Program-made: the position numbers and the translations under genes
DNA from: Vicingaceae bacterium
GTDB taxonomy: Bacteria > Bacteroidota > Bacteroidia > Flavobacteriales_E > Vicingaceae
Direction: 5' to 3'
Length of the DNA stretch: 60,493 nucleotides
Assembly: GCA_019429185.1 (NCBI GenBank)
Contig: JAHYJH010000009.1
Span: forward strand, 1-60,493
The notes under the pieces: model-generated
Database searches by the model: none
Told to the model about the DNA's origin: nothing
Seen by the model: only the letters and a program-made list of their open reading frames with translations
Shown: positions 1 through 60,493 of the stretch, piece by piece
Numbering within the stretch: position 1 is the stretch's first letter
Layout of the letters: each line of letters begins with the position of its first letter

Positions 1-128
1 CTTTCGTATCACACAATTTTAGCTGCTATAAATCGTTTTACAGCCATATTATCATTAAACTATGTTGTGGAAACAAAAAATTGTACTTATTTGTTGTGCC
101 GTAATGCAACTTTCTCAGCAAACCCTAC

Positions 129-1013
129 TTAAATACTGCCTAAAATCGACTTGCGAAAGTTGAATAAAGTAACATTATCTATCAACCTTACATTCCCTAC
201 AAAAACAGCAACAAAAGCAACACAATAAGTTGTATCTTCCCAATTTTCTATTGAAGTAAGTGTATTTCCATTAGCAATTTCAAGATATTCTAATTGCAAT
301 GCAGGAATGTTTTTAATTGAATTAACAAAATTATTTTTTACTTGCTCTACTGTAAGCGTTTTGGCTTGTTGTTTGGCAATTTGCAAGAACTTATAAATAT
401 GGGCAGCTTGTTCTTTTTGATCAGATGTTAGTCGCTCATTGCGAGAACTCATCGCTAAATTATTGGCTTCTCTAACAATAGGGCAACCAATAATTTGAAC
501 CGATAAGTTAAGTTGTTTTACTAAATTCCGAACTACAGCCAATTGCTGAAAATCTTTTTCACCAAAATAAGCTTTAGTTGGTTGTATAATATCAAAAAAG
601 CGTTCGATAACCATTGCCACACCATCGAAATGTCTTGGGCGGTGCTGAGCTTCCATAACTAATGATAAGTTTCCAAAATCGTAACTTTTTTCTATTTTGT
701 TGGGATAAATTTCATTTTCAGATGGCAAAAATAAAACAATTCTTTTTTCTTCATTATCACAATCCAAGTTTTCTAAAAGATGAATATCAGCTAAAACATT
801 TCGAGGATAATTTAATAAATCTTCTTTATTATTAAACTGAGTTGGATTTACAAAAACACTACAAACAGTTAGTTTATTTTGTTGCTGTGATTTTTCTATT
901 AAAGAAAGATGCCCTTGATGAAGCGCACCCATAGTAGGCACAAAACCAATGCTATTAGAAGCAACAGTAGATAAAAATTGTTGTAATTCTCTTACGGTTT
1001 TAAAAACAAGCAT
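129..1013 (-). CDS. panC: Pantoate--beta-alanine ligase
   Basis: Catalyses ATP-dependent condensation of D-pantoate with beta-alanine to pantothenate in the cytoplasm, the last step of vitamin B5 synthesis. The N-terminal nucleotide-binding signature MGALHQGH is clear (residues ~28-35). The family motif around EANNLAMSSRNERL is present in the second half. At ~294 aa the protein has the usual length. I place the start at the ATG at 1013; a TTG two codons upstream is less likely. It is transcribed divergently from the GT5-like gene, a common Bacteroidota arrangement. The base after the stop begins a short stretch that shares 19 nt with the end of the window (see findings). Confidence 0.97.
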   Translation of the reverse strand: MLVFKTVRELQQFLSTVASNSIGFVPTMGALHQGHLSLIEKSQQQNKLTVCSVFVNPTQFNNKEDLLNYPRNVLADIHLLENLDCDNEEKRIVLFLPSENEIYPNKIEKSYDFGNLSLVMEAQHRPRHFDGVAMVIERFFDIIQPTKAYFGEKDFQQLAVVRNLVKQLNLSVQIIGCPIVREANNLAMSSRNERLTSDQKEQAAHIYKFLQIAKQQAKTLTVEQVKNNFVNSIKNIPALQLEYLEIANGNTLTSIENWEDTTYCVAFVAVFVGNVRLIDNVTLFNFRKSILGSI

Positions 1014-1088
1014 ACCCAACTAAAAGAACACAAAATAAAGTAAAAATAATAAATTACCACAAGAAACATTAGAAATGATAAATATTAA

Positions 1089-1120
1089 CTTGTCTTTTAT
1101 TATAAAAAGTCGTAATTTTG
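1089..1120 (+). promoter_or_regulatory. Predicted Bacteroidota-type promoter (TTG...TAATTTTG)
   Basis: A TTG at 1089-1091 lies 21 nt from TAATTTTG at 1113-1120, matching the Bacteroidota sigma consensus TTG-N19-21-TAnnTTTG. It points toward the GT5-like gene, but the start codon is about 377 nt further on, so this would imply a long leader. Prediction only. Confidence 0.4.
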
Positions 1121-1299
1121 TTTAATTAAATACAAATTAGTTCATTATTTTTTATTGAATTAATCTATGTTTTTAATTGACAAACACTAATTATCTAAAT
1201 CTTATTCGTTGATTACACAATTGATAATAAGCAGTAAAAAGCCTTAGCCATTTATTAAAAAGAATTCTCCTTTCTTATTAAAAAGACAAGGGTTATTTC

Positions 1300-1500
1300 T
1301 TTTTGATATAATTAAAGTAGTAGAAAATAATTAAACTAAATACTATGAAATAGCCACGAACCGAAGCACACAACAAGTGATGAAGATAATATGGCGTATT
1401 CCTCCCGATAGCTATCGGGATACATATAAAACACAACCGAGTGAAACGAGTTCATGAGTACATTAATTAACAATAAAAAAGAACGAATAATAAATATCTA
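1300..1500. repeat. Intergenic repeat-like segment with perfect 18-bp palindrome
   Basis: The 484-bp gap between panC and the GT5-like gene has no plausible ORF. It holds the predicted promoter at 1089-1120 and, at 1403-1420, the palindrome TCCCGATAGCTATCGGGA. The same core, CCGATAGCTATCGG, occurs again at 25527-25540, so it is probably a dispersed palindrome. The less AT-rich stretch around 1350-1460 differs from its surroundings, which suggests an inserted repeat unit. Its boundaries are not defined. Confidence 0.5.
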
Positions 1501-1503
1501 CAT

Positions 1504-2334
1504 ATGAAAAAGAAAAAAGTATTATTTATTTCCCAAGAAATTTCTCCTTATTTAGAAGAAAGTGAATTAGCAACCATTGGAAGACATCTACCTCAAGGTA
1601 TCCAAGAAAAAGGACGAGAAATTAGAACTTTCATGCCGAAATTTGGATGTATAAATGAAAGAAGAAACCAATTGCACGAAGTGATACGACTTTCTGGTAT
1701 GAACCTAGTTATTGACGACAACGACCATCCCCTCATTATCAAAGTTGGGTCAATTCAACAAGCACGCTTACAAGTATATTTTATTGATAGTGAAGATTTT
1801 TTTGAACGAAAAGCTATTTTTCACGATAAAAAAACAGGAAATTTCTTTAAAGACAATGATGAAAGAGCAATTTTCTTCGCAAGAGGCGTGTTGGAAACTG
1901 TTAAAAAATTAGGTTGGGTTCCCGATATTATTCACTGCCATGGTTGGATGACCAGTTTAATTCCTCTTTATGTGAGAACATCCTACAGTAAAGATCCTGT
2001 TTTTGAAAATGCAAAAATTATTTATTCGTTATATGATAATGAATTTAAAGGTGAACTAAACAAAAATTTGGTTAAAAAAGCCTACATGGATGGAATGGAA
2101 GAAGAAAAAACAAAAGATTTTTGCGATACTTGTTTTATTGGGCTAAATAAAGCTGCCATGAATGCCTCCGATGCAGTAATAAAAGCCAGTAAAGAAATCA
2201 ACAAAGACTTACAAAAACATTTTGATGAATTTTCTAAACCTAAACTAGATTATCAAGACCCAGAAAATTATGTTAATGCTTATTCCGATTTTTACGATGA
2301 GATTTTTGAAAACGTGGAAGCATTAGTGGAATAA
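1504..2334 (+). CDS. Glycogen/starch synthase N-terminal (GT5) domain protein
   Basis: A 276-aa protein resembling the N-terminal catalytic domain of glycogen/starch synthases (GT5). It starts with VLFISQEISPYLEES and carries a DIIHCHGWMTSLIP motif near residues 141-154, equivalent to the WQ/HDWHT region of GlgA. The C-terminal GT1-like Rossmann domain is absent, so it is about half the length of a true GlgA and its catalytic competence is uncertain. Short proteins of this type are conserved next to panC in Bacteroidota. It precedes the DUF4270 gene and glmS on the same strand, so a role in polysaccharide or envelope precursor metabolism is inferred only. The ATG start at 1504 is unambiguous. 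Confidence 0.85.
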   Translation: MKKKKVLFISQEISPYLEESELATIGRHLPQGIQEKGREIRTFMPKFGCINERRNQLHEVIRLSGMNLVIDDNDHPLIIKVGSIQQARLQVYFIDSEDFFERKAIFHDKKTGNFFKDNDERAIFFARGVLETVKKLGWVPDIIHCHGWMTSLIPLYVRTSYSKDPVFENAKIIYSLYDNEFKGELNKNLVKKAYMDGMEEEKTKDFCDTCFIGLNKAAMNASDAVIKASKEINKDLQKHFDEFSKPKLDYQDPENYVNAYSDFYDEIFENVEALVE

Positions 2335-2449
2335 AATAGTAATTAGGTGTTAGTAATTAGTAGTAGATACAACTTACAAATTAATTTGCACTAAACCATA
2401 TAAACTCATAAACCATAACATTCAATTGAAATTAAATAAATTATTTTTT

Positions 2450-3781
2450 ATGCGAAAAGCAGATTTGCTTTTCGCACTCTTTTTTTTAAGTGTTTTATTT
2501 TTTTATTCATGCAAAAAAGATGGCGAATTAATTCCTGTTTTTGATAGTGGAAATGCTAATGTAGTAGCCATTGATACTTTTTCAATAAAAACCAGTTTAG
2601 TTCGTGAAGATTCTATCCGAACAGATTTATCTGCTTATAATCTTTTAGGATTATACAATGACCCTATTTTTGGGCTAACCTCCTCTTCCATCTATTCTCA
2701 AGTTACTCTCAATGGATTAAATGTTGATTTTGGTGCTGGTGCTACCTTAGATTCAGTAGTGCTAACTTTGAAATATCAGGGGATATATGGCGATAACCTA
2801 CCTTATCCTAAAGGTCCTGTTGACATTAACACTAAATATTATCCTATGTCAATTAATGTGTTTGAGATTACTACGCAAATGGATAAAAAAACTAACTATT
2901 ATTCTAATACCTATTTAGAATATGACCCAACACCTATTAAATTTTTAAATTTCATACCGAATATAAAAGATGATGTACTTGTGTTATTTGATAGCACAAA
3001 CAAGGCTCCTCATCTTAGAATTAATTTAGGAAATGCTTTTGGAAATAAAATTTTAGCAGAATCTGGGGGAACAAATTTAGCAAACAACACCAATTTCACG
3101 CAATTTTTTAAAGGCTTTTATATTACCACCAAAGACTCCGTTCAAAACAGTGTAATTTCACCTGGTAAAGGCTATATATTGTATTTCGATATTAATTCAT
3201 CCCTCTCAACACTTACTGTTTTTTATAATGACACTTCGAGTTATAGTTTTTTAATGAATGCCGAAAGTGTTAAATATTCTCGTTTCGATCATAATTATAC
3301 TGGAACAGATGTAGAAGCACAATTATTAGGAGGTGGCGATACAGCAATTACTTACGTTCAAACCTTAGCTGGAGTTAAAACAAAAATTGAAATTCCGCAC
3401 ATCAAATCTATTTTAAACGAAGGAAATGTTGCCATAAATCAAGCAAAATTAGTAGTTAAATTAGAAAACAATTCCGATGCCGTTTATGCTGCTGTTCCTA
3501 CACTAACATTAGTAGGGATTAATGATGATGGTACTTCTGTTTTTCTTCCTGATTTTTTTGAAGGGCTTAATTTTTTTGGAGGATTTCTTGAACAAACTGA
3601 AAAAACATACACCTTTAATATTCCTAGACATTTACATAGTATGATTTACAATTCATCTGAAAATAATGGAATGTATTTATTGGCAACAGGACAATCTATT
3701 TCTGCAAATCGCTCTGTTTTAGGAACTCAAAATAATCCAAACGCTAAACTCAGCTTAAAAATTATTTATACTAAACTATAA
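2450..3781 (+). CDS. DUF4270 family lipoprotein
   Basis: A secreted lipoprotein of ~443 aa. The N-terminus has a hydrophobic signal (LLFALFFLSVLFFYSC) with a lipobox Cys near residue 21, followed by KKDGELIP. The length, the early AIDTFSIKTSLVREDSI segment and the position between the GT5-like gene and glmS match the DUF4270 family of Bacteroidota, whose function is unknown. I choose the ATG at 2450 because it gives a proper signal peptide; an in-frame TTG at 2426 would add eight residues. The gene ends three bases before the glmS ATG, so the two are probably co-transcribed. Confidence 0.88.
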   Translation: MRKADLLFALFFLSVLFFYSCKKDGELIPVFDSGNANVVAIDTFSIKTSLVREDSIRTDLSAYNLLGLYNDPIFGLTSSSIYSQVTLNGLNVDFGAGATLDSVVLTLKYQGIYGDNLPYPKGPVDINTKYYPMSINVFEITTQMDKKTNYYSNTYLEYDPTPIKFLNFIPNIKDDVLVLFDSTNKAPHLRINLGNAFGNKILAESGGTNLANNTNFTQFFKGFYITTKDSVQNSVISPGKGYILYFDINSSLSTLTVFYNDTSSYSFLMNAESVKYSRFDHNYTGTDVEAQLLGGGDTAITYVQTLAGVKTKIEIPHIKSILNEGNVAINQAKLVVKLENNSDAVYAAVPTLTLVGINDDGTSVFLPDFFEGLNFFGGFLEQTEKTYTFNIPRHLHSMIYNSSENNGMYLLATGQSISANRSVLGTQNNPNAKLSLKIIYTKL

Positions 3782-3784
3782 AAT

Positions 3785-5629
3785 ATGTGTGGAATTGTTG
3801 CATATATAGGAGAAAAACAAGCCTATCCTATTTTAATAAAAGGATTAAAACGATTAGAATATAGAGGTTATGACAGCTCTGGAGTAGCTCTTATTGCAAA
3901 AGGAGTGATTCATTTATATAAAAAACAAGGAAAAGTAATTGAATTAGAAAATTTAGCCAGCTCCCAAAATACACTTGGAACCGTTGGAATTGGTCATACA
4001 CGATGGGCAACACATGGCTTACCCAATGATGTAAATGCTCATCCACATTATTCAGGTTCAGAAAATTTAGCCATCATTCATAATGGAATTATAGAAAATT
4101 ATGCTTCGCTAAAAGAAGGACTCAAACTTAGAGGGCATCTCTTTAAAAGTGAAACAGATACCGAAGTGTTAATTCATTTAATTGAAGACATACAACAAAA
4201 CACCCACGTTGACTTGACCGAAGCTGTGCGAATGGCTTTAAACAAAGTAGTTGGAGCTTACGCCATAGTTATTATCGACAAAAATAATCCTGACACATTA
4301 ATTGCTGCAAAAAAAAGTAGTCCATTAGTGATTGGTATAGGTGAAAATAATGAATTTTACGTTGCCTCAGATGCTACACCCATTATTGAATATACCCGGA
4401 ATGTTGTGTATTTAGAAGATGAACAAATAGCCATTTTAACAAAAGGCAAAGAAATTGAATTAAAAAACATAAAAAACCAACACATAACACCCTACATTCA
4501 AGAATTAGAAATGCAACTAGAAGCTATTGAAAAAGGTGGTTATGAGCATTTTATGTTAAAAGAAATTTACGAACAACCTGTTTCTATTCGAAACAGTATG
4601 CGGGGAAGGATAGACTTAAACAAAGGAATTGTGTCGTTAGGAGGAATTAGAGATTACGAACAAAAAATAATAAATGCCGAACGAATTATTATCGTTGCTT
4701 GCGGGACTTCATGGCACGCTGGATTGGTAGGAGAATATTTGTTAGAAGATTTAACCCGAATTCCTGTTGAAGTTGAATACGCTTCAGAATTTAGATATCG
4801 AAATCCTATTATTAGAGAAAGTGATGTTGTAATTGCCATTTCACAATCGGGAGAAACAGCAGATACACTCGCAGCCATAAAATTAGCAAAAGAAAAAGGT
4901 GCTACTATTATTGGTATTTGCAATGTTGTTGGCTCAACCATTTCAAGAGAAACGCATGCTGGCTCATATACACATGCTGGACCAGAAATTGGAGTTGCTT
5001 CTACCAAAGCATTTACTTCTCAAGTAACGGTTTTATCTTTATTGGCGTTGAGTATTGCACATAAAAAAGGAACAATATCTGAATCGAAATTCAGAAGTTT
5101 ATTAATTGAATTAAATTCAATACCTGAAAAAGTAGAACAATTACTTGCCTCCGACATTCAAGTAAAGCATATCTCATCCATTTTTAAAGATGCTACCAAT
5201 TTTTTATATTTGGGTAGAGGCTATAATTTTCCTGTAGCGTTAGAAGGAGCATTGAAACTGAAAGAAATTTCTTACATTCACGCAGAAGGCTACCCTGCAG
5301 CCGAAATGAAACATGGACCTATTGCCCTAATAGATTCTAATATGCCCGTAGTAGTAATTGCCACAAAAAAAGGAAATTACGAAAAAGTTGTTTCCAACAT
5401 TGAAGAAGTGAAAGCCCGAAACGGAAAAATCATAGCCATCGTAACCAAAGGCGATGTAGATGTTAAAGCTATTGCAGATTATGTAATTGAAATTCCTGAA
5501 GTAGAAGATTTATTTAGTCCTTTATTAACTTCTATTCCATTACAATTGCTTTCTTACCACATAGCGGTTATGAGAGGGTGCAATGTTGATCAGCCAAGAA
5601 ACTTAGCGAAATCGGTTACTGTGGAGTGA
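3785..5629 (+). CDS. glmS: Glutamine--fructose-6-phosphate aminotransferase (isomerizing)
   Basis: Makes glucosamine-6-phosphate from fructose-6-phosphate and glutamine, the entry step to UDP-GlcNAc for peptidoglycan and LPS. The sequence begins MCGIVAYIG, so Cys2 becomes the N-terminal nucleophile of the class II glutamine amidotransferase domain (~1-220). Two SIS sugar-isomerase domains follow (~285-430 and ~455-600), with CGTSWHAG and SQSGETADT visible in the first. The C-terminus has the expected DQPRNLAKSVTVE tail. At 614 aa it is full length. It is tightly linked to the upstream DUF4270 gene. The stop is followed at once by short tandem GGAGTATTTA-type repeats. Confidence 0.98.
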   Translation: MCGIVAYIGEKQAYPILIKGLKRLEYRGYDSSGVALIAKGVIHLYKKQGKVIELENLASSQNTLGTVGIGHTRWATHGLPNDVNAHPHYSGSENLAIIHNGIIENYASLKEGLKLRGHLFKSETDTEVLIHLIEDIQQNTHVDLTEAVRMALNKVVGAYAIVIIDKNNPDTLIAAKKSSPLVIGIGENNEFYVASDATPIIEYTRNVVYLEDEQIAILTKGKEIELKNIKNQHITPYIQELEMQLEAIEKGGYEHFMLKEIYEQPVSIRNSMRGRIDLNKGIVSLGGIRDYEQKIINAERIIIVACGTSWHAGLVGEYLLEDLTRIPVEVEYASEFRYRNPIIRESDVVIAISQSGETADTLAAIKLAKEKGATIIGICNVVGSTISRETHAGSYTHAGPEIGVASTKAFTSQVTVLSLLALSIAHKKGTISESKFRSLLIELNSIPEKVEQLLASDIQVKHISSIFKDATNFLYLGRGYNFPVALEGALKLKEISYIHAEGYPAAEMKHGPIALIDSNMPVVVIATKKGNYEKVVSNIEEVKARNGKIIAIVTKGDVDVKAIADYVIEIPEVEDLFSPLLTSIPLQLLSYHIAVMRGCNVDQPRNLAKSVTVE

Positions 5630-5630
5630 A

Positions 5631-5675
5631 AAAGTACTTAGGAGTATTTAGGAGTATTTATAAGTTATAAAAAAC
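5631..5675. repeat. Short tandem decamer repeats after glmS
   Basis: Two 10-bp units of GGAGTATTTA follow AAAGTACTTA directly after the glmS stop. A closely similar array (AGTACTTAGG units) follows the T9SS gene ending at 7587. Both arrays begin within five bases of a stop codon. Confidence 0.55.
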
Positions 5676-5774
5676 CTACCTATTTTTACGTAACTCCATC
5701 AGTATAAATACGTAAAATGCTATTTATCAACTAAAAAATTGTTCTATAAAATTAGTTGTTCTATATTTGCCTAT

Positions 5775-6638
5775 ATGTTTAGATATATTTTATTTATATT
5801 CATCTTTTTACTCATTACTGTTACTAGTTTTGGGCAAGATTTTGCTCCTGTTGGAGCAACGTGGCATTATAGTTATACCGAAACATCTCCCCCTTTTAAT
5901 CAAAACTACATTTTAATTGAATCTGTTAAAGACACTATAATTTTAGGAAAAAACGCAAAGAAATTAAGCCAAACACATTTCCAATCAAGTAGTAACTCCT
6001 TTTTTATGGGTTATGAATTTGTTTACTCTGATTCTAATAAAGTTTACTTATATCAATATAATAAATTTAATTTATTATACGATTTTAATGCTATTCAAGG
6101 AGATACTATCTTCGTTAAAGAACCATTTTATATTAATTGTGGTGGAAATGGAGATACATTAATTCCTTTTTTAGTAGATTCTGTTAAACTTATTAATATT
6201 AACGGTTTTCAAAAAAAAGTACAGTATGTTACTAATCTAGAAATGGGATGGAGTTTTGGTGAAAAATTCATTGAAAGCGTAGGTAGTAACTACTTCCTAT
6301 TTCCAACAGACTGTGTATCTCCGCCACTTATTGATTCTCTTCGATGTTATAACGACAGTTTATTAAGTTATCAGTTAGTAAATGATTGTGAGGAAATAAT
6401 AACAAGTATTAAAGAAAACGCTAACATTTTTCATCAATATGAATTCCAAACTACTGTTTACAATACATTGAATCTACCTGATATTAAAGGAGACATATTT
6501 ATTTACGATATTCAAGGGAGGCTTCTGCTTAGTGAAAGAATAAAACCTACTATTCCTTTAAGCCTAAAAAATGGAATCTATATTGTATTACTTAAGAGCA
6601 AAGATTTTCAACATATTTATAAAATACTTAAATTATAA
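5775..6638 (+). CDS. Secreted protein with T9SS type A sorting domain
   Basis: A ~287-aa predicted secreted protein. The N-terminus MFRYILFIFIFLLITVTSFGQ is a signal peptide ending in a typical Bacteroidota GQ cleavage site. I therefore take the ATG at 5775 rather than an upstream one at 5739. The last ~75 residues have the IYDIQGRLLLSE...LKNGIYIVLLKS pattern of a T9SS type A sorting domain, which targets proteins to the type IX secretion system and the cell surface. The middle has no recognised domain; paired Cys residues (~115, 178, 192, 206) may form disulfides. The next gene encodes a protein of similar layout, so the two may be diverged tandem paralogues. Confidence 0.75.
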   Translation: MFRYILFIFIFLLITVTSFGQDFAPVGATWHYSYTETSPPFNQNYILIESVKDTIILGKNAKKLSQTHFQSSSNSFFMGYEFVYSDSNKVYLYQYNKFNLLYDFNAIQGDTIFVKEPFYINCGGNGDTLIPFLVDSVKLININGFQKKVQYVTNLEMGWSFGEKFIESVGSNYFLFPTDCVSPPLIDSLRCYNDSLLSYQLVNDCEEIITSIKENANIFHQYEFQTTVYNTLNLPDIKGDIFIYDIQGRLLLSERIKPTIPLSLKNGIYIVLLKSKDFQHIYKILKL

Positions 6639-6642
6639 TGAC

Positions 6643-7587
6643 ATGAGAAAAACTAAACCTCTTCATTCATTAAGTTTTAAACCTCTTCTTCTTTTGGTTT
6701 TTTTGATTACAACATTAACGCTAACAGCTCAAATTTATCATCCAATGCTTAAGCCAAACAAATTTTGGGATGTTATGGCTTTTAATGGGTCAGAAATGTG
6801 TGGAGTATCAAGTGGTCAGCAATGTTTTTTGCAAGGAGATACTGTGATATCCGGAAATCAATATCAAATAATAAAATCACATCCTATAATAAGTTTGGTA
6901 AATCCGGGGCCATATTGTCCTCCTTTTGCTGTAGATACTAGTTATTCGGTAATAACTGGCTTTATTCGGGAAGATAGCATTGCAAAAAAAGTTTTCGTTT
7001 ATGATATTTCAAATAATGTAGATGATTTGTTATATGATTTTAATTTGGTTGTAGGAGATACACTAAATTCAAACTATGCAGGACAAGGATTGTTAATCAT
7101 AATTGATAGTATAGATACGTTTGTATTACTCAATAATCAGGTTAGAAAAAGATTTTATTATACTGATTTTTTTGGTTTTGCTTCTTATTATGTCGAAGAA
7201 TTAGGTTTGCCTAGGTTTCATTATCCTTTAGTTGGTGGTTTATCTGGAGGGAATTTTGTTACTTGTGTAAAAGAGAATAATATTCAGTTATACAATTCAC
7301 AATGGGCGTATAGTTGCCCCTCATTAGTTGGAATAGAAGAAAATAATCTCCAAAATGCTGTGAAAATATCTCCCAATCCAACACGTGATAACATTGTGGT
7401 TGCTCAATTAACCAATTTTGTAGGAGGCACTATTAAAATCATCAATTTAATGGGACAAGTTATTTTTTCTCAATCCATTCAAAATCAACAAATGAGTTTT
7501 AACTTATCAGCATACTCTAAAGGCATTTACTTGGTTAAAATAAGTTCAGATAAACAACAAATCATTAAAAAAATAATGTTGGAGTAG
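6643..7587 (+). CDS. Secreted protein with T9SS type A sorting domain
   Basis: About 314 aa with an N-terminal signal segment (LLLLVFLITTLTLTAQ). The C-terminal ~75-residue T9SS type A sorting domain shows ISPNPTRDNIVV, IKIINLMGQVIFSQSI and YSKGIYLVKISS. The start is the ATG at 6643, five bases after the previous stop; longer frames overlap the previous gene and lack a signal peptide. The central region shares layout (GDT, YDFN and V-D-S elements) with the preceding protein, which suggests paralogy. The cargo function is unknown; the expected location is the cell surface or exterior. Confidence 0.8.
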   Translation: MRKTKPLHSLSFKPLLLLVFLITTLTLTAQIYHPMLKPNKFWDVMAFNGSEMCGVSSGQQCFLQGDTVISGNQYQIIKSHPIISLVNPGPYCPPFAVDTSYSVITGFIREDSIAKKVFVYDISNNVDDLLYDFNLVVGDTLNSNYAGQGLLIIIDSIDTFVLLNNQVRKRFYYTDFFGFASYYVEELGLPRFHYPLVGGLSGGNFVTCVKENNIQLYNSQWAYSCPSLVGIEENNLQNAVKISPNPTRDNIVVAQLTNFVGGTIKIINLMGQVIFSQSIQNQQMSFNLSAYSKGIYLVKISSDKQQIIKKIMLE

Positions 7588-7590
7588 GAA

Positions 7591-7635
7591 AAGTACTTAG
7601 GAGTACTTAGAAGTATTTATAAGTACTTAAAAGTT
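7591..7635. repeat. Short tandem decamer repeats (AGTACTTAGG-like)
   Basis: About four degenerate 10-bp units (AAGTACTTAG, GAGTACTTAG, AAGTATTTAT, AAGTACTTAA) lie between the T9SS gene and the end of metF. They match the array found after glmS at 5631-5675. Confidence 0.55.
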
Positions 7636-7641
7636 AGAATT

Positions 7642-8595
7642 CTAATAAATCGCTTTTGCTATTTCCCTTACTGCTACAGATTTTCCCATGGTATAATAAT
7701 GAATACAAGGAACTCCAAATTCAATTAATTCTTTTGATTGTTGAATTGCCCATTCAATGCCGACTTGTTTAACAGCAGCATCATTTTTGCATTTTTCAAT
7801 TGCATCTACCAAATCATCAGGCAAATCAATATGAAAAAACTTAGATAAAGAAATTAATTGAGATTTATTTGATATTGGTTTTAATCCAGGAATTATAGGC
7901 ACATGAATGTCATTTTTTCGGCACAACTCAACAAACTTCTTGAATTTGTTGGTGTCATAAAACAATTGAGTGATAATATAATCAGCTCCAGCATCTATTT
8001 TTTGTTTTAAATAATTAATATCCGATTTCATGTTTGGCGACTCAAAATGTTTTTCAGGGTAACCCGCAACACCAATACTGAAATCAGTTGGAATGGCATT
8101 TTGCAAATCTTCATCCATATAAATTCCTTTATTAAGCCCAACAATTTGTTTCACCAAATCAACAGCGTGTTCATGTCCTTCTTTTTCAGGAATAAAAGCA
8201 GGTTCCGTTTTAATAGGGTCTCCTCTCAACGCCAACACATTATCAATACCTAAAAAATCCAAATCAATCAATGCATTTTCGGTTTCTTCTTTAGTAAACC
8301 CACCACAAATAATATGAGGAACAGCATCTACTTTGTATTTATTTACAATTGCCGCACAAATACCAACAGTGCCTGGGCGTTTTTTTATAGCAATTTTTTC
8401 GAGATAACCTTTCTCTCTTTTTTTATAAATAAACTCCTCTCGGTGGTAAGTAACATTAATAAAAGAAGGATTAAATTCCACCAATGGGTCTATGCCATCA
8501 TAAATAGATTGAATTCCTTTTCCTTTCAAAGGAGGTAGAAGTTCAAAGGAGAAAAGGGGTTTTTTGGCTTTGTTAATGTGGTCTATTACTTTCAA
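7642..8595 (-). CDS. metF: 5,10-methylenetetrahydrofolate reductase
   Basis: A FAD-dependent enzyme that reduces 5,10-methylene-THF to 5-methyl-THF for methionine synthesis. Family hallmarks: FSFELLPPLKGKG at the N-terminus, NVTYHR (~residues 48-53), NVLALRGDP (~116-124) and ADYIITQLFYD (~201-211). Its 317 aa is the usual length. The only start that retains the conserved N-terminus is a TTG at 8595; no ATG is near. A TAAGTTTG (-7-like) sequence at 8621-8628 on the minus strand could serve its promoter. It converges on the T9SS gene and lies divergent to the LytTR gene. Confidence 0.96.
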   Translation of the reverse strand: MKVIDHINKAKKPLFSFELLPPLKGKGIQSIYDGIDPLVEFNPSFINVTYHREEFIYKKREKGYLEKIAIKKRPGTVGICAAIVNKYKVDAVPHIICGGFTKEETENALIDLDFLGIDNVLALRGDPIKTEPAFIPEKEGHEHAVDLVKQIVGLNKGIYMDEDLQNAIPTDFSIGVAGYPEKHFESPNMKSDINYLKQKIDAGADYIITQLFYDTNKFKKFVELCRKNDIHVPIIPGLKPISNKSQLISLSKFFHIDLPDDLVDAIEKCKNDAAVKQVGIEWAIQQSKELIEFGVPCIHYYTMGKSVAVREIAKAIY

Positions 8596-8737
8596 AATGA
8601 GAAGTGTTTTAATTTTTGGGCAAACTTATTACTTTATTTTGAGATAAATTTTTTTGTCTGCTGTAAAAAATTTAAAATTACAGAAAACAACAATCGTTTA
8701 ACTAAAATAGTATTTTTGAAAAAAATGAATTTGAGTT

Positions 8738-9454
8738 ATGAAAGCAATAATAATTGATGATGAACGACTGGCTAGAAAAGAATTAACTTCACTATTAAAG
8801 GAATATTCAGATATTGAAATTATTGCTGAATGTGATAATGCAGCGTTAGCATTAGAAAAAATTGATGAACTTAAGCCAGATGTTTTATTTTTAGACATCC
8901 AAATGCCTGGAAAAAATGGGTTTGAACTGTTAGAAGAATTATACGTAGCACCATTGGTTGTTTTCATTACTGCTTATGATGAATATGCCATTAAAGCATT
9001 TGAAGTAAATGCATTAAGTTACCTTCTGAAACCCATCCAAACAAACAAATTAGAAGAAGCAATTCTCAAAATAAGACGAGAACTTCAAAACAAAACGATG
9101 CTACAACCTAATGAAAAACTAGGATTAGAAGATCGTGTTTTTGTTAGGGATAATGACAAGTGTTGGTTCATTCAACTGGAAAATGTTCCTTTGTTTGAAT
9201 CTGAAGGAAACTATGTAAAGGTTTATTTTGACAATAACAAACCTCTCATTTTAAAATCATTAAATAACTTAGGAGAAAAACTTAGTGATTCTTATTTTTT
9301 TCGAGCCAATAGAAAACACATTATAAATTTAAGTTGGGTAGAAAATGTAGAAAATTGGTTTAATGGAGGATTAATGTTAACGCTAAAAAACAAAATGAAA
9401 ATTGAAGTTTCCAGAAGACAAGCAATAAAATTTAGAGAAATGAAGAGCCTTTAA
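8738..9454 (+). CDS. LytTR-family response regulator
   Basis: A two-component response regulator of 238 aa. The receiver domain (~1-120) has acidic residues D7/D8, phospho-acceptor D53 in FLDIQMPG and the conserved K in LLKPIQ. It is followed by a LytTR DNA-binding domain (~135-236) with the LFESEGNYVKVYF and RANRKHIINLSWVE segments. Such regulators usually pair with a 7TM or tetratricopeptide histidine kinase, but none lies nearby, so it is an orphan here. A TATTTTTG box at 8711-8718 may be its -7 element. Its target is unknown. Confidence 0.93.
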   Translation: MKAIIIDDERLARKELTSLLKEYSDIEIIAECDNAALALEKIDELKPDVLFLDIQMPGKNGFELLEELYVAPLVVFITAYDEYAIKAFEVNALSYLLKPIQTNKLEEAILKIRRELQNKTMLQPNEKLGLEDRVFVRDNDKCWFIQLENVPLFESEGNYVKVYFDNNKPLILKSLNNLGEKLSDSYFFRANRKHIINLSWVENVENWFNGGLMLTLKNKMKIEVSRRQAIKFREMKSL

Positions 9455-9557
9455 CAATTCTTTTATCTTAAAAATTCATATCTTCATCCATAAAAACATG
9501 CGTTAAGTATAAAATAAACCAATTAGAAACAAAAAAAATAGTACTTTAGAACTTTAA

Positions 9558-9962
9558 ATGAAAGGAATAGAAAAAATACATAGAGCTGCAACAGAAGTTT
9601 CTCCTGAAGTTATTTTGGATGTTGAGAATAATATTTTTTCAATTAAAGGAAAATCTGTTGTGTCAGAAGTAGATTATTTTTACCAACCCATTATAGATTG
9701 GTTAGAAAACATTCCTTTAGATTCATCTTCTAATATGAACTTTATATTTGATTTAGAATACTTTAATGTATTTTCATCAAAACGTATTCTTTTTTTGCTT
9801 TATAAACTTAAGGACATTAAAGAACATGGTGCAAATATAAAGGTTATTTGGTATTTTTCTATTGAAGATGACGATATGAAAGAAGTTGGAGAAGACTTTG
9901 CTTGCATGGTTAACTTACCTTTCGAATTTGTTAGTAAGCGAATGGAATTACACAAGCCCTAA
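9558..9962 (+). CDS. SiaC family (DUF1987) regulatory phosphoprotein
   Basis: A 134-aa protein matching the DUF1987/SiaC family by length and by the segments EVILDVENNIFSIKGKS and MNFIFDLEYFNVFSSKR. In Pseudomonas, SiaC is controlled by a Ser/Thr kinase-phosphatase pair and modulates a diguanylate cyclase. The Ser-rich FSSKR segment occupies the region of the known phosphosite. No kinase/phosphatase partner gene or GGDEF gene is adjacent, so any partner is unlinked. Likely a monocistronic cytoplasmic protein. Confidence 0.8.
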   Translation: MKGIEKIHRAATEVSPEVILDVENNIFSIKGKSVVSEVDYFYQPIIDWLENIPLDSSSNMNFIFDLEYFNVFSSKRILFLLYKLKDIKEHGANIKVIWYFSIEDDDMKEVGEDFACMVNLPFEFVSKRMELHKP

Positions 9963-10076
9963 CCTAACTCCTGTTTTAACATTTTCTACTTATCTTCAAA
10001 CAAGGTTTTGTGTTTATTAAATTTATGATTACGAAAATAATGCTCAATTTTGTGCTTTAAACAACAAAATCGTATA

Positions 10077-10730
10077 ATGAAAAATATTTCTCTCGCATTA
10101 AATGTAGTATTATTAATTGCTGTTGCTGTTTTATATTACTTTCAATTCTCTTCTCCAAAAACAACACTTCCTGAAACTACAGAAACAACTGAAAAAGAAA
10201 TAGTTAAAGTTGATAATGAGGCATCACTTAGAGATACAAACTACATTTCTAAAATTGGTTACATTAATGTTGATTCCTTACAATTGAAATATGATTTATA
10301 CGAAGAATTAAAAACCAAATTAGAGAAAAAAGAAAAATCGTATGATTCAGAATTGAAAGCAAAATCAGCCGAATTTCAACGAAAAATTGAAGATTTTAGA
10401 AAAAAAGCTCCTTCAATGACTCAATTTGAAGGCGAATTAAAACAAAAAGAATTGGCTGATGAGGAAGAAAAACTTTATAAAATGCGTGATCAATACGCTC
10501 AAAATTACGAACAAGAAATGTTAAAATTGAACAACCAACTCTATAAAGCCATCAAAGACTATATTGTTACTCACAATAAAAACACGCATTATGATATTAT
10601 TATTGGTGAATCTCAAACTAGAAATTTTGTATTAGATTTTAATAAAAACATTGACATAACACCAGAAGTTGTTGAGGGATTAAACAAAAAATACCAAGAA
10701 GATAAAAAACCAAACCCTACACAACCATAA
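10077..10730 (+). CDS. OmpH/Skp-family periplasmic chaperone-like protein
   Basis: About 217 aa. It has an N-terminal hydrophobic segment (~4-22) acting as anchor or signal, then IGYINVDSLQLKYDL, which matches the start of the OmpH/Skp fold. A long, highly charged coiled-coil region (~75-165) and the C-terminal YDIIIGES strand complete the pattern. Skp-like proteins hold unfolded outer-membrane proteins in the periplasm. The start at 10077 is preferred because MKNISLALNVVLL begins a normal membrane segment. The stop is immediately followed by a terminal-inverted-repeat element at 10731. Confidence 0.85.
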   Translation: MKNISLALNVVLLIAVAVLYYFQFSSPKTTLPETTETTEKEIVKVDNEASLRDTNYISKIGYINVDSLQLKYDLYEELKTKLEKKEKSYDSELKAKSAEFQRKIEDFRKKAPSMTQFEGELKQKELADEEEKLYKMRDQYAQNYEQEMLKLNNQLYKAIKDYIVTHNKNTHYDIIIGESQTRNFVLDFNKNIDITPEVVEGLNKKYQEDKKPNPTQP

Positions 10731-10932
10731 TTAGAGTCTGTCTATAATGTCCAATTTACTCATAAATATATTGTTTTTTAGATGTATTCGTGAGTTCGCT
10801 TCGCTCAGTTCATCGTTTTTCTCGATCTTCAAATCAGTCATGTACGAAAGTACACTCCTGATTTTCAGTTCATCGAAACCTCGAACTCGAACATTATAGT
10901 TCAGCCTCTTAACTAAATGGACAAACACTAAT
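10731..10932. repeat. TIR element copy 1 (TTAGAGTTTGT family), inverted orientation
   Basis: Fills the gap between the Skp-like gene and the DUF4924 gene exactly. It begins TTAGAGTCTGTCTAT, and its other end reads TTAGTGTTTGTCCAT on the opposite strand, giving imperfect terminal inverted repeats. The interior has the shared hairpin CAGGAGTGTAC...GTACATGACTG. Related copies lie at ~13112-13259 and 23353-23501. A 65-codon open frame inside it looks non-genic. Confidence 0.85.
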
Positions 10933-10933
10933 T

Positions 10934-11494
10934 ATGCTCATTGCCCAAGAAAAAGAAAAAACCAACATTGCCGAATATATTTTATATATGTGGCAAATTG
11001 AAGACTTAGTTCGCTTCAATGCGTTTGATTTAGAACAAATTTATGATACTATTATTACTAAATTTAATGTTTCTGATGAATTAAAAGCAGAAATGAAATT
11101 GTGGTATAAAAATATTATCGAGCAAATGATGAAACAAGGCATTTCTGAAAAAGGACACCTCGATTATATTAACACAAGAATAGAAGAACTTAACAACTTA
11201 CACAATTCATTGCTAACCACAATTCAAGATAAAGACTATCAAAATCAATACATTAAAACATCCGCTAACATTAAAAGTTTGATGGAAAAAGCAAACAATG
11301 AAGCCAAAAATGAAATTCATGCTTGTTTAATCGGATTGTATGGTTTTTTGGTATTGAAATTGAAAAACGAACAGATAGGAGAGGCAACTAAAGAAGCCAT
11401 TAATTCGTTTAGCGGTTTGCTAGCCATTCTTACCAACAGATATAATAAACTCCAGAAAGGAGAGCTAAAATTTAATCATGAAATTAATAATTAA
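10934..11494 (+). CDS. DUF4924 family protein
   Basis: A 186-aa cytoplasmic protein recognised as DUF4924 by its N-terminus (LIAQEKEKTNIAEYILYMWQ) and its largely helical, charged composition. It has no signal peptide or membrane segment. The family is widespread in Bacteroidota and has no known function. The ATG lies directly at the edge of the upstream repeat element, so its native promoter has probably been displaced or lies within the repeat. The gene is followed after 41 bp by the surface protein gene on the same strand. Confidence 0.85.
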   Translation: MLIAQEKEKTNIAEYILYMWQIEDLVRFNAFDLEQIYDTIITKFNVSDELKAEMKLWYKNIIEQMMKQGISEKGHLDYINTRIEELNNLHNSLLTTIQDKDYQNQYIKTSANIKSLMEKANNEAKNEIHACLIGLYGFLVLKLKNEQIGEATKEAINSFSGLLAILTNRYNKLQKGELKFNHEINN

Positions 11495-11535
11495 TACTTT
11501 CTTAATTGTTTTTGCGTTTGTAAGCTGAATTTGTT

Positions 11536-13083
11536 ATGTTAAAATATTTTTTCATCATCATTCTTTTTTTTACTTCATTAACAGAAGTAAATGCTCAGTG
11601 TGTCCCTGGCTCACCTCCACTTGCTACCGTAATTGTTGATTCCGTTTCCGTTTTACCTGATAGCAGTGTGATTATTTGTTGGCAACAAAGCACAACCGAT
11701 GATATTTTAGAATATGATATTATTATGTTCGACCCTGTTACATTGGCTGATATTACCATAGCAACCGTTCCTTTTGGAGCTGGTTTGTGTTTTATAATAC
11801 CTTTTGGAGATGCAAACAATACCTCAGATTCAAGTCCTAGAGAATATGGTGTAAGAGTAAAAGATATGTGTGGAAATGCTTCCACAAATGGAGATAATTA
11901 TCACAACACTATGTTTTTGGAAAATACCATAAACATTTGTGCTGCTTCTGTAAATTTAAAATGGAACGCCTATGATGATTTTACTTCTGGAACAAACGTG
12001 TTGTATGAAATTTTTGTAAGTCAAGATGCCGCTCCATTTATTTCTGCAGGAACCACAAGTTCAACCAGTTTCACATTTTCAGGAGTTGTGCAAGGTTCAA
12101 ATTATCGGTTTTATGTGAGAGCAATAGAAAATAATGGTGTTGGCCCATTTTCATCTTCAACCAACACCATTAACTTAAATGCCGATTTTTTCTTAAAAGA
12201 CCCAAATTTTCTTTATTTATATAGAGCAACCGTTGTTAGCGACAACCAAGTTGATATACAATTTTATGTAGATACAGCTGCTGATGCAAAAAGCTACACC
12301 ATTAAACGTATGGAAAAACCAACAGATGGATTTATCGCTATTGGAAGTATAAATGCTACATCAGGAATGAATCCACTCGTTTCTTTTAGTGATTTTAATG
12401 TAGAATCTAAAATTAAATCATATACCTATATTGTTGAAATGGTTAATTTATGTAATGAAGTGAAAATAACATCAAATATTGGCAAAACAATTCTTTTGTA
12501 CACCATAAATGACAAAATAGAGCTTACAAACACACTCGTTTGGACTCCTTACGAAGGTTGGTTAGGTGGAATTTCTGAATATGAAATTTATAGAGCTTAT
12601 GGTGGTGTTTGGGAAACAACGCCTATCGCATCTATGCCAGCTCTTTTAGACACTATTATTTATGTTGATGACGTTTCAACTGTTTTAAAAGGAAATGGAG
12701 AATTTTGCTATAAAGTTATTGCCCTTGAAGGTCCTGCACTTCGAGTAGGAAATCTATCTGACGCCAAAAGTACTTCCAATGAAGACTGCGTTGACCACGA
12801 TCCATTAATTTATATCCCAAATGCTTTTGCTCCTGAAAGTTCATTTAATCCAATTTTTAAACCTGTAGTAACTTTCGCAGAACCACATTCTTACCAAATG
12901 ATTATTTATAATCGCTGGGGGCAAGAAGTGTTTAAAACAAAAAACATTGAAGAAGGTTGGAATGGAGCTTTTAACAACAAAGGAGATCTCCAAGAAATTG
13001 GTGTTTATGTTTATTTTATAGAAATAAATTCTTCTGGAAATCAACAATACCAATACAGAGGCAAAGTAACTATGATAAGATAA
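11536..13083 (+). CDS. Gliding-motility-associated C-terminal domain surface protein
   Basis: A 515-aa secreted protein. A signal peptide ends at NAQ (~residue 21). Next come two or three fibronectin-III-like beta-sandwich repeats (for example ~140-225, with YRFYVRAIENNGVGPFS). The C-terminal ~90 residues match the CHU_C / T9SS type B sorting domain: IYIPNAFAPESSFNPIFKP, YQMIIYNRWGQEVFKT, GWNGAF and GVYVYFIEI. It is expected to be exported by the type IX system and attached to the cell surface as an adhesin or structural protein. The ATG at 11536 gives the signal peptide. Confidence 0.92.
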   Translation: MLKYFFIIILFFTSLTEVNAQCVPGSPPLATVIVDSVSVLPDSSVIICWQQSTTDDILEYDIIMFDPVTLADITIATVPFGAGLCFIIPFGDANNTSDSSPREYGVRVKDMCGNASTNGDNYHNTMFLENTINICAASVNLKWNAYDDFTSGTNVLYEIFVSQDAAPFISAGTTSSTSFTFSGVVQGSNYRFYVRAIENNGVGPFSSSTNTINLNADFFLKDPNFLYLYRATVVSDNQVDIQFYVDTAADAKSYTIKRMEKPTDGFIAIGSINATSGMNPLVSFSDFNVESKIKSYTYIVEMVNLCNEVKITSNIGKTILLYTINDKIELTNTLVWTPYEGWLGGISEYEIYRAYGGVWETTPIASMPALLDTIIYVDDVSTVLKGNGEFCYKVIALEGPALRVGNLSDAKSTSNEDCVDHDPLIYIPNAFAPESSFNPIFKPVVTFAEPHSYQMIIYNRWGQEVFKTKNIEEGWNGAFNNKGDLQEIGVYVYFIEINSSGNQQYQYRGKVTMIR

Positions 13084-13111
13084 ATCTAATTTATTACATT
13101 TGCTATTCTAA

Positions 13112-13259
13112 ATAAAGTTTACCTGTGAAATCTGAGTTTAGTTCAGAATGTTCGAGTTCGAGGTTTTGAAGTTTTTTAAATTCAGGAGTTTACTTGTGTA
13201 AATGACTGATTTAAAAAACGAGAATAACGAAGAAATCGAACATTATGGACAAACTCTAA
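13112..13259. repeat. TIR element copy 2 (TTAGAGTTTGT family)
   Basis: Shares the blocks GTTCGAGTTCGAGGTTT, CAGGAGTTTACTTGTGTAAA and ACATTATGGACAAACTCTAA with the copies at 10731 and 23353. The right end is well conserved; the left terminal repeat is degenerate, so the left boundary is approximate. Its final TAA lies in frame with, and immediately upstream of, the PAP2 reading frame. Confidence 0.8.
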
Positions 13260-13847
13260 ACAAAAGATCTTATCCAACAACTAATCGACATAGATGTTCA
13301 ATTATTTTTATTCTTAAACGGAATACATGCTCCATTTTTTGATGTTGTTTTTGGCTACATAACAAGCAAAACATTTTGGTATCCCTTTTATCTACTTCTC
13401 TTTATTGTTGGTGCAAGCAAGCTAAAATGGAAAATGATTTACATATTAATAGCCGTTATACTTTTAATTGTGTTGAGCGACCAAGCGTCAGTTCAATTGT
13501 TTAAAGAAGTTTTTAAACGCCTACGACCCTGTCATAATCCACAACTTGCAGGTTTAGTTCACCTTGTGGATGGTTGTGGTGGAAAATACGGTTTTGTGTC
13601 TTCTCATGCGGCAAACACCTTTGCTCTTGCTTTATTTATGGGTTTAGTTCTAAAAAAACACATCCCTTTTATTTTTACAGGATTACTTTGTTGGGCAATT
13701 GTAGTTTCTTATAGTAGAGTTTATGTTGGTGTGCATTATGTTAGTGATATTTTTGTTGGAGCTTTAGTAGGAATGTTAATTGGTTGGTTCGTTTTTTTAG
13801 GGTTACAAAAATTAAATCAGAAATTTAAACTTCAAATCAACATATAA
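13260..13847 (+). pseudogene. PAP2-family phosphatase lacking a start codon
   Basis: The reading frame for a membrane PAP2 (phosphatidic acid phosphatase type 2) protein is open from 13260. All catalytic motifs are present downstream: K-x6-RP in KEVFKRLRP, SSHAAN, and SRVYVGVHYVSD. However, from the in-frame TAA of the adjacent repeat (13257-13259) to the first ATG at 13434 there is no ATG, GTG or TTG. The 58 uninitiated codons encode a typical PAP2 N-terminus (DLIQQLIDIDVQLFLFLNG) and the first membrane helix. Either the gene uses the internal ATG at 13434, giving a 137-aa protein without that helix, or it uses a non-canonical start, or it is broken. The ACA at 13260 sits about where ATG would be expected. 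Confidence 0.75.
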
Positions 13848-13851
13848 AACC

Positions 13852-14220
13852 ATGCAATATTTATTCATATTTATAGCAGGAGGTTTAGGAACATTATGTC
13901 GTTATGGTATTTCAAAATTAACGCTCTATTTTATATCTACTAACTTCCCTTTAGGAACGCTAATCTCGAACTTACTAAGTTGTCTGATTCTTGCATTAAC
14001 CGTGCTTTATTTTAATGAAAAAATAGGAGAAAATACACTTGTTAAACTAGTAATTCTTGTAGGTTTTTGTGGGGGTTTTAGCACTTTTTCTACATTTAGT
14101 TTTGAAACAGTAGAATTGATAAAACAAGGAAATTTTATGATTGCTATTACAAACGTAGTACTTAGTTTAAGTATCGGGGTTTCAATTATTTATTTTATGC
14201 TTTCTCAAAATAAACTTTAA
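13852..14220 (+). CDS. crcB: Fluoride efflux transporter CrcB/Fluc
   Basis: A 122-aa inner-membrane fluoride channel subunit. It has four hydrophobic helices, an N-terminal GGLGTLCRYGISK, the central PLGTLISNLLSC and the signature VGFCGGFSTFSTFSFE (~residues 74-89), which includes the conserved Phe box and the Na+-site GGxST pattern. Fluc proteins work as dual-topology dimers; a single gene here implies a homodimer. It starts four bases after the PAP2 gene. No fluoride riboswitch was recognised upstream. Confidence 0.96.
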   Translation: MQYLFIFIAGGLGTLCRYGISKLTLYFISTNFPLGTLISNLLSCLILALTVLYFNEKIGENTLVKLVILVGFCGGFSTFSTFSFETVELIKQGNFMIAITNVVLSLSIGVSIIYFMLSQNKL

Positions 14221-14259
14221 ATCCTCAACAAATCCAACTCTTTTATCTATCTTTGTAAT

Positions 14260-14610
14260 ATGGAAAGTCCATCTTTAACCCAACAACAAGAAGTTCCCAA
14301 TGCAACTTTAATTCTTGTATTCGGCATATTATCCATTGTTTTTTGTTTTTGTTATGGCGTATTAGGGCTAGTTTTTGGGATTCTTTCTGTTGTATTTGCA
14401 AATAAATCTTCTCGGTTATACAAACAAAACCCTAACATTTACACCTTAGGCTCATATAAAAATATGCAAGCAGGTAAAATTTGTGGAATAATAGGATTAT
14501 CTCTCTCCGCACTTTTTATAATAATAGTATTAATTTATATAGCTTTTTGGGGAGTATTTCTTTCATCAATCATGCCGTGGGAAGAGTTAATGAATAGCGG
14601 AGTGTATTAA
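14260..14610 (+). CDS. Small membrane protein, DUF4190/CCC-motif-like
   Basis: A 116-aa protein with two hydrophobic segments (~16-48 and ~74-104). The first contains Cys residues followed by a Gly-rich stretch (CFCYGVLGLVFGILSVVFA), as in the small CCC-motif or DUF4190 membrane proteins common in Flavobacteriia. The second follows a conserved-looking MQAGKICGIIGLSLS. The function of these families is unknown. A TATCTTTG -7-like box (14248-14255) lies just before the ATG, so a nearly leaderless transcript is possible. Confidence 0.6.
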   Translation: MESPSLTQQQEVPNATLILVFGILSIVFCFCYGVLGLVFGILSVVFANKSSRLYKQNPNIYTLGSYKNMQAGKICGIIGLSLSALFIIIVLIYIAFWGVFLSSIMPWEELMNSGVY

Positions 14611-14622
14611 AAAATAGAAAAC

Positions 14623-14988
14623 ATGGATTTAAGCGACAAATTAAAAGGAAGTTATAGTGTTAATTTAAGAACCCTAACTAGGAAATCAATATTGGGCTTT
14701 GGTTATCAAGAAATTAAAAACATTCGTATTCAGGATTTGTTGATTAGTAACAAACAAAAAGAACTTATTAAAATTTATTACGGATTAGACAAAATATCGT
14801 TTTTAGATGATATTTTAGAAGAATGTGGCATAACCAAAGAAATGCGCATTGAAAAACCAGGTAAAATTGTTGACTACGACAAAAGAGATGAACTTGTGGC
14901 TATAGCCATGGAAAACGTGAAAATTTACCGCCAAAAAGAAAGAGCTGCCTTCCGTAAAATGATGGAAGAAAAATTGGATTCGAATTAA
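14623..14988 (+). CDS. Conserved hypothetical protein
   Basis: A 121-aa protein, predicted cytoplasmic, helical and charged, with no signal or membrane segment. It is not assigned to a named family. It begins 12 bp after the small membrane protein gene and is probably co-transcribed with it. The sequence contains KSILGFGYQEIKNIRIQDL, followed by ISNKQKELIKIYYGLDKISFLDDILEE split by charged residues. I see no catalytic motif. Codon use resembles the neighbours. Confidence 0.6.
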   Translation: MDLSDKLKGSYSVNLRTLTRKSILGFGYQEIKNIRIQDLLISNKQKELIKIYYGLDKISFLDDILEECGITKEMRIEKPGKIVDYDKRDELVAIAMENVKIYRQKERAAFRKMMEEKLDSN

Positions 14989-15133
14989 GAGTTAGTTTTT
15001 TAAAATCTTAAATCTTATTTTGAAATTATAATTTATTCAAAGATACACTTTTTAGTTCCTTGTTTTAAAATGGTGTTTTGGTTTTAATTTCCAAAAGAGA
15101 AAGTTAGCTGAAATAAAAAGAATTGGACTTGAA

Positions 15134-15802
15134 TTAAGAGTTAGTTCTGTTCGCTTCTATTTTATAATTCTCAATCCAAGTTTGTTCGAATGGACGGTTT
15201 TGTCCATAAGTTTCTAATTGATGGATAACTTCAATTAAAGACATTGAATTTCCCCATTTGATAGTATAATTGGCAACATTTTGAATGATTTGAGTCAATT
15301 CTTCAACTGCGTTTTTTTCTTCAATATTCTCAATACCATATAGTTGCATCATGTCCTTGAGGGACTCCTCTTTTTCTTCTTTTGAAGCATTTTTGTCTGC
15401 AAGTGTATTTTTGTCTGCACCTCCATAATATATCGAGTTAAAACACTTCTCTTGCATATAATTATCTTCAAACCTATGTTTGTATGTCCATATATCATCA
15501 CTTAATCCTGAAGTTAAATGTTCTTTCAAGAGAGAAGGTGCTATAAAAATAGGGTATGACCAAAGATTTGAATCTCCAACTTCTACTATTTTGTTGTCAA
15601 GATTTGGAATGCCATTATGTACAAAGCCTAATGTAAAAGCTTTTATTTGCATCATTGGATGACCGCTACTTACTGAAAAAAATGCCAATTTATAACTATC
15701 ATTACTGTAATACCAGTTATTTTTAGACATAATAAATCCAGCTGGTTTGAGATACTCATTAGCTAAACCTTTTACTAAAGAATTAAATTCTGTTGCTTTC
15801 AT
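15134..15802 (-). CDS. Hypothetical protein, DUF4304-like
   Basis: A 222-aa cytoplasmic protein. The opening KATEFNSLVKGLANEYLKP, with GFIMSKNNWYY close after it, resembles the start of DUF4304-type proteins, where a lone aromatic-rich sheet follows an N-terminal helix. The assignment is tentative. There is no signal peptide or membrane segment. It is transcribed on the opposite strand from the preceding cluster, together with the secreted hypothetical at 15852 (gap 49 bp). Such genes are often strain-variable, but nothing in the sequence proves transfer. Confidence 0.5.
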   Translation of the reverse strand: MKATEFNSLVKGLANEYLKPAGFIMSKNNWYYSNDSYKLAFFSVSSGHPMMQIKAFTLGFVHNGIPNLDNKIVEVGDSNLWSYPIFIAPSLLKEHLTSGLSDDIWTYKHRFEDNYMQEKCFNSIYYGGADKNTLADKNASKEEKEESLKDMMQLYGIENIEEKNAVEELTQIIQNVANYTIKWGNSMSLIEVIHQLETYGQNRPFEQTWIENYKIEANRTNS

Positions 15803-15851
15803 TTTCTATTTAGATGTATAGTTAATAATGTTTTCATTGTGAAATATAATA

Positions 15852-16511
15852 TTAAAGCTTCATTGTAAAAGAGATACTAATTTTTTCTTTCTTTCCTTTC
15901 AACAAAAATTTTGGGAAAATGTTGGGGAATATGTTTAAATATTTTTCAAGCTCATCACATTTATAATCACTTGGTTCTTGTTTTTCAATTTTACTAATTA
16001 CATAGACTGAATTTTTTACTTCAAACTCAAGTTGGTATTTATAAGTGTTTGAATAGTCGCATAAACCGTTATCACAGTATTTACTTATCTCAGTTAAGTA
16101 ATTGAGGTATGAAAAAATATGAATTTTTAACTCTTTTAAATTATTAAAGAATAATGTATCTGTTACAACATTATTAGTATCCCATATCTCTTTAAATCGA
16201 GTTTTTATGATAGAATCATTTGGCACTAATTGTCTAACTACTGTGTCATCCTTACAGTTTTTAAATTTTATCTTTTCAGTATATAAGTTATAATTATCAA
16301 TTAAAATTTCCAGATTACTCCCCCTAATTTTTTCAATTAAAACTATATCATTAATTGTATCTAAAGAAAAATCGGCATTACTTATTTTAATAGAATTGTC
16401 CAGTTGGACATTGTTCAATGAATAAGAATCTACTAGTTTTAAGTAACAATTAGTTTGTCCAAATACAAAATTGGATATCAAAATAAATATCAATAAAAAA
16501 CTCTTCACCAT
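15852..16511 (-). CDS. Secreted hypothetical protein
   Basis: About 219 aa. A signal peptide (MVKSFLLIFILISNFVFGQ) begins at the ATG at 16511 and ends at a GQ cleavage site. I prefer this start to one ten codons upstream, which lacks a signal. The mature part is rich in Asn, Lys, Asp and Ile. It contains Cys residues near CDNGLCDYSN and CDELEKYLNIFPN that may form disulfides. No known domain is recognised. It is divergent from the tolC-led efflux operon and precedes the DUF4304-like gene. Confidence 0.6.
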   Translation of the reverse strand: MVKSFLLIFILISNFVFGQTNCYLKLVDSYSLNNVQLDNSIKISNADFSLDTINDIVLIEKIRGSNLEILIDNYNLYTEKIKFKNCKDDTVVRQLVPNDSIIKTRFKEIWDTNNVVTDTLFFNNLKELKIHIFSYLNYLTEISKYCDNGLCDYSNTYKYQLEFEVKNSVYVISKIEKQEPSDYKCDELEKYLNIFPNIFPKFLLKGKKEKISISFTMKL

Positions 16512-16610
16512 AGTTATTTTAACTCCCTCCAAATATAACAATTCCTTCTCATTTCACATCTAATTTTCCTTATGTAACAAAAGTAGCTGACTTTAGGGTT
16601 AAGGGTAGGG

Positions 16611-16618
16611 TACTTTTG
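16611..16618 (+). promoter_or_regulatory. Predicted -7 box for the first RND operon
   Basis: TACTTTTG matches TAnnTTTG. It ends 26 nt before the tolC-like ATG, which would give a leader of about 20 nt. No convincing -33 TTTG was seen, so this is a weak prediction. Confidence 0.35.
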
Positions 16619-16644
16619 CACCAACAAAAAAATTACTTAGATAC

Positions 16645-17964
16645 ATGAAAAGAAAAAAATTAATAGCGATTGCCTTAATTGGTTTGTTGGCAAGTACTAC
16701 ATTGGTAGCACAAAGCACGCAAAAAATTTCTTTAAAAGAAATTGAAGCCAAGGTAATAGAAAACAACCATCAATTAAAAATTACCCAACAACAATTTATT
16801 GAGGCTCGTGCCGAATACCGACAAACCAATTCGGTGTTGTTGCCCAATTTAAGCATTTCGCATACCGGATTTAAAACCAATAACCCTGTTTATGCTTTTG
16901 GTGCGAAATTAAATCAAGGCAATTTTACGGCTCAAGATTTCGACATCAACAACCTTAATAATCCTGATGCTATTGAAAACTACACCACTACTTTTCAGGT
17001 GGAACAGCCTTTAATTAATGTAGATGGTTTATATTATCGTCAGGCAGCTAAAAGCAAAATGGAGGCAATTGAATTGCAAAATACTTTTAAACAAGATGCT
17101 TTATTGATAGAAGTACAAAAAGCTTACATGCAACTGCAAATTGCTAACGAAGCAGTAAAAGTGTTGGAAAAAGCCAAAACAACCGCCCAAGAAACCAAAA
17201 AAGTGGTGAGCAATTTTTATGAGCAGCAACTTATTCAAGAAAGTGACTTGTTATTAGTTGAAATCCGTGTAAATGAAATTGAAAACCAGCTGGCACAGGC
17301 AAAAAGTGCAGTAAAAAACACCTCCGATTTTATTCATTACTTAATGGGAACCAGCTCCGATAACATTATTGAGCCTACCGATAAATTGGAGGCAACCCTT
17401 GAGTTAGCTCCAACGAATACTTCTGCTGATGCTCTTAAAAATCGTTCGGATATTAAAGCCATGGAGCTTTCTACCAATGCGTATAAAAAAATGAGTAACG
17501 CTTCTAAAATGGCTTTTGTCCCAAGACTAAATGCTTTTGGAAATTACGAATTATTTGACGACCAAGTTTTTGGAACCAATGCCAACAGTTATTTTGTAGG
17601 AGCTCAACTAAAATGGGATTTGTTTCAAGGTGGAAAAAATGTAGGGAAATGGCAAAAAAATGCTGCTCAATACCAGCAATCAAAATTGGAGTACGAACAA
17701 TATTTGGCAAAAAGTCAGGTAGAAATCAATCAAATGAATCGTTCATTAATTGATGCACAAAACCAAATGGAATTAGCCAAAAAATCGATGGAGCAAGCCG
17801 AAGAGGTATTGAGAATAAAAACCAACCGATTTAACCAAGGCTTAGAAAAAACTTCCGATTTGCTAATGGCAGAAACGCAGTTTGCTGAAAAACAATTGGC
17901 TTACTATCAAAGCATTTTTCAATATAATTTGACGCAGGCTTATATCAATTTTTTAACTAAATAA
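16645..17964 (+). CDS. TolC-family outer-membrane efflux protein
   Basis: A 439-aa outer-membrane channel with a signal peptide ending near LVAQ (~residue 23). It has the tandem helical repeats of outer-membrane efflux proteins: ISLKEIEAKVIENNHQLKI at the start of the first and ALKNRSDIKAMELSTNAYK at the start of the second. The C-terminal repeat contains AETQFAEKQLAYYQSIFQYN. It is the first gene of a tolC, adaptor, permease operon and would be the outer-membrane exit duct. A second TolC paralogue (31425-32765) belongs to another pump. The 172-bp gap to the adaptor gene is filled with palindromic repeats. Confidence 0.93.
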   Translation: MKRKKLIAIALIGLLASTTLVAQSTQKISLKEIEAKVIENNHQLKITQQQFIEARAEYRQTNSVLLPNLSISHTGFKTNNPVYAFGAKLNQGNFTAQDFDINNLNNPDAIENYTTTFQVEQPLINVDGLYYRQAAKSKMEAIELQNTFKQDALLIEVQKAYMQLQIANEAVKVLEKAKTTAQETKKVVSNFYEQQLIQESDLLLVEIRVNEIENQLAQAKSAVKNTSDFIHYLMGTSSDNIIEPTDKLEATLELAPTNTSADALKNRSDIKAMELSTNAYKKMSNASKMAFVPRLNAFGNYELFDDQVFGTNANSYFVGAQLKWDLFQGGKNVGKWQKNAAQYQQSKLEYEQYLAKSQVEINQMNRSLIDAQNQMELAKKSMEQAEEVLRIKTNRFNQGLEKTSDLLMAETQFAEKQLAYYQSIFQYNLTQAYINFLTK

Positions 17965-18005
17965 CGACTATTTATAATGCTCGATTTCTTCTAAATAGAG
18001 GGGAG

Positions 18006-18116
18006 AAGTTATCGCAAGATAACTTGGGGGTGAGTCGGGAAACCAAACCTTCAAGGTTTAGTAAGATAACCAAATAAAACCTTGAAGGTTTAAAAAAACC
18101 AAAAAAATTAGAATCA
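18006..18116. repeat. Palindromic repeat cluster between tolC and adaptor genes
   Basis: Contains the inverted repeat AAGTTATC-GCAA-GATAACTT (~18006-18025) and two near-palindromes, AAACCTTCAAGGTTT and AAACCTTGAAGGTTT (~18044-18092). The same CCTTCAAGG units recur between adaptor and permease genes (19286-19332) and, degenerate, near 23058. These look like REP-type dispersed elements. They could also act as mRNA hairpins within the operon. Confidence 0.6.
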
Positions 18117-18136
18117 AAAACAAAAACCAACATACA

Positions 18137-19213
18137 ATGAAAAAAAGAATATATACCTTATCTATAGCATTAGCATCCATCACATTCATTAGCAGTTGTG
18201 GTGCAGAAAAAGAAGAAACAATCATTGCCGAAAAAAGCGTGTCGGTTCAAGTAGCAACACCTGTATTACAAACGGGTAATAGTTTAATGATTAGCGGAAA
18301 AGTAGAGGCGATAAATAATGCCACATTAAGCACTCGTCAGATGGGATTTGTAGATGAGATCCATGTAAATATTGGGGATAAAGTAAGTAAAGGGCAATTA
18401 TTGCTTTCCATCACTAACGAAGATTTAAGAGCTAAAAAAGCACAAGTAGAAGCCAATATTAGTGAAGCTTCGGCAGCATTAAAAAATGTAGAAACCAATT
18501 ACAACCGTTTTAAAACATTGTTTGAGCAAAAAAGTATTTCGCAAAAAGAAATGGACGATATGACCATGCAATACGAAATGACTAAATCGAAATTAAGTGC
18601 TGCTCAGCAAATGAAAAATGAGATAGATGCTCAGTTTGATTACGCCAACCTTAAAGCACCTTTTGACGGAGTAATTACCAATAAATTTATTAAAAAAGGC
18701 GACATGGCAAATCCAGGAATACCGCTTATTGCGTTAGAAAATCCGAATCATTTTGAAGTAATTGCTAATGTTCCTGAATCGGAAATTGCAACTATTAAAG
18801 CAGATAACGAAGTAAAAGTATTCATTAAATCCATTAACAAAGAAGTAAAAGGCACTATTGCAACCATTAGTAAATCGGCAAGCAACACAGGCGGACAGTT
18901 TCAAATACGAGTAAACTTAGCAGAAAATTTAGAAGGAATTTACTCTGGAATGTTTGCCACACTAAAGCTTACTACTAATAACGATAATCAGTTGAGTGCT
19001 TTAATGGTAGATAAAAATGCCATCATCAAAAAAGGCGATTTAAAAGGTTTGTACGTAGTTAGTCAGCAAAATACCGCAGTGCTTCGTTGGGTAAGATTAG
19101 GCAGACAAGTGGGCGAAAATATAGAAGTACTATCTGGAATTAGCAATGATGAAAAATACATTGTATCTCACCAAGGAAAAGTATTTAACGGAGCTAAAGT
19201 TTCTGTAAAATAA
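18137..19213 (+). CDS. RND efflux periplasmic adaptor (membrane fusion protein)
   Basis: A 358-aa lipoprotein with a signal peptide ending at the lipobox ISSCG (Cys at ~21). It shows the standard adaptor layout: a biotinyl-lipoyl half-motif (VDEIHVNIGDKVSKGQLL), an alpha-hairpin (~100-165), the second lipoyl half (DYANLKAPFDGVITN), a beta-barrel and a membrane-proximal domain. It links the inner-membrane permease encoded next to the TolC channel encoded before. The fold and order make the assignment secure; substrate class cannot be read from the sequence. Confidence 0.94.
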   Translation: MKKRIYTLSIALASITFISSCGAEKEETIIAEKSVSVQVATPVLQTGNSLMISGKVEAINNATLSTRQMGFVDEIHVNIGDKVSKGQLLLSITNEDLRAKKAQVEANISEASAALKNVETNYNRFKTLFEQKSISQKEMDDMTMQYEMTKSKLSAAQQMKNEIDAQFDYANLKAPFDGVITNKFIKKGDMANPGIPLIALENPNHFEVIANVPESEIATIKADNEVKVFIKSINKEVKGTIATISKSASNTGGQFQIRVNLAENLEGIYSGMFATLKLTTNNDNQLSALMVDKNAIIKKGDLKGLYVVSQQNTAVLRWVRLGRQVGENIEVLSGISNDEKYIVSHQGKVFNGAKVSVK

Positions 19214-19224
19214 TCTATTAAGAA

Positions 19225-19340
19225 AACAAAGCTCCAACGGAGCGAAATTTAATAGCGATGACTGAAGTCATCGAATAAAAAAACAAACCTTCAAGGTTTA
19301 GCAACATAAACAAATAAAAACCTTGAAGGGTTAAAAAAAC
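19225..19340. repeat. REP-like repeat between adaptor and permease genes
   Basis: Contains GCTCCAACGGAGCG and the inverted repeat GATGACTGAAGTCATC, followed by CCTTCAAGG and CCTTGAAGG palindromes. The first two blocks recur almost identically at 23009-23050 upstream of the DUF2892 gene. A dispersed intergenic repeat inside an operon. Confidence 0.65.
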
Positions 19341-19348
19341 CAAAGACA

Positions 19349-22300
19349 ATGAAAGAAGGAATAGCAGGCAAAATAGCCAAACTTTTTATACAATCGAAAC
19401 TTACCGTTTTGCTGATGATTGTATTCATGGTAATAGGCGTTTACAGTTCGTTTTTAATACCAAGAGAGGAAGAACCTCAAATTGATGTGCCTATGGCAGA
19501 TATCTTTGTGGGATATCCCGGAGCATCTCCAAAAGAAGTAGAATCGAGAGTGGCTCAACCACTCGAAAAAATCATTTCTAACATAAAAGGTGTAGAGTAT
19601 GTTTATTCTACTTCCATGAATGAACAAGGAATGATTATCGTACAGTTTTTTGTTGGAGAAGATATAGAACGATCTATTGTAAAACTGTATAACGAAATTA
19701 ATAAAAACATGGATAAACTCCCTGAAGGAGTAACCATGCCGCTGATAAAAACTAGGGCAATAGACGATGTGCCAATGTTAGCATTAACGCTTTGGAGTGA
19801 AAATTATGATGATTTTAGATTGAAACAATTAGCCAATGAGCTTACCAACGAAATTGAAAAAGTAAACGATGTTTCTATTACCAAAGTAATAGGAGGTAGA
19901 AATCGCCAATTAAGAGTGGTGTTGGATAAAGATAAAATGGCTCAATTAGGATTGGATTTTTTGGCGGTAACTAAACAAATTCAGGTTGCTAATCAACAAA
20001 TGTCTTCAGGGAAATTTAATAAAAACGATACGGAGTTTTTGGTTTCATCAGGAGCTTTCTTAAAAACAGTTCAGGATGTAGAGCAGTTGGTAGTTGGTAT
20101 GCACAATAATTTTCCTGTGTATTTAAAACAAATTGCTACCATAGCAGACGGGCCAGAAATTCCCAATACTTATGTAACTTTTGGTTATGGAAGTGCAACT
20201 GATAAAAAAGAAGCCCATCCATCGGAATATGCTGCAGTAACCATTTCTATTGCCAAAAGAAAAGGTGCTGATGCCATGAAAATTTCCAATGTGATTTTGG
20301 ATAAAGTAGAGCATTTACAAAAAACCTTAATTCCAGATGAGGTAAAAGTAGAAGTTACCAGAAACTACGGAGAAACAGCTTCTCATAAAGTATCAGAATT
20401 GTTGTTACACTTAATTGGTGCTATTTTAGCTGTAACCATTGTGGTAATGTTAGCAATGGGTTGGAGAGGAGGTTTGGTAGTTTTTCTTTCAGTACCAATT
20501 ACCTTTGCACTTACTTTATTGAGTTACTATTTACTAGATTATACTTTAAACAGAATTACCTTATTCGCATTAGTATTTGTAACGGGTATTGTGGTAGATG
20601 ATTCTATCATTATTGCCGAAAACATGCACCGACATTTTAAGATGAAACGTTTGCCTTTTGGTCAGGCTGCTATTTATGCGATAAATGAAGTAGGTAACCC
20701 TACCATTTTAGCCACTTTTACGGTAATTGCATCAGTATTGCCAATGGCTTTTGTTAGCGGTTTAATGGGGCCTTATATGAGTCCGATGCCAATTGGAGCT
20801 TCCATTGCCATGATTTTATCTCTTTTTGTGGCATTAACCATAACACCGTATTTAGGTTTTATTTTTTTAAGAGAAAAAGAAAAAAGAACAGGAACTGAAG
20901 AAGAGAAAGCTCCCAAAAGAATGGAAGACACCTTTATTTACAAATTGTATGATAGGTTTGAGCGTCCGTTAATTGAAAACAGAACAAAACGTTTTTGGTT
21001 TTTAGGATTAACCGTATTCTTACTATTCGGTTCTATAGCAATGTTTTTTACCAAATCGGTAGCTGTAAAAATGTTGCCTTTCGATAACAAAAATGAGTTT
21101 CAGGTGGTGATTGATATGCCCGAAGGAACAACTTTAGAAAGAACGTTGGCAGTAACACAAGAAATAGAGCAGTATTTAGCTACCAGAACTGAGGTAGTGA
21201 ACTATCAAGGTTATGTGGGAACTTCAGCTCCTATTACCTTTAACGGATTGGTAAGACATTACGATTTACGTGGAGGAAGTAATAATGCCGATATTCAAGT
21301 AAACTTAACAGATAAAACCGAAAGAAGTGAGCAAAGTCATGATATTGCTAAACTACTTAGACCAGATATTCAGCAAATAGCTAAAAAATATGGAGCCAAT
21401 GTTAAATTGGTGGAAGTACCACCAGGACCTCCAGTGCTTTCTACCATTGTAGCCGAAATTTATGGGCCAGCATACGATCAACAAATTGAAGTGGCTAGTG
21501 AAGTGATGAACATCTTAAACAATACACAAGATGTGGTAGATATAGATTGGATGGTGGAAGATGATCAAACTAAATTTAGTTTTGAAGTAGATAAAGAAAA
21601 AGCCATGTTGTATGGAATTCCTACGCAGCAAATTACACATACATTAAATACAGTAATGAGCGAAAGAGAAATTTCTAGGTTGTATGATGAAAATGCGACT
21701 AAAGCGGTAGGAATTGTGTTGACCCTTGATGAGAAAGAAAAATCTACGATAAGTGATATTCTTCAAATTCAAATCGCTAATCAAATGGGGCAAACCTTTC
21801 CGTTGGTAGATTTAGTGAAAGTAAATAAAGAAATTCAGCCTAAAAGTATTTTTAGAAAAAATCAAAAAAGAGTCGTTTATGTATTGGCCGATATGGCAGG
21901 AGCATTAGAAAGTCCGGTATATGCCATTTTGGGAATTGACGAAAAATTAAAACAAATTCCATTACCAGAAGGCTATGTGTTGAATGAGTTGTACATGAAC
22001 CAACCCGAAAATGAAGATGATTTTACTGTGAAATGGGATGGTGAATGGCAAATTACCTTGGAAGTATTTAGAGATTTGGGAATGGCGTTTATGGGAGTAA
22101 TTTTCATTATCTACATTCTAATTGTAGGATGGTTTCAAAACTTTAAAGCCCCACTAGTAATGATGGTAGCTATACCGTTGTCATTAGTCGGAATTGTAGT
22201 AGGACATTGGATATTAGGAGCATTTTTTACAGCAACATCTTTTATTGGTATGATAGCCTTAGCGGGAATAATGGTGCGGAACTCCGTACTGCTGATAGAC

Positions 22301-22591
22301 TTTGTTAACTTACGAATAGAAGAAGGAATACCATTAAAACAAGCTGTAATCGAAGCTGGAGCAATTAGAACAACCCCGATTTTGCTTACTGCAGGAACAG
22401 TAGTTATCGGAGCGTTTGTTATTCTTTTCGACCCTATTTTCCAAGGATTAGCTATTTCACTGATGGGAGGAACAATAGCTTCAACAGTCCTTACATTGTT
22501 AGTGGTACCATTGGTTTATTACATGATAGAACGTAAAAATCATCCAACAGAAGAGAATAAAATTGATACTGATGATGAGTTAAACTCATAA
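19349..22591 (+). CDS. RND efflux permease (AcrB/HAE-like)
   Basis: A 1080-aa inner-membrane proton-driven pump subunit. It has the duplicated 6+6 TM architecture with large periplasmic porter loops. TM4 carries the proton-relay pair in GIVVDDSIIIAEN (two adjacent Asp), typical of hydrophobe/amphiphile exporters rather than the CzcA/CusA metal class. The C-terminal half has GIMVRNSVLLIDFVN and the ETGGxRxxPILLTA-like AIRTTPILLTAGTV. An unusual proline-rich segment, VPPGPPVLSTIVAEIYGP, opens the second porter loop. It is the third gene of the tolC operon. Probable drugs, lipids or organics exporter; substrate unknown. Confidence 0.94.
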   Translation: MKEGIAGKIAKLFIQSKLTVLLMIVFMVIGVYSSFLIPREEEPQIDVPMADIFVGYPGASPKEVESRVAQPLEKIISNIKGVEYVYSTSMNEQGMIIVQFFVGEDIERSIVKLYNEINKNMDKLPEGVTMPLIKTRAIDDVPMLALTLWSENYDDFRLKQLANELTNEIEKVNDVSITKVIGGRNRQLRVVLDKDKMAQLGLDFLAVTKQIQVANQQMSSGKFNKNDTEFLVSSGAFLKTVQDVEQLVVGMHNNFPVYLKQIATIADGPEIPNTYVTFGYGSATDKKEAHPSEYAAVTISIAKRKGADAMKISNVILDKVEHLQKTLIPDEVKVEVTRNYGETASHKVSELLLHLIGAILAVTIVVMLAMGWRGGLVVFLSVPITFALTLLSYYLLDYTLNRITLFALVFVTGIVVDDSIIIAENMHRHFKMKRLPFGQAAIYAINEVGNPTILATFTVIASVLPMAFVSGLMGPYMSPMPIGASIAMILSLFVALTITPYLGFIFLREKEKRTGTEEEKAPKRMEDTFIYKLYDRFERPLIENRTKRFWFLGLTVFLLFGSIAMFFTKSVAVKMLPFDNKNEFQVVIDMPEGTTLERTLAVTQEIEQYLATRTEVVNYQGYVGTSAPITFNGLVRHYDLRGGSNNADIQVNLTDKTERSEQSHDIAKLLRPDIQQIAKKYGANVKLVEVPPGPPVLSTIVAEIYGPAYDQQIEVASEVMNILNNTQDVVDIDWMVEDDQTKFSFEVDKEKAMLYGIPTQQITHTLNTVMSEREISRLYDENATKAVGIVLTLDEKEKSTISDILQIQIANQMGQTFPLVDLVKVNKEIQPKSIFRKNQKRVVYVLADMAGALESPVYAILGIDEKLKQIPLPEGYVLNELYMNQPENEDDFTVKWDGEWQITLEVFRDLGMAFMGVIFIIYILIVGWFQNFKAPLVMMVAIPLSLVGIVVGHWILGAFFTATSFIGMIALAGIMVRNSVLLIDFVNLRIEEGIPLKQAVIEAGAIRTTPILLTAGTVVIGAFVILFDPIFQGLAISLMGGTIASTVLTLLVVPLVYYMIERKNHPTEENKIDTDDELNS

Positions 22592-22617
22592 ACTTTTAAC
22601 CTTATAAACTAAATAAA

Positions 22618-22923
22618 ATGAAACTATTAATAGTAACAGCCATAGCTGCACATCAGCAAGAAGTGTTAAAGCTTTTTAAAGCCTCAGGAATTGAAGCTTT
22701 CAGCAGCTCAGAAATTGACGGATATAAAAATATATCATCACTAATTGCAGCTCACAGTTGGTTTCCGAGCCAACCAGGAGGAAATGAATCTTTATTGTTT
22801 TTCTCTTTCTCCGAAGAAGAAAAAGTAAATCAGTTGCTAGAAAAAGTAGAAGTATTTAATGCTAATTCGGAAAGAATTAACCCAATAAGAGCTGCGGTGA
22901 TTGCCATAGAAAAATTTATTTAG
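22618..22923 (+). CDS. Small PII-like protein linked to RND pump
   Basis: A 101-aa cytoplasmic protein starting KLLIVTAIAAHQQEVLKLFK, with later FFSFSEEEKVNQLLEKVEVFN and IRAAVIAIEKFI. The beta-alpha-beta x2 pattern and length resemble the PII-like DUF3240-type proteins found beside heavy-metal RND pumps. The nucleotide-binding T-loop of true PII is replaced by a short acidic/Ser segment. It lies 26 bp after the permease gene, so it is co-transcribed. A regulatory role on the pump is inferred from position only. Confidence 0.55.
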   Translation: MKLLIVTAIAAHQQEVLKLFKASGIEAFSSSEIDGYKNISSLIAAHSWFPSQPGGNESLLFFSFSEEEKVNQLLEKVEVFNANSERINPIRAAVIAIEKFI

Positions 22924-22933
22924 AAATTAGCTA

Positions 22934-23005
22934 AGGGTCTGTAATGAAATAAAGTGTACAGAATAGGCGAAGTTATTTTGTTTGCTTTATTTCATTACAG
23001 ACCCT
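22934..23005. repeat. 72-bp hairpin element with perfect 20-bp inverted repeats
   Basis: AGGGTCTGTAATGAAATAAA at 22934-22953 is exactly inverted at 22986-23005, separated by 32 bp. A related sequence with only one arm lies at 25290-25309. The 20-bp stem could act as a transcription terminator for the RND operon, but lacks a clear U-run. Its recurrence favours a mobile MITE-like element. Confidence 0.8.
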
Positions 23006-23114
23006 AAGCTCCAACGGAGCGTAATTTAATAGCGATGACTGAAGGTCATCGCAAAAAACAAAACCTTTAAGGGTTAAAAACAAAAATTAATAATAACCAA
23101 TAAAACTAAAAATT

Positions 23115-23324
23115 ATGATCAACAGAGTAGTAAGAGGAATAGCGGGAACATTTATATTAATCAGTTTGTTACTGGCAGTTTATGTAAACATTAACTGGTT
23201 GTGGTTTACCGCATTTGTAGGAGTAAATTTGTTACAATCATCGTTAACAAAATGGTGTTTAATGGATAAAATTGTAGCCAAATTAGGCGTTAAAGAAGAA
23301 GGAGATAGTTGCACCAATTGTTAA
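23115..23324 (+). CDS. DUF2892 (YgaP-like) inner-membrane protein
   Basis: A 69-aa protein with two hydrophobic segments (~8-27 and ~29-48) and the pattern NRVVRGIAGTFIL...KWCLMDKIVAKLG of the DUF2892 family. The C-terminus ends in CTNC, a CxxC pair that could bind metal or a persulfide; DUF2892 domains often accompany rhodaneses. It is separated from the RND operon by repeats, so co-transcription is uncertain. The ATG at 23115 is clear. Confidence 0.85.
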   Translation: MINRVVRGIAGTFILISLLLAVYVNINWLWFTAFVGVNLLQSSLTKWCLMDKIVAKLGVKEEGDSCTNC

Positions 23325-23352
23325 CTAAATATTTGCAACTCAAGTAAATTAT

Positions 23353-23501
23353 TTAGAGTTTGTTCATAAAGTCAAGAGGCTGAACTGTAAAGTTCAAATT
23401 CAAGGCTTTCGAAGTTTTGAAAATCAGGAGTTTACTTTTGTAAATGACTGGTTTTTAAAACGAGAATAACGAAGATATCGGACATTATGGACAAACTCTA
23501 A
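23353..23501. repeat. TIR element copy 3 (TTAGAGTTTGT family)
   Basis: The best-preserved copy: TTAGAGTTTGTTCATAA at the left end is inverted at the right end as TTAGAGTTTGTCCATAA on the opposite strand. The interior carries CAGGAGTTTACTTTTGTAAA. Directly after it, at 23502-23516, another terminal repeat (TTAGAGTTTGTTCAT) provides the last codons and stop of the HigA-like gene. Confidence 0.88.
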
Positions 23502-23795
23502 TTAGAGTTTGTTCATCAATTCCACGTTGAAATTCACTTTTGCTTTTAGTGTTCCAAAAACTTTCAAAATAGTTTCCATAGTTACATTGGTCGTATTGTT
23601 TTCTAATTTGGATATTTGAGCACGTTGAACACCAATTAATTTTCCTAATTGTTCTTGCGTTAAGTTTCGCTCCAAACGAACAGTTCTAATCATATTACCT
23701 AAAACCTCAAGTTGCAACTCTTGCTCATATTGCGTCCTTTTCTCTGTCCCGATTTTGCCAATAAATTCATCTTTTATTTGGTCAAACGTAAACAT
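23502..23795 (-). CDS. higA: HigA-like antitoxin, XRE family
   Basis: A ~97-aa DNA-binding protein starting at ATG 23795 (MFTFDQIKDEFIGKIGT). A classical HTH_3 domain is seen at RLERNLTQEQLGKLIGVQ, then RAQISKLENNTTNVTMETI. As antitoxin it would bind and neutralise HigB and repress the operon. Its last five codons (LMNKL) and stop are made by a terminal repeat of the adjacent TIR element. The same frame is open upstream all the way to the premature stop in the toxin gene (23958), so no separate stop divides toxin and antitoxin frames. Confidence 0.8.
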   Translation of the reverse strand: MFTFDQIKDEFIGKIGTEKRTQYEQELQLEVLGNMIRTVRLERNLTQEQLGKLIGVQRAQISKLENNTTNVTMETILKVFGTLKAKVNFNVELMNKL

Positions 23796-24161
23796 TTCAA
23801 GTTTCTTAGTTTTTGTTGCTATTTTTTCTTTTTTAAGTTCAAAATATTTCAATCTAATTTGTTCGGCTTTTTCAATCTCTTTATCTGGTGTTTTTTCTGT
23901 CTTTTTGATAACTCCGTGAGTTGCTAAAACTAATGTTTCCTGTTTGTTTTCTTTGTCTCAAAAAGCAAAGATTCTGAAGTGCGTTTTGTTAAATAATGTT
24001 CTAAATTCCCAAATTTCGCCTTTCAGCTTTTTAAACAATTCGTTGTCTGTTTTAATTTTTGCTTTATCAATATTGAAGATTATTTTGTCCCTACTTTTAT
24101 TATCCAAACTCAACAAAAACGCTCTTGCTTCAGTCAAAAATAGTACTTCAAATTTTTTCAT
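23796..24161 (-). pseudogene. higB: HigB/RelE-type toxin gene with premature TGA
   Basis: The first 67 codons encode a RelE/HigB-like toxin (EIWEFRTLFNKTHFRIFAF). Then a TGA occurs at 23958-23960. Past it the same frame continues DKENKQETLVLATHGVIKK and TEKTPDKEIEKAEQIR, which is the conserved HigB C-terminus. The family normally has Trp at this position (AFWDKE), so a single TGG-to-TGA transition explains the break. Other genes here use TGA as stop, so recoding is unlikely. The toxin is probably inactive, leaving the antitoxin without a partner. Confidence 0.82.
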
Positions 24162-24276
24162 TCATATCTTTTGTTTGTTTCCATAAAAAGATACAAAATT
24201 ATTTTATTGTCATGCTTTTTTTGAGGATATATTTTGGAAACATATTTATTCTTACTATATCGCAATCAAATGAATT

Positions 24277-25122
24277 TTAGGGAAATAGTGCGAGTATAAC
24301 GCCTATCAATGTTACAATCATCCCCAAATACTGAGCTTTTGTGAATTTTTCTTTCAAAAAAATATGAGAAATAACAATTGATATTACAGGAGTAAAAGTA
24401 CCCATTACTGAAAGAATTGATACAGGAACTTTTACTATTGCCATGTTGTAAAACAAAACACCTAAAAATCCCAGAACTCCAATTACTCCTACGGTTAAGT
24501 AAGTAGAAAAAGTTGGCAGATGTGTTGGTTTATTTTCCTTAGTGCTTAAGAAGAGTATGGTTGCACCAAATAAAACAGAAATTTCTAAAACAAATGAAAA
24601 ATTATAACTTCCTATTTTTTCTACAGGAATTTTGAATAAAGCAAAAGTTGTTCCCCAAAAAAATGCTGCTAAAACAGCGTAAACCGTTCCTTTCGACCAT
24701 TGAATTAAAGGTTTTTTAGATTCGAGAAAAAACAATCCGGCTGTTACAAAAAGCAAACTTACTACAAGTTTTAAGTGCAGTTGTTCATCATAAAAAAATA
24801 CAGATACTAAAACTCCAAAAACTGCACTTATGCTTGTAATGGTTACGGAATGACTAACTTTTGAGTTTTTGAGAGATAGGTTGTAAAAAACTAAACCAAA
24901 AAAACTGGTAAAGCTAATCACAAAACCTATTGTCCAATCAAAAACATTGCCTTTTCGCTCAAAAAATAGTAAAGCCATTATACCAAATAAAACTACTGAT
25001 ACAATGGTTCTTAATAGTATAATTTTGAAAACAGGCAACCGTTTTTGCGGATTTTTCCACAAGACATTGCTTGTTCCAAAAGAAAGCATGGATATAAGTT
25101 GATATATTATACCTGATATCAT
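24277..25122 (-). CDS. EamA/DMT family transporter
   Basis: A 281-aa inner-membrane protein with about ten hydrophobic helices in two homologous halves (EamA repeats ~5-135 and ~145-278). The second-half end SVMGTFTPVISIVISHIFLK, followed by EKFTKAQYLGMIVTLIGV, is typical of drug/metabolite exporters, including amino-acid exporters. Just upstream is a hairpin with a long U-run nested in a short leader ORF (25146-25183), which suggests attenuation control. The substrate cannot be named. It follows the decayed higBA locus on the same strand. Confidence 0.9.
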   Translation of the reverse strand: MISGIIYQLISMLSFGTSNVLWKNPQKRLPVFKIILLRTIVSVVLFGIMALLFFERKGNVFDWTIGFVISFTSFFGLVFYNLSLKNSKVSHSVTITSISAVFGVLVSVFFYDEQLHLKLVVSLLFVTAGLFFLESKKPLIQWSKGTVYAVLAAFFWGTTFALFKIPVEKIGSYNFSFVLEISVLFGATILFLSTKENKPTHLPTFSTYLTVGVIGVLGFLGVLFYNMAIVKVPVSILSVMGTFTPVISIVISHIFLKEKFTKAQYLGMIVTLIGVILALFP

Positions 25123-25142
25123 TTAGGATGTAAAAATAGGAT

Positions 25143-25183
25143 AAACAAAAAAAAACACAGCTTTTTAAACTGTGTGTTTTCAT
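25143..25183 (-). promoter_or_regulatory. Attenuator-like hairpin plus leader peptide start
   Basis: On the minus strand an ATG at 25183 opens a frame M-K-T-H-S-L-K-S-C-V-F-F-C-L-S-Y-F-Y. Its first codons lie in a hairpin (ACACAG...CTGTGT) followed by nine U residues, 20-25 nt before the EamA ATG. This fits an intrinsic terminator whose formation would be blocked by ribosomes on the leader. The Phe/Tyr/Cys-rich peptide hints at amino-acid sensing. Prediction from structure only. Confidence 0.5.
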
Positions 25184-25222
25184 ATTTTAATATGTAATTT
25201 TTTAAAAAAGAGATGTTTGCCA

Positions 25223-25290
25223 TTAGTCCACCACTTCAACAATCAAGGTATCATCAGTTTTAGTAACTTTAGTCAAGCCATATTTACTAA
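25223..25290 (-). pseudogene. C-terminal gene remnant
   Basis: The minus-strand frame ends YGLTKVTKTDDTLIVEVVD-stop and reads like the C-terminus of a secreted or periplasmic protein. It is cut off on its 5' side by the AGGGTCTGTAATGAAATAAA repeat at 25290-25309 and has no start codon. The remainder of 25123-25575 holds the attenuator, this remnant, the repeat, the terminator hairpin and a palindrome. Confidence 0.4.
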
Positions 25291-25430
25291 GGGTCTGTAA
25301 TGAAATAAACTATACATTTAGCCTTGCTCTTTTGCTCTCTAATTGCGTTGAAAATACTCGCCATAGCGTTGCTATGTCTGTGTTTTTCGTCTTATTAGCA
25401 AACAAAATAACTTTGCCTGAGGCGAATCGG
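25290..25430. repeat. Repeat related to the 22934 hairpin element
   Basis: Starts with the same 20-mer AGGGTCTGTAATGAAATAAA. It ends with TAGCAAACAAAATAACTTTG, which is close to the inverse of the 22969-22986 interior of the first copy. It lacks the second 20-bp arm, so it is rearranged or truncated. The right boundary is approximate. Confidence 0.6.
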
Positions 25431-25454
25431 AAAATGAATGTGATTTAGTTACCC

Positions 25455-25485
25455 AAAAAATAGAAATTTACAATTTCTATTTTTA
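25455..25485 (-). terminator. Predicted intrinsic terminator of the mer operon
   Basis: AATAGAAATT-tac-AATTTCTATT (25459-25481) forms a 10-bp stem, flanked by T-runs on both strands. It lies about 95 bp beyond the last gene of the mercury operon and could be bidirectional. A palindrome TTCCGATAGCTATCGGAA lies nearby at 25525-25542. Confidence 0.5.
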
Positions 25486-25575
25486 TGGGAATTGGAAAGG
25501 GATGGGGTAAATGAAGAAAATCAATTCCGATAGCTATCGGAACTATAATAGGTAAACAAACGGATAGTCATATTT

Positions 25576-26358
25576 TTAATCAAGAAGTATTTTTTGTGTC
25601 AATAAAATATTATCTGTTTGCAAATAATCTGGATATTTTTCAATGGCTCTCACAATACCTAATTGAGATTTCATTCCAAACAAAAGTGCAAGTAGTTTAT
25701 TTTCGTGAGCAAAGGAAATATCTTCCTTAGAAATGTTAATAAAAATAAACTTTAAAAAATTACCATTTAACCCAATATTGATGTTAATTTGATTAGGCGG
25801 ATATTTTTGTGGTAGCAATGGATATACGAACGCTGCATTATACATAAAATTATCCGGCAATCCATTGGAAGTAATGTTATAATTAACTTCGCCATAAATA
25901 CCATACTTTAAGGTTACGTAACCACTTACCAATCCGAGTTGTGATTGCCAAGAATCATTGCCAATAGGTGGCATAACATCTGTTTTTCCGGTAGGAAATA
26001 CTTGATTGTATTTAGCAAGTACACGAAAGGTTTTACCCTTACCATCTTTCTGATAAAGTTGATATTTAGCGAAAGCGGTAATATCTCCAATCCCTGATTG
26101 AGAAGGCATTTTATTCGGGTTTTTATTGACAAACATTGTCATGATACCTAGTTGAATTTTATTACCAATATTGAATGGAATAGCTAAGGGGTGCATATAA
26201 ATTTTTGCATTTTCTTTTGAAATGTATTTTCCAAAAGTTCTGACTCCTCTGCCATCTAATCCTAACAATATAGGACTATCCGTGAAGATAGGTGGTCCTT
26301 GTGAGAAGGTAGCGATACCAAGCATAAAACCAACTAGTACGAGAATACATTTTTTCAT
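25576..26358 (-). CDS. Outer-membrane beta-barrel protein of the mer operon
   Basis: A 260-aa protein with a signal peptide ending ATFSQ (~residue 20). It has amphipathic strand patterns throughout, such as IGDITAFAKYQLYQ, FRVLAKYNQVFPTGK and YGIYGEVNYNIT. It resembles the outer-membrane transporters of the phenol-degradation MetA family fold. It is the last gene of the mercury operon, 83 bp after merA, so it may help Hg(II) or its products cross the outer membrane; that role is inferred from position. The C-terminus LLTQKILLD does not end in the usual aromatic residue. Confidence 0.65.
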   Translation of the reverse strand: MKKCILVLVGFMLGIATFSQGPPIFTDSPILLGLDGRGVRTFGKYISKENAKIYMHPLAIPFNIGNKIQLGIMTMFVNKNPNKMPSQSGIGDITAFAKYQLYQKDGKGKTFRVLAKYNQVFPTGKTDVMPPIGNDSWQSQLGLVSGYVTLKYGIYGEVNYNITSNGLPDNFMYNAAFVYPLLPQKYPPNQININIGLNGNFLKFIFINISKEDISFAHENKLLALLFGMKSQLGIVRAIEKYPDYLQTDNILLTQKILLD

Positions 26359-26441
26359 AAAGCAATAGTTTGAAATTAAAATTTATGTAGCAAAGTTACC
26401 ACCAACTAAGAGGGGGTGCACAAATTTATTTCAACCTATTT

Positions 26442-28223
26442 TCAACTCGCACAACAACTTAACTTTGAAACATCTTTTCCGAATGTTATCGCTGCTAATT
26501 TTATGCCTTCTCCTAAAGTTAAATAAGGGTATAAACTCTCGGCTAGTTCCGTTACGGTAATACCAAATTTTATAGCCATGCTTAATTGTTGTATCAATTC
26601 TCCACCCTCCGGAGCGACTACTCTTGCTCCAATCAATTTGTCGGTTTCAGTGTTTCGGATTAATTTTATAAAACCCCTGGTGTCGTTAGCTGCGATAGCT
26701 CTTGGCACATTGTCCAATCCTATTTTACTTACTTCAAAAGGAATATTTTGGTTGGCAGCTTCGTTTTCGTCTAAACCAACCCCCGCAATTTGTGGGTCGG
26801 TAAAAACTACCCAAGGCAATGAGCTATAGTCTGTTTTTCTATTTGCTCCAGAAAAAGCATTTTCTATGGCAATTTTTCCTTCCAACGCAGCGGTATAAAC
26901 AAAAGGTGGCGTGTTGGCAACATCTCCTGCTGCAAAAACATTGGATAGGTTAGTTTCCATTTTTTCGTTTACCAAAATATGACCTGCTTTGGTAAGTTCT
27001 AAGCCTATATTTTCTATCCCTAATTTATTGGTGTTGGGTGTTGTTCCGGTGGCGATAACTACATATCCTTTTTCGATAAGTTGGGTGAAAGAACCATCGG
27101 GGCATTTGCAATGAATAATGGTTTCGTTTCCTTGTTTCTCAAACTTTACAGCACGAAAGTTGGGCAGAATTTCAATGCCTTCGTTTCGCATTTGTGTTTC
27201 TAATGCCTCACTGATGTCGGGTGTTTGTGTACGTAATACACGGTCGGTAAATTCGATGATACGTACTTTTACCCCCAAACGATTGTATGCCATTGCTATT
27301 TCCAAACCGATGTAACCAGCTCCCATTATGGTTAAGCTTTCCGGTTTTTCTTCTAAATCGAAAAGGGAAACATTGGTTAAATAACCAATTTTGTCTAATC
27401 CTTCAATGTTTGGAATGTTGGTGGTGGCTCCAGTAGCAATTAAAAAAGCCCCTCCTAACCTCCCCGAAGGGGAGGAATTTGCCTTCAATCGACCTTCTCC
27501 AATTAGTGAATTGGAATTCTTATCTTCAAAGATTTCAATAGTATTTTGGTCTTTGAAAGTTGCCCAACCTTTTAGCATCGTGAGGTTTTTAAAATCGCTT
27601 ACCACATCCATATACTTTTTTTCTTGAAGTATAGCCACTAATTTTTTCTTGTCTTTGATGATTTGAGCAAAATCAATGTCAACACCTTTAGGCTTGATGC
27701 CTGTAAAATTGGAATGTGTGGCGTGATAAGCAGTTTCGCCTGCACGTATCAGGTTTTTAGAAGGCACACAACCTACATTAACACAAGTTCCACCAAAATC
27801 TAAACCACCGTTTACCATTAAGGTGGTTAATCCCAAACTTTCGGCTTTTATGGCTGCAGAAAAAGCTGCCGATCCTCCACCGATAATGATTAAATCATAA
27901 TCATTTTTCCCTTTTCCTTCTGATTGAACAGGTGCTTCGTTGGTCGTTTTTGTAGCACAACAATCGGCTTCTTTTACTTTGTAATTTCCAACATTATTTA
28001 CTGCTTCAATAATTGCTGGTTCGGTTAATTTGTTTTTATCAAAGGTAAATTCTCCTTTACCTGTTTCATGATTAACAGAACAACTAATTATTCCTTTTTT
28101 AGTTTTTAATTCTTTTTCGATGTGAGAGGAGCAACCACTACAAGTCATTCCTTCAATTTCTAATGTAATGGTTTTTGTTTGCTGAGGTTGTTCCTCACTT
28201 TTTCCAAAGATATTTTTTAGCAT
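26442..28223 (-). CDS. merA: Mercuric reductase with N-terminal HMA domain
   Basis: Flavoprotein that reduces Hg(II) to volatile Hg(0) using NADPH in the cytoplasm. A metal-binding HMA domain (~18-88) has GMTCSGC (25-31). The FAD domain follows with the active-site pair GTCVNVGC (C147/C152), then the NADPH fold GAGYIGLE (301-308). The C-terminus ends in the vicinal Cys pair C590-C591, diagnostic of true MerA. An unusual Ser/Gly-rich insert (~236-259) just before AFLIATGATTN is encoded by a dispersed palindromic repeat, yet keeps the frame. It sits 12 bp after the MerP-like gene. Confidence 0.95.
   Translation of the reverse strand: MLKNIFGKSEEQPQQTKTITLEIEGMTCSGCSSHIEKELKTKKGIISCSVNHETGKGEFTFDKNKLTEPAIIEAVNNVGNYKVKEADCCATKTTNEAPVQSEGKGKNDYDLIIIGGGSAAFSAAIKAESLGLTTLMVNGGLDFGGTCVNVGCVPSKNLIRAGETAYHATHSNFTGIKPKGVDIDFAQIIKDKKKLVAILQEKKYMDVVSDFKNLTMLKGWATFKDQNTIEIFEDKNSNSLIGEGRLKANSSPSGRLGGAFLIATGATTNIPNIEGLDKIGYLTNVSLFDLEEKPESLTIMGAGYIGLEIAMAYNRLGVKVRIIEFTDRVLRTQTPDISEALETQMRNEGIEILPNFRAVKFEKQGNETIIHCKCPDGSFTQLIEKGYVVIATGTTPNTNKLGIENIGLELTKAGHILVNEKMETNLSNVFAAGDVANTPPFVYTAALEGKIAIENAFSGANRKTDYSSLPWVVFTDPQIAGVGLDENEAANQNIPFEVSKIGLDNVPRAIAANDTRGFIKLIRNTETDKLIGARVVAPEGGELIQQLSMAIKFGITVTELAESLYPYLTLGEGIKLAAITFGKDVSKLSCCAS
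27451..27525. repeat. REP-like palindromic element inside merA
   Basis: The palindrome CCTCCCC-GAA-GGGGAGG (27459-27475) is flanked by CTCCTAA and, further on, by AATTCACTAATTGG-type sequence. It belongs to the same GGAGG/CCTCC family as the element at the end of arsS (42932-42948). It encodes about 24 residues in frame within merA. Outer limits are estimated from where MerA-like sequence resumes. Confidence 0.7.
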
Positions 28224-28235
28224 AATTTTTTAGTT

Positions 28236-28583
28236 TTATTTTTTTGCTTCAATAATTTCCGCTTTATAATTAATTTTTTCAACTGCAGCAATTAAATCTT
28301 CCGTTTTGGTGGTAGCTGCGTCATATTCTATGGTTGCAACATCACCCGGATATTCCAACTCTACTTTAGAAACACCTTTTACACCCTGTAAAGTTTGTGT
28401 TACATGACTGGAACATCCTGCACAGGTCATTCCTGTTATTTTTAACTTTACGGTTTTAGTTTTTTCGACTACCGTTGAGTTTTCGATGGAATTTGCTTTG
28501 GCTTCGCAACTTCCACAGCCACATATTTGAGCAGTTAAATACATAAATAAAGCGGCACTTGTGATAAACATTATTTTTTTCAT
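28236..28583 (-). CDS. MerP-like periplasmic heavy-metal-binding protein
   Basis: About 115 aa from the ATG at 28583; an upstream TTG at 28601 lies in a repeat and is not preferred. It has a signal segment (IMFITSAALFMYLTAQ), a Cys-rich CGCGSCEAK stretch after it, then one HMA domain (~48-113) with GMTCAGCSSHV. It would capture Hg(II) in the periplasm and pass it to the transporter. Since the upstream gene already carries a MerP-like domain fused to MerT, this is a second MerP-type carrier in the operon. It lies 12 bp before merA. Confidence 0.85.
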   Translation of the reverse strand: MKKIMFITSAALFMYLTAQICGCGSCEAKANSIENSTVVEKTKTVKLKITGMTCAGCSSHVTQTLQGVKGVSKVELEYPGDVATIEYDAATTKTEDLIAAVEKINYKAEIIEAKK

Positions 28584-28598
28584 AGTTTTTGTTTTTGA

Positions 28599-28617
28599 CA
28601 AGGGGTCAGACCCCTTG
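28599..28617. repeat. Palindrome CAAGGGGTC-A-GACCCCTTG
   Basis: A 9-bp perfect stem with a one-base spacer between the merTP and merP-like genes. It belongs to the AAGGGG...CCCCTT family found at 32816, 33931, 33965 and 33991. Confidence 0.8.
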
Positions 28618-28622
28618 TTGAA

Positions 28623-29288
28623 TTAATTTCCGCAACCGTTCGGACCACAAACGTGTCCTTCTTCTCCGTGTGCAGGAGTGATGTTTTCGGTGTCAGTAAC
28701 TTTATACCCTGTTGAGTTGATGGCTTTTTCTATTTCCACAACCGTAGTTTGTGTATTGTCAAACTCCACTTCGGCATTTCCTTTTTCGTAAGAGGAATTT
28801 ACAGCCACTATTCCAGGCAAAGCATTTACAGCACTATTTACATGATGTTGACACGCATCGCAAGTCATACCATCTATACTGACATTAATTTTTTGAATGC
28901 TACTGTTATCAGAAATAATTACTTCCTGTTTACTATCCGGATAAAATATACCTGAATAATAAGGAAAGGTAATGGATAAAGTAGCGAACAAAGTTATTCC
29001 AACTAAAAAGCCTTTGGTTTGGTAAAATTTTGGTTTTTCGATTTCGCAACCGCAATCATCCTCTTTTTTAGGTTTTAAATGACTGTACCAAGCGTATCCA
29101 ATGGCAATTACGGCTAACCCGATTAAATAAGGACGGAGAGGTTCCATCCAAGATAACGTCCCAGCAGCTCCACCAACTCCTGCTATAGCAGCAATTACAG
29201 GTGGAATACAGCACGATGAGGCAGCTAAGGCAGCTAAAATCCCTGTGGCTACTGCTCCTTTTTGTGGTTTTTTATTATTTGTTTCCAT
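28623..29288 (-). CDS. merT: Mercuric transport fusion protein MerTP
   Basis: A 221-aa inner-membrane protein fusing MerT to a MerP-like domain. The N-terminal half (1-125) has three hydrophobic helices with the Hg-binding pair in SSCCIPPVIAAIAG (helix 1) and a cytoplasmic Cys cluster DDCGCE. The C-terminal half (~130-200) is an HMA domain with GMTCDACQHH, ending in a Cys/His tail (GEEGHVCGPNGCGN). It imports Hg(II) for MerA. Such MerTP fusions are known in Bacteroidota. It is preceded by the Cys-rich peptide gene and followed by a palindrome. Confidence 0.93.
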   Translation of the reverse strand: METNNKKPQKGAVATGILAALAASSCCIPPVIAAIAGVGGAAGTLSWMEPLRPYLIGLAVIAIGYAWYSHLKPKKEDDCGCEIEKPKFYQTKGFLVGITLFATLSITFPYYSGIFYPDSKQEVIISDNSSIQKINVSIDGMTCDACQHHVNSAVNALPGIVAVNSSYEKGNAEVEFDNTQTTVVEIEKAINSTGYKVTDTENITPAHGEEGHVCGPNGCGN

Positions 29289-29359
29289 AGTATTTATGAT
29301 TTTGGATTTACGATTTTAATTTTTTTAAATGGGAGGAATTTTAATTCCTCCCATTTTGG

Positions 29360-29557
29360 TTACTTTTTGCAACAAGGCAATACTGCTGTTGTTGATTTGT
29401 CGTAAGGACAATTGGGTGTACCTGCCAACGGGCAATCTATTTTAGGACACTCCGATGTTCCTTCTAACGGACAGCTATTGGAAAATGTAAATCCGTAAGC
29501 AAATCCTGCAATAGTTAACATTCCTGCTGCTGCCACTGCCATCATTTTGTTTTTCAT
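29360..29557 (-). CDS. Small secreted Cys-rich protein of the mer operon
   Basis: A 65-aa protein with a signal peptide (MMAVAAAGMLTIAGFAYG). The ~42-residue mature part has six Cys (29, 37, 42, 50, 62, 63). It contains an internal repeat, CPLEGTSECP then CPLAGTPNCP, and ends in PCCKK. Its place inside the mer operon and its thiol content suggest a periplasmic Hg(II)-binding peptide; this is inference. It is short but has a clean ATG, a signal sequence and an operon position, so it is likely real. A 71-bp gap separates it from merTP. Confidence 0.75.
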   Translation of the reverse strand: MKNKMMAVAAAGMLTIAGFAYGFTFSNSCPLEGTSECPKIDCPLAGTPNCPYDKSTTAVLPCCKK

Positions 29558-29597
29558 AATGATTCTTTTTTTTAATGGTTAAACAATACCCCAAAGT

Positions 29598-29987
29598 TCA
29601 ATCAAGAGGGTGGGGGGAGTCCAAGTTATTTTCTAAATATTTTTTTAATTGATTTTCTATTTCCTGTGCTTCTTTCAGTTTTTCAGGCACTTCTTCTAGT
29701 GCAAAGTCGGGAAATAATTTTCGTAATCGTTCAATAATTTCTTCATTTCCACAATTTCCCGGGCAGTTTTGGTAAGCAGATGATATTTTTTCTGCCAATG
29801 CTTTGCGATAGGTATCGTCCAATAATTCAAAAGTTGTTTTGGTCAAGATGGCTTGCACGGCTTTTAACTGGAGCAATACATTTTCTGTTTGTTGCTCGTC
29901 ATCTACTTTACTTAAAACATAATTCAATTGCCCTATGGCTGTTTTGATAGCTGTTTTGGTGTTTTGGGTTAAATCTGATGAAATCAT
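29598..29987 (-). CDS. CsoR-like metal-sensor family protein, atypical
   Basis: A 129-aa all-helical protein. The pattern AIGQLNYVLSKV...VLLQLKAVQAILTKT...LLDDTYRKAL follows the core of CsoR/RcnR-type repressors (GQ..V, QL.A..A, LL.D..R). The usual C-H-C metal ligands are replaced by Thr/Thr/Ala-type residues. A separate CPGNCG motif (~75-80) could supply thiols instead. The ATG overlaps the stop of the ArsR-family gene by four bases, so the two are translationally coupled. It may be a second regulator, a metallochaperone or a degenerate sensor; assignment is tentative. Confidence 0.5.
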   Translation of the reverse strand: MISSDLTQNTKTAIKTAIGQLNYVLSKVDDEQQTENVLLQLKAVQAILTKTTFELLDDTYRKALAEKISSAYQNCPGNCGNEEIIERLRKLFPDFALEEVPEKLKEAQEIENQLKKYLENNLDSPHPLD

Positions 29988-30364
29988 AACATGGATAGTT
30001 TGGTTTTTTCATTAATAATATGTTGAAAAAGAGGTTGTAATAATGTTAAGTTTTCTGCTTTAAGCGAATAATAAATGGTTTGCCCCGAGCGTCTAGTCTG
30101 CAATACGTTTCCATCTTTCAATTTACGAAGGTGTTGCGAAATAGCAGGAATACTCATTTCTAAGATGTCAGCAATATCGCAAGGACAAAGTTCATGTTCT
30201 TCTTCTAACAAAAACAAAATTTTCAATCGAACTTCATTTCCAGCAAGAGCCAACAGACTGCTTAATTGCTCAAAGGCATTAGCGTTGGTTTGCAACTTTA
30301 TTTTACAATTGTTGATTTGCTTTTCATCGGCAAATATTCTTGAACACGACTGATTTTTTTCCAT
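29984..30364 (-). CDS. ArsR/SmtB-family metalloregulator of the mer operon
   Basis: A 126-aa winged-helix repressor. The alpha-3 metal-binding box ELCPCDIAD (Cys pair) is followed by the recognition helix MSIPAISQHLRKLKDG and the wing VLQTRRSGQTIYYSL. A further Cys lies near the N-terminus (SCSRIF). It would leave DNA on binding Hg(II) or a similar metal. It is the first gene of the mer operon and replaces the MerR activator of proteobacterial operons. A matching inverted-repeat operator lies upstream at 30417-30436. Confidence 0.93.
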   Translation of the reverse strand: MEKNQSCSRIFADEKQINNCKIKLQTNANAFEQLSSLLALAGNEVRLKILFLLEEEHELCPCDIADILEMSIPAISQHLRKLKDGNVLQTRRSGQTIYYSLKAENLTLLQPLFQHIINEKTKLSML

Positions 30365-30393
30365 AGTATTCTTTTTTGAGTTTAATAACGCAG

Positions 30394-30436
30394 CAAAGAT
30401 ACAACTATTTTTTATTATTTAAGCAAATACTTAAAT
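30394..30436 (-). promoter_or_regulatory. Predicted mer promoter and ArsR-type operator
   Basis: On the minus strand a TATCTTTG -7 box (30394-30401) lies 22 nt downstream of a TTTG (30424-30427). The inverted repeat ATTTAAG-N6-CTTAAAT (30417-30436) surrounds that TTTG, as expected for repression by an ArsR/SmtB dimer. The -7 box is about 30 bp from the regulator's ATG. Confidence 0.5.
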
Positions 30437-30442
30437 ATAAAT

Positions 30443-30895
30443 TTATTTAGCAGGAAAAACCAATTCGCCACCACTGAAGGTGGTTCCAAAAGTTAGGGAG
30501 GAATAATACAATTGCTTAATAGCACTTTTAACTTGATCTTCAGTCAATTCTTTTAATGGATGTAAAAAAACTGACCATAAAATACCATCAGAAATAGCAT
30601 ATTTGACATCTAATGCCGTATGAAAATTGGCTTCAAGTGTTTGTAAAAGGATATCTTTATCTAATTCATCAACTTTTACAACAGGTGTAATGATACGCAT
30701 ACGATTGTTTTTTTCATCTGTAACAGTAAGCATCCAAATCTGCTCGTGTTTAAATTGCCAATATCTGAGGTTACCGTTTAAACTATCGGAGTTTTGCTTT
30801 AATATTTTTTCAAGTTTAGCATTATTCATCTTTTGTGCAGAAAGATTTGTAGAAAACAAAAAAATTAAGAAAGTTAATAAATAGAATAATCTCAT
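30443..30895 (-). CDS. Secreted hypothetical protein
   Basis: A 150-aa protein with a signal peptide (LLTFLIFLFSTNLSAQ). The mature alpha/beta domain contains RYWQFKHEQIWMLTVTDE, RMRIITPVVKVDELDKD and ISDGILWSVFLHPLKELTE. No family is recognised with confidence; the fold pattern loosely recalls YbjN/chaperone-like proteins. It has no Cys in the mature part. It lies 31 bp after the DoxX gene on the same strand, at the end of the second RND gene group, with the mer promoter just beyond. Confidence 0.6.
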   Translation of the reverse strand: MRLFYLLTFLIFLFSTNLSAQKMNNAKLEKILKQNSDSLNGNLRYWQFKHEQIWMLTVTDEKNNRMRIITPVVKVDELDKDILLQTLEANFHTALDVKYAISDGILWSVFLHPLKELTEDQVKSAIKQLYYSSLTFGTTFSGGELVFPAK

Positions 30896-30926
30896 GATAG
30901 GTAAGTATTAATTTATAGCATCCACC

Positions 30927-31340
30927 TTAATGTTTACGCTTAGTAATTATATAGTCGAGTGCCCATTTATCATTTTCTTGAGGCGTCAGAAATAATATAA
31001 TTAGAAGTGCTGAACGAAAAAATATATGTTGTAAATCCCAAATAGGTTGTGCCAATCCACGCCCAAAACTAACTATTAAGATTACCAACGCCAATCCATG
31101 GTAAGTATAGTTTCTAAATAAGCCAAGCACTAAAAATAGGCCTCCAATAAGTTCTGTATAAGAAGTAAAATATGCTGTAAATTGCACTAAAAATATGGGG
31201 AAAGTTTCTGTGTAAGAAATAAAAAATTGTTCATATACGTTGTTTACACCATAAGTAAACACTTTGCCATAGCCTTGCATTAAAAAAATCAGCCCCAATA
31301 AGCATCGCGTAAAAAAAAGTCCGACTACTGTATTATTCAT
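30927..31340 (-). CDS. DoxX family membrane protein
   Basis: A 137-aa inner-membrane protein with four hydrophobic helices. The DoxX-like opening is FFTRCLLGLIFLMQGYGKVF, with GGLFLVLGLFRNYTYHGLAL in the middle and a terminal helix RSALLIILFLT. DoxX-type proteins have been linked to redox and thiosulfate or stress functions; no specific role can be assigned. It lies 84 bp beyond the TolC gene of the second RND pump and is probably part of the same transcript. Confidence 0.85.
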   Translation of the reverse strand: MNNTVVGLFFTRCLLGLIFLMQGYGKVFTYGVNNVYEQFFISYTETFPIFLVQFTAYFTSYTELIGGLFLVLGLFRNYTYHGLALVILIVSFGRGLAQPIWDLQHIFFRSALLIILFLTPQENDKWALDYIITKRKH

Positions 31341-31424
31341 AACAAGTATGTTAAAAATTAATACTGTAAATATATAAAATACTTTTGAAGCTTAATGCAT
31401 AATTTTCAAAGTGTAATAAATTTA

Positions 31425-32765
31425 TTACAACCTTTCTCCTTTCGCCACTTTAAAAGCATACTGGGCTTTATTATAAGCACTAACCGCTTTCAAATAATCC
31501 AATTGGGCTTGTAGAAAAAACTGTTGTGCCTGAAAGACTTCAAAGGGTTTGGCTGTGCCTATTTTTTGTCTTTCAATGCTTTGGTTCAACGCTTCTGTGG
31601 TAAAATCCAAGCCTTCTTTAGCGGTTTCAATTTGTTCTTTTCCTAATTGCAAATCAGAAGTAGCATTGGCAATTTCTTCGTTAATCTGAACTTTGAATTG
31701 TTCTGCTTCAATATCATTCAGTCGCATTTTACTGTCAAAGGTCTTTTTATCTCCTTGATAGGTCAATGCTCCCAATGGGATTTTCCACATCAGCGAAACA
31801 TTTAACGCCTGTGTTGGATAAAGTTGTTGCGTTTCAGGATATTGAGCCGGGAACATTGGTGAGACATTTCCGTTGATTCGTCCGAAATAAGAACCGTAAG
31901 TTCCAATATTCAATTCAGGAATTAGTAAGCCTGTGGTGTACTTTTTTCGTTCCATCTCCAACGCCCGAAATTGTAGTTCATTGGCTTTTATTTCAGGTCG
32001 ATTTAAATAAGCGGAATCTTCCACCGCTTCCAACTCTGTTATAAAATCCAACGGTAACAAAGATTCATCAGTGCTTGCCAACTTTACATTTTGTTCAATG
32101 TTGAGCAGTTTTTTCAAAGTTGCCGAAGCGTTATTATAATCCTTTTTGGCATTGAGCATTTCTACTTGCAAATGGTTTTTATTACTCTTTGCCAACAACA
32201 ATTCCGATTCATACAACAACCCACCTTCTACCTGAATTTGGATTTGCTGCACAATGCTATCCGATTGAGTAACCAAATTTTGATACGCATTGTAATTGAG
32301 TTGAGCAGTCATTAAATTGTAATACGCATCAATCATTTTTAGTAATTGCTGATTACGTTCCGCTTGTGTCAAATATTGGCTTGCCTGATTTCTCAGGTTG
32401 GCAGATTTTGCACTGTAAATGCCATCTGCAAAATCCCAATTGGCATTTAGTCCTAATCCGCCCCAAAGGTTTTGGCGATTCACATCTAAAAAGAAACGAC
32501 CGTCTGCATTCATTGCTGCACCCCAAAGTTGATGGGTTTGTACTCCCGCATAAATTTCAGGCAACCACCATTCTTTGGATTTTGTCAATTCTGCCAATGA
32601 TAGTTCTTGTCGTTCTTTATACTCTTTGATGGTTAAGTTATCTGCTCCGCCCAATTCCAATACTTTTTCTAAAGTTAAAGGAAGGATTTCTTGGGCGTTA
32701 CTCCATTGGAAATTGGCAACAAACACCAAACACACAACCGTTTTTATTATATCATTTTTTTTCAT
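31425..32765 (-). CDS. TolC-family outer-membrane efflux protein (second pump)
   Basis: About 446 aa from the ATG at 32765, which gives a signal peptide (VVCLVFVANFQWSNAQ). The longer frame would start inside a palindromic repeat. It has two outer-membrane efflux protein repeats, with coiled-coil stretches such as ATSDLQLGKEQIETAKEGLD and a terminal YLKAVSAYNKAQYAFKVAKG. It is the outer-membrane channel of the pump encoded by the two preceding genes. Gene order (permease, adaptor, TolC) is the reverse of the first pump's. Confidence 0.92.
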   Translation of the reverse strand: MKKNDIIKTVVCLVFVANFQWSNAQEILPLTLEKVLELGGADNLTIKEYKERQELSLAELTKSKEWWLPEIYAGVQTHQLWGAAMNADGRFFLDVNRQNLWGGLGLNANWDFADGIYSAKSANLRNQASQYLTQAERNQQLLKMIDAYYNLMTAQLNYNAYQNLVTQSDSIVQQIQIQVEGGLLYESELLLAKSNKNHLQVEMLNAKKDYNNASATLKKLLNIEQNVKLASTDESLLPLDFITELEAVEDSAYLNRPEIKANELQFRALEMERKKYTTGLLIPELNIGTYGSYFGRINGNVSPMFPAQYPETQQLYPTQALNVSLMWKIPLGALTYQGDKKTFDSKMRLNDIEAEQFKVQINEEIANATSDLQLGKEQIETAKEGLDFTTEALNQSIERQKIGTAKPFEVFQAQQFFLQAQLDYLKAVSAYNKAQYAFKVAKGERL

Positions 32766-32815
32766 AATTTTTATTTTTTTGACAAGAAAGTATGCTCTCT
32801 TGTATGTTTTTTGGA

Positions 32816-32833
32816 AAGGGGTCATGACCCCTT
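32816..32833. repeat. Palindrome AAGGGGTCATGACCCCTT
   Basis: A perfect 18-bp palindrome. Its TCATGA core contains the TGA stop of the adaptor gene on the minus strand. A degenerate hairpin ACAAGA...TCTTGT lies just beyond at 32782-32802. Confidence 0.85.
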
Positions 32834-33913
32834 GTTAAAAACAGGTTCAACAATTTGTCCGTCATTTACCAAGCCTTTTCCTTGCACAATTACTTGTGTG
32901 TTTTCGGTAATTTCTGCATTGAGTATCTCAAAATAATCTTTATCAGAAAGCCCAATTTTTATAGGCAATCTTTTTACTATTTTATTTTCTACCACCAACA
33001 CAAAATCTTCATTTTTAAAACTCATTTTTGAAATGATAGGCAAGGATAAAATATTTTGACGACTGTTTATTTTCATCATTACTTTGGCGTACATTCCCGT
33101 TAAAATAGTTGCGTCTTCGTTGGCTATATCAATTTCTACTTGCATGGTTTTCGATTGTGGGTCTAATGCGTTAGAAGTCCGACTAATTTTTGCAGCGTAT
33201 GTTTTTCCCGATAATTCAGGAAAAGTAACTTGTACTTCCATGCCTTGTTTCAACGCAACGGCATCGGTTTCTGGAACAGGAATAGTCAAACGAATGTGGT
33301 TGGTTTCCTGAATTTCAACAACAGGTTGCGGATTTTTTTGGTTCAAACCACTTTGTAAAAGACTTCCGTTATCCACAAAACGCTTGGTAATCATTCCCAA
33401 AAAGGGAGCTTTTACATTTAAAAATGATAGTCTGCTGTTTACCGCATCTAAATTGGCTTTTGCCGAAAGGTATTCTGCTTCGGCATTTTCTACTTGTTGT
33501 ATATTGGTTAAGGCCGGTGTTTTTTCGTAAACGGATTTTAACCGATTATAAACCGATTCTTTGGCTTGCAACTCTGCTTTCAGTTTGATTTGCTGCTGAA
33601 CCAATTCAGGATTTTCCAATACAGCTATAGTTTCACCTTTTTGAACTTTGTCGCCAATTTCTTTTTTAATTTGACTCAACACACCGCTTTCCATCGCATA
33701 AATGGTAACCATTTGATTGGGTTGGGCTGTTCCGGTTATTAATATTTCTGCGGTAAACGACCGTTGTTTTGGTGTTACCACTTCTACCTTTTGTATTTTA
33801 TCTGAAGTGGCAGAGGAACTGTTTTCTTCTTTTTCTGAAGGATTACAAGCAGAAAAGAAACTAAGTAGTACAGTACCAACTACCAGTAATTTTATATGGA
33901 TTCTATTTTTCAT
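32822..33913 (-). CDS. RND efflux periplasmic adaptor (second pump)
   Basis: A 363-aa lipoprotein (lipobox FFSACNP, Cys at ~22). It has the adaptor layout: lipoyl half GVLSQIKKEIGDKVQKGE, a helical hairpin (~110-160), the second lipoyl half FLNVKAPFLGMITKRFVD, and beta-barrel and membrane-proximal domains. It couples the permease encoded upstream to the TolC protein encoded downstream. The last residues (FNKGS) and stop are encoded by the palindromic repeat at 32816-32833, as also happens in the permease gene. Its substrate is unknown, but it lies between mercury and arsenic genes. Confidence 0.94.
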   Translation of the reverse strand: MKNRIHIKLLVVGTVLLSFFSACNPSEKEENSSSATSDKIQKVEVVTPKQRSFTAEILITGTAQPNQMVTIYAMESGVLSQIKKEIGDKVQKGETIAVLENPELVQQQIKLKAELQAKESVYNRLKSVYEKTPALTNIQQVENAEAEYLSAKANLDAVNSRLSFLNVKAPFLGMITKRFVDNGSLLQSGLNQKNPQPVVEIQETNHIRLTIPVPETDAVALKQGMEVQVTFPELSGKTYAAKISRTSNALDPQSKTMQVEIDIANEDATILTGMYAKVMMKINSRQNILSLPIISKMSFKNEDFVLVVENKIVKRLPIKIGLSDKDYFEILNAEITENTQVIVQGKGLVNDGQIVEPVFNKGS

Positions 33914-33930
33914 AATTTTTATTTTTTTGA

Positions 33931-34005
33931 CAAGGGGTCATGACCCCTTGTTGTTTTTTTGCATGGGGATTAATCCCCTTGTTAAAAGAGTCATGACCCC
34001 TTGTT
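33931..34005. repeat. Cluster of three AAGGGG/CCCCTT palindromes
   Basis: CAAGGGGTCATGACCCCTTG (33931-33950), GGGGATTAATCCCC (33965-33978) and a half-copy TCATGACCCCTTGTT (33991-34005) follow each other between permease and adaptor genes. The half-copy provides the permease's last codons and stop. Confidence 0.85.
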
Positions 34006-37000
34006 GGTTGTTTTTGCGATGAGTGAATAAAATATTGGGATAATGTAAAGCGTAATAAACATTGCCATAAACGTTCCGCCAATAACTACAATGGCTAATG
34101 GTACGTTGGCTTCCGAACCTGGATTGGTTGCTATTGCTGTTGGCAGCAAACCTAAAATGGTGGTAGAAGCTGTCATTAAAACAGGTCGGAAACGGTCAGC
34201 AGCACCTTCAATAATGGCATCTTTTTTCGATTTTCCTGCTGTGATTAAGGCATTGATTCTGTCCACCAAAATATTACCGTAAGAAACCGAAATTCCAACC
34301 ATCATAATAATTCCCATAATGGCTTGAATACTCATATACGTATCGGTAGCCATCATTAAAAAAGCAACCCCAATAATCCCGAAAGGAAAGGTTAAAATGA
34401 TAATAAGCGGTTTTCTGAACGACCTAAAAAGAGGTGTAATGATTAAAAAAGCTAACATTACTGCCAATGCTAATCCCAGTCCTAAACCTCCAAACGATTC
34501 TTTAATAATGGCAACTTCGCCCTGAAAATTAACTTCATAACCGGCAGGAAGTTCCATGTTGTCGATGATTTCCTGAATTTCATCAGAAACACTTCCGATA
34601 TCCTCGCCTTCCACATTTGCATACACATTAAATTCTCTGGTCAATTTATGGTGATTGATTTCCACAGGATTTGAACCGTCTGTTATTTTGGCAAAATTTC
34701 GGAAAGGAATGGTTTTTTCCTGCAAACTGCTTCCAACACCTACGTTGTCTAAAACAAATTGATTGTTGATTTGACTTTCGGGATAAGTTACCCCAACGTA
34801 ATAGTGATTTCCATTGCGTTCGTCAATCCAAAAAGCTTTGTTAAAAGTTACCGATGAATTTAAGGTAGAAACCATATTTTTAATAGCATCAACTGGCTCA
34901 ACGCCTAATTCTGCTGCTTTAATTCTATCAATATCAATGTTTTTGGCAGGTTGGTCGATTCGCTGCAACACCCGTACATCTCGGGTAGCCGAAAGTGTGG
35001 CAACCGTATCTCTAATTTGTTCAGCCAAACCTCTCAGCACTTTCAAATCGTTACCTTTAATTTGAACATCGATTGGAGCAGGTTTTCCTTCGTTCAATGC
35101 AGCGGTAATCATTCCACCGGTGTTAAAACTTACTTCAACTCCCGGAAATTTTTCGTGAAAGATTTTTCGTAATCGAGAGGCGTAATCAAACGTGCTGGTT
35201 TGGTGCGTTTCTTTTAGCTGCACACCAATAAAAGCATCTTGCGTTCCCGAATTTGGCGTATAAGCAGCAGGTAAATCATAAAACACTCCAATATTTCCAA
35301 TCACTTGTTCTAAATCATTACCAGTTTCTTTTCTGATAACTTGCTCCATTTCGGCAACAGTAGCATTGGTTTTTTGCAGAGTGCTTCCCGATTCCAACCG
35401 TACCATAATTTCCATTTGTCCCACATCCGATTGCGGAAATAATTCATAGCCTGTATTTTTCAATAGAAACAATGAAATCACAAAAAGAACTAAGGTAAAT
35501 CCTAAAATGGGGATTCTAAATTTTAATACATTCGTTAGGCTATTTTGATATTTCACACCCAATCCATCAATAATTCGTTGAAACTTTCCTAAAAAGTTTT
35601 TCTTGGGTTTTTCTTCCGATTTTGGCAATTGATTTCTAAAGAAAAAAGCTGCCATTAACGGAATAAGCGTTAAAGCAAAAATGTAAGAACCTACCATTGC
35701 TCCGGCTACTGTTATCGCTAAAGGCGAGAAAAGAAATTTGGTTATTCCTGTTAGAAACAACACGGGGAAAAACACCACAATAATTACTAAAGTAGAAGCC
35801 AATACGGGATTTGCAACTTCTAAGGCTGCATCCATAGCGGCAACAAAAGAATTTTTACCCATTTTTAAATGCTTGTCGATATTTTCCAATACCACAATGG
35901 AATTATCTACCAAAAGCCCTAATACCAAAGCCAATCCACCTAATGTAATACTGTTGATGGCTTGTCCAGAAACGGAAAGTACAATAAAGGCAAACAATAC
36001 CGAAAGTGGTAAACTTATCGCTACAATCAATGCCGATTTAAAGTTTCCTAAAAACAAAATCAAGATGATAACCACTAAGATAAGTCCACCAAAACCGGCT
36101 TTTTCAAGTCCAGCTATGGAGTTTTTTACATACGATGACTGATCGAAAATTACATTCAATTTCACATCATCGGGCATTCGTTCTTTTAATCCCGGCAAGG
36201 CTTTTTTTACCGCTTCAACTGCTGCAATGGTATTTGCTCCTGGTCGTTTAAAAATAGGCAGGTAAACTTGTTCTTTGCCGTCAACTCGGGCAATGTTGGT
36301 TTGGATGGCACTGGCATCTTTGGTTTGTCCAATGTCTTTAATAAAAATAGGTTTGCCGTTTTTATGGGTAATTACAATATCGTCAAAATCTTTTACATCA
36401 ATAATCAACCCTTTGGCATCTACACCATAACTTATTGTTCCAATTTCGGCAATACCCGAAGGAATCATAGTGGTATTTTTTTGAATAGCATCAGAAACTT
36501 CGGTTTGAGAAATGCCCAACGCTTCCATTTTTAGTGGATCAACATAAACATAAATCATACGCAATGAGCCACCATAAGCCGCAGGAGCAACAATGCCTTC
36601 CACACCGCTCAACATCTGACGTAAGTTTAAGTATGCCACATCGTATAATTCTTTTCCACTTTTTATATCGCTACTCACCGTAAGTAACATTAATGGTTTG
36701 GAAGCTGTTGGGTCGAATGGCTGTATCATCGGGGGCATAGTACCGGGTGGCTGATAATACATATCGCTTACCGCATACGATGAAGTGTTTGCCATAGCTT
36801 CGGCAGGGTCAATATCTTCACCGTAAAAATTGGTAACAATACTCACGCCCATAATGCTTTTAGAAAGTTGTTTTTCTATTCCAGGCGATTGACCTGTCCA
36901 CCGTTCCATACGGCTGGTAATGTCTTTTTCTACAACTTCAGCAGGCATTCCGGGATAAAGCGTAATAACCTGCATGGCTGATTTTTTAAATTGTGGAAGA

Positions 37001-37101
37001 ATATCCACAGGCATTCGTGGAATAAGCACACCCGCAATTACCGCTACAATAATGGAAAATACCAGTATTAAATAGGGGTTTTTGAATGATAATTTTATCA
37101 T
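33991..37101 (-). CDS. RND efflux permease (second pump)
   Basis: About 1036 aa from the ATG at 37101 (MIKLSFKNPYLILVFSIIV). It has the 12-TM duplicated architecture with porter loops. TM4 reads GLLVDNSIVVLENIDKH, so the second Asp of the usual VDD proton-relay pair is Asn; the VDG/VDA of CzcA/CusA is also absent. The C-terminal half carries SYGNILVDRINAL and RFRPVLMTASTTILGLLP. As first gene of its operon it is followed by adaptor and TolC. The C-terminal NKGS and stop come from a palindromic repeat. Metal export is plausible from context but not shown by motifs. Confidence 0.93.
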   Translation of the reverse strand: MIKLSFKNPYLILVFSIIVAVIAGVLIPRMPVDILPQFKKSAMQVITLYPGMPAEVVEKDITSRMERWTGQSPGIEKQLSKSIMGVSIVTNFYGEDIDPAEAMANTSSYAVSDMYYQPPGTMPPMIQPFDPTASKPLMLLTVSSDIKSGKELYDVAYLNLRQMLSGVEGIVAPAAYGGSLRMIYVYVDPLKMEALGISQTEVSDAIQKNTTMIPSGIAEIGTISYGVDAKGLIIDVKDFDDIVITHKNGKPIFIKDIGQTKDASAIQTNIARVDGKEQVYLPIFKRPGANTIAAVEAVKKALPGLKERMPDDVKLNVIFDQSSYVKNSIAGLEKAGFGGLILVVIILILFLGNFKSALIVAISLPLSVLFAFIVLSVSGQAINSITLGGLALVLGLLVDNSIVVLENIDKHLKMGKNSFVAAMDAALEVANPVLASTLVIIVVFFPVLFLTGITKFLFSPLAITVAGAMVGSYIFALTLIPLMAAFFFRNQLPKSEEKPKKNFLGKFQRIIDGLGVKYQNSLTNVLKFRIPILGFTLVLFVISLFLLKNTGYELFPQSDVGQMEIMVRLESGSTLQKTNATVAEMEQVIRKETGNDLEQVIGNIGVFYDLPAAYTPNSGTQDAFIGVQLKETHQTSTFDYASRLRKIFHEKFPGVEVSFNTGGMITAALNEGKPAPIDVQIKGNDLKVLRGLAEQIRDTVATLSATRDVRVLQRIDQPAKNIDIDRIKAAELGVEPVDAIKNMVSTLNSSVTFNKAFWIDERNGNHYYVGVTYPESQINNQFVLDNVGVGSSLQEKTIPFRNFAKITDGSNPVEINHHKLTREFNVYANVEGEDIGSVSDEIQEIIDNMELPAGYEVNFQGEVAIIKESFGGLGLGLALAVMLAFLIITPLFRSFRKPLIIILTFPFGIIGVAFLMMATDTYMSIQAIMGIIMMVGISVSYGNILVDRINALITAGKSKKDAIIEGAADRFRPVLMTASTTILGLLPTAIATNPGSEANVPLAIVVIGGTFMAMFITLYIIPIFYSLIAKTTNKGS

Positions 37102-37132
37102 GATTTTTTTTGGTTTAATTTTTATTTTCTTC

Positions 37133-37290
37133 GCCACAGATTACGCTAATTTTCACAGATTTTTTTCACAGATTTATCAATGTACCTTTTATTTTTAATA
37201 AGGTATTGATGCTACTGTGTAGTAACTAAATTTTCTAAAATTAAACGCTTTAGCGTTTATTAATCTGTGAAAATTAGTGTAATCTGTGGC
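37133..37290. repeat. Inverted-repeat element, CACAGATTAC family
   Basis: Bounded by GCCACAGATTACGCTAAT at 37133-37150 and its near-exact inverse ending at 37290 (ATTAGTGTAATCTGTGGC). The arms extend over TTTTCACAGATT. An internal palindrome AAACGCT-TT-AGCGTTT lies at about 37242-37258. A relative with the same CAGATTAC theme is at 59808-59945. It fills the gap between the second RND operon and the gene at 37387; the rest of the gap (37291-37386) has small hairpins only. Confidence 0.75.
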
Positions 37291-37386
37291 ATAAAGAATT
37301 GCGACTGAATAGTCACATTTTTTTACAGCATAGGTAAAAACCTATTGCAGCAACCAACAAATTTGGTTATTGCCAATTGAAAAAAA

Positions 37387-37785
37387 TTAAACCAAAGGAG
37401 AGCCTCGCAGCGGAGAGTCGGAAATGAGAACTTTTAGATGTTTATCGGGTTCGGGAGGAACCGGAAGATTGTTTTTTAGTGTTTCAATAGAAATAATTTC
37501 AAAAACAACGGCAGCAAAAATAGCTAACTGAACAACAGGAGTTTTTAACTTGTTTGTTTGTTGTGGTTCGTAATCTTGAGCAATTAGCGAAGAATGTTTA
37601 CATTCCATTGGAGGTAAAATGTGTTGCCCATCTACATTAGCATATTGTTTGTGAATTTCGCAAGGGCTTGGTTTATCATGTTCGTGGTGGTCGTGACCCA
37701 AAGGGTGAGTAGAGCAAACCAATTGCCAAGGGGCTAGTGTTAACCCAAAAATAAACAGCAACAATATGGCTTTTACTTTTTGCAT
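37387..37785 (-). CDS. Small secreted His/Cys-rich protein
   Basis: About 132 aa from the ATG at 37785. It has a signal peptide (AILLLFIFGLTLAPWQLVC, possibly a lipobox-like Cys) followed at once by a His-rich segment, STHPLGHDHHEHDKPSPCEIH. A second Cys/His pair follows (PPMECKHSS) and then a hydrophobic stretch (VVQLAIFAAVVFEI). This looks like a periplasmic or membrane-attached metal-binding protein. It is the last gene of the arsenosugar-led operon, 40 bp after the hydroxylase gene. No named family is recognised. Confidence 0.65.
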   Translation of the reverse strand: MQKVKAILLLFIFGLTLAPWQLVCSTHPLGHDHHEHDKPSPCEIHKQYANVDGQHILPPMECKHSSLIAQDYEPQQTNKLKTPVVQLAIFAAVVFEIISIETLKNNLPVPPEPDKHLKVLISDSPLRGSPLV

Positions 37786-37825
37786 GTTGCACAAAAATAA
37801 GGATTTAAAGTACAACAAGTACCTT

Positions 37826-38710
37826 TTAACATTTTTTTAACGGATAAAGTTCCTGCTGGATAAAATCGGCAGGAAATTGCTCGTCATTTTCAAAACCGAG
37901 TTCGATATCCTTTCCGTTATGAGGAATGTAATTGGTTTTAAAAAGATAATCCCAAATACTTAAAGAAATACCATAATTTACTCCGGTTTTAAAGTTTTCT
38001 GGAAGTTGCTTGGCGTGATGCCATATATGCATTTTAGGGTTGTTTAAAATGTATTTAAAAATTCCATAATCCCAACCAATATTGGCATGATTAAGATGAC
38101 CAATGGTAATGGCAAAAAAATGAACAATGGCAACATCTTGAGCGTCAAACCCACCAATTAAAGCAATGGGAATGTACAACAACGATTTATACAAAACAGG
38201 TTCCATCCAGTGGTAGCGAAGGTGGGCAGCAAACCCCATTTGTTTTACCGAATGATGCACTTTATGAAAATTCCATAAAAAATTAAATTTATGCAGTAAA
38301 CGGTGAGTGTTCCATTGCACAAAATCGCTAACTACAAAGAAAATAAGCAGTCCAATTATTTTAGGTAACGCATCAATATCTATGAGTTGAAAGCTGTTTA
38401 CGGTTAACCCGAAAAGACTTAAAAAGTCGTTAAAAAGTTGTTCGGCTAGATTAGAAAGAGCGATAAAAACAATTAAATTCAGTAAAAAGAAATTGAAAAA
38501 CATGTAAAAAGTATCGAGCCAAAAATCTTTACGAATAACGGGTTGATTTTTTCGCCAAGGGAAAGTTAATTCTAATACAAAAACTATAACAGAAATGATG
38601 ATTAACCCGTAGAAGAAATTGTCCCACGAATTTTTGAGCATGATTTCGTTTTTCAGGTAATTCCAATAACCTGAGTACGAATTGGTAATTATTTCGATGT
38701 AGTTGTTCAT
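37826..38710 (-). CDS. Fatty acid hydroxylase / sterol desaturase superfamily protein
   Basis: A 294-aa integral membrane di-iron enzyme. It has hydrophobic helices at ~28-48, 68-88 and 108-128. The His clusters are HRLLH (~138-142), HKVHH (~150-154) and HIWHH, which together form the eight-His metal site of the superfamily. Typical reactions are hydroxylation or desaturation of lipid chains or isoprenoids. It lies three bases after the beta-barrel gene in the operon carrying arsM and arsS, so a link to arsenic-containing lipids is conceivable, though not demonstrated. Confidence 0.88.
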   Translation of the reverse strand: MNNYIEIITNSYSGYWNYLKNEIMLKNSWDNFFYGLIIISVIVFVLELTFPWRKNQPVIRKDFWLDTFYMFFNFFLLNLIVFIALSNLAEQLFNDFLSLFGLTVNSFQLIDIDALPKIIGLLIFFVVSDFVQWNTHRLLHKFNFLWNFHKVHHSVKQMGFAAHLRYHWMEPVLYKSLLYIPIALIGGFDAQDVAIVHFFAITIGHLNHANIGWDYGIFKYILNNPKMHIWHHAKQLPENFKTGVNYGISLSIWDYLFKTNYIPHNGKDIELGFENDEQFPADFIQQELYPLKKC

Positions 38711-38713
38711 TTG

Positions 38714-39535
38714 CTACAGTTTAACATAAACCCCAAAATTAAAAGATGGAGCTAAAGCAACATTGTCGTTATCTATTCCTCCAAAAACAGAAGAATTGAT
38801 GCCAAATTTATCCTTTTTAAACTCATAATTTACTTTTAACCCAACGCCATAATAATTTTGTTGGTCGAGGTAAAAGATGGATTGCTTATTATCCGATAAA
38901 AAAGCAGCTTCTTTATTGATGATGTTTCTGGTATCAACAGCAAAAATTACGTGCCCTTTTTCCGAGAATTTATACCCTGCTTCAAGCACCAAACGTAAAT
39001 AATCAGAATAATTATTATTGAGATAACCATAACCGATATTTCCAAAATAATACCACTTTCCTTTACTCGAACCAATAGTAATATAAGGTAAAACAGTATG
39101 AGCATTAAATCCTGTGCTAAAGCCTGAATTGTTATCGTAAGAGCTTGTTTTAGGAGAATATTGAACTCCTGCACTTAGTTTCCATTTTTTATTTGAAAGT
39201 AAATATTTTAACCCCAACGTGATGTTTCCTAAATTGTTGTAATTGTTGGTAGCAGAAGATGCCTTGTTTTTGGAATACAAAAACTTATAAGGCAAAACAG
39301 CTTGAGCTTCTAACTTATTGGTAATGCCATACTCCGTGTAAGCTTGAATTGTGATGTCAGAAAAATCTTCCCCTAAAGTTACTTTATCTCCATTTATTCG
39401 GGCTTTATTAAAAAAAATGCCTGAAGCTCCTAACTGAATATAGGCTTTGCCTTTTTCTTTTGTCCAAGGGCTTTGGGCTTTAACATTAAAAACTAAAGTT
39501 ATCAGTAATAAAAAGGATATAAAAGACAACTTCAT
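38714..39535 (-). CDS. Outer-membrane beta-barrel protein in the arsenosugar operon
   Basis: About 273 aa from the ATG at 39535, giving the signal peptide FISFLLLITLVFNVKAQ. A TTG at 39541 would overlap the preceding stop and is an alternative. The mature protein alternates short polar and hydrophobic strands, typical of a 10-12 strand barrel (YIQLGASGIFF, KWKLSAGVQYSPKT, SFNFGVYVKL at the end). The function is not identifiable. It lies 2-4 bp from the PiT transporter gene, so the two are co-translated and may form an uptake or export route. Confidence 0.75.
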   Translation of the reverse strand: MKLSFISFLLLITLVFNVKAQSPWTKEKGKAYIQLGASGIFFNKARINGDKVTLGEDFSDITIQAYTEYGITNKLEAQAVLPYKFLYSKNKASSATNNYNNLGNITLGLKYLLSNKKWKLSAGVQYSPKTSSYDNNSGFSTGFNAHTVLPYITIGSSKGKWYYFGNIGYGYLNNNYSDYLRLVLEAGYKFSEKGHVIFAVDTRNIINKEAAFLSDNKQSIFYLDQQNYYGVGLKVNYEFKKDKFGINSSVFGGIDNDNVALAPSFNFGVYVKL

Positions 39536-39537
39536 TA

Positions 39538-40650
39538 TCAAAAATAATTACTTAAAGTCCAATAACAAACTCCACTCAACAAAGCTGCAAGCGGAAGCGT
39601 TAACAGCCACGATAATAAAATTTTGTAAATTACTTTTAAGTCTGCTTTTTTTGTAACTGTACCAATACCAAAAATTGACCCTACTGAAACATGTGTGGTA
39701 GAAACCGGATGTCCGTGAATGCTGGCGGTAGTAACTAATAAACCTGTAATCATATTGGCAGTAAATCCTTGACCGTGGTTCATAGGCGTAATTTTTTTAC
39801 TCATTAAAACTCCCACTTTTTTAGCATTTAATAATCCACCTATTACCATAACAACAGCGACTAGGAACATGCCTGTTTTTAAATTAAAAGCATTTACCAC
39901 TACTAATAACCCTACAATTTTAGGTGTATCGTTTAATCCACGTGCAAAGCTTACTACTCCGGAACTTAAAAAATGCAGGGTGTCTAATATTTTTTGAGCA
40001 GTAATTCCAAAAATACTACCTTCATAAAATTCTGAAGTAACTTTTTTGCAGCTTACAAATTCAATTTGATTGTTTGGAGAAGAAGCTATACTTAAATCAT
40101 TGGTTTGAATTACGGTTTGTTTTTCCGTTACACAAACACAACTTTCCTTGGTTATGCCCAACGCAATTATGGCTTTACGAAAAATTAAATATACGATTAA
40201 ACTAAGTGAAGCTGCTAATAGCGGACTAACGATTAATGGCATTAAAAAAGTATTTCCCAATTTAGCAAAATTAAAAGCTGTTCCGATAGCCATTACTCCA
40301 CTTCCAAAAAGACCACCAACTAAAGCGTGTGTAGTAGAAATGGGCATACCAATTTTGGTAGCAATAAAAACGGTTAAAGCAGCTCCTAAAGCAATAGAAA
40401 TGGCAAAAGCAGGATTGTGGATAAGTTCATCAGGGACAAGCCCTTTTCCGGAAAAATTTTTTACCAATGTTTGAGCTAAAAACAGGGCTGCAATAGAACC
40501 TGCAAACGTAGTTACAGAAGCCCAAGAAATGGCTTTTTTGTAGCTGGTAGTTTTACTTCCGAATAATGTAGCAACACCTTTAAAATTATCGTTTGCCCCA
40601 TTACTGTAGGAGAGAAATAAAACGGCTATTATTAATGTAATTAGTATCAT
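39538..40650 (-). CDS. PiT-family inorganic phosphate transporter
   Basis: A 370-aa inner-membrane transporter with two homologous PiT signatures: SNGANDNFKGVATLFGSKT (residues ~16-34) and ARGLNDTPKIVGLLVV in the second half. GxPxSTTHALVGG-like repeats follow each (GMPISTTHALVGG and GHPVSTTHVSVGS). PiT proteins carry metal-phosphate with cations and often accept arsenate poorly. Its position between arsM and the beta-barrel gene, with 11 bp to arsM, suggests that it moves phosphate, arsenate or an arsenic metabolite; direction is unknown. Confidence 0.93.
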   Translation of the reverse strand: MILITLIIAVLFLSYSNGANDNFKGVATLFGSKTTSYKKAISWASVTTFAGSIAALFLAQTLVKNFSGKGLVPDELIHNPAFAISIALGAALTVFIATKIGMPISTTHALVGGLFGSGVMAIGTAFNFAKLGNTFLMPLIVSPLLAASLSLIVYLIFRKAIIALGITKESCVCVTEKQTVIQTNDLSIASSPNNQIEFVSCKKVTSEFYEGSIFGITAQKILDTLHFLSSGVVSFARGLNDTPKIVGLLVVVNAFNLKTGMFLVAVVMVIGGLLNAKKVGVLMSKKITPMNHGQGFTANMITGLLVTTASIHGHPVSTTHVSVGSIFGIGTVTKKADLKVIYKILLSWLLTLPLAALLSGVCYWTLSNYF

Positions 40651-40661
40651 ATCTTTTTATT

Positions 40662-41630
40662 TTAACAGCATCCTCCACCATCATAATGAAAAGTAGCTTC
40701 GCTGATGAAAATATCGTTTTTACCTAAATCTTTTAGTGCTTGAGCGGTTTTATCGCAAACTGCTAAGGGTTGATTTTGCATTAATACGTGTCCTTTTTTA
40801 TCATCAAAATATTCCTCATTGCCAAAATAAATAGCAGTTTTTCCAGTAAAAACACAAGGACCATCTTGGGGCATAGGGTCTTTTATGGCTGCTACTTCAA
40901 TCGATTCAATGTAAATGATTTCTTCGGTAGGATAATGGTTGGGCGATAAAATTCTATAGGGTTTTCTGGCTCTAATTTCTATGGTGCCAAAACCAGCATC
41001 TGTAAGCATTTTTACATATTCTTTGATGGGAATACTGCCGCTTAAACATAATGCTCTTAATCGATCATCGTTTCTTAGTGTTTCGTTCATGGTTTGTTCG
41101 CAAGTTGGGTCGCTCATTACCAACCTGCCGTGAGGTTTAAGTACTCGGTACATTTCGGCAATGGCTTTTTTTAAGTCTTCCGTTTTAAAAATATTGAACA
41201 AACAATTTTGTGCAGCAACATCTATACTATTGTCTTCTAACGGTAAGTTGAGTGCATCGCCTTTACGTAAGTCAACAAATTCTTTTTTAAACCAAGGATT
41301 AAGTTCTTCGGCTTCCACAAAATTCTTTTTAGAAGCTTCCAGCATTTCATCTACTACATCAACTCCCACTACTCCAGCATTTTGCCTGGAGAAATAAGCA
41401 AACTGCAACAATTCCATACCACCACCAACGCCAACATATAAAATTTTAGGATTGTTGGTTAAATCTCTGGCATGCACAGTGCTTCCACAACCGTAATTCA
41501 TTTCTTGCATTATTTTTGGAATTTTTAACCCGGGCAATTCCCAAATAGGGTTGGTAGTACAGCATAAGCCTACATCAGGAGTTAATGCGGCATCTTTATA
41601 TACATTTTTAGTAGTTTCTAAATAGCTCAT
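40662..41630 (-). CDS. arsM: Arsenosugar biosynthesis arsenite methyltransferase ArsM
   Basis: A 322-aa SAM-dependent methyltransferase. The N-terminal Cys pair GLCCTT (C23/C24) is a likely As(III) ligand. Motif I (ILYVGVGGGMELL) and the acidic VVGVDVVDEML follow. A further Cys sits in AAQNCLFNIF, and the C-terminus ends GGGCC. This matches the arsenosugar-type ArsM, which gives methylated arsenicals for ArsS. The ATG overlaps the stop of the glycosyltransferase gene by four bases (ATGA), showing translational coupling. Confidence 0.93.
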   Translation of the reverse strand: MSYLETTKNVYKDAALTPDVGLCCTTNPIWELPGLKIPKIMQEMNYGCGSTVHARDLTNNPKILYVGVGGGMELLQFAYFSRQNAGVVGVDVVDEMLEASKKNFVEAEELNPWFKKEFVDLRKGDALNLPLEDNSIDVAAQNCLFNIFKTEDLKKAIAEMYRVLKPHGRLVMSDPTCEQTMNETLRNDDRLRALCLSGSIPIKEYVKMLTDAGFGTIEIRARKPYRILSPNHYPTEEIIYIESIEVAAIKDPMPQDGPCVFTGKTAIYFGNEEYFDDKKGHVLMQNQPLAVCDKTAQALKDLGKNDIFISEATFHYDGGGCC

Positions 41631-42274
41631 ATTTTATTGTTTGAGGTTTGAAGTTTAAAGTTTAAAGTTTCGGGGTTTTCAATTAGTTGAAGTAATGAAG
41701 GATGTTTTTTTAGGTCTTCATATACATCTATATCGTTTAAAAATGGAAGCAGTTGTAGTTTATAATCCGACAATTCCTTTAGTGTTAAGGATAATAATTC
41801 TTCATTGCTCCATGGTTTGTTTTGGAAAACTGTAGGATGTAATTTTTTCATGCTGACCAAATAATACCCTCCATCTTCGGCAGGACCAAAGACAATGTCG
41901 TTGCTATTTAATGCATCAAATCCTTGTTGAATAATGGGTGCAGAAATAGCAGGCAAATCAGATCCTATTAAAATAATTTTTTGGTAACCCATTGCAAATC
42001 CCCGATGAAAGGCATCTTGCATTTTTTCGCCTAAATCGTTTCCTTGCTGAACAAATTTTTCACAATTATCCCATTGGTTTTCTTCAACAACATCAGAAAA
42101 ATAAATTTGAATAGTACAATTTTGAAGTTGTTGGGTAGCTTTTTCGGTAATTTTTACCAGTTCTTTGTAGATTAAAAAAGCATTTTCATCGCCAATGGTT
42201 TGGGCAAGACGTGTTTTCACTTTCCCAAGTCGGATGTTTTTTACAAAAACGATAAGCAGGTTTTTATTTTCCAT
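41627..42274 (-). CDS. TIGR04282-family arsenosugar biosynthesis glycosyltransferase
   Basis: A 215-aa GT-A-fold nucleotide-diphospho-sugar transferase-like protein. It starts LLIVFVKNIRLGKVKTRLAQ and has IILIGSDLPAISAPIIQQGF and DIVFGPAEDGGYYLVSMK, diagnostic of the TIGR04282 family that accompanies ArsS-type radical SAM enzymes. It probably attaches or modifies the sugar moiety of the arsenical; the substrate is not established by sequence. It overlaps the rhodanese gene before it by 11 bp and arsM after it by 4 bp. Confidence 0.9.
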   Translation of the reverse strand: MENKNLLIVFVKNIRLGKVKTRLAQTIGDENAFLIYKELVKITEKATQQLQNCTIQIYFSDVVEENQWDNCEKFVQQGNDLGEKMQDAFHRGFAMGYQKIILIGSDLPAISAPIIQQGFDALNSNDIVFGPAEDGGYYLVSMKKLHPTVFQNKPWSNEELLSLTLKELSDYKLQLLPFLNDIDVYEDLKKHPSLLQLIENPETLNFKLQTSNNKI

Positions 42275-42761
42275 ACACTACCTCCGATTTAGTGAGCCAT
42301 TTTCCCCAATTTTTATCGTAACCATGCACTTTTTTAGTCGTTTTTTTGCTTGAATCCACTACTTCATACCCTTGATTCGTCCAATGAAAAATTCCTCCGT
42401 ATAAATTGTAAACCTTATACCCTTTCTTTTGTAATTGTTCTCCTATTTTTTCGCTTCGGTAACCAATAGAACAGTAAACTACAATGGGTTTATTGGTTGG
42501 AATTTCTTTACTTATTTTTTTGATGGAAAAATTGTTGTACCCAACATAACTGGCATTTTTGATGTGGCTTACCTCAAATTCTTCTATTTCACGAGCATCT
42601 AAAACAGTAAATTCAGCAAGGTGTTGGTTTAATGAATCCACCGAAATAACAGGAACAGTTTGAGCAATGTGGTCGTCTAACACTTTTTTAAATGCCGCAT
42701 CTTGAGCCATGGTTTGTTGCATGGTTATTAGGAATAATAATATGGGTATTATTTTTTTCAT
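42264..42761 (-). CDS. Periplasmic rhodanese-domain protein
   Basis: About 165 aa from the ATG at 42761. It has a signal peptide (ILLFLITMQQTMAQ) and a single rhodanese domain (~40-140) with the active-site loop VVYCSIGYRSEK, Cys included, and ...VYNLYGGIFHWTNQG. It could transfer sulfur (as sulfane) in the periplasm, for example making thio-arsenicals or protecting against thiol stress. A rhodanese gene between arsS and the glycosyltransferase gene suggests a part in arsenosugar metabolism, by position only. Confidence 0.88.
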   Translation of the reverse strand: MKKIIPILLFLITMQQTMAQDAAFKKVLDDHIAQTVPVISVDSLNQHLAEFTVLDAREIEEFEVSHIKNASYVGYNNFSIKKISKEIPTNKPIVVYCSIGYRSEKIGEQLQKKGYKVYNLYGGIFHWTNQGYEVVDSSKKTTKKVHGYDKNWGKWLTKSEVVYGK

Positions 42762-42784
42762 TTTTTTAATGGAGTAGAAAATTA

Positions 42785-42910
42785 TTAACGTATTCAATGA
42801 TTAATAAAAAGATTCTTCACTTCATTTTGCTATCCCGAAATTCGGAGTGCAAAATTTTATTCAGAATGACACTAATAACAAACTTTTTACTCAATTTTCA
42901 TAATTTCTAT
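42785..42910. repeat. Dispersed repeat between arsS and rhodanese genes
   Basis: Contains GATTCTTCACTTCATTTTGC, CCCGAAATTCGG (perfect 12-bp palindrome) and TTATTCAGAATGACAC, a pattern typical of dispersed Bacteroidota intergenic repeats. The 163-bp gap has no ORF, so the repeat may interrupt an originally tighter operon. Confidence 0.5.
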
Positions 42911-42923
42911 TTTTTTCATCCCT

Positions 42924-44003
42924 CTACGTAGCCCCTCCTTCGGAGGGGTTGGGGAGGCTTCCTTGACAACTACTTCCTGCTCCAGCAGTGCAACCATAAC
43001 AATGTTGCGAAGTAATAATTGCTCTGTTTTGCAGCACTTTTTCGTTGTATGCTGAAATGTGTTGCACTTTGCTTGCCACTTTTAAATCTAACATTTGGTT
43101 AAAATCGCAATCGTATAAATAACCATCCCAACTTACCGAAATAGTGTTTTTGCACATTACATTAGCAACAGCAGCAGGGTTAAAAGCTTCTACCAACGCA
43201 TACATATAGTCTTCGTAATTATCGGAAGCAATTAAGTATTCCAAAAATCGGCTTATGGGTAAATTGGTAATGACAAATAGGTTGTTAAACTCAATGTTAA
43301 AATCTCGTTTTAAGGCTTTTTTAAAATCGTTTTCCAATGCTTTTTGGTCGGCAGGAAGAAAAGCCCCTGTTGGGTTATACACTAAATCGAGTTGTAAACC
43401 GCTACCTTCTTTTCCATAACCCACAGCATTAAGTTCTTCCAACGCTTTAATGGATAGTTTAAAAACACCACTACCTCTTTGCCTGTCGGTCATATCTTGC
43501 GTATAATGCGGCATGGAAGAAACTACATGAATGTTGTGTTTTTTGAAAAACTCGGGTAAATCGTAATACTTTGGGTTGGAGCGTAAAATGGTTAAATTGC
43601 TACGAACAATAAAATCGTTGACACCAATTTTGGAAGCTTCTTCAACAAACCATCTAAAGTTTGGGTTCATTTCGGGTGCTCCACCAGTTAAATCAAGCGT
43701 ATGAGCTTTGGTGTTTTTTATCACATCTAAACATTGCAGCATGGTTTCACGCGTCATAATTTCTTTACGATCGGGACCAGCATCTACGTGGCAATGTGCA
43801 CAAACCTGATTGCACATATAACCAACATTGATTTGCAGAATTTCTATGGAGTTAGGGTTTAGTGGAAATTGTTGGCTTACTTTCAATTTTTCGGTAAACG
43901 AGGGTAATTTTCCATCGGCAAAAATGCCATTGGAAAGAAACCGCAATTGTTCTTTGGGTTCGGAAAGTTTGTTTTTTCTTGCAAGTAAGGATTTTGTAGC
44001 CAT
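42924..44003 (-). CDS. arsS: Arsenosugar biosynthesis radical SAM protein ArsS
   Basis: A 359-aa radical SAM enzyme. The [4Fe-4S] cluster motif is CNQVCAHC (C64, C68, C71). A later Cys-rich region includes MCKNTISVSWDGYLYDCDF and CYGCTAGAGSSC. ArsS-type enzymes adenosylate (dimethyl)arsenite with the 5'-deoxyadenosyl group of SAM, giving the arsenosugar backbone. The start at 44003 lies three bases after the AhpD-like gene. The last ten residues and stop (from about NPSEGG onward) are encoded by a CCTCC/GGAGG palindrome at 42932-42948, a repeat-derived tail. Confidence 0.94.
   Translation of the reverse strand: MATKSLLARKNKLSEPKEQLRFLSNGIFADGKLPSFTEKLKVSQQFPLNPNSIEILQINVGYMCNQVCAHCHVDAGPDRKEIMTRETMLQCLDVIKNTKAHTLDLTGGAPEMNPNFRWFVEEASKIGVNDFIVRSNLTILRSNPKYYDLPEFFKKHNIHVVSSMPHYTQDMTDRQRGSGVFKLSIKALEELNAVGYGKEGSGLQLDLVYNPTGAFLPADQKALENDFKKALKRDFNIEFNNLFVITNLPISRFLEYLIASDNYEDYMYALVEAFNPAAVANVMCKNTISVSWDGYLYDCDFNQMLDLKVASKVQHISAYNEKVLQNRAIITSQHCYGCTAGAGSSCQGSLPNPSEGGAT
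42932..42948. repeat. Palindrome CCCCTCC-TTC-GGAGGGG at the arsS end
   Basis: A 7-bp stem followed by GTTGGGGAGGC. It is the same family as the element within merA (27459-27475) and covers the final arsS codons. Confidence 0.8.
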
Positions 44004-44006
44004 AAA

Positions 44007-44342
44007 TTACATCGAAAGTTTTTTGTGTTTATTCATCATTTGAACACCATGTACCAATGTTGCTCCACTTTGAATGGCAGCTCCAACATGTACTGCTTCC
44101 ATCATTTCTTCTTTGGTAATGCCTCGTTGCAAGCCATCTTTAGTATAAGCATCTATGCAATACGGACAATGCACCACATGCGAAACTGCTAAGGCAATTA
44201 ATGATTTTTCACGAGCAGATAACGCTCCTTCTTCAAATACTTTTCCGTAATATTCAAAAAACTTTTTGCCAAGTTCTTCGCTCCATTCGGTTATTTCACC
44301 AAATTTTTTTAAATCAGATGAATCGTAATAGTTATTTGCCAT
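44007..44342 (-). CDS. AhpD-like arsenosugar biosynthesis-associated protein
   Basis: A 111-aa all-helical protein of the carboxymuconolactone decarboxylase/AhpD superfamily. The redox CxxC motif is in HVVHCPYCIDAYTKDG (~56-71), preceded by REKSLIALAVSH and followed by EEMMEAVHVGAAIQSGA. Such peroxidase-like proteins accompany ArsM/ArsS clusters and probably handle thiol or arsenic redox. It is the first gene of the core arsenosugar set; 54 bp separate it from the M43 protease gene upstream, so a separate promoter is possible. Confidence 0.9.
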   Translation of the reverse strand: MANNYYDSSDLKKFGEITEWSEELGKKFFEYYGKVFEEGALSAREKSLIALAVSHVVHCPYCIDAYTKDGLQRGITKEEMMEAVHVGAAIQSGATLVHGVQMMNKHKKLSM

Positions 44343-44396
44343 AATTGAAAAATGTTAAAAGATTAGTCGTTATAAAATTAAATTCCTTACAAAGGT

Positions 44397-45266
44397 CTAT
44401 AAAGTAGCCAGATATTTACGGTATTTATTGGCAAAATTGTGCATCAGTTTATATTGTAGAGATGAAAATTTCATTTTACAGTGAGAAGGATAGTAACTCA
44501 TGAAATTATGAATATCAGGATTAACAGGATATTCAGAGCCATCATGTAGTCCTAAAAATTTGCAATTTTGATCAATTTTTCCATTCGGGTCGGCAGGAGT
44601 GTCACAAACATAATCGCCCGATTCTTTACAGTTAGTTCCATCAGGCAATTCATCGGTACTTAATTCTACCGGACTTTTACCAAAAGTGTGTTGTAATCCG
44701 AAAAAATGACCTAATTCGTGCTGAATAGTATGTCCATTTAATATGGTTTTTTCATTAATAATAAGATAATTTAAAGAGGTGTTTTTATAAATTGAAAAAT
44801 TTTCTGTTAACACATTGGTATAACCGTTTAGCGATTTTCCTTTAGCTACAATGTAAATGTTGATGTTGTTTTTAACATTATATTGCCGTAAAATAGTATC
44901 TCTAATATTCTTATTATTAAAAATGGTGTCGATGTTGTGATTGGATTGTAGGAAATGAATGTGTGGATGAACAGAAAAAGAAATGTTTGCCTTTTTAAAA
45001 ATATAATTCAGTTCACTTTCAATATCTTTAGGATTAATAGCATTGTTTTTAGTGGAAGTGGCATTAATTAACTGAACTGCAAATTTAACAGGAGGGTAAA
45101 TAGATGTGTCTTCTAGAAGAGTTGTTAATTCAGAACCTCCCTTTGCTGTACAAAAATCGGTACCACAAAAGCGGTGCATTTCTGGTTCTTCAGACTTTTT
45201 ATTTTTACATGAGTGAAAGCCAATTAACAATATAAAGGTAAAAGAAAGTAAGAAGCTATTTTTCAA
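44397..45266 (-). CDS. M43 (pappalysin-like) metalloprotease lipoprotein
   Basis: A 289-aa secreted zinc protease. It has a lipobox at GFHSCKNK (Cys ~20). The extended zinc motif HELGHFFGLQH is at about residues 183-193, and the Met-turn region FMSYYPSHC near 258 carries the expected Met. The paired Cys around CKESGDYVCDTPADP are typical of the M43 cytophagalysin group. The start is a TTG at 45266 that overlaps the previous stop (TTGA), indicating coupling. It is the last gene of the ECF sigma-led operon or continues into the arsenosugar genes. Confidence 0.88.
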   Translation of the reverse strand: MKNSFLLSFTFILLIGFHSCKNKKSEEPEMHRFCGTDFCTAKGGSELTTLLEDTSIYPPVKFAVQLINATSTKNNAINPKDIESELNYIFKKANISFSVHPHIHFLQSNHNIDTIFNNKNIRDTILRQYNVKNNINIYIVAKGKSLNGYTNVLTENFSIYKNTSLNYLIINEKTILNGHTIQHELGHFFGLQHTFGKSPVELSTDELPDGTNCKESGDYVCDTPADPNGKIDQNCKFLGLHDGSEYPVNPDIHNFMSYYPSHCKMKFSSLQYKLMHNFANKYRKYLATL

Positions 45267-45637
45267 TGGTTTATTTTAGGATTAATAGACAACAATTTTA
45301 GCCTTAACTTGTTAATTAACTCGGTTAATTCGACAAAAGTATTCAGTTCGTCAGCTGAAATAATTTCTTGTATGTTTTTTGGATTGGTTTTAAGTAATAC
45401 ACAAGGAACTCGATTTGGTTTATAATTTATTTTTTGAAGTTGATTTTTATATAGAAATATTGACTTAATGTCCAACTCATTTAAAAAGTTTTGCCATTGC
45501 TTTTTTGCTCCAAAATTTCCATAAGTAATGGAGCATAAAGAACAAACATAAGTAGATGGCGAAATCAGTTTATGAGAAAAATCGAAAAGTGAATTAATTG
45601 CTCCTGATTTTGCATTATAAATAAAAATTAACTCCAC
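45263..45637 (-). CDS. Conserved hypothetical protein with CxxC motif
   Basis: A 124-aa cytoplasmic protein. The N-terminus IFIYNAKSGAINSLFDFSHK and the segment TYVCSLCSITYGNFG are conserved-looking. The CSLC motif resembles a redox or metal-binding dithiol, and KQWQNFLNELDI with later LYKNQ suggests a thioredoxin-like alpha/beta fold. No function is known to me. The start is a GTG at 45637, two bases after the DUF3179 stop, and the end overlaps the M43 gene, so it lies inside a tightly coupled operon. Confidence 0.65.
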   Translation of the reverse strand: MELIFIYNAKSGAINSLFDFSHKLISPSTYVCSLCSITYGNFGAKKQWQNFLNELDIKSIFLYKNQLQKINYKPNRVPCVLLKTNPKNIQEIISADELNTFVELTELINKLRLKLLSINPKINH

Positions 45638-45639
45638 AC

Positions 45640-46485
45640 TTATAAGTTGGCTTTAACTTGTTGTGTTTCTTCTTCGGTAAACTTTTTCCATGTTTTTGGA
45701 GGCTCCATGGTTTGACCACTTTTTAGCACTTTTAAGTTGGGAATATTTTTGGCTTTAATTGCTGCCCAAGTAATGTCTTCCCAGTTTTCTTTATTGTATT
45801 CTATTAAGTTGGTTTCGAGCATAGGTCCTGAAACAGCTTTACCAATAAGTGGCCACCAGGTGCTTTCGGTTTCTCTGTCCCAAAATACAAAACCATCTAA
45901 TCCATCCCAAACAGTTTCATCAAAATAAGTGTAACCGCTTAATGCAAATGTGAACACGTTGTCGCCAAGTTTACGGGTGTAAATTGCTCCCAAATCGGCT
46001 AAAACGCAATAAGCAGCCATTATGGGTTCACCACCAACTACATCGTTTACTATTTCGTGATGGGTTAATAAATCAACACTATAAGCACGAGCATCGCCAT
46101 TAATGTTTACAAACAAAAACCGTGAAGAATCAGTAATAGCGGTATCTTTTTCGGCTTCTTCCATAGAAATATATTTTGGTTTAATGAGTGCATGAAACCT
46201 TTCTCTTCCAATACCAAAATGAAAGTTTTCTTCTTTTAAAGTTAAATTAGATACGTCAAAATGCCAAGTAGAATCTTCTCCACCATACATCATGCGTTTG
46301 CCATCAACTGTTAAAAATTTACCGTTTTCAAGGGCATTGGGATATTTTCGTTTTTCAGGTTTTTCGTCAATAACTTCGGTAGAGGAAGAAATTTCTGTTG
46401 ATTCGTTCTTGTTGGTATGTTCAGAAGAACAACTAACTGATAATAAAATAATTAAAAAAATATAAATCAAATATTTTGTTGTCAT
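45640..46485 (-). CDS. DUF3179 family lipoprotein
   Basis: A 281-aa lipoprotein (lipobox LLSVSCSSE, Cys at ~19). The body matches DUF3179: RFLFVNINGDARAYSVDLL, HHEIVNDVVGGEPIMAAYCVL and VFWDRETESTWWPLIGKAVSG. DUF3179 proteins are periplasmic and of unknown activity; a conserved Cys in the AAYCVL segment could be catalytic or metal-binding. It is preceded by the anti-sigma gene (5 bp) and followed by the CxxC protein gene (2 bp). Confidence 0.88.
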   Translation of the reverse strand: MTTKYLIYIFLIILLSVSCSSEHTNKNESTEISSSTEVIDEKPEKRKYPNALENGKFLTVDGKRMMYGGEDSTWHFDVSNLTLKEENFHFGIGRERFHALIKPKYISMEEAEKDTAITDSSRFLFVNINGDARAYSVDLLTHHEIVNDVVGGEPIMAAYCVLADLGAIYTRKLGDNVFTFALSGYTYFDETVWDGLDGFVFWDRETESTWWPLIGKAVSGPMLETNLIEYNKENWEDITWAAIKAKNIPNLKVLKSGQTMEPPKTWKKFTEEETQQVKANL

Positions 46486-46490
46486 AATTG

Positions 46491-46757
46491 TTAAGATTGG
46501 GTTTCATTTATTTTTTTGATGATAGTTTCTTTAAGGTGAGGATTTTCTTCGATATGAAAATGTTCTGTCTCTGGGTCATTATTAGTTTTAGAGAAAAACT
46601 CATCAATTAACAGGCTTTGTTTTTTATAATTTTGACAAGCTTTGCAAACAGATAAATGTAGTTTTAGTTTTACTTTATCAACAAAAGAAAGGGATTCAAT
46701 CTTTTCTTGTTCCACCATTTCGGTGGCTTTCTTACATGATAGTTTTAAGAAACTCAT
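46491..46757 (-). CDS. Zinc-finger anti-sigma-like protein (soluble)
   Basis: An 88-aa protein with the ZAS-type motif H-x3-C-x2-C in LHLSVCKACQNYKKQ and an upstream Cys (KLSCKKATEM). It has no membrane helix, so it is a soluble ZAS anti-sigma factor that could sense redox or metal stress through zinc release. It lies six bases after the sigma factor gene and is therefore the obvious partner. Thiol-based sensing beside an arsenic operon is attractive but inferred. Confidence 0.8.
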   Translation of the reverse strand: MSFLKLSCKKATEMVEQEKIESLSFVDKVKLKLHLSVCKACQNYKKQSLLIDEFFSKTNNDPETEHFHIEENPHLKETIIKKINETQS

Positions 46758-46763
46758 AGTTTT

Positions 46764-47333
46764 TTAGTTAGTCCAATTTTTTTCGATACAAATTTTCAGT
46801 TGTAGTTTTGCCCTATGAATCATTTGCCAATAATTGGACGAAGTAATATTTAATTCCTTACAAATTTCAGATGCATTTTTATCTTTTTGGTATTTCGATT
46901 CAATTGCTAATCGCCAGTTATTAGGCAATTTACCTATGCACAAGCTTAAAACAGTATTAAAATCTTGATTATCTAACAAATGTTCTTCGTCCTGCCATGT
47001 GGATAAAGAAGTGTTCGTCCAGTGTCCATCGGAATTAAATAATTCATCCGTAGCTTTCATAAAAACTTGCTCATCTTTGGTTGTATTTACTATGTTTTTA
47101 GCAGATTTTCTATAGTAATCAATAATTTTATTATTTAATATTGAAAACAACCAAGTTTTAGGCTGGCTATCAAACTTAAAGTTATTTAATGATTTAAAAG
47201 CTGCCATAAAAGTTTCTTGCACTATATCTTCAGCTATTTCTTTATTGGATGTTTTGTGATATGCCCACGAATAAAGAATGTCAGAATAAATATTTACCCA
47301 TTCAGTAAATTGATTGTTGATATTTTTATTCAT
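46764..47333 (-). CDS. ECF sigma factor
   Basis: A 189-aa group IV sigma-70 factor. Region 2 is seen at DILYSWAYHKTSNKEIAEDI, then FKFDSQPKTWLFSILNNKI. Region 4 is at SEICKELNITSSNYWQMIHR with the usual HTH. The linker between regions (~85-130) is longer than average and acidic. It is the first gene of a minus-strand run that continues through anti-sigma, DUF3179, CxxC protein and M43 protease, possibly into the arsenosugar operon. It is probably autoregulated, as most ECF factors are. Confidence 0.92.
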   Translation of the reverse strand: MNKNINNQFTEWVNIYSDILYSWAYHKTSNKEIAEDIVQETFMAAFKSLNNFKFDSQPKTWLFSILNNKIIDYYRKSAKNIVNTTKDEQVFMKATDELFNSDGHWTNTSLSTWQDEEHLLDNQDFNTVLSLCIGKLPNNWRLAIESKYQKDKNASEICKELNITSSNYWQMIHRAKLQLKICIEKNWTN

Positions 47334-47513
47334 AAAAAAGTAAAAATTTAAAGTTGAATTTCAATATTATAATAGTTCAACCGCTCTATTTTATAGACAT
47401 TAAATACATTTTATTTTTATCTTATTTGTTAAATTAATTTTTTCAATAAGAATGGAAAAATTCAAAAGTACTATTATCCTTAAATTACACCTTACTTTTT
47501 TATTGATATTTTT

Positions 47514-49955
47514 CTAAAACTTAAACACAAACCCAGCTAAAAAGTTGGTTCCTGCTTGTGGATAATAAAAGTTTTCGGTAATTAAATCATTGTAAATATA
47601 GCTGTAAGTATAACCATTACTGCTATACATTGTATCAAAAATATTGTTGACCATTAAATGGAAAGAAAGTTCTCTCATTTTTTTAGGCAACAGCATAAAA
47701 CTAATTCGTGCATCAACAGTTTGGTAAGCCGCTATAGCTCTATTGTTGTTGGAGGTGTTATCTAAAAATTGTTTGCCAACATACTTGGTTTGCACCATTA
47801 AGTTTACTTGTTTAATAGGACTATAATGAATACTTGCTGCAGCAATAACATTTGGAGAAAAAGCAATATCGGTATTGGTGTAATTGTTTTCAATAATATC
47901 AAAATCAGTAGTATAATCATATAATACTTCTGTAAATTTTTCAATTTTATTCTGAGAGAAGGTGGCATTTGCATTCAACGCCACTTTTTTACTGATTAAG
48001 AAAGTACCTTCTAACTCAATACCTGTTCTGTAACTTTTATCCACATTGGTTCTTATGGAAGAGCCAACATCGTTTAATTCTCCTGTTAATACTAACTGAT
48101 TGGTGTAATCCATGTAATAAAAATTGGCTTTTAACCCTAGTTTTTTAAGTTTTAATCCAACACCTGCTTCGTAATCTATCAACATTTCGTGTTTAGGTTG
48201 TTCATTGGCAGGATTGTCAATAAAATCGGTTCTTACAGGCTCTCTATTGGCAACACTTACCGAGGCATAAACTCTCAACTTATCATTAAACTGAAAATTT
48301 ACCCCTCCTTTTGGATTAAAGAAAACAAAGTTGGTGTCAACCTCTATTTCTCTTAAATCGTTGTCAATTCCTTTAGTTTGGTAGGCAATGGTTCTGATTT
48401 GTAAATCTCCAAAAAGCGTTAATTTTTCGCCTATTAGGTAATCCGCTTTTAAGAAGGTGTTGAAATCCTCTTTTTGTGCATTATTGTCGTAATATTTATC
48501 TCTAATGTTGGTGTTTTTAGCATATTCCATCCAAATAATTTCTCCAAAATGGTCGCCATCATAACTGTTGTAACCACCCCCTAAAACTAACGAAAGTTTA
48601 GAGGAAGTATAATTTAAACTATAAGTTGTACCGTAAAAATGGTTGTCGAGCCAACGTCTTCTAATAAGGTCTGTTCTATTTATGGTATCTGTTCCAGCAA
48701 TAAAGTTACCTAAACCGTAATTAGAAAATTTATCATTCTTCTTAAATTGCTCAAAATAACCTCTTCCATACGTGTAGTGTAATGCTGCATTAGCACTTAG
48801 TTTTGATGAAAACTTGTGAGAAAATAATAGCTGAAAATGATCTTGTTGGTAATTATCAACCTCATTATCATATTCGTAATAGTTATACGTTCTACCTGAA
48901 TTAAGTAAGTTGTAGGTTTGAGCAGAATCCAAACCATTATTCATAGCATGAGTTTCCATATCTTCTTTATTGCCTGTAATTCGGCTTTCGGGAGTTCCCC
49001 ACCACGATTGGTAGGTTCTTTCTTTTCCTGCAAAATGGATTAATTTAAGAGAGGTTTTATCTGCATAATAACCTGCTGATAAGTAATAACTTTTTAAATC
49101 AGAAGTAGCTCTATCAATATATCCGTCAGATTTAATATAAGAAGCTCTACCATCAAACGCCCAGTGTTTGTTGATTAATCCTGTTCCGAATTTAGCAGTA
49201 TATTTTTGCGTATTAAATGAACCATAAGAAGTTGCTATTTCTCCATAAGGATTTTCTTTTAAGGTAGAAGTTTGTAAATTAACTGTTGCTCCAAAAGCCG
49301 CTGCTCCGTTAGTTGAAGCACCTACACCACGCTGAATCTGGATGTTTTCTGTGCTTGAGGCAAAATCGGGCATGTTTACCCAAAAAGTTCCTTGAGATTC
49401 CGCATCATTAATAGGAATACCATTTACGGTTACATTAATTCTTGTTCCGTCAGAACCTCTAATTCTAAATCCAGTATAACCAACTCCTGCACCAGCATCA
49501 CTTGTAGAAACTAAGGAAGTAGTGTTTTGCAGTAAAAATGCAATATCCTGACCCAAGTTATTTTTTTCAATATCGCTATAAGAAATATTATCATGAGCTA
49601 TTGGTGCATTTTCTTTTACCCTAGTAGCAGCAACAACAAGCTCGTCTAAGTTTTGCTGACTTTCTTTTAAGGTAATTTTATACTCACGATTTTCTGTGAG
49701 ATTTTCGATTTTTAGCTTTTTAGTTTCATAACCAATGTAGCTAATTTCAATATCATAGCTCGAAGAGTCTAAGTTATTGAGTTTAAAATAACCATTATTG
49801 TCCGAAAAAGTACCTTTATAGGTGTCGGTAATTTTAATGGTTGCTCCAACAACAGGATTTGCTGAGGAATCTTTAATTGTTCCATAAATGGAAAATTGTG
49901 CGAAACTACTTGCAGCTGCAAGCATTGTAGTCGCCAAAAACATCATTTTTTTCAT
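47514..49955 (-). CDS. TonB-dependent receptor under TPP riboswitch (probable thiamine receptor)
   Basis: About 813 aa from the ATG at 49955 (signal MKKMMFLATTMLAAASSFAQ). An N-terminal carboxypeptidase-like regulatory domain (~22-95) is followed by a plug domain with GFRIRGSDGTRINVTVNGIP and NIQIQRGVGASTNGAAAFG. A 22-strand barrel ends in GFVFKF. Receptors of this class import scarce nutrients with TonB energy. The TPP riboswitch directly upstream makes thiamine or a thiamine phosphate the likely substrate. No pnuT or thiamine pyrophosphokinase gene is adjacent. Confidence 0.92.
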   Translation of the reverse strand: MKKMMFLATTMLAAASSFAQFSIYGTIKDSSANPVVGATIKITDTYKGTFSDNNGYFKLNNLDSSSYDIEISYIGYETKKLKIENLTENREYKITLKESQQNLDELVVAATRVKENAPIAHDNISYSDIEKNNLGQDIAFLLQNTTSLVSTSDAGAGVGYTGFRIRGSDGTRINVTVNGIPINDAESQGTFWVNMPDFASSTENIQIQRGVGASTNGAAAFGATVNLQTSTLKENPYGEIATSYGSFNTQKYTAKFGTGLINKHWAFDGRASYIKSDGYIDRATSDLKSYYLSAGYYADKTSLKLIHFAGKERTYQSWWGTPESRITGNKEDMETHAMNNGLDSAQTYNLLNSGRTYNYYEYDNEVDNYQQDHFQLLFSHKFSSKLSANAALHYTYGRGYFEQFKKNDKFSNYGLGNFIAGTDTINRTDLIRRRWLDNHFYGTTYSLNYTSSKLSLVLGGGYNSYDGDHFGEIIWMEYAKNTNIRDKYYDNNAQKEDFNTFLKADYLIGEKLTLFGDLQIRTIAYQTKGIDNDLREIEVDTNFVFFNPKGGVNFQFNDKLRVYASVSVANREPVRTDFIDNPANEQPKHEMLIDYEAGVGLKLKKLGLKANFYYMDYTNQLVLTGELNDVGSSIRTNVDKSYRTGIELEGTFLISKKVALNANATFSQNKIEKFTEVLYDYTTDFDIIENNYTNTDIAFSPNVIAAASIHYSPIKQVNLMVQTKYVGKQFLDNTSNNNRAIAAYQTVDARISFMLLPKKMRELSFHLMVNNIFDTMYSSNGYTYSYIYNDLITENFYYPQAGTNFLAGFVFKF

Positions 49956-50023
49956 AAAAAAATAAATTTTGACGAAAGTTAAGGGGCTAAACAATCGTAT
50001 TTGTTTAACTTAATTTGATTTTT

Positions 50024-50122
50024 ATTGTCCTACCTACGCCAGCATTATCTGGATCAGGTTTATTTTCTCAATTGCTCAAGAAAAATGGGTATAATCTCAG
50101 CCTGAAAAGTAAGGCACCCCAA
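50024..50122 (-). promoter_or_regulatory. TPP (thi-box) riboswitch
   Basis: On the minus strand the sequence shows the hallmarks of the TPP aptamer in order: GGGGTGCC, GGCTGAGATTATACCC (the CUGAGA core), then CCTGATCCAGATAATGCTGG and CGTAGGTAGG closing helix P1. It ends about 70 nt before the TonB receptor ATG. The stretch just upstream (GCCCCATCTCATTGGGG) could pair alternatively with the 5' strand of P1. Confidence 0.93.
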
Positions 50123-50144
50123 TGAGATGGGGCAAAGGTAATAC

Positions 50145-50675
50145 TTAAATGGAGTTTTCCAAGAAACTAATACATTTTTTTAAACGAGTTTCAACATCTC
50201 CAGAAATAATGGTAAAAGAAAAACCAAGTTGATTCAAAATTTGGAGATGTTGCTCAAAAATAAATTTTCTATCTTCTATTCTTGGATGTTCTCTTAGTGG
50301 GTCGGCTTCCCAAGGCAAATCAATATTGCACAAAAAATAATGTTTATTGGGTTGATTGGAAATCGCATTATTTATCCATTCAATTTCTTTGTCGTATTTT
50401 ATTTTTAACCAAATTTTAAAAGTAATTAAATCAGTATCTATAAAAAGTAGCGAAGGATTTTGACTAATAGCCTCTTGTTCAAATTTAAGTTGATTCTCAG
50501 CCATTTTTAACACGTCATGCAATTCATACGGTTTAGTTAAGTTGTTTAAATAAGTTCTAGCTTGTTCTTCTACCAAAGGAGCTTCAAAACGATTAGCCAA
50601 CAAAGTAGTCAGTGTCGTTTTTCCAGTAGATTCTGGACCTGTTAGAACAAATTTATTTAAAATCAAGTTATACAA
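50145..50675 (-). CDS. NadR-like ATPase / ribosylnicotinamide kinase-like protein
   Basis: A 176-aa P-loop protein with Walker A GPESTGKTT (residues ~13-21), then VEEQARTYL and the Walker B-like LFIDTDLITFKIW. It corresponds to the C-terminal kinase domain of NadR; the adenylyltransferase domain is absent. In Bacteroidota such genes often lie beside pnu transporters and thiamine receptors, where a nucleoside or vitamin kinase role is proposed. The start is a TTG at 50675; no ATG keeps the P-loop. It ends just upstream of the riboswitch. Confidence 0.85.
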   Translation of the reverse strand: MYNLILNKFVLTGPESTGKTTLTTLLANRFEAPLVEEQARTYLNNLTKPYELHDVLKMAENQLKFEQEAISQNPSLLFIDTDLITFKIWLKIKYDKEIEWINNAISNQPNKHYFLCNIDLPWEADPLREHPRIEDRKFIFEQHLQILNQLGFSFTIISGDVETRLKKCISFLENSI

Positions 50676-50813
50676 AATTTCAGTTTAAACTACTTATAAA
50701 AATAGCGTGTTATTTTTTTTAAGATTTTTTATTATAAAAAGGATTTTTATTAAAAATTTTAATCGTATTTTTAATGTACAAATATAACCCATAAAAAAAA
50801 CAATAAAAAACAG

Positions 50814-53012
50814 ATGCAAACTATAGAAGCACCATTAAGCAACCAGTTAAAAAAATTCTTTGGATTTAACACTTTTAAAGGCGACCAAGAGGCTATTATT
50901 CAGAATCTTATAGAAGGAAATGACGCCTTTGTGATTATGCCAACAGGTGGAGGAAAATCACTATGTTATCAATTGCCAGCACTAATGCTAGATGGAACAG
51001 CAATCATTGTTTCACCGTTAATTGCATTAATGAAGAACCAAGTTGATGCAATAAGAGGATTTTCAAACAAAGAAGGGATAGCACATTTTTATAATTCCAC
51101 TTTAAATAAAACCGAATCTCGACAAGTTAGGCAAGACATTATGGATGGAGTAACAAAAATGTTATTTGTAGCTCCCGAATCGCTTACCAAAGAAGAAAAT
51201 GTAGAATTTCTTAAAAGCATTAAAATTTCTTTTTTTGCTATTGATGAAGCACACTGTATCTCAGAATGGGGACATGATTTTCGACCTGAATATAGAAAAT
51301 TAAGAAGCATCATAGAAGCCATAGATAGAGTTCCAATTATAGCCCTTACAGCAACAGCAACGCCCAAAGTGCAAGAAGATATTCAAAAAAACTTAGGGAT
51401 GACAGAAGCACGAGTTTTTAAAGCATCTTTCAATAGAGATAATTTGTATTATGAAATTAGGCCAAAAAAAGATGTTCAAAAAGAAATTATTCGTTTTGTT
51501 CGTCAACATATTGGAAAGTCAGGTATAATTTATTGTTTAAGCAGGAAAAAGGTAGAAGAAATAGCCCAATTACTTCAAGTAAATGGAATAAAAGCGTTGC
51601 CTTATCATGCCGGATTAGATTCCGCATCAAGAGTTAGACATCAAGATATGTTTTTGATGGAAGATGTTGATGTTATAGTTGCAACCATAGCTTTTGGAAT
51701 GGGAATAGACAAACCCGATGTGCGTTATGTGATTCATCACGATATTCCTAAAAGTTTGGAAAGCTATTATCAAGAAACAGGAAGAGCAGGAAGAGATGGA
51801 GGAGAAGGTATTTGTTTGGCTTTTTATAGCTATAAAGACATTGAAAAATTAGAAAAATTTTTACATGGAAAGCCTGTTGCTGAAATGGAAATAGGTATGC
51901 AACTTATTTTTGAAATGGTTTCTTATGCTGAAACTGCTGTTTGCAGAAGAAGGCAATTGCTCAATTATTTTGGAGAGAAATATGAGTCGGATGATTGTTC
52001 AGAAAAGGGTATGTGTGATAATTGTGCTCATCCAAAAGAAAAATTTGAAGGAAAAGATGAAGTTAAAACATTACTTCAAGCCGTGCTAGGGTTAAATGAA
52101 AATTTCAAATCGAAATTTATGGCATATTTTGTGGCTGGAAATGCTTCTTCAGAAATAAAAGCATTCAACTATAATAATCATCCATTGTTTGGAAAAGGAA
52201 AAGGAAAAGGAAAAGATGATAAATATTGGGAAGCAATAGTAAGACAGTGTGTAATTGAAGGATTATTAACAAAAGAAATTGAAAATTATGGTGTGCTGAG
52301 AGTTTCCGATAAAGGAAAAGCATTTATTAAAAAACCTACATCTATAACGCTTATTAAACCAAACGATTATAGTGATGTGGATGATGGAGATATTATTACC
52401 CCACAAAAAAGCAGTGGAGCAACTGATGAAACATTGTTTAATATTTTAAAAGATGTTAGAAAATCGTTAGCAAAAGAACTAAAATTACCTCCTTACGTTA
52501 TTTTTCAAGACCCATCATTGGAAGATATGGCTTCAAGATATCCAATAACTATTGAAGAATTAACCAATATTACTGGCGTTGGGCAAGGAAAAGCAGAAAA
52601 ATATGGAGAAGAATTTATTGAAGTTATTGAACGCTATGTTGAAGAAAATGAAATAGAGCGACCAATGGATTTAGTAGTGAAATCAATCGTAAACAAATCG
52701 GGGTTAAAAGTATATGTTATTCAAAGCATAGATAGAAAAATTTCATTGGATGACATTGCTGATGCTAAAGGAATTGAGTTAGCAGATGTAATTACTGAAA
52801 TAGAACATATTGTGCAGTCTGGTACAAAAGTAAACTTAGATTATTATATCAATGAAGAAATTGACGAAGCGGATCAAGATGAAGTATTTGATTATTTTAT
52901 GGAAGCAGAATCAGATAATATTGATGATGCTTTGTATGAATTTGATAATGCATTCACGGAAGATGAAATGCGTTTACTTAGAATCAAATTTATGTCGGAA
53001 GTAGCGAATTAA
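50814..53012 (+). CDS. recQ: ATP-dependent DNA helicase RecQ (long form)
   Basis: A 732-aa 3'-5' DNA helicase for repair and recombination. It has Walker A MPTGGGKS (42-49), DEAH (144-147) and the motif VI QETGRAGRDGG. The zinc-binding RecQ-Ct region has CRRRQLLNYFG...C...CDNC (~380-402), followed by a winged helix. An HRDC domain lies at ~530-605. A Lys/Gly-rich stretch (GKGKGKGKDD) precedes RYW-type winged-helix sequence. The last ~100 residues are acidic. The ATG at 50814 is clear. It is one of two RecQ genes 1.7 kb apart. Confidence 0.96.
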   Translation: MQTIEAPLSNQLKKFFGFNTFKGDQEAIIQNLIEGNDAFVIMPTGGGKSLCYQLPALMLDGTAIIVSPLIALMKNQVDAIRGFSNKEGIAHFYNSTLNKTESRQVRQDIMDGVTKMLFVAPESLTKEENVEFLKSIKISFFAIDEAHCISEWGHDFRPEYRKLRSIIEAIDRVPIIALTATATPKVQEDIQKNLGMTEARVFKASFNRDNLYYEIRPKKDVQKEIIRFVRQHIGKSGIIYCLSRKKVEEIAQLLQVNGIKALPYHAGLDSASRVRHQDMFLMEDVDVIVATIAFGMGIDKPDVRYVIHHDIPKSLESYYQETGRAGRDGGEGICLAFYSYKDIEKLEKFLHGKPVAEMEIGMQLIFEMVSYAETAVCRRRQLLNYFGEKYESDDCSEKGMCDNCAHPKEKFEGKDEVKTLLQAVLGLNENFKSKFMAYFVAGNASSEIKAFNYNNHPLFGKGKGKGKDDKYWEAIVRQCVIEGLLTKEIENYGVLRVSDKGKAFIKKPTSITLIKPNDYSDVDDGDIITPQKSSGATDETLFNILKDVRKSLAKELKLPPYVIFQDPSLEDMASRYPITIEELTNITGVGQGKAEKYGEEFIEVIERYVEENEIERPMDLVVKSIVNKSGLKVYVIQSIDRKISLDDIADAKGIELADVITEIEHIVQSGTKVNLDYYINEEIDEADQDEVFDYFMEAESDNIDDALYEFDNAFTEDEMRLLRIKFMSEVAN

Positions 53013-53040
53013 GTTTTTTTTTAGATAGAGATTTCATTGC

Positions 53041-53619
53041 TTAAAATTTAATCAATTCTTCATACACCTCTTTTACAGGCAATCCCATTACATTAAAATA
53101 TGAACCTACAATTTTTTCAATGCCAATGTAACCTATCCATTCTTGAATTCCATAGCTACCTGCTTTGTCATAAGGCTTATAATTATCAATGTAATACGTA
53201 ATTTCTTCCATGGAAAGCGGTTTAAAAAACACTTCGGTACAAACAGAAAATGAAACTTTTTTTTGAATGGAAAAAAGTGTAACCGCAGTAATTACTTCAT
53301 GCCTTTTTCCAGATAATTTCTCAAGCATTTCTATTGCATTTGTTCTGTTGGTTGGTTTTCCTATAATTTCATTACCTAAGCAAACAATAGTATCGGAAGT
53401 AATCACTATTTCGTTTTCTTTGATATCCTTTTTAAATGCGTTAGCTTTTTGCTCACTTAAAAATAATGCAACTACTTCTTTTTTGAGGTTTGAAGGATAA
53501 ACTTCTTCAATATCTTTTGTTTTAATAATAAAATCAACACCCAATTCTTTTAGTAGTTGCTGTCTTCGTGGCGATTTTGAAGCGAGAATAATGGTATAAG
53601 AATTTAATTTAGGCAACAT
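53041..53619 (-). CDS. maf: Maf family nucleoside triphosphate pyrophosphatase
   Basis: A 192-aa house-cleaning pyrophosphatase that hydrolyses dTTP/UTP or modified nucleotides. It has LASKSPRRQQLLKELG at the N-terminus, ITSDTIVCLGNEIIGKP with the catalytic Asp, GKRHEVITAVTLF, and YDKAGSYGIQEW. The length is typical. Its start overlaps the stop of the UbiA gene by one base, so both are in one transcription unit. It converges with recQ, 28 bp apart. Confidence 0.95.
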   Translation of the reverse strand: MLPKLNSYTIILASKSPRRQQLLKELGVDFIIKTKDIEEVYPSNLKKEVVALFLSEQKANAFKKDIKENEIVITSDTIVCLGNEIIGKPTNRTNAIEMLEKLSGKRHEVITAVTLFSIQKKVSFSVCTEVFFKPLSMEEITYYIDNYKPYDKAGSYGIQEWIGYIGIEKIVGSYFNVMGLPVKEVYEELIKF

Positions 53620-54644
53620 TAAAAAGTAGTAATAATAGAATACAAGATACCTAAATAACCAATTCCAAAAAGCATAATTACTTTAAGTATCGTACTCAAA
53701 AAATGATAATCTGACTTTTCTTGAGCAATATTAATCTTATAAAAAACAAACCCAAGTGGAATTTGTATCATAACAATGAAATAGAGTATGGAAATAAAAT
53801 CTCCCATTTGGAATTGGTGAAATTGTAAATAGCCAATTAATAAAAGCATTAAAACTACAAAAGCTTGAGCTACTCTTTTCGCAACATTTTTTCCATAAGT
53901 AACAGGCAAAGAACGACTATAATATTTTTTATCACCATCATAATCTTCTATGTCTTTGATGATTTCGCGAATCATTGTACTCAAAAATGCAAACAAAGAA
54001 AACCCCAACACCCATTTCATAATAATACTGAGATTTTGTTTTAAGATATACATCAATTCATGGGCGGAAAATTGTTCCTCTATGTGTGGTAACAATTGAA
54101 GAACTGTTCTTTCAGCAAAATTATGTTGAAGAATTAATTCATAAAAACCAGCAACAAAAGGAACTAAAGCAGCTAAAAGGGCAACTAAAACATTTCCTGT
54201 TAATACTTGCTTTTTGAAATAAATGGAATAGTACCATAAAGCACCCGTTGCAAGCACCTGAATAGCAGCTAATTTTAACATATTCATTTCATAAGCAACA
54301 TAAATAGCCAATATAATGGCAATGGTGTTAAGCACAATATGTCCGCCCATAGCCACCCTTCTTTTTATATATTTACCGATAATAATTTGTTGAGGTCTAT
54401 TAATTCGGTCTATTCTAACATCGAAATAATCATTAATAATATAACCTGCCGCAGCTATTAACACCGTAGATAAACTCAATAGAAAAAATAATTTTTCGGA
54501 AAGTAACAGATGTAAAACATCAGAATCGGTTGCTTCGTTAAGAATTGGATAGATTAGACCGAAGCGAATAGCATATTGAGTAAGTGCTATAATGAGCAAA
54601 TTAGGTAGGCGTATTAGTTTTATAAATGCAATAATCGGATGCAT
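53619..54644 (-). CDS. UbiA prenyltransferase (geranylgeranylglycerol-phosphate geranylgeranyltransferase-like)
   Basis: A 341-aa integral membrane prenyltransferase with about nine helices. Two Asp-rich motifs bind prenyl diphosphate via Mg: NDYFDVRIDRINRP (~70-83) and DIEDYDGDKKYYSRSLP (~220-236). The closest annotated Bacteroidota group is the geranylgeranylglycerol-phosphate geranylgeranyltransferase-like family; the actual lipid acceptor in Bacteroidota is uncertain. It overlaps maf by one base and is divergent from the second recQ. Confidence 0.85.
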   Translation of the reverse strand: MHPIIAFIKLIRLPNLLIIALTQYAIRFGLIYPILNEATDSDVLHLLLSEKLFFLLSLSTVLIAAAGYIINDYFDVRIDRINRPQQIIIGKYIKRRVAMGGHIVLNTIAIILAIYVAYEMNMLKLAAIQVLATGALWYYSIYFKKQVLTGNVLVALLAALVPFVAGFYELILQHNFAERTVLQLLPHIEEQFSAHELMYILKQNLSIIMKWVLGFSLFAFLSTMIREIIKDIEDYDGDKKYYSRSLPVTYGKNVAKRVAQAFVVLMLLLIGYLQFHQFQMGDFISILYFIVMIQIPLGFVFYKINIAQEKSDYHFLSTILKVIMLFGIGYLGILYSIITTF

Positions 54645-54722
54645 AAGCTATTTTAGTAGATTTGTAAAAGTATAAAAACTTATTGAATAAATAAATTCAA
54701 AAAGCAGTAATGCCTCCTTACC

Positions 54723-56627
54723 ATGGATATTCATCAAATATTACAAAAATACTGGGGTTTTTCAAACTTTAGACCGTTGCAAGAAGACATTGTGAATGCA
54801 ACACTAAATGGAACAGATACCTTAGCATTATTACCTACTGGAGGAGGAAAATCAATTTGTTTTCAGGTACCAGCAATGGCTAAAGAAGGAATTTGCATTG
54901 TAATTTCTCCATTAATAGCGTTGATGAAAGATCAGGTTGAAAATTTGGTAAAACGCAATATAAAAGCAGTCGCTATTTTTTCTGGAATGACCAAAAGAGA
55001 AATTGATGTTACGCTCGATAATTGTGTGTATGGTAATGTAAAGTTTTTGTACGTTTCACCTGAGCGGCTAGAAACAGAAATTTTTAAAGAGCGATTAAAA
55101 AAAATGAATGTCAATTTATTTGCTGTTGATGAATCGCACTGTATTTCTCAATGGGGATATGATTTTCGTCCTTCCTATCTGAATATTATAAAACTTCGTG
55201 AAGCAAAACCTGATGTTCCATTTTTGGCACTAACAGCAACGGCTACTCCCGAAGTAGTTATTGACATCCAAAAACAATTAGGATTTAAGAAAGAGTTTGT
55301 GCTTCAAAAGAGTTTTGAGCGAAAAAATTTATCGTATGTGGTGCTGAATGAAGAAAACAAATTAGGAAGACTGTTAAAAGTTTTAAACACCATAAAAGGA
55401 ACATCGGTGGTATATGTACGAAGTAGAAAAAAAACTCGAGAAATTGCTCAATTTCTTTATCAAAACCATATTTCAGCCGATTTTTATCATGCAGGATTAA
55501 CCAATGAAGAGCGAAGCAAAAAACAACACAATTGGATAGAAAATAGAACACGTGTAATCGTTTCTACCAATGCTTTTGGAATGGGAATAGACAAACCTGA
55601 TGTGCGGACTGTTGTTCATTTGGATTTGCCAGACTCTTTGGAAGCCTATTTTCAAGAAGCAGGTCGTGCCGGACGAGATGAAAAAAAAGCCTACGCTGTT
55701 TTGTTGGTTGAAGAATCAGATAGAATGGATTTAGAGCAACGAATTATTAGTAGTTTCCCGCCCATTGATGCGATAAAACAAGTGTACCAAGCATTGGCAA
55801 ATTTCTTCCAAATTCCTATAGGTTCGGCTTACAATGAAAGTTATAATTTTAATATTTCAACATTTAGTAAACAATATAATATGCAAGCAACGGCAGTTTT
55901 TAATTGTTTGAAATTTTTAGAAAAAGAAGGTTATCTCGTTTTGTCGGAATCAAATTTCAATCCTTCTCGCATTAAAATTGAAATTAGTAAAGATGATTTG
56001 TATGAATTTCAAGTGAAAAATACAAAATTCGATTTGTTTATTAAAACCTTATTACGTTCCTATGGTGGATTATTCGAGAATTATTCAAAAATTGATGAAT
56101 TTGAATTAGCAAAACGTCTTTCAACTACTAAAGACAAGGTAGTTAACGGACTTTCGTATTTGCACAACATTAATGTGATTGATTATATAAAACAAACTAA
56201 TTTACCTCAAATTACCTACACTACAGAGCGATTGAATGTGAATGATATTCGGATTTCACCTCAAAATTATAAGGAACGAAAAGAAATTGCAATCAAAAAA
56301 ATGGAAAGTGTGATTTATTATTCAAGCACGTTGCATAAATGTCGAAGCCAAATTTTATTGGCTTATTTTGGTGAAAAAGATACTTTTAGATGTGGGGTTT
56401 GTGATGTTTGTTTGGAACGAAATAAATTAGAATTAAGTGATATTGAATTTTCGAATGTTTCGGATCAACTTAAACAATTATTACAAAAAACACCAATGAC
56501 ATTAACCCAATTGGTAAATGCGGTGCAAGGTATTAGAGAAGATAAAACCATTAAAGTGTTGCAATGGTTGGTGGATAACAAAAAAATAAAAACCAACGCT
56601 GAAAATTTGTTAGAATGGAGAAAATAG
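54723..56627 (+). CDS. RecQ-family ATP-dependent DNA helicase (short form)
   Basis: A 634-aa helicase with Walker A PTGGGKS (38-44), a DESH box in AVDESHCISQWGYDFRP, motif VI QEAGRAGRDEKK and a zinc-binding cluster C-x16-C-x2-C (CRSQ...CGVCDVC) near the C-terminus. There is no HRDC domain, unlike the neighbouring RecQ. It is a paralogue rather than a duplicate and shares only the core motifs. Its last four codons overlap the start of the acetyltransferase gene. Confidence 0.95.
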   Translation: MDIHQILQKYWGFSNFRPLQEDIVNATLNGTDTLALLPTGGGKSICFQVPAMAKEGICIVISPLIALMKDQVENLVKRNIKAVAIFSGMTKREIDVTLDNCVYGNVKFLYVSPERLETEIFKERLKKMNVNLFAVDESHCISQWGYDFRPSYLNIIKLREAKPDVPFLALTATATPEVVIDIQKQLGFKKEFVLQKSFERKNLSYVVLNEENKLGRLLKVLNTIKGTSVVYVRSRKKTREIAQFLYQNHISADFYHAGLTNEERSKKQHNWIENRTRVIVSTNAFGMGIDKPDVRTVVHLDLPDSLEAYFQEAGRAGRDEKKAYAVLLVEESDRMDLEQRIISSFPPIDAIKQVYQALANFFQIPIGSAYNESYNFNISTFSKQYNMQATAVFNCLKFLEKEGYLVLSESNFNPSRIKIEISKDDLYEFQVKNTKFDLFIKTLLRSYGGLFENYSKIDEFELAKRLSTTKDKVVNGLSYLHNINVIDYIKQTNLPQITYTTERLNVNDIRISPQNYKERKEIAIKKMESVIYYSSTLHKCRSQILLAYFGEKDTFRCGVCDVCLERNKLELSDIEFSNVSDQLKQLLQKTPMTLTQLVNAVQGIREDKTIKVLQWLVDNKKIKTNAENLLEWRK

Positions 56628-57064
56628 AATGGAAAATAGCTGCGTTTAATCAACTTTCTGTAGAAGAACTCTTTGATGTGTATTATTTGCGGACAAAAAT
56701 TTTTGTAGTTGAGCAAAATTGTCCTTATCAAGAAGTAGATGAGAAAGATAAACATGCTTATCATGTAATTGGATTTTTAAAAAATGAGATAATTGCTGTT
56801 GCAAGGATTTTGCCTCACAACATTAGTTATCCGCAAGTTTCTATTGGCAGGGTGGCTGTAGAAAAAAACAAAAGAGGAAAAGATGTTGCCCATCAACTGA
56901 TGTTGCAATGTTTGCAGTTCATTGAACAAAAATTTGGAAAAACACCGATTAAAATATCTGCACAACAATATTTAGTAGCTTTTTATAAAAAATATGGTTT
57001 TCTACCTCTAGGGGAAAGCTATTTAGAAGATGATATTCCACATATTGCTATGATACGAAGTTAA
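56615..57064 (+). CDS. GNAT acetyltransferase, ElaA-like
   Basis: A 149-aa N-acetyltransferase. The N-terminal part ([20 protein letters not shown] and [20 protein letters not shown]) is that of the ElaA subfamily. The acetyl-CoA loop lies in [20 protein letters not shown]. The substrate is unknown. The ATG at 56615 lies 13 bases inside the preceding recQ reading frame, so the two are translationally coupled. It overlaps the end of kbl by four bases in convergent orientation. Confidence 0.88.
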
Positions 57065-58248
57065 ATCACACCCAATTCTTTTCCCACTTTTTTAAAAGCA
57101 GCAATGGCTTTGTCCAATTGAGTAGTAGTATGTGCTGCAGAAAGTTGTACTCTAATTCGGGCTAAGTCTTTAGGTACTACAGGATAGAAAAACCCAATAG
57201 CATAAATACCTTCAGCTAACAGTTTAGTTGCAAACTCCTGAGCTAATTTAGCATCATAAAGCATCACAGGAACAATAGCAGAATCGCCATCACGAATTTC
57301 TAAGCCAATTTTCTTTACTCCAGCTTTAAAATAAGCGATGTTTTGTTCTAATTTATCTCTTAACTCCGTAGATGCTTCTAATAAATTAAAGACTTCTATA
57401 GCTGCCCCAACAATAACAGGAGATAAGGAATTAGAAAATAAATATGGTCTGGAACGCTGACGAAGCATATCTATTACTTCTTGCTTTCCAGAGGTGAAAC
57501 CACCCATAGCACCACCTAACGCTTTTCCCAACGTAGAAGTAATGATATCAACTCTTCCCATTACATTTTTCAATTCGTGGGTTCCTTTTCCTTTTTTTCC
57601 AATAAATCCAGTAGCATGAGAATCATCTACCATTACTAACGCATCGTACTTTTCAGCTAAATTGCATATTTCATCTAATTTAGCAACATAACCATCCATA
57701 GAGAAAACACCATCGGTAACAATAATACGATTATGTTGGGCTTGAGCTTTTTTTAGTTGTTCTTCCAAATCATTCATATCGCTATTTTTATAACGATAAC
57801 GAGCAGCTTTGCACAAACGAACGCCATCAATAATAGAAGCATGGTTTAATTCATCAGAAATAATGGCATCGTTTTCTCCAAATAAAGGTTCAAAAATACC
57901 TCCATTGGCATCGAAAGCTGCCGCATATAAAATGGTATCTTCCATACCTAAAAAGGCAGAAATTTTTTGTTCTAATTTTTTATGAATATCTTGGGTTCCG
58001 CAAATAAATCGAACAGATGACATTCCATAACCGTGCGTATCTAATGCTTTTTTTGCTCCTTCAATTACTTTTGGATGGGAAGATAAACCAAGGTAATTAT
58101 TAGCACACATAATAATTACTTCTTCGCCTGTGCTAACTTTCACTTCTGCTCCCATTGGAGTAGTAATGATGCGTTCTCTTTTATATAAACCAGCAGCGTC
58201 AATGTTTTTTAATTCTGCTTGTAGTTCTTGTTGTAATTTTCCGTACAT
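57061..58248 (-). CDS. kbl: Glycine C-acetyltransferase (2-amino-3-ketobutyrate CoA ligase)
   Basis: A 395-aa PLP enzyme of the alpha-oxoamine synthase family. It joins glycine and acetyl-CoA reversibly in threonine breakdown. The PLP Lys is K242 in [22 protein letters not shown] (207-214) contains the Asp/His pair, and [10 protein letters not shown] is at ~50-59. Full length. Serine palmitoyltransferase and BioF are homologous alternatives, but the overall sequence and the early [13 protein letters not shown] favour Kbl. A tdh gene was not seen in the window. Confidence 0.9.
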
Positions 58249-58266
58249 CGTTTCTGTTATTTTTAT

Positions 58267-58295
58267 ACCTAACAGGTTTTTGAAACCTGTTAGGT
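58267..58295. repeat. Inverted repeat ACCTAACAGGTTT / AAACCTGTTAGGT
   Basis: A 13-bp perfect stem with a 3-nt loop between frr and kbl. It is a repeat type common in Bacteroidota intergenic regions and could also end frr transcription. Confidence 0.8.
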
Positions 58296-58311
58296 TTGGT
58301 TGGCGTTTTAC

Positions 58312-58875
58312 TTAAACCGTCATGATATCTTTTTCTTTGGCAGCAATGAGTGTATCTATTTTTCCAATGAAAGTATCAGTTAACGATTGAACTTCATCTT
58401 CAAAACTTTTGGCTAAATCTTCACTTAGACCATCGTTTTTCATTTTTTTTATTTCGTCATTGGCTTCTTTTCGGGCATTTCGGATACCTATTTTAGCATG
58501 TTCTCCTTCGGCTTTTGCTTGTTTGGAGAGTTCTTTTCTACGCTCTTCCGTAGGAGTTGGCACATTAATGATAATCATTTCACCATTATTTTGTGGGTTT
58601 AATCCAAGATTGGCATTGGTAATACCTTTTTGAATTTCTTCCAACAAACTTTTTTCCCATGCCTGAACAGTAAGTGTTCGTCCATCAAGAGCAGTAACAT
58701 TTGCAACCTGATTTAATGGAGTGCTGGCACCATAGTAGTTAACCATAACGCTGTTCAACATCATAGGACTTGCTTTTCCAGCTCTAACTTTCATTAATTG
58801 GGTGTCTAAATGTGCTAATGCAGCATTCATGGCTTCTTTTGCTGTATCGAGAATAAAATCTAATTCTTCATTCAT
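58312..58875 (-). CDS. frr: Ribosome recycling factor
   Basis: A 187-aa factor that splits post-termination ribosomes with EF-G. Conserved segments are LMKVRAGKASPMMLNSVMVN (~27-46), YYGASTPLNQVANV and TEERRKELSKQAK; length and coiled-coil composition are normal. The usual upstream neighbour pyrH is not within the window, and an unrelated region begins upstream. It is 63 bp before kbl, separated by an inverted repeat. Confidence 0.97.
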   Translation of the reverse strand: MNEELDFILDTAKEAMNAALAHLDTQLMKVRAGKASPMMLNSVMVNYYGASTPLNQVANVTALDGRTLTVQAWEKSLLEEIQKGITNANLGLNPQNNGEMIIINVPTPTEERRKELSKQAKAEGEHAKIGIRNARKEANDEIKKMKNDGLSEDLAKSFEDEVQSLTDTFIGKIDTLIAAKEKDIMTV

Positions 58876-59075
58876 AGTTTAGTATTCGTGTAGTTAATTT
58901 CAGGTTCAAAGATACAAATTTGAGAATATAATACTGAATTATACAAATTATATATATTCAAACTTAGCTTAATGGGAAGTGTTACTTTTTAAGAAGTAAA
59001 AATAAAAAATTCTATCTCAAGTATTTACTAGAAACACCAAATAAAGAAACAAAAGATTATTTTTGTAAGTAATGA

Positions 59076-59177
59076 GTAGGGCATAATTTATACAAGGAGG
59101 TAAAAGCCTATTGGTTTAAACAATTAAATACTCATACTTCATGGCATTGGTCATTTAATGTTGAAGGAGGATTATGA
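59076..59177 (+). pseudogene. Orphan C-terminal gene fragment coupled to the next gene
   Basis: The frame reads VGHNLYKEVKAYWFKQLNTH then TSWHWSFNVEGGL-stop, 33 codons. It starts after an in-frame TGA and has no initiation codon. Its Trp-rich sequence and its ATGA overlap with the lipoprotein start at 59174 look like the genuine end of a larger gene that has been deleted. The rest of the 298-bp gap from 58876 shows only AT-rich sequence and a small hairpin near 58980-59000. Confidence 0.45.
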
Positions 59178-59734
59178 TAAAACAAAATAATATGAAATTA
59201 CTAATTGTCGAAATGGTTATGATTTTAACTTTATTTTCTTGTATCAAAGATGAGTTTAAAGATGATGAACTATCTATTCAAAGAACTAATTATACAGGAA
59301 ATCAATTAAGAATTGATGGGTATTATTATGAAATAGGAAGTGATAATTATCTTTATCCTGAATACTTTTTTTACAAAAATGGAACTCTCATATATATTGG
59401 TGGTAGATATTCTCCCAACACGATTGATACTGAATTAACCGATAGGCTAAAACAAAGTAGTTATTTAGATTATGCAAAAAATAATAAACTATCTGGGGGG
59501 GTATTTATAATTAATGGACAATCAATAAAATTTGAAAAATGGTATCCAAGTTCAGGTGGAGGCTTACCTGCTTATGTAAGAGAAGGGAATATAATAAATG
59601 ATACTACTTTTGTTATTACCGAAAGCTACCGAATGAAAAAAGGCAAAAAAACAGAAGTAAAAGCCAAAAACGAAACCTATCATTTTAGGCAATTTAGTCC
59701 TAAACCAGATAGTACTAATAGTTTTATAAAATAA
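59174..59734 (+). CDS. Hypothetical lipoprotein
   Basis: A 186-aa protein with a lipobox in ILTLFSCIKDE (Cys ~23). The body is beta-rich with many Tyr/Asn (NYTGNQLRIDGYYYEIG, FFYKNGTLIYIGGRYS, YVREGNIINDTTFVITESY). No known domain is recognised. The ATG at 59174 is preceded by GAAGGAGG, a strong Shine-Dalgarno-like sequence that is unusual here; an ATG at 59192 is an alternative. It overlaps the stop of the orphan fragment upstream, so it may once have been the second gene of a pair, for example as an immunity-type lipoprotein. That idea is speculative. Confidence 0.65.
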   Translation: MIKQNNMKLLIVEMVMILTLFSCIKDEFKDDELSIQRTNYTGNQLRIDGYYYEIGSDNYLYPEYFFYKNGTLIYIGGRYSPNTIDTELTDRLKQSSYLDYAKNNKLSGGVFIINGQSIKFEKWYPSSGGGLPAYVREGNIINDTTFVITESYRMKKGKKTEVKAKNETYHFRQFSPKPDSTNSFIK

Positions 59735-59754
59735 GCAGGTAGTATAAATTAAAA

Positions 59755-59975
59755 GTTACTACTCAGATGCTAAATTACTTGTCTAAAGACAATAAAAAAA
59801 CAAAAAATGCCACTGATTACACACCACGAAGTAGCATCAACACATCTTGAAAAAATAGATAAACTGTTGATAAATTTTCGCAGATTACATACACAGATTT
59901 GATTTTTCTTTGAAAAATCTGTGTGAATCTACGTAATCAGTGGCAAAGAGAAAAAATAAGTAGCTGAGTAGTAAC
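59755..59975. repeat. Nested inverted-repeat element
   Basis: Outer arms GTTACTACTCAG (59755-59766) and CTGAGTAGTAAC (59964-59975) enclose inner arms TGCCACTGATTAC (59808-59820) and GTAATCAGTGGCA (59933-59945). Between them lie ACACAGATTTGAT and AAATCTGTGT. It is related to the CACAGATTAC element at 37133-37290. It fills the gap between the lipoprotein and the last gene. Confidence 0.75.
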
Positions 59976-59985
59976 AATTAAAAAT

Positions 59986-60402
59986 ATGAAAAAAATAATC
60001 ATACTTATATTATTTGTAGCTTATTATAATAGTTATGTGGCACAAGAAAGCACAGAAATTAAAAAGCAAATAGATATGTCTTCTTTCGGGTTTGGATTAG
60101 GGCTTGATTATGGTGGAATAGGAATAAATTATACCACATACCTACAAAAAAACATAGGGTTGTTTGGAGGAATAGGTTATTCGCTTTTTGAAGCTAGTTT
60201 TAATGTAGGACTTAAAGGAAGATTGATTTCTAAAGGGAATCCTCCAACCATAAACCCATTTTTTACAGGAATGTATGGAAAAAATTCTTTTGTGTATATA
60301 AAAAATGCCACAGAATTTAATAAATCCTTTAAAGGAATATCAGTTGGTGGTGGATTAGATATCTATTTAGGGTTTGCTGAGAAAGTCATTTTAATTACTT
60401 AA
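59986..60402 (+). CDS. Short outer-membrane beta-barrel-like protein, possibly truncated
   Basis: A 138-aa protein with a signal peptide (IILILFVAYYNSYVAQ) and glycine-rich amphipathic strands (SFGFGLGLDYGGIGINYTTY, IGLFGGIGYSLFEASFNVGL, GISVGGGLDIYLGFAEKV). This resembles the conserved shape of a small OmpA/OmpX-type or porin-family barrel, but there are too few strands for a complete barrel and it ends VILIT. A 19-nt stretch of its 3' end recurs after panC at 109-127. It may be shortened or a fragment of a larger barrel family. Confidence 0.55.
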   Translation: MKKIIILILFVAYYNSYVAQESTEIKKQIDMSSFGFGLGLDYGGIGINYTTYLQKNIGLFGGIGYSLFEASFNVGLKGRLISKGNPPTINPFFTGMYGKNSFVYIKNATEFNKSFKGISVGGGLDIYLGFAEKVILIT

Positions 60403-60493
60403 TTAACACTTATTCAGTTAATTATGTTAATAACTTGAGGGTATTAAACTGGGGTAAATGCAAGGTTTTCTTTAATTTTAAAGAAAAAAGTTT

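Follow-up and report, generated by a model that had tools for sequence, protein, structure and literature searches.

A 54-nt in-frame insert in merA of a Vicingaceae bacterium belongs to a three-armed repeat family associated with the DUF559 nuclease domain in Bacteroidota

Mobile elements within coding genes normally need splicing. Short palindromes are tolerated in proteins as well: the Rickettsia palindromic elements (RPEs) and the GTAG/CGTC REPs found inside genes lie in-frame in working proteins and lengthen them (PMC3733652). Another class of dispersed repeats, the PIT/TMECO elements, is known as intrastrand triplex motifs (Hoyne, Maher; Holder et al. 2015, PMC4666352). The best-studied one, TMECO of E. 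coli, is a single conserved 37-nt sequence, always intergenic in this species and not linked to a mobility gene; its pattern is CCCTCNCCCN3-6GGGNGAGGGN3GGGNGAGGG with 9-nt arms, and it showed no triplex, whether as duplex DNA or in living cells (PMC4666352). Homing endonucleases of the EDxHD type such as I-Bth0305I are encoded in introns, inteins or free-standing genes (PMC3943268, PMC9403480). The closest known case of a nuclease inserted without splicing is ShiLan of phage methylases, an inserted endonuclease with no detectable splicing and an open host frame (PMC11855218); it is a phage element whose HNH nuclease is read out of frame, terminal repeats have not been described for it and small derivatives are lacking. 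Here, we describe a dispersed repeat with features of several of these systems, starting from a copy in the mercury(II) reductase gene (merA) of a Vicingaceae bacterium. The window, i.e. the whole stretch of DNA analysed, comprises 60,493 nucleotides and has the following features.

26442..28223, minus strand: merA, mercury(II) reductase with an N-terminal HMA domain, 593 aa; host of the insert
27447..27500, minus strand: in-frame element of 54 nt = 18 codons, GEGRLKANSSPSGRLGGA; a gap in MerA relatives
27476..27500, minus strand: 5' flank of the merA element, 25 nt, within the 54-nt gap
27469..27475, minus strand: pyrimidine arm (Y) of the merA element, CCTCCCC
27466-27468, minus strand: loop TTC between the Y and R arms
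27459..27465, minus strand: purine arm (R), GGGGAGG, the reverse complement of Y
27456-27458, minus strand: linker TTA between the R and T arms
27449..27455, minus strand: third arm (T), GGAGGGG, the mirror image of R, followed by CT
42932..42957, plus strand: second copy in the window, of type I, lying antisense to arsS at its 3' end

The merA ORF matched the MerA model TIGR02053 with 493 bits (cut-off 454), and the active-site motif GGTCVNVGC as well as the C-terminal CC are intact. The original prediction had placed a palindrome, CCTCCCC-GAA-GGGGAGG, in frame in merA; it is indeed present (27459-27475, plus strand) and the repeat is translated into SSPSGRLGGA directly ahead of FLIATGATTN. 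The interval given for it, 27451-27525, holds for the repeat part but not for its upper 25 nt (27501-27525), which align as host DNA, and a second tandem copy in the upstream half of the interval was rejected. The third arm, GGAGGGG (27449-27455, minus strand), had been missed in that description. As expected from the claim that MerA is shorter in other bacteria, alignment with the four nearest homologues (82, 70, 69 and 63% identical) revealed that all of them lack the 18 residues. In protein alignments, GEGRLKANSSPSGRLGGA is missing from MerA of four relatives (G005, G010, G018 and G030); in a DNA alignment with merA of the first three the gap amounts to exactly 54 nt relative to G005, and with the solved MerA 5x1y as comparison the segment was again an insertion. 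The alignments make a location of the insert in a surface loop plausible; structure prediction of MerA from the single sequence gave a pLDDT of 36, too low to be used.

The original prediction also called for further copies in the genome, and searches found many. By BLAST, the sequence of 27445-27480 (36 nt) recurs without a mismatch at C191:25431-25466 and many times at 88-97% identity; because of these copies, a chance origin of the merA palindrome is excluded. With a covariance model made from 20 copies, the same genome yielded 91 matches at a threshold of E<=1e-3 and 134 when this was relaxed to E<=1; the merA copy scored E=4.6e-18 within the window, and 21 of 60 searched genomes had copies, in a patchy distribution. 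Two types of repeat can be told apart by their flanks (G000, for example L144, L148 and L166), a GGCTTTGTGCGTTGGAAAC-type located sense before start codons and a CTCTACGTAG-type located antisense 3-4 nt past stop codons. The extragenic copies mostly lie no more than ~40 nt ahead of start codons (sense) or 3-4 nt past stops (antisense), so that, as a rule, the repeat has its 3' end towards the coding sequence. The copy at the end of arsS, proposed before to be of the same family, is real (42932-42957, plus strand): within 42924-42961, the last residues of ArsS (ORF 42924-44003, minus strand), SLPNPSEGGAT, are encoded by the antisense type I repeat, and the stop codon is supplied by the repeat flank. 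Compared with the flank matrix of type II, the 5' flank of the merA element gave a weak match (p=0.04); it may be what erosion has left of TGGCTTTGTGCGTTGGAAACT, the flank of type II. The window holds other repeats as well. A different dispersed palindrome, ACAAGGGGTCATGACCCCTTGT, is found between genes at 32816-32841, 33924-33960 and 33985-34013 and, elsewhere in the genome, at L166 and L147. A 113-nt repeat is present at 13147-13259 and 23389-23501 with 85% identity and has an inverted relative at 10810-10934; a larger mobile element may have left these behind.

Next to the hairpin, the repeat has a third arm which mirrors the purine arm, and we use the name PIT, after 'potential intrastrand triplex', for this order of Y arm, R arm and mirror-image third arm; PITs were called with a purpose-written scanner. 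The arms of the merA copy are CCTCCCC / GGGGAGG / GGAGGGG, those of other copies include CCCCTCC / GGAGGGG / GGGGAGG, CTCCCCC / GGGGGAG / GAGGGGG, CCCCTCT / AGAGGGG / GGGGTGT and CCTTCCC / GGGAAGG / GGATGGG, and more sets exist. In the mirror test, hairpins were picked blind to the third arm and an A was allowed to be matched by A or T. Within the same genome, 68 of 72 hairpins had a perfect mirror third arm, asymmetric arms fitted a mirror in 59 of 62 cases versus 5 of 62 for a direct repeat, 14 arm sequences followed the rule, and the observed fit was never reached in 20,000 permutations that re-paired arms and third arms across types. At the 80 DUF559 loci of named genomes (see below), which have 31 distinct arms, asymmetric arms gave 75/89 mirror versus 11/89 direct, with a mean mirror fit of 0.90, whereas permutations reached 0.76 at most. 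All three arms covary: an A is faced by A or T, and a G almost without exception by G. Such covarying mirror arms fit a purine-motif intrastrand triplex with reverse-Hoogsteen pairing (G on G-C; A or T on A-T), and judged from sequence the PIT may form one. Seen with the ITxF criteria (stem 6-15 nt, loops 1-6 nt), the merA copy has 7-nt arms, the loops TTC and TTA and a perfect mirror. The folding energy of the hairpin was not unusual when compared to shuffled sequences and, therefore, stem stability was left out as evidence. That duplex TMECO forms no triplex in vitro (PMC4666352) speaks for another origin of the mirror, namely a constraint by protein or RNA binding or a copying mechanism. 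This would replace only the triplex part of our interpretation. Since the three arms change together according to the reverse-Hoogsteen purine-motif code, it is unlikely, although it deserves to be taken seriously.

With TMECO, the family shares the order of C-rich arm, loop, G-rich arm, loop and second G-rich arm on one strand as well as the dispersed and patchy distribution among close relatives. Unlike TMECO, its arms vary and covary, it has copies in-frame in proteins and it is linked to a nuclease; the merA copy, with its 7-nt arms and another sequence, lies outside the TMECO pattern. The original term 'REP-like' needs correction: the repeat is no classical GTAG/RAYT REP, because the merA copy has no such tag and no Y1 gene is near the copies. 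Mobilisation as a REP/REPIN by a RAYT (Y1) transposase would account for short palindromes, for the frequent pairs and for the placement at gene ends; in addition, the genome has six Y1_Tnp matches, and GTAG stands directly 5' of the hairpin in some type I copies (~8 of 20, the arsS copy included). However, not a single PIT was found within 1.5 kb on either side of the six Y1_Tnp genes, type II copies, that of merA among them, lack GTAG or CGTC, and a mirror third arm is not a defining feature of REPs. With no PIT at the Y1_Tnp loci, a RAYT origin was rejected as very improbable. Integron attC sites had been considered for closely spaced copies and were dropped since the genes concerned are core genes.

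Lengthening of proteins by the repeat, as originally suggested for merA, was found to be wider than proposed, with ~18 further sense copies in-frame in other ORFs. Among 92 copies inspected, 22 lie within long ORFs and 19 of these on the coding strand. The hosts, identified by solved structures or Pfam, include IleRS, LeuRS, MetH, HutU, SufS, NuoF and an ABC transporter, and the PIT-encoded peptides are Ser/Pro/Gly-rich linkers. In-frame insertion, the trait known from RPEs, was seen for merA, SufS and IleRS, and for LeuRS and HutU against solved structures. Empty sites were found in close relatives by DNA alignment: in sufS, 57 nt are missing from three species of the same genus (G002-G004), whereas their sister G001 retains the repeat in decayed form, and in the IleRS gene 39 nt are missing in a same-genus comparison. 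The Rickettsia elements and in-gene REPs differ in that they come from a different phylum, that a third triplex arm has not been described for them and that they have no nuclease domain within the host protein.

Such a nuclease domain, DUF559, is associated with the PITs. In the relatives, PITs were present no farther than 150 bp away at 24 of 36 DUF559 loci, at 11 of them on both sides, and 12 loci have none detectable, whereas the count for control genes was 0 of 34 (p=4e-10); over the 60 genomes the counts of PITs and DUF559 correlate (Spearman 0.45, p=3e-4). A scan of named genomes with a narrow DUF559 alignment yielded 80 loci, nearly all from Bacteroidota. DUF559 is embedded in the reading frame of a host at 68 of them, an open frame having been a selection criterion for part of this in-frame set, and 60 of the 68 embedded domains are flanked by a PIT, 47 on both sides. 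The orientation is strict: left PITs are inverted (53:2), right PITs direct (56:0), and 109 of 111 point outward. Hosts include RecG, LeuRS, IleRS, ValRS, PurL, a UvrD-type helicase, MetH, UDP-GlcNAc 2-epimerase, guanylate kinase, TsaB and HsdR. In RecG, comparison with the T. maritima protein (1gm5) places an insertion of ~146 aa after motif II and ahead of the TATPIPR motif; structure prediction of RecG-DUF559 gave a mean pLDDT of 60 and a pTM of 0.31, too low to build on. The genome of the window is a 232-contig assembly, 96% complete, and this draft state is a limit, yet cultured named species share the same arrangement, with Polaribacter vadi and Tenacibaculum gallaicum among those that carry it in RecG. 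Single loci stood out in this survey. One IleRS gene of an uncultured Bacteroidales (L274) has two DUF559 domains. DUF559 insertions of the Bacteroidota type were encountered under labels of other phyla in a Limnohabitans MAG (L271) and a Saccharibacteria MAG (L301), which are either misbinned contigs or the outcome of horizontal transfer. In the genome of the window, L205 (G000:C96) is a DUF559 match in a 1321-aa frame resembling a restriction-modification protein, with no flanking repeats. In the open-access literature, to which our search was confined, no link between DUF559 and such repeats was found; an earlier description in a subscription journal is possible.

The genome of the window has a complete element in metH. 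There, an in-frame insert of ~137 aa between the cap and the B12-binding domains has the order inverted PIT, DUF559 (PF04480, 7.5e-37), PIT. This nuclease insert is missing from five of five species of the same genus, with flanks 86-96% identical. In a species of another genus (G027), the same site of metH is occupied by a short form, consisting of an inverted PIT, 15 residues and a PIT, whose inner peptide YNSYEMAE resembles the FDSYRTAD linker of the nuclease form. The short form looks like what an internal deletion would leave. The right-hand flank of the metH element is unlike that of type II solo copies, and solo repeats may thus have arisen from nuclease elements by an indirect path. Alternatively, the PIT could be a selfish palindrome of the RPE kind which is moved by other machinery, with DUF559 as cargo or drawn to the repeats instead of being the mobiliser. 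The in-frame RPEs and REPs (PMC3733652) are a precedent for this, many PITs of the genome are far from any DUF559 and six relatives without a DUF559 match still hold PITs. It is less easily reconciled with the strictly outward orientation of the paired PITs, the association with DUF559 loci but not with control genes, the correlation of counts over 60 genomes and the short derivative at a nuclease-occupied site, and we regard it as rather improbable. We favour a mobile PIT/DUF559 unit, to which the same observations point.

The profile of the embedded DUF559 domains matched 3hrl, an endonuclease-like protein, with E=7.5e-29 and 3r3p with E=1.1e-6. The latter was deposited as mobile intron protein, and we take it to be I-Bth0305I. 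The active-site residues E, D, E.D, H and D are kept in 79-80 of 80 sequences. One paper also places DUF559 in the EDxHD homing family (PMC9403480). Together, profile and paper argue for an EDxHD/Vsr-like nuclease domain akin to the homing endonuclease I-Bth0305I, which may cut the empty allele and drive its own copying. In a tree, in which the short domain leaves many forks weak, DUF559 formed one RecG clade and several LeuRS and IleRS lineages; most RecG copies look inherited from one insertion and not freshly mobile. Host switching is indicated by a PurL copy inside the ValRS clade and by a TsaB copy that is sister to a LeuRS copy of one genome.

Whereas the known EDxHD homing endonucleases are in introns, inteins or free-standing genes, DUF559 is fused in-frame into host enzymes between triplex repeats, and no splicing element was found: a search of seven loci with Rfam at the gathering threshold gave no group I or group II intron, and Pfam scans of 35 insert-bearing ORFs gave no HINT or intein domain. 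An insert in the catalytic domain of an essential enzyme would be easier to tolerate if it were removed after transcription or skipped in translation, by a cryptic intron, an intein or bypassing as in yeast mitochondria, in which case the protein would not be lengthened. In addition to the negative intron and intein searches, the host frame stays open through the inserts (an open frame having been required when part of the set was chosen) and the PIT peptides are Ser/Pro/Gly-rich linkers, which makes removal highly improbable, the least probable of the explanations considered. The insert thus presumably stays unspliced in the host protein.

In sum, the merA insert is probably a non-autonomous copy of a Bacteroidota PIT family whose full form carries DUF559 and spreads by a homing-type mechanism. 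The full-length form would be host, inverted PIT, DUF559 nuclease, PIT and host again, in-frame within housekeeping genes. The nuclease, translated as a segment of its host protein or from a start of its own, would cut the empty allele or a new site, and repair of the break would copy the PIT-bounded unit into the site. The G-rich PITs would mark the ends of the unit and at the same time encode the short linkers; this, we propose, keeps the host enzymes working although the insert is not removed. PITs in pairs or alone, among them the 54-nt insert in merA, would then be what an internal deletion leaves behind. For merA itself, this path is deduced indirectly because the flank match is weak and the 54-nt insert has no nuclease remnant.

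With somewhat less confidence, at just under an even chance in our estimate, PIT and DUF559 may constitute a new class of mobile elements, with a homing-type nuclease, triplex-forming ends and an in-frame, unspliced location in essential genes, that spawns 54-nt derivatives seeding new protein segments. The covarying third arm offers evolutionary evidence for a triplex constraint, which the single conserved motif of E. coli could not supply, and DUF559, in Pfam a domain of 'unknown function', gains a testable role. A nuclease domain in the middle of RecG, LeuRS, IleRS and ValRS of named cultured species, apparently unspliced, raises the question of how it is tolerated, which can be tested. Short derivatives like the merA insert point to a way in which selfish DNA can make proteins longer and more varied.
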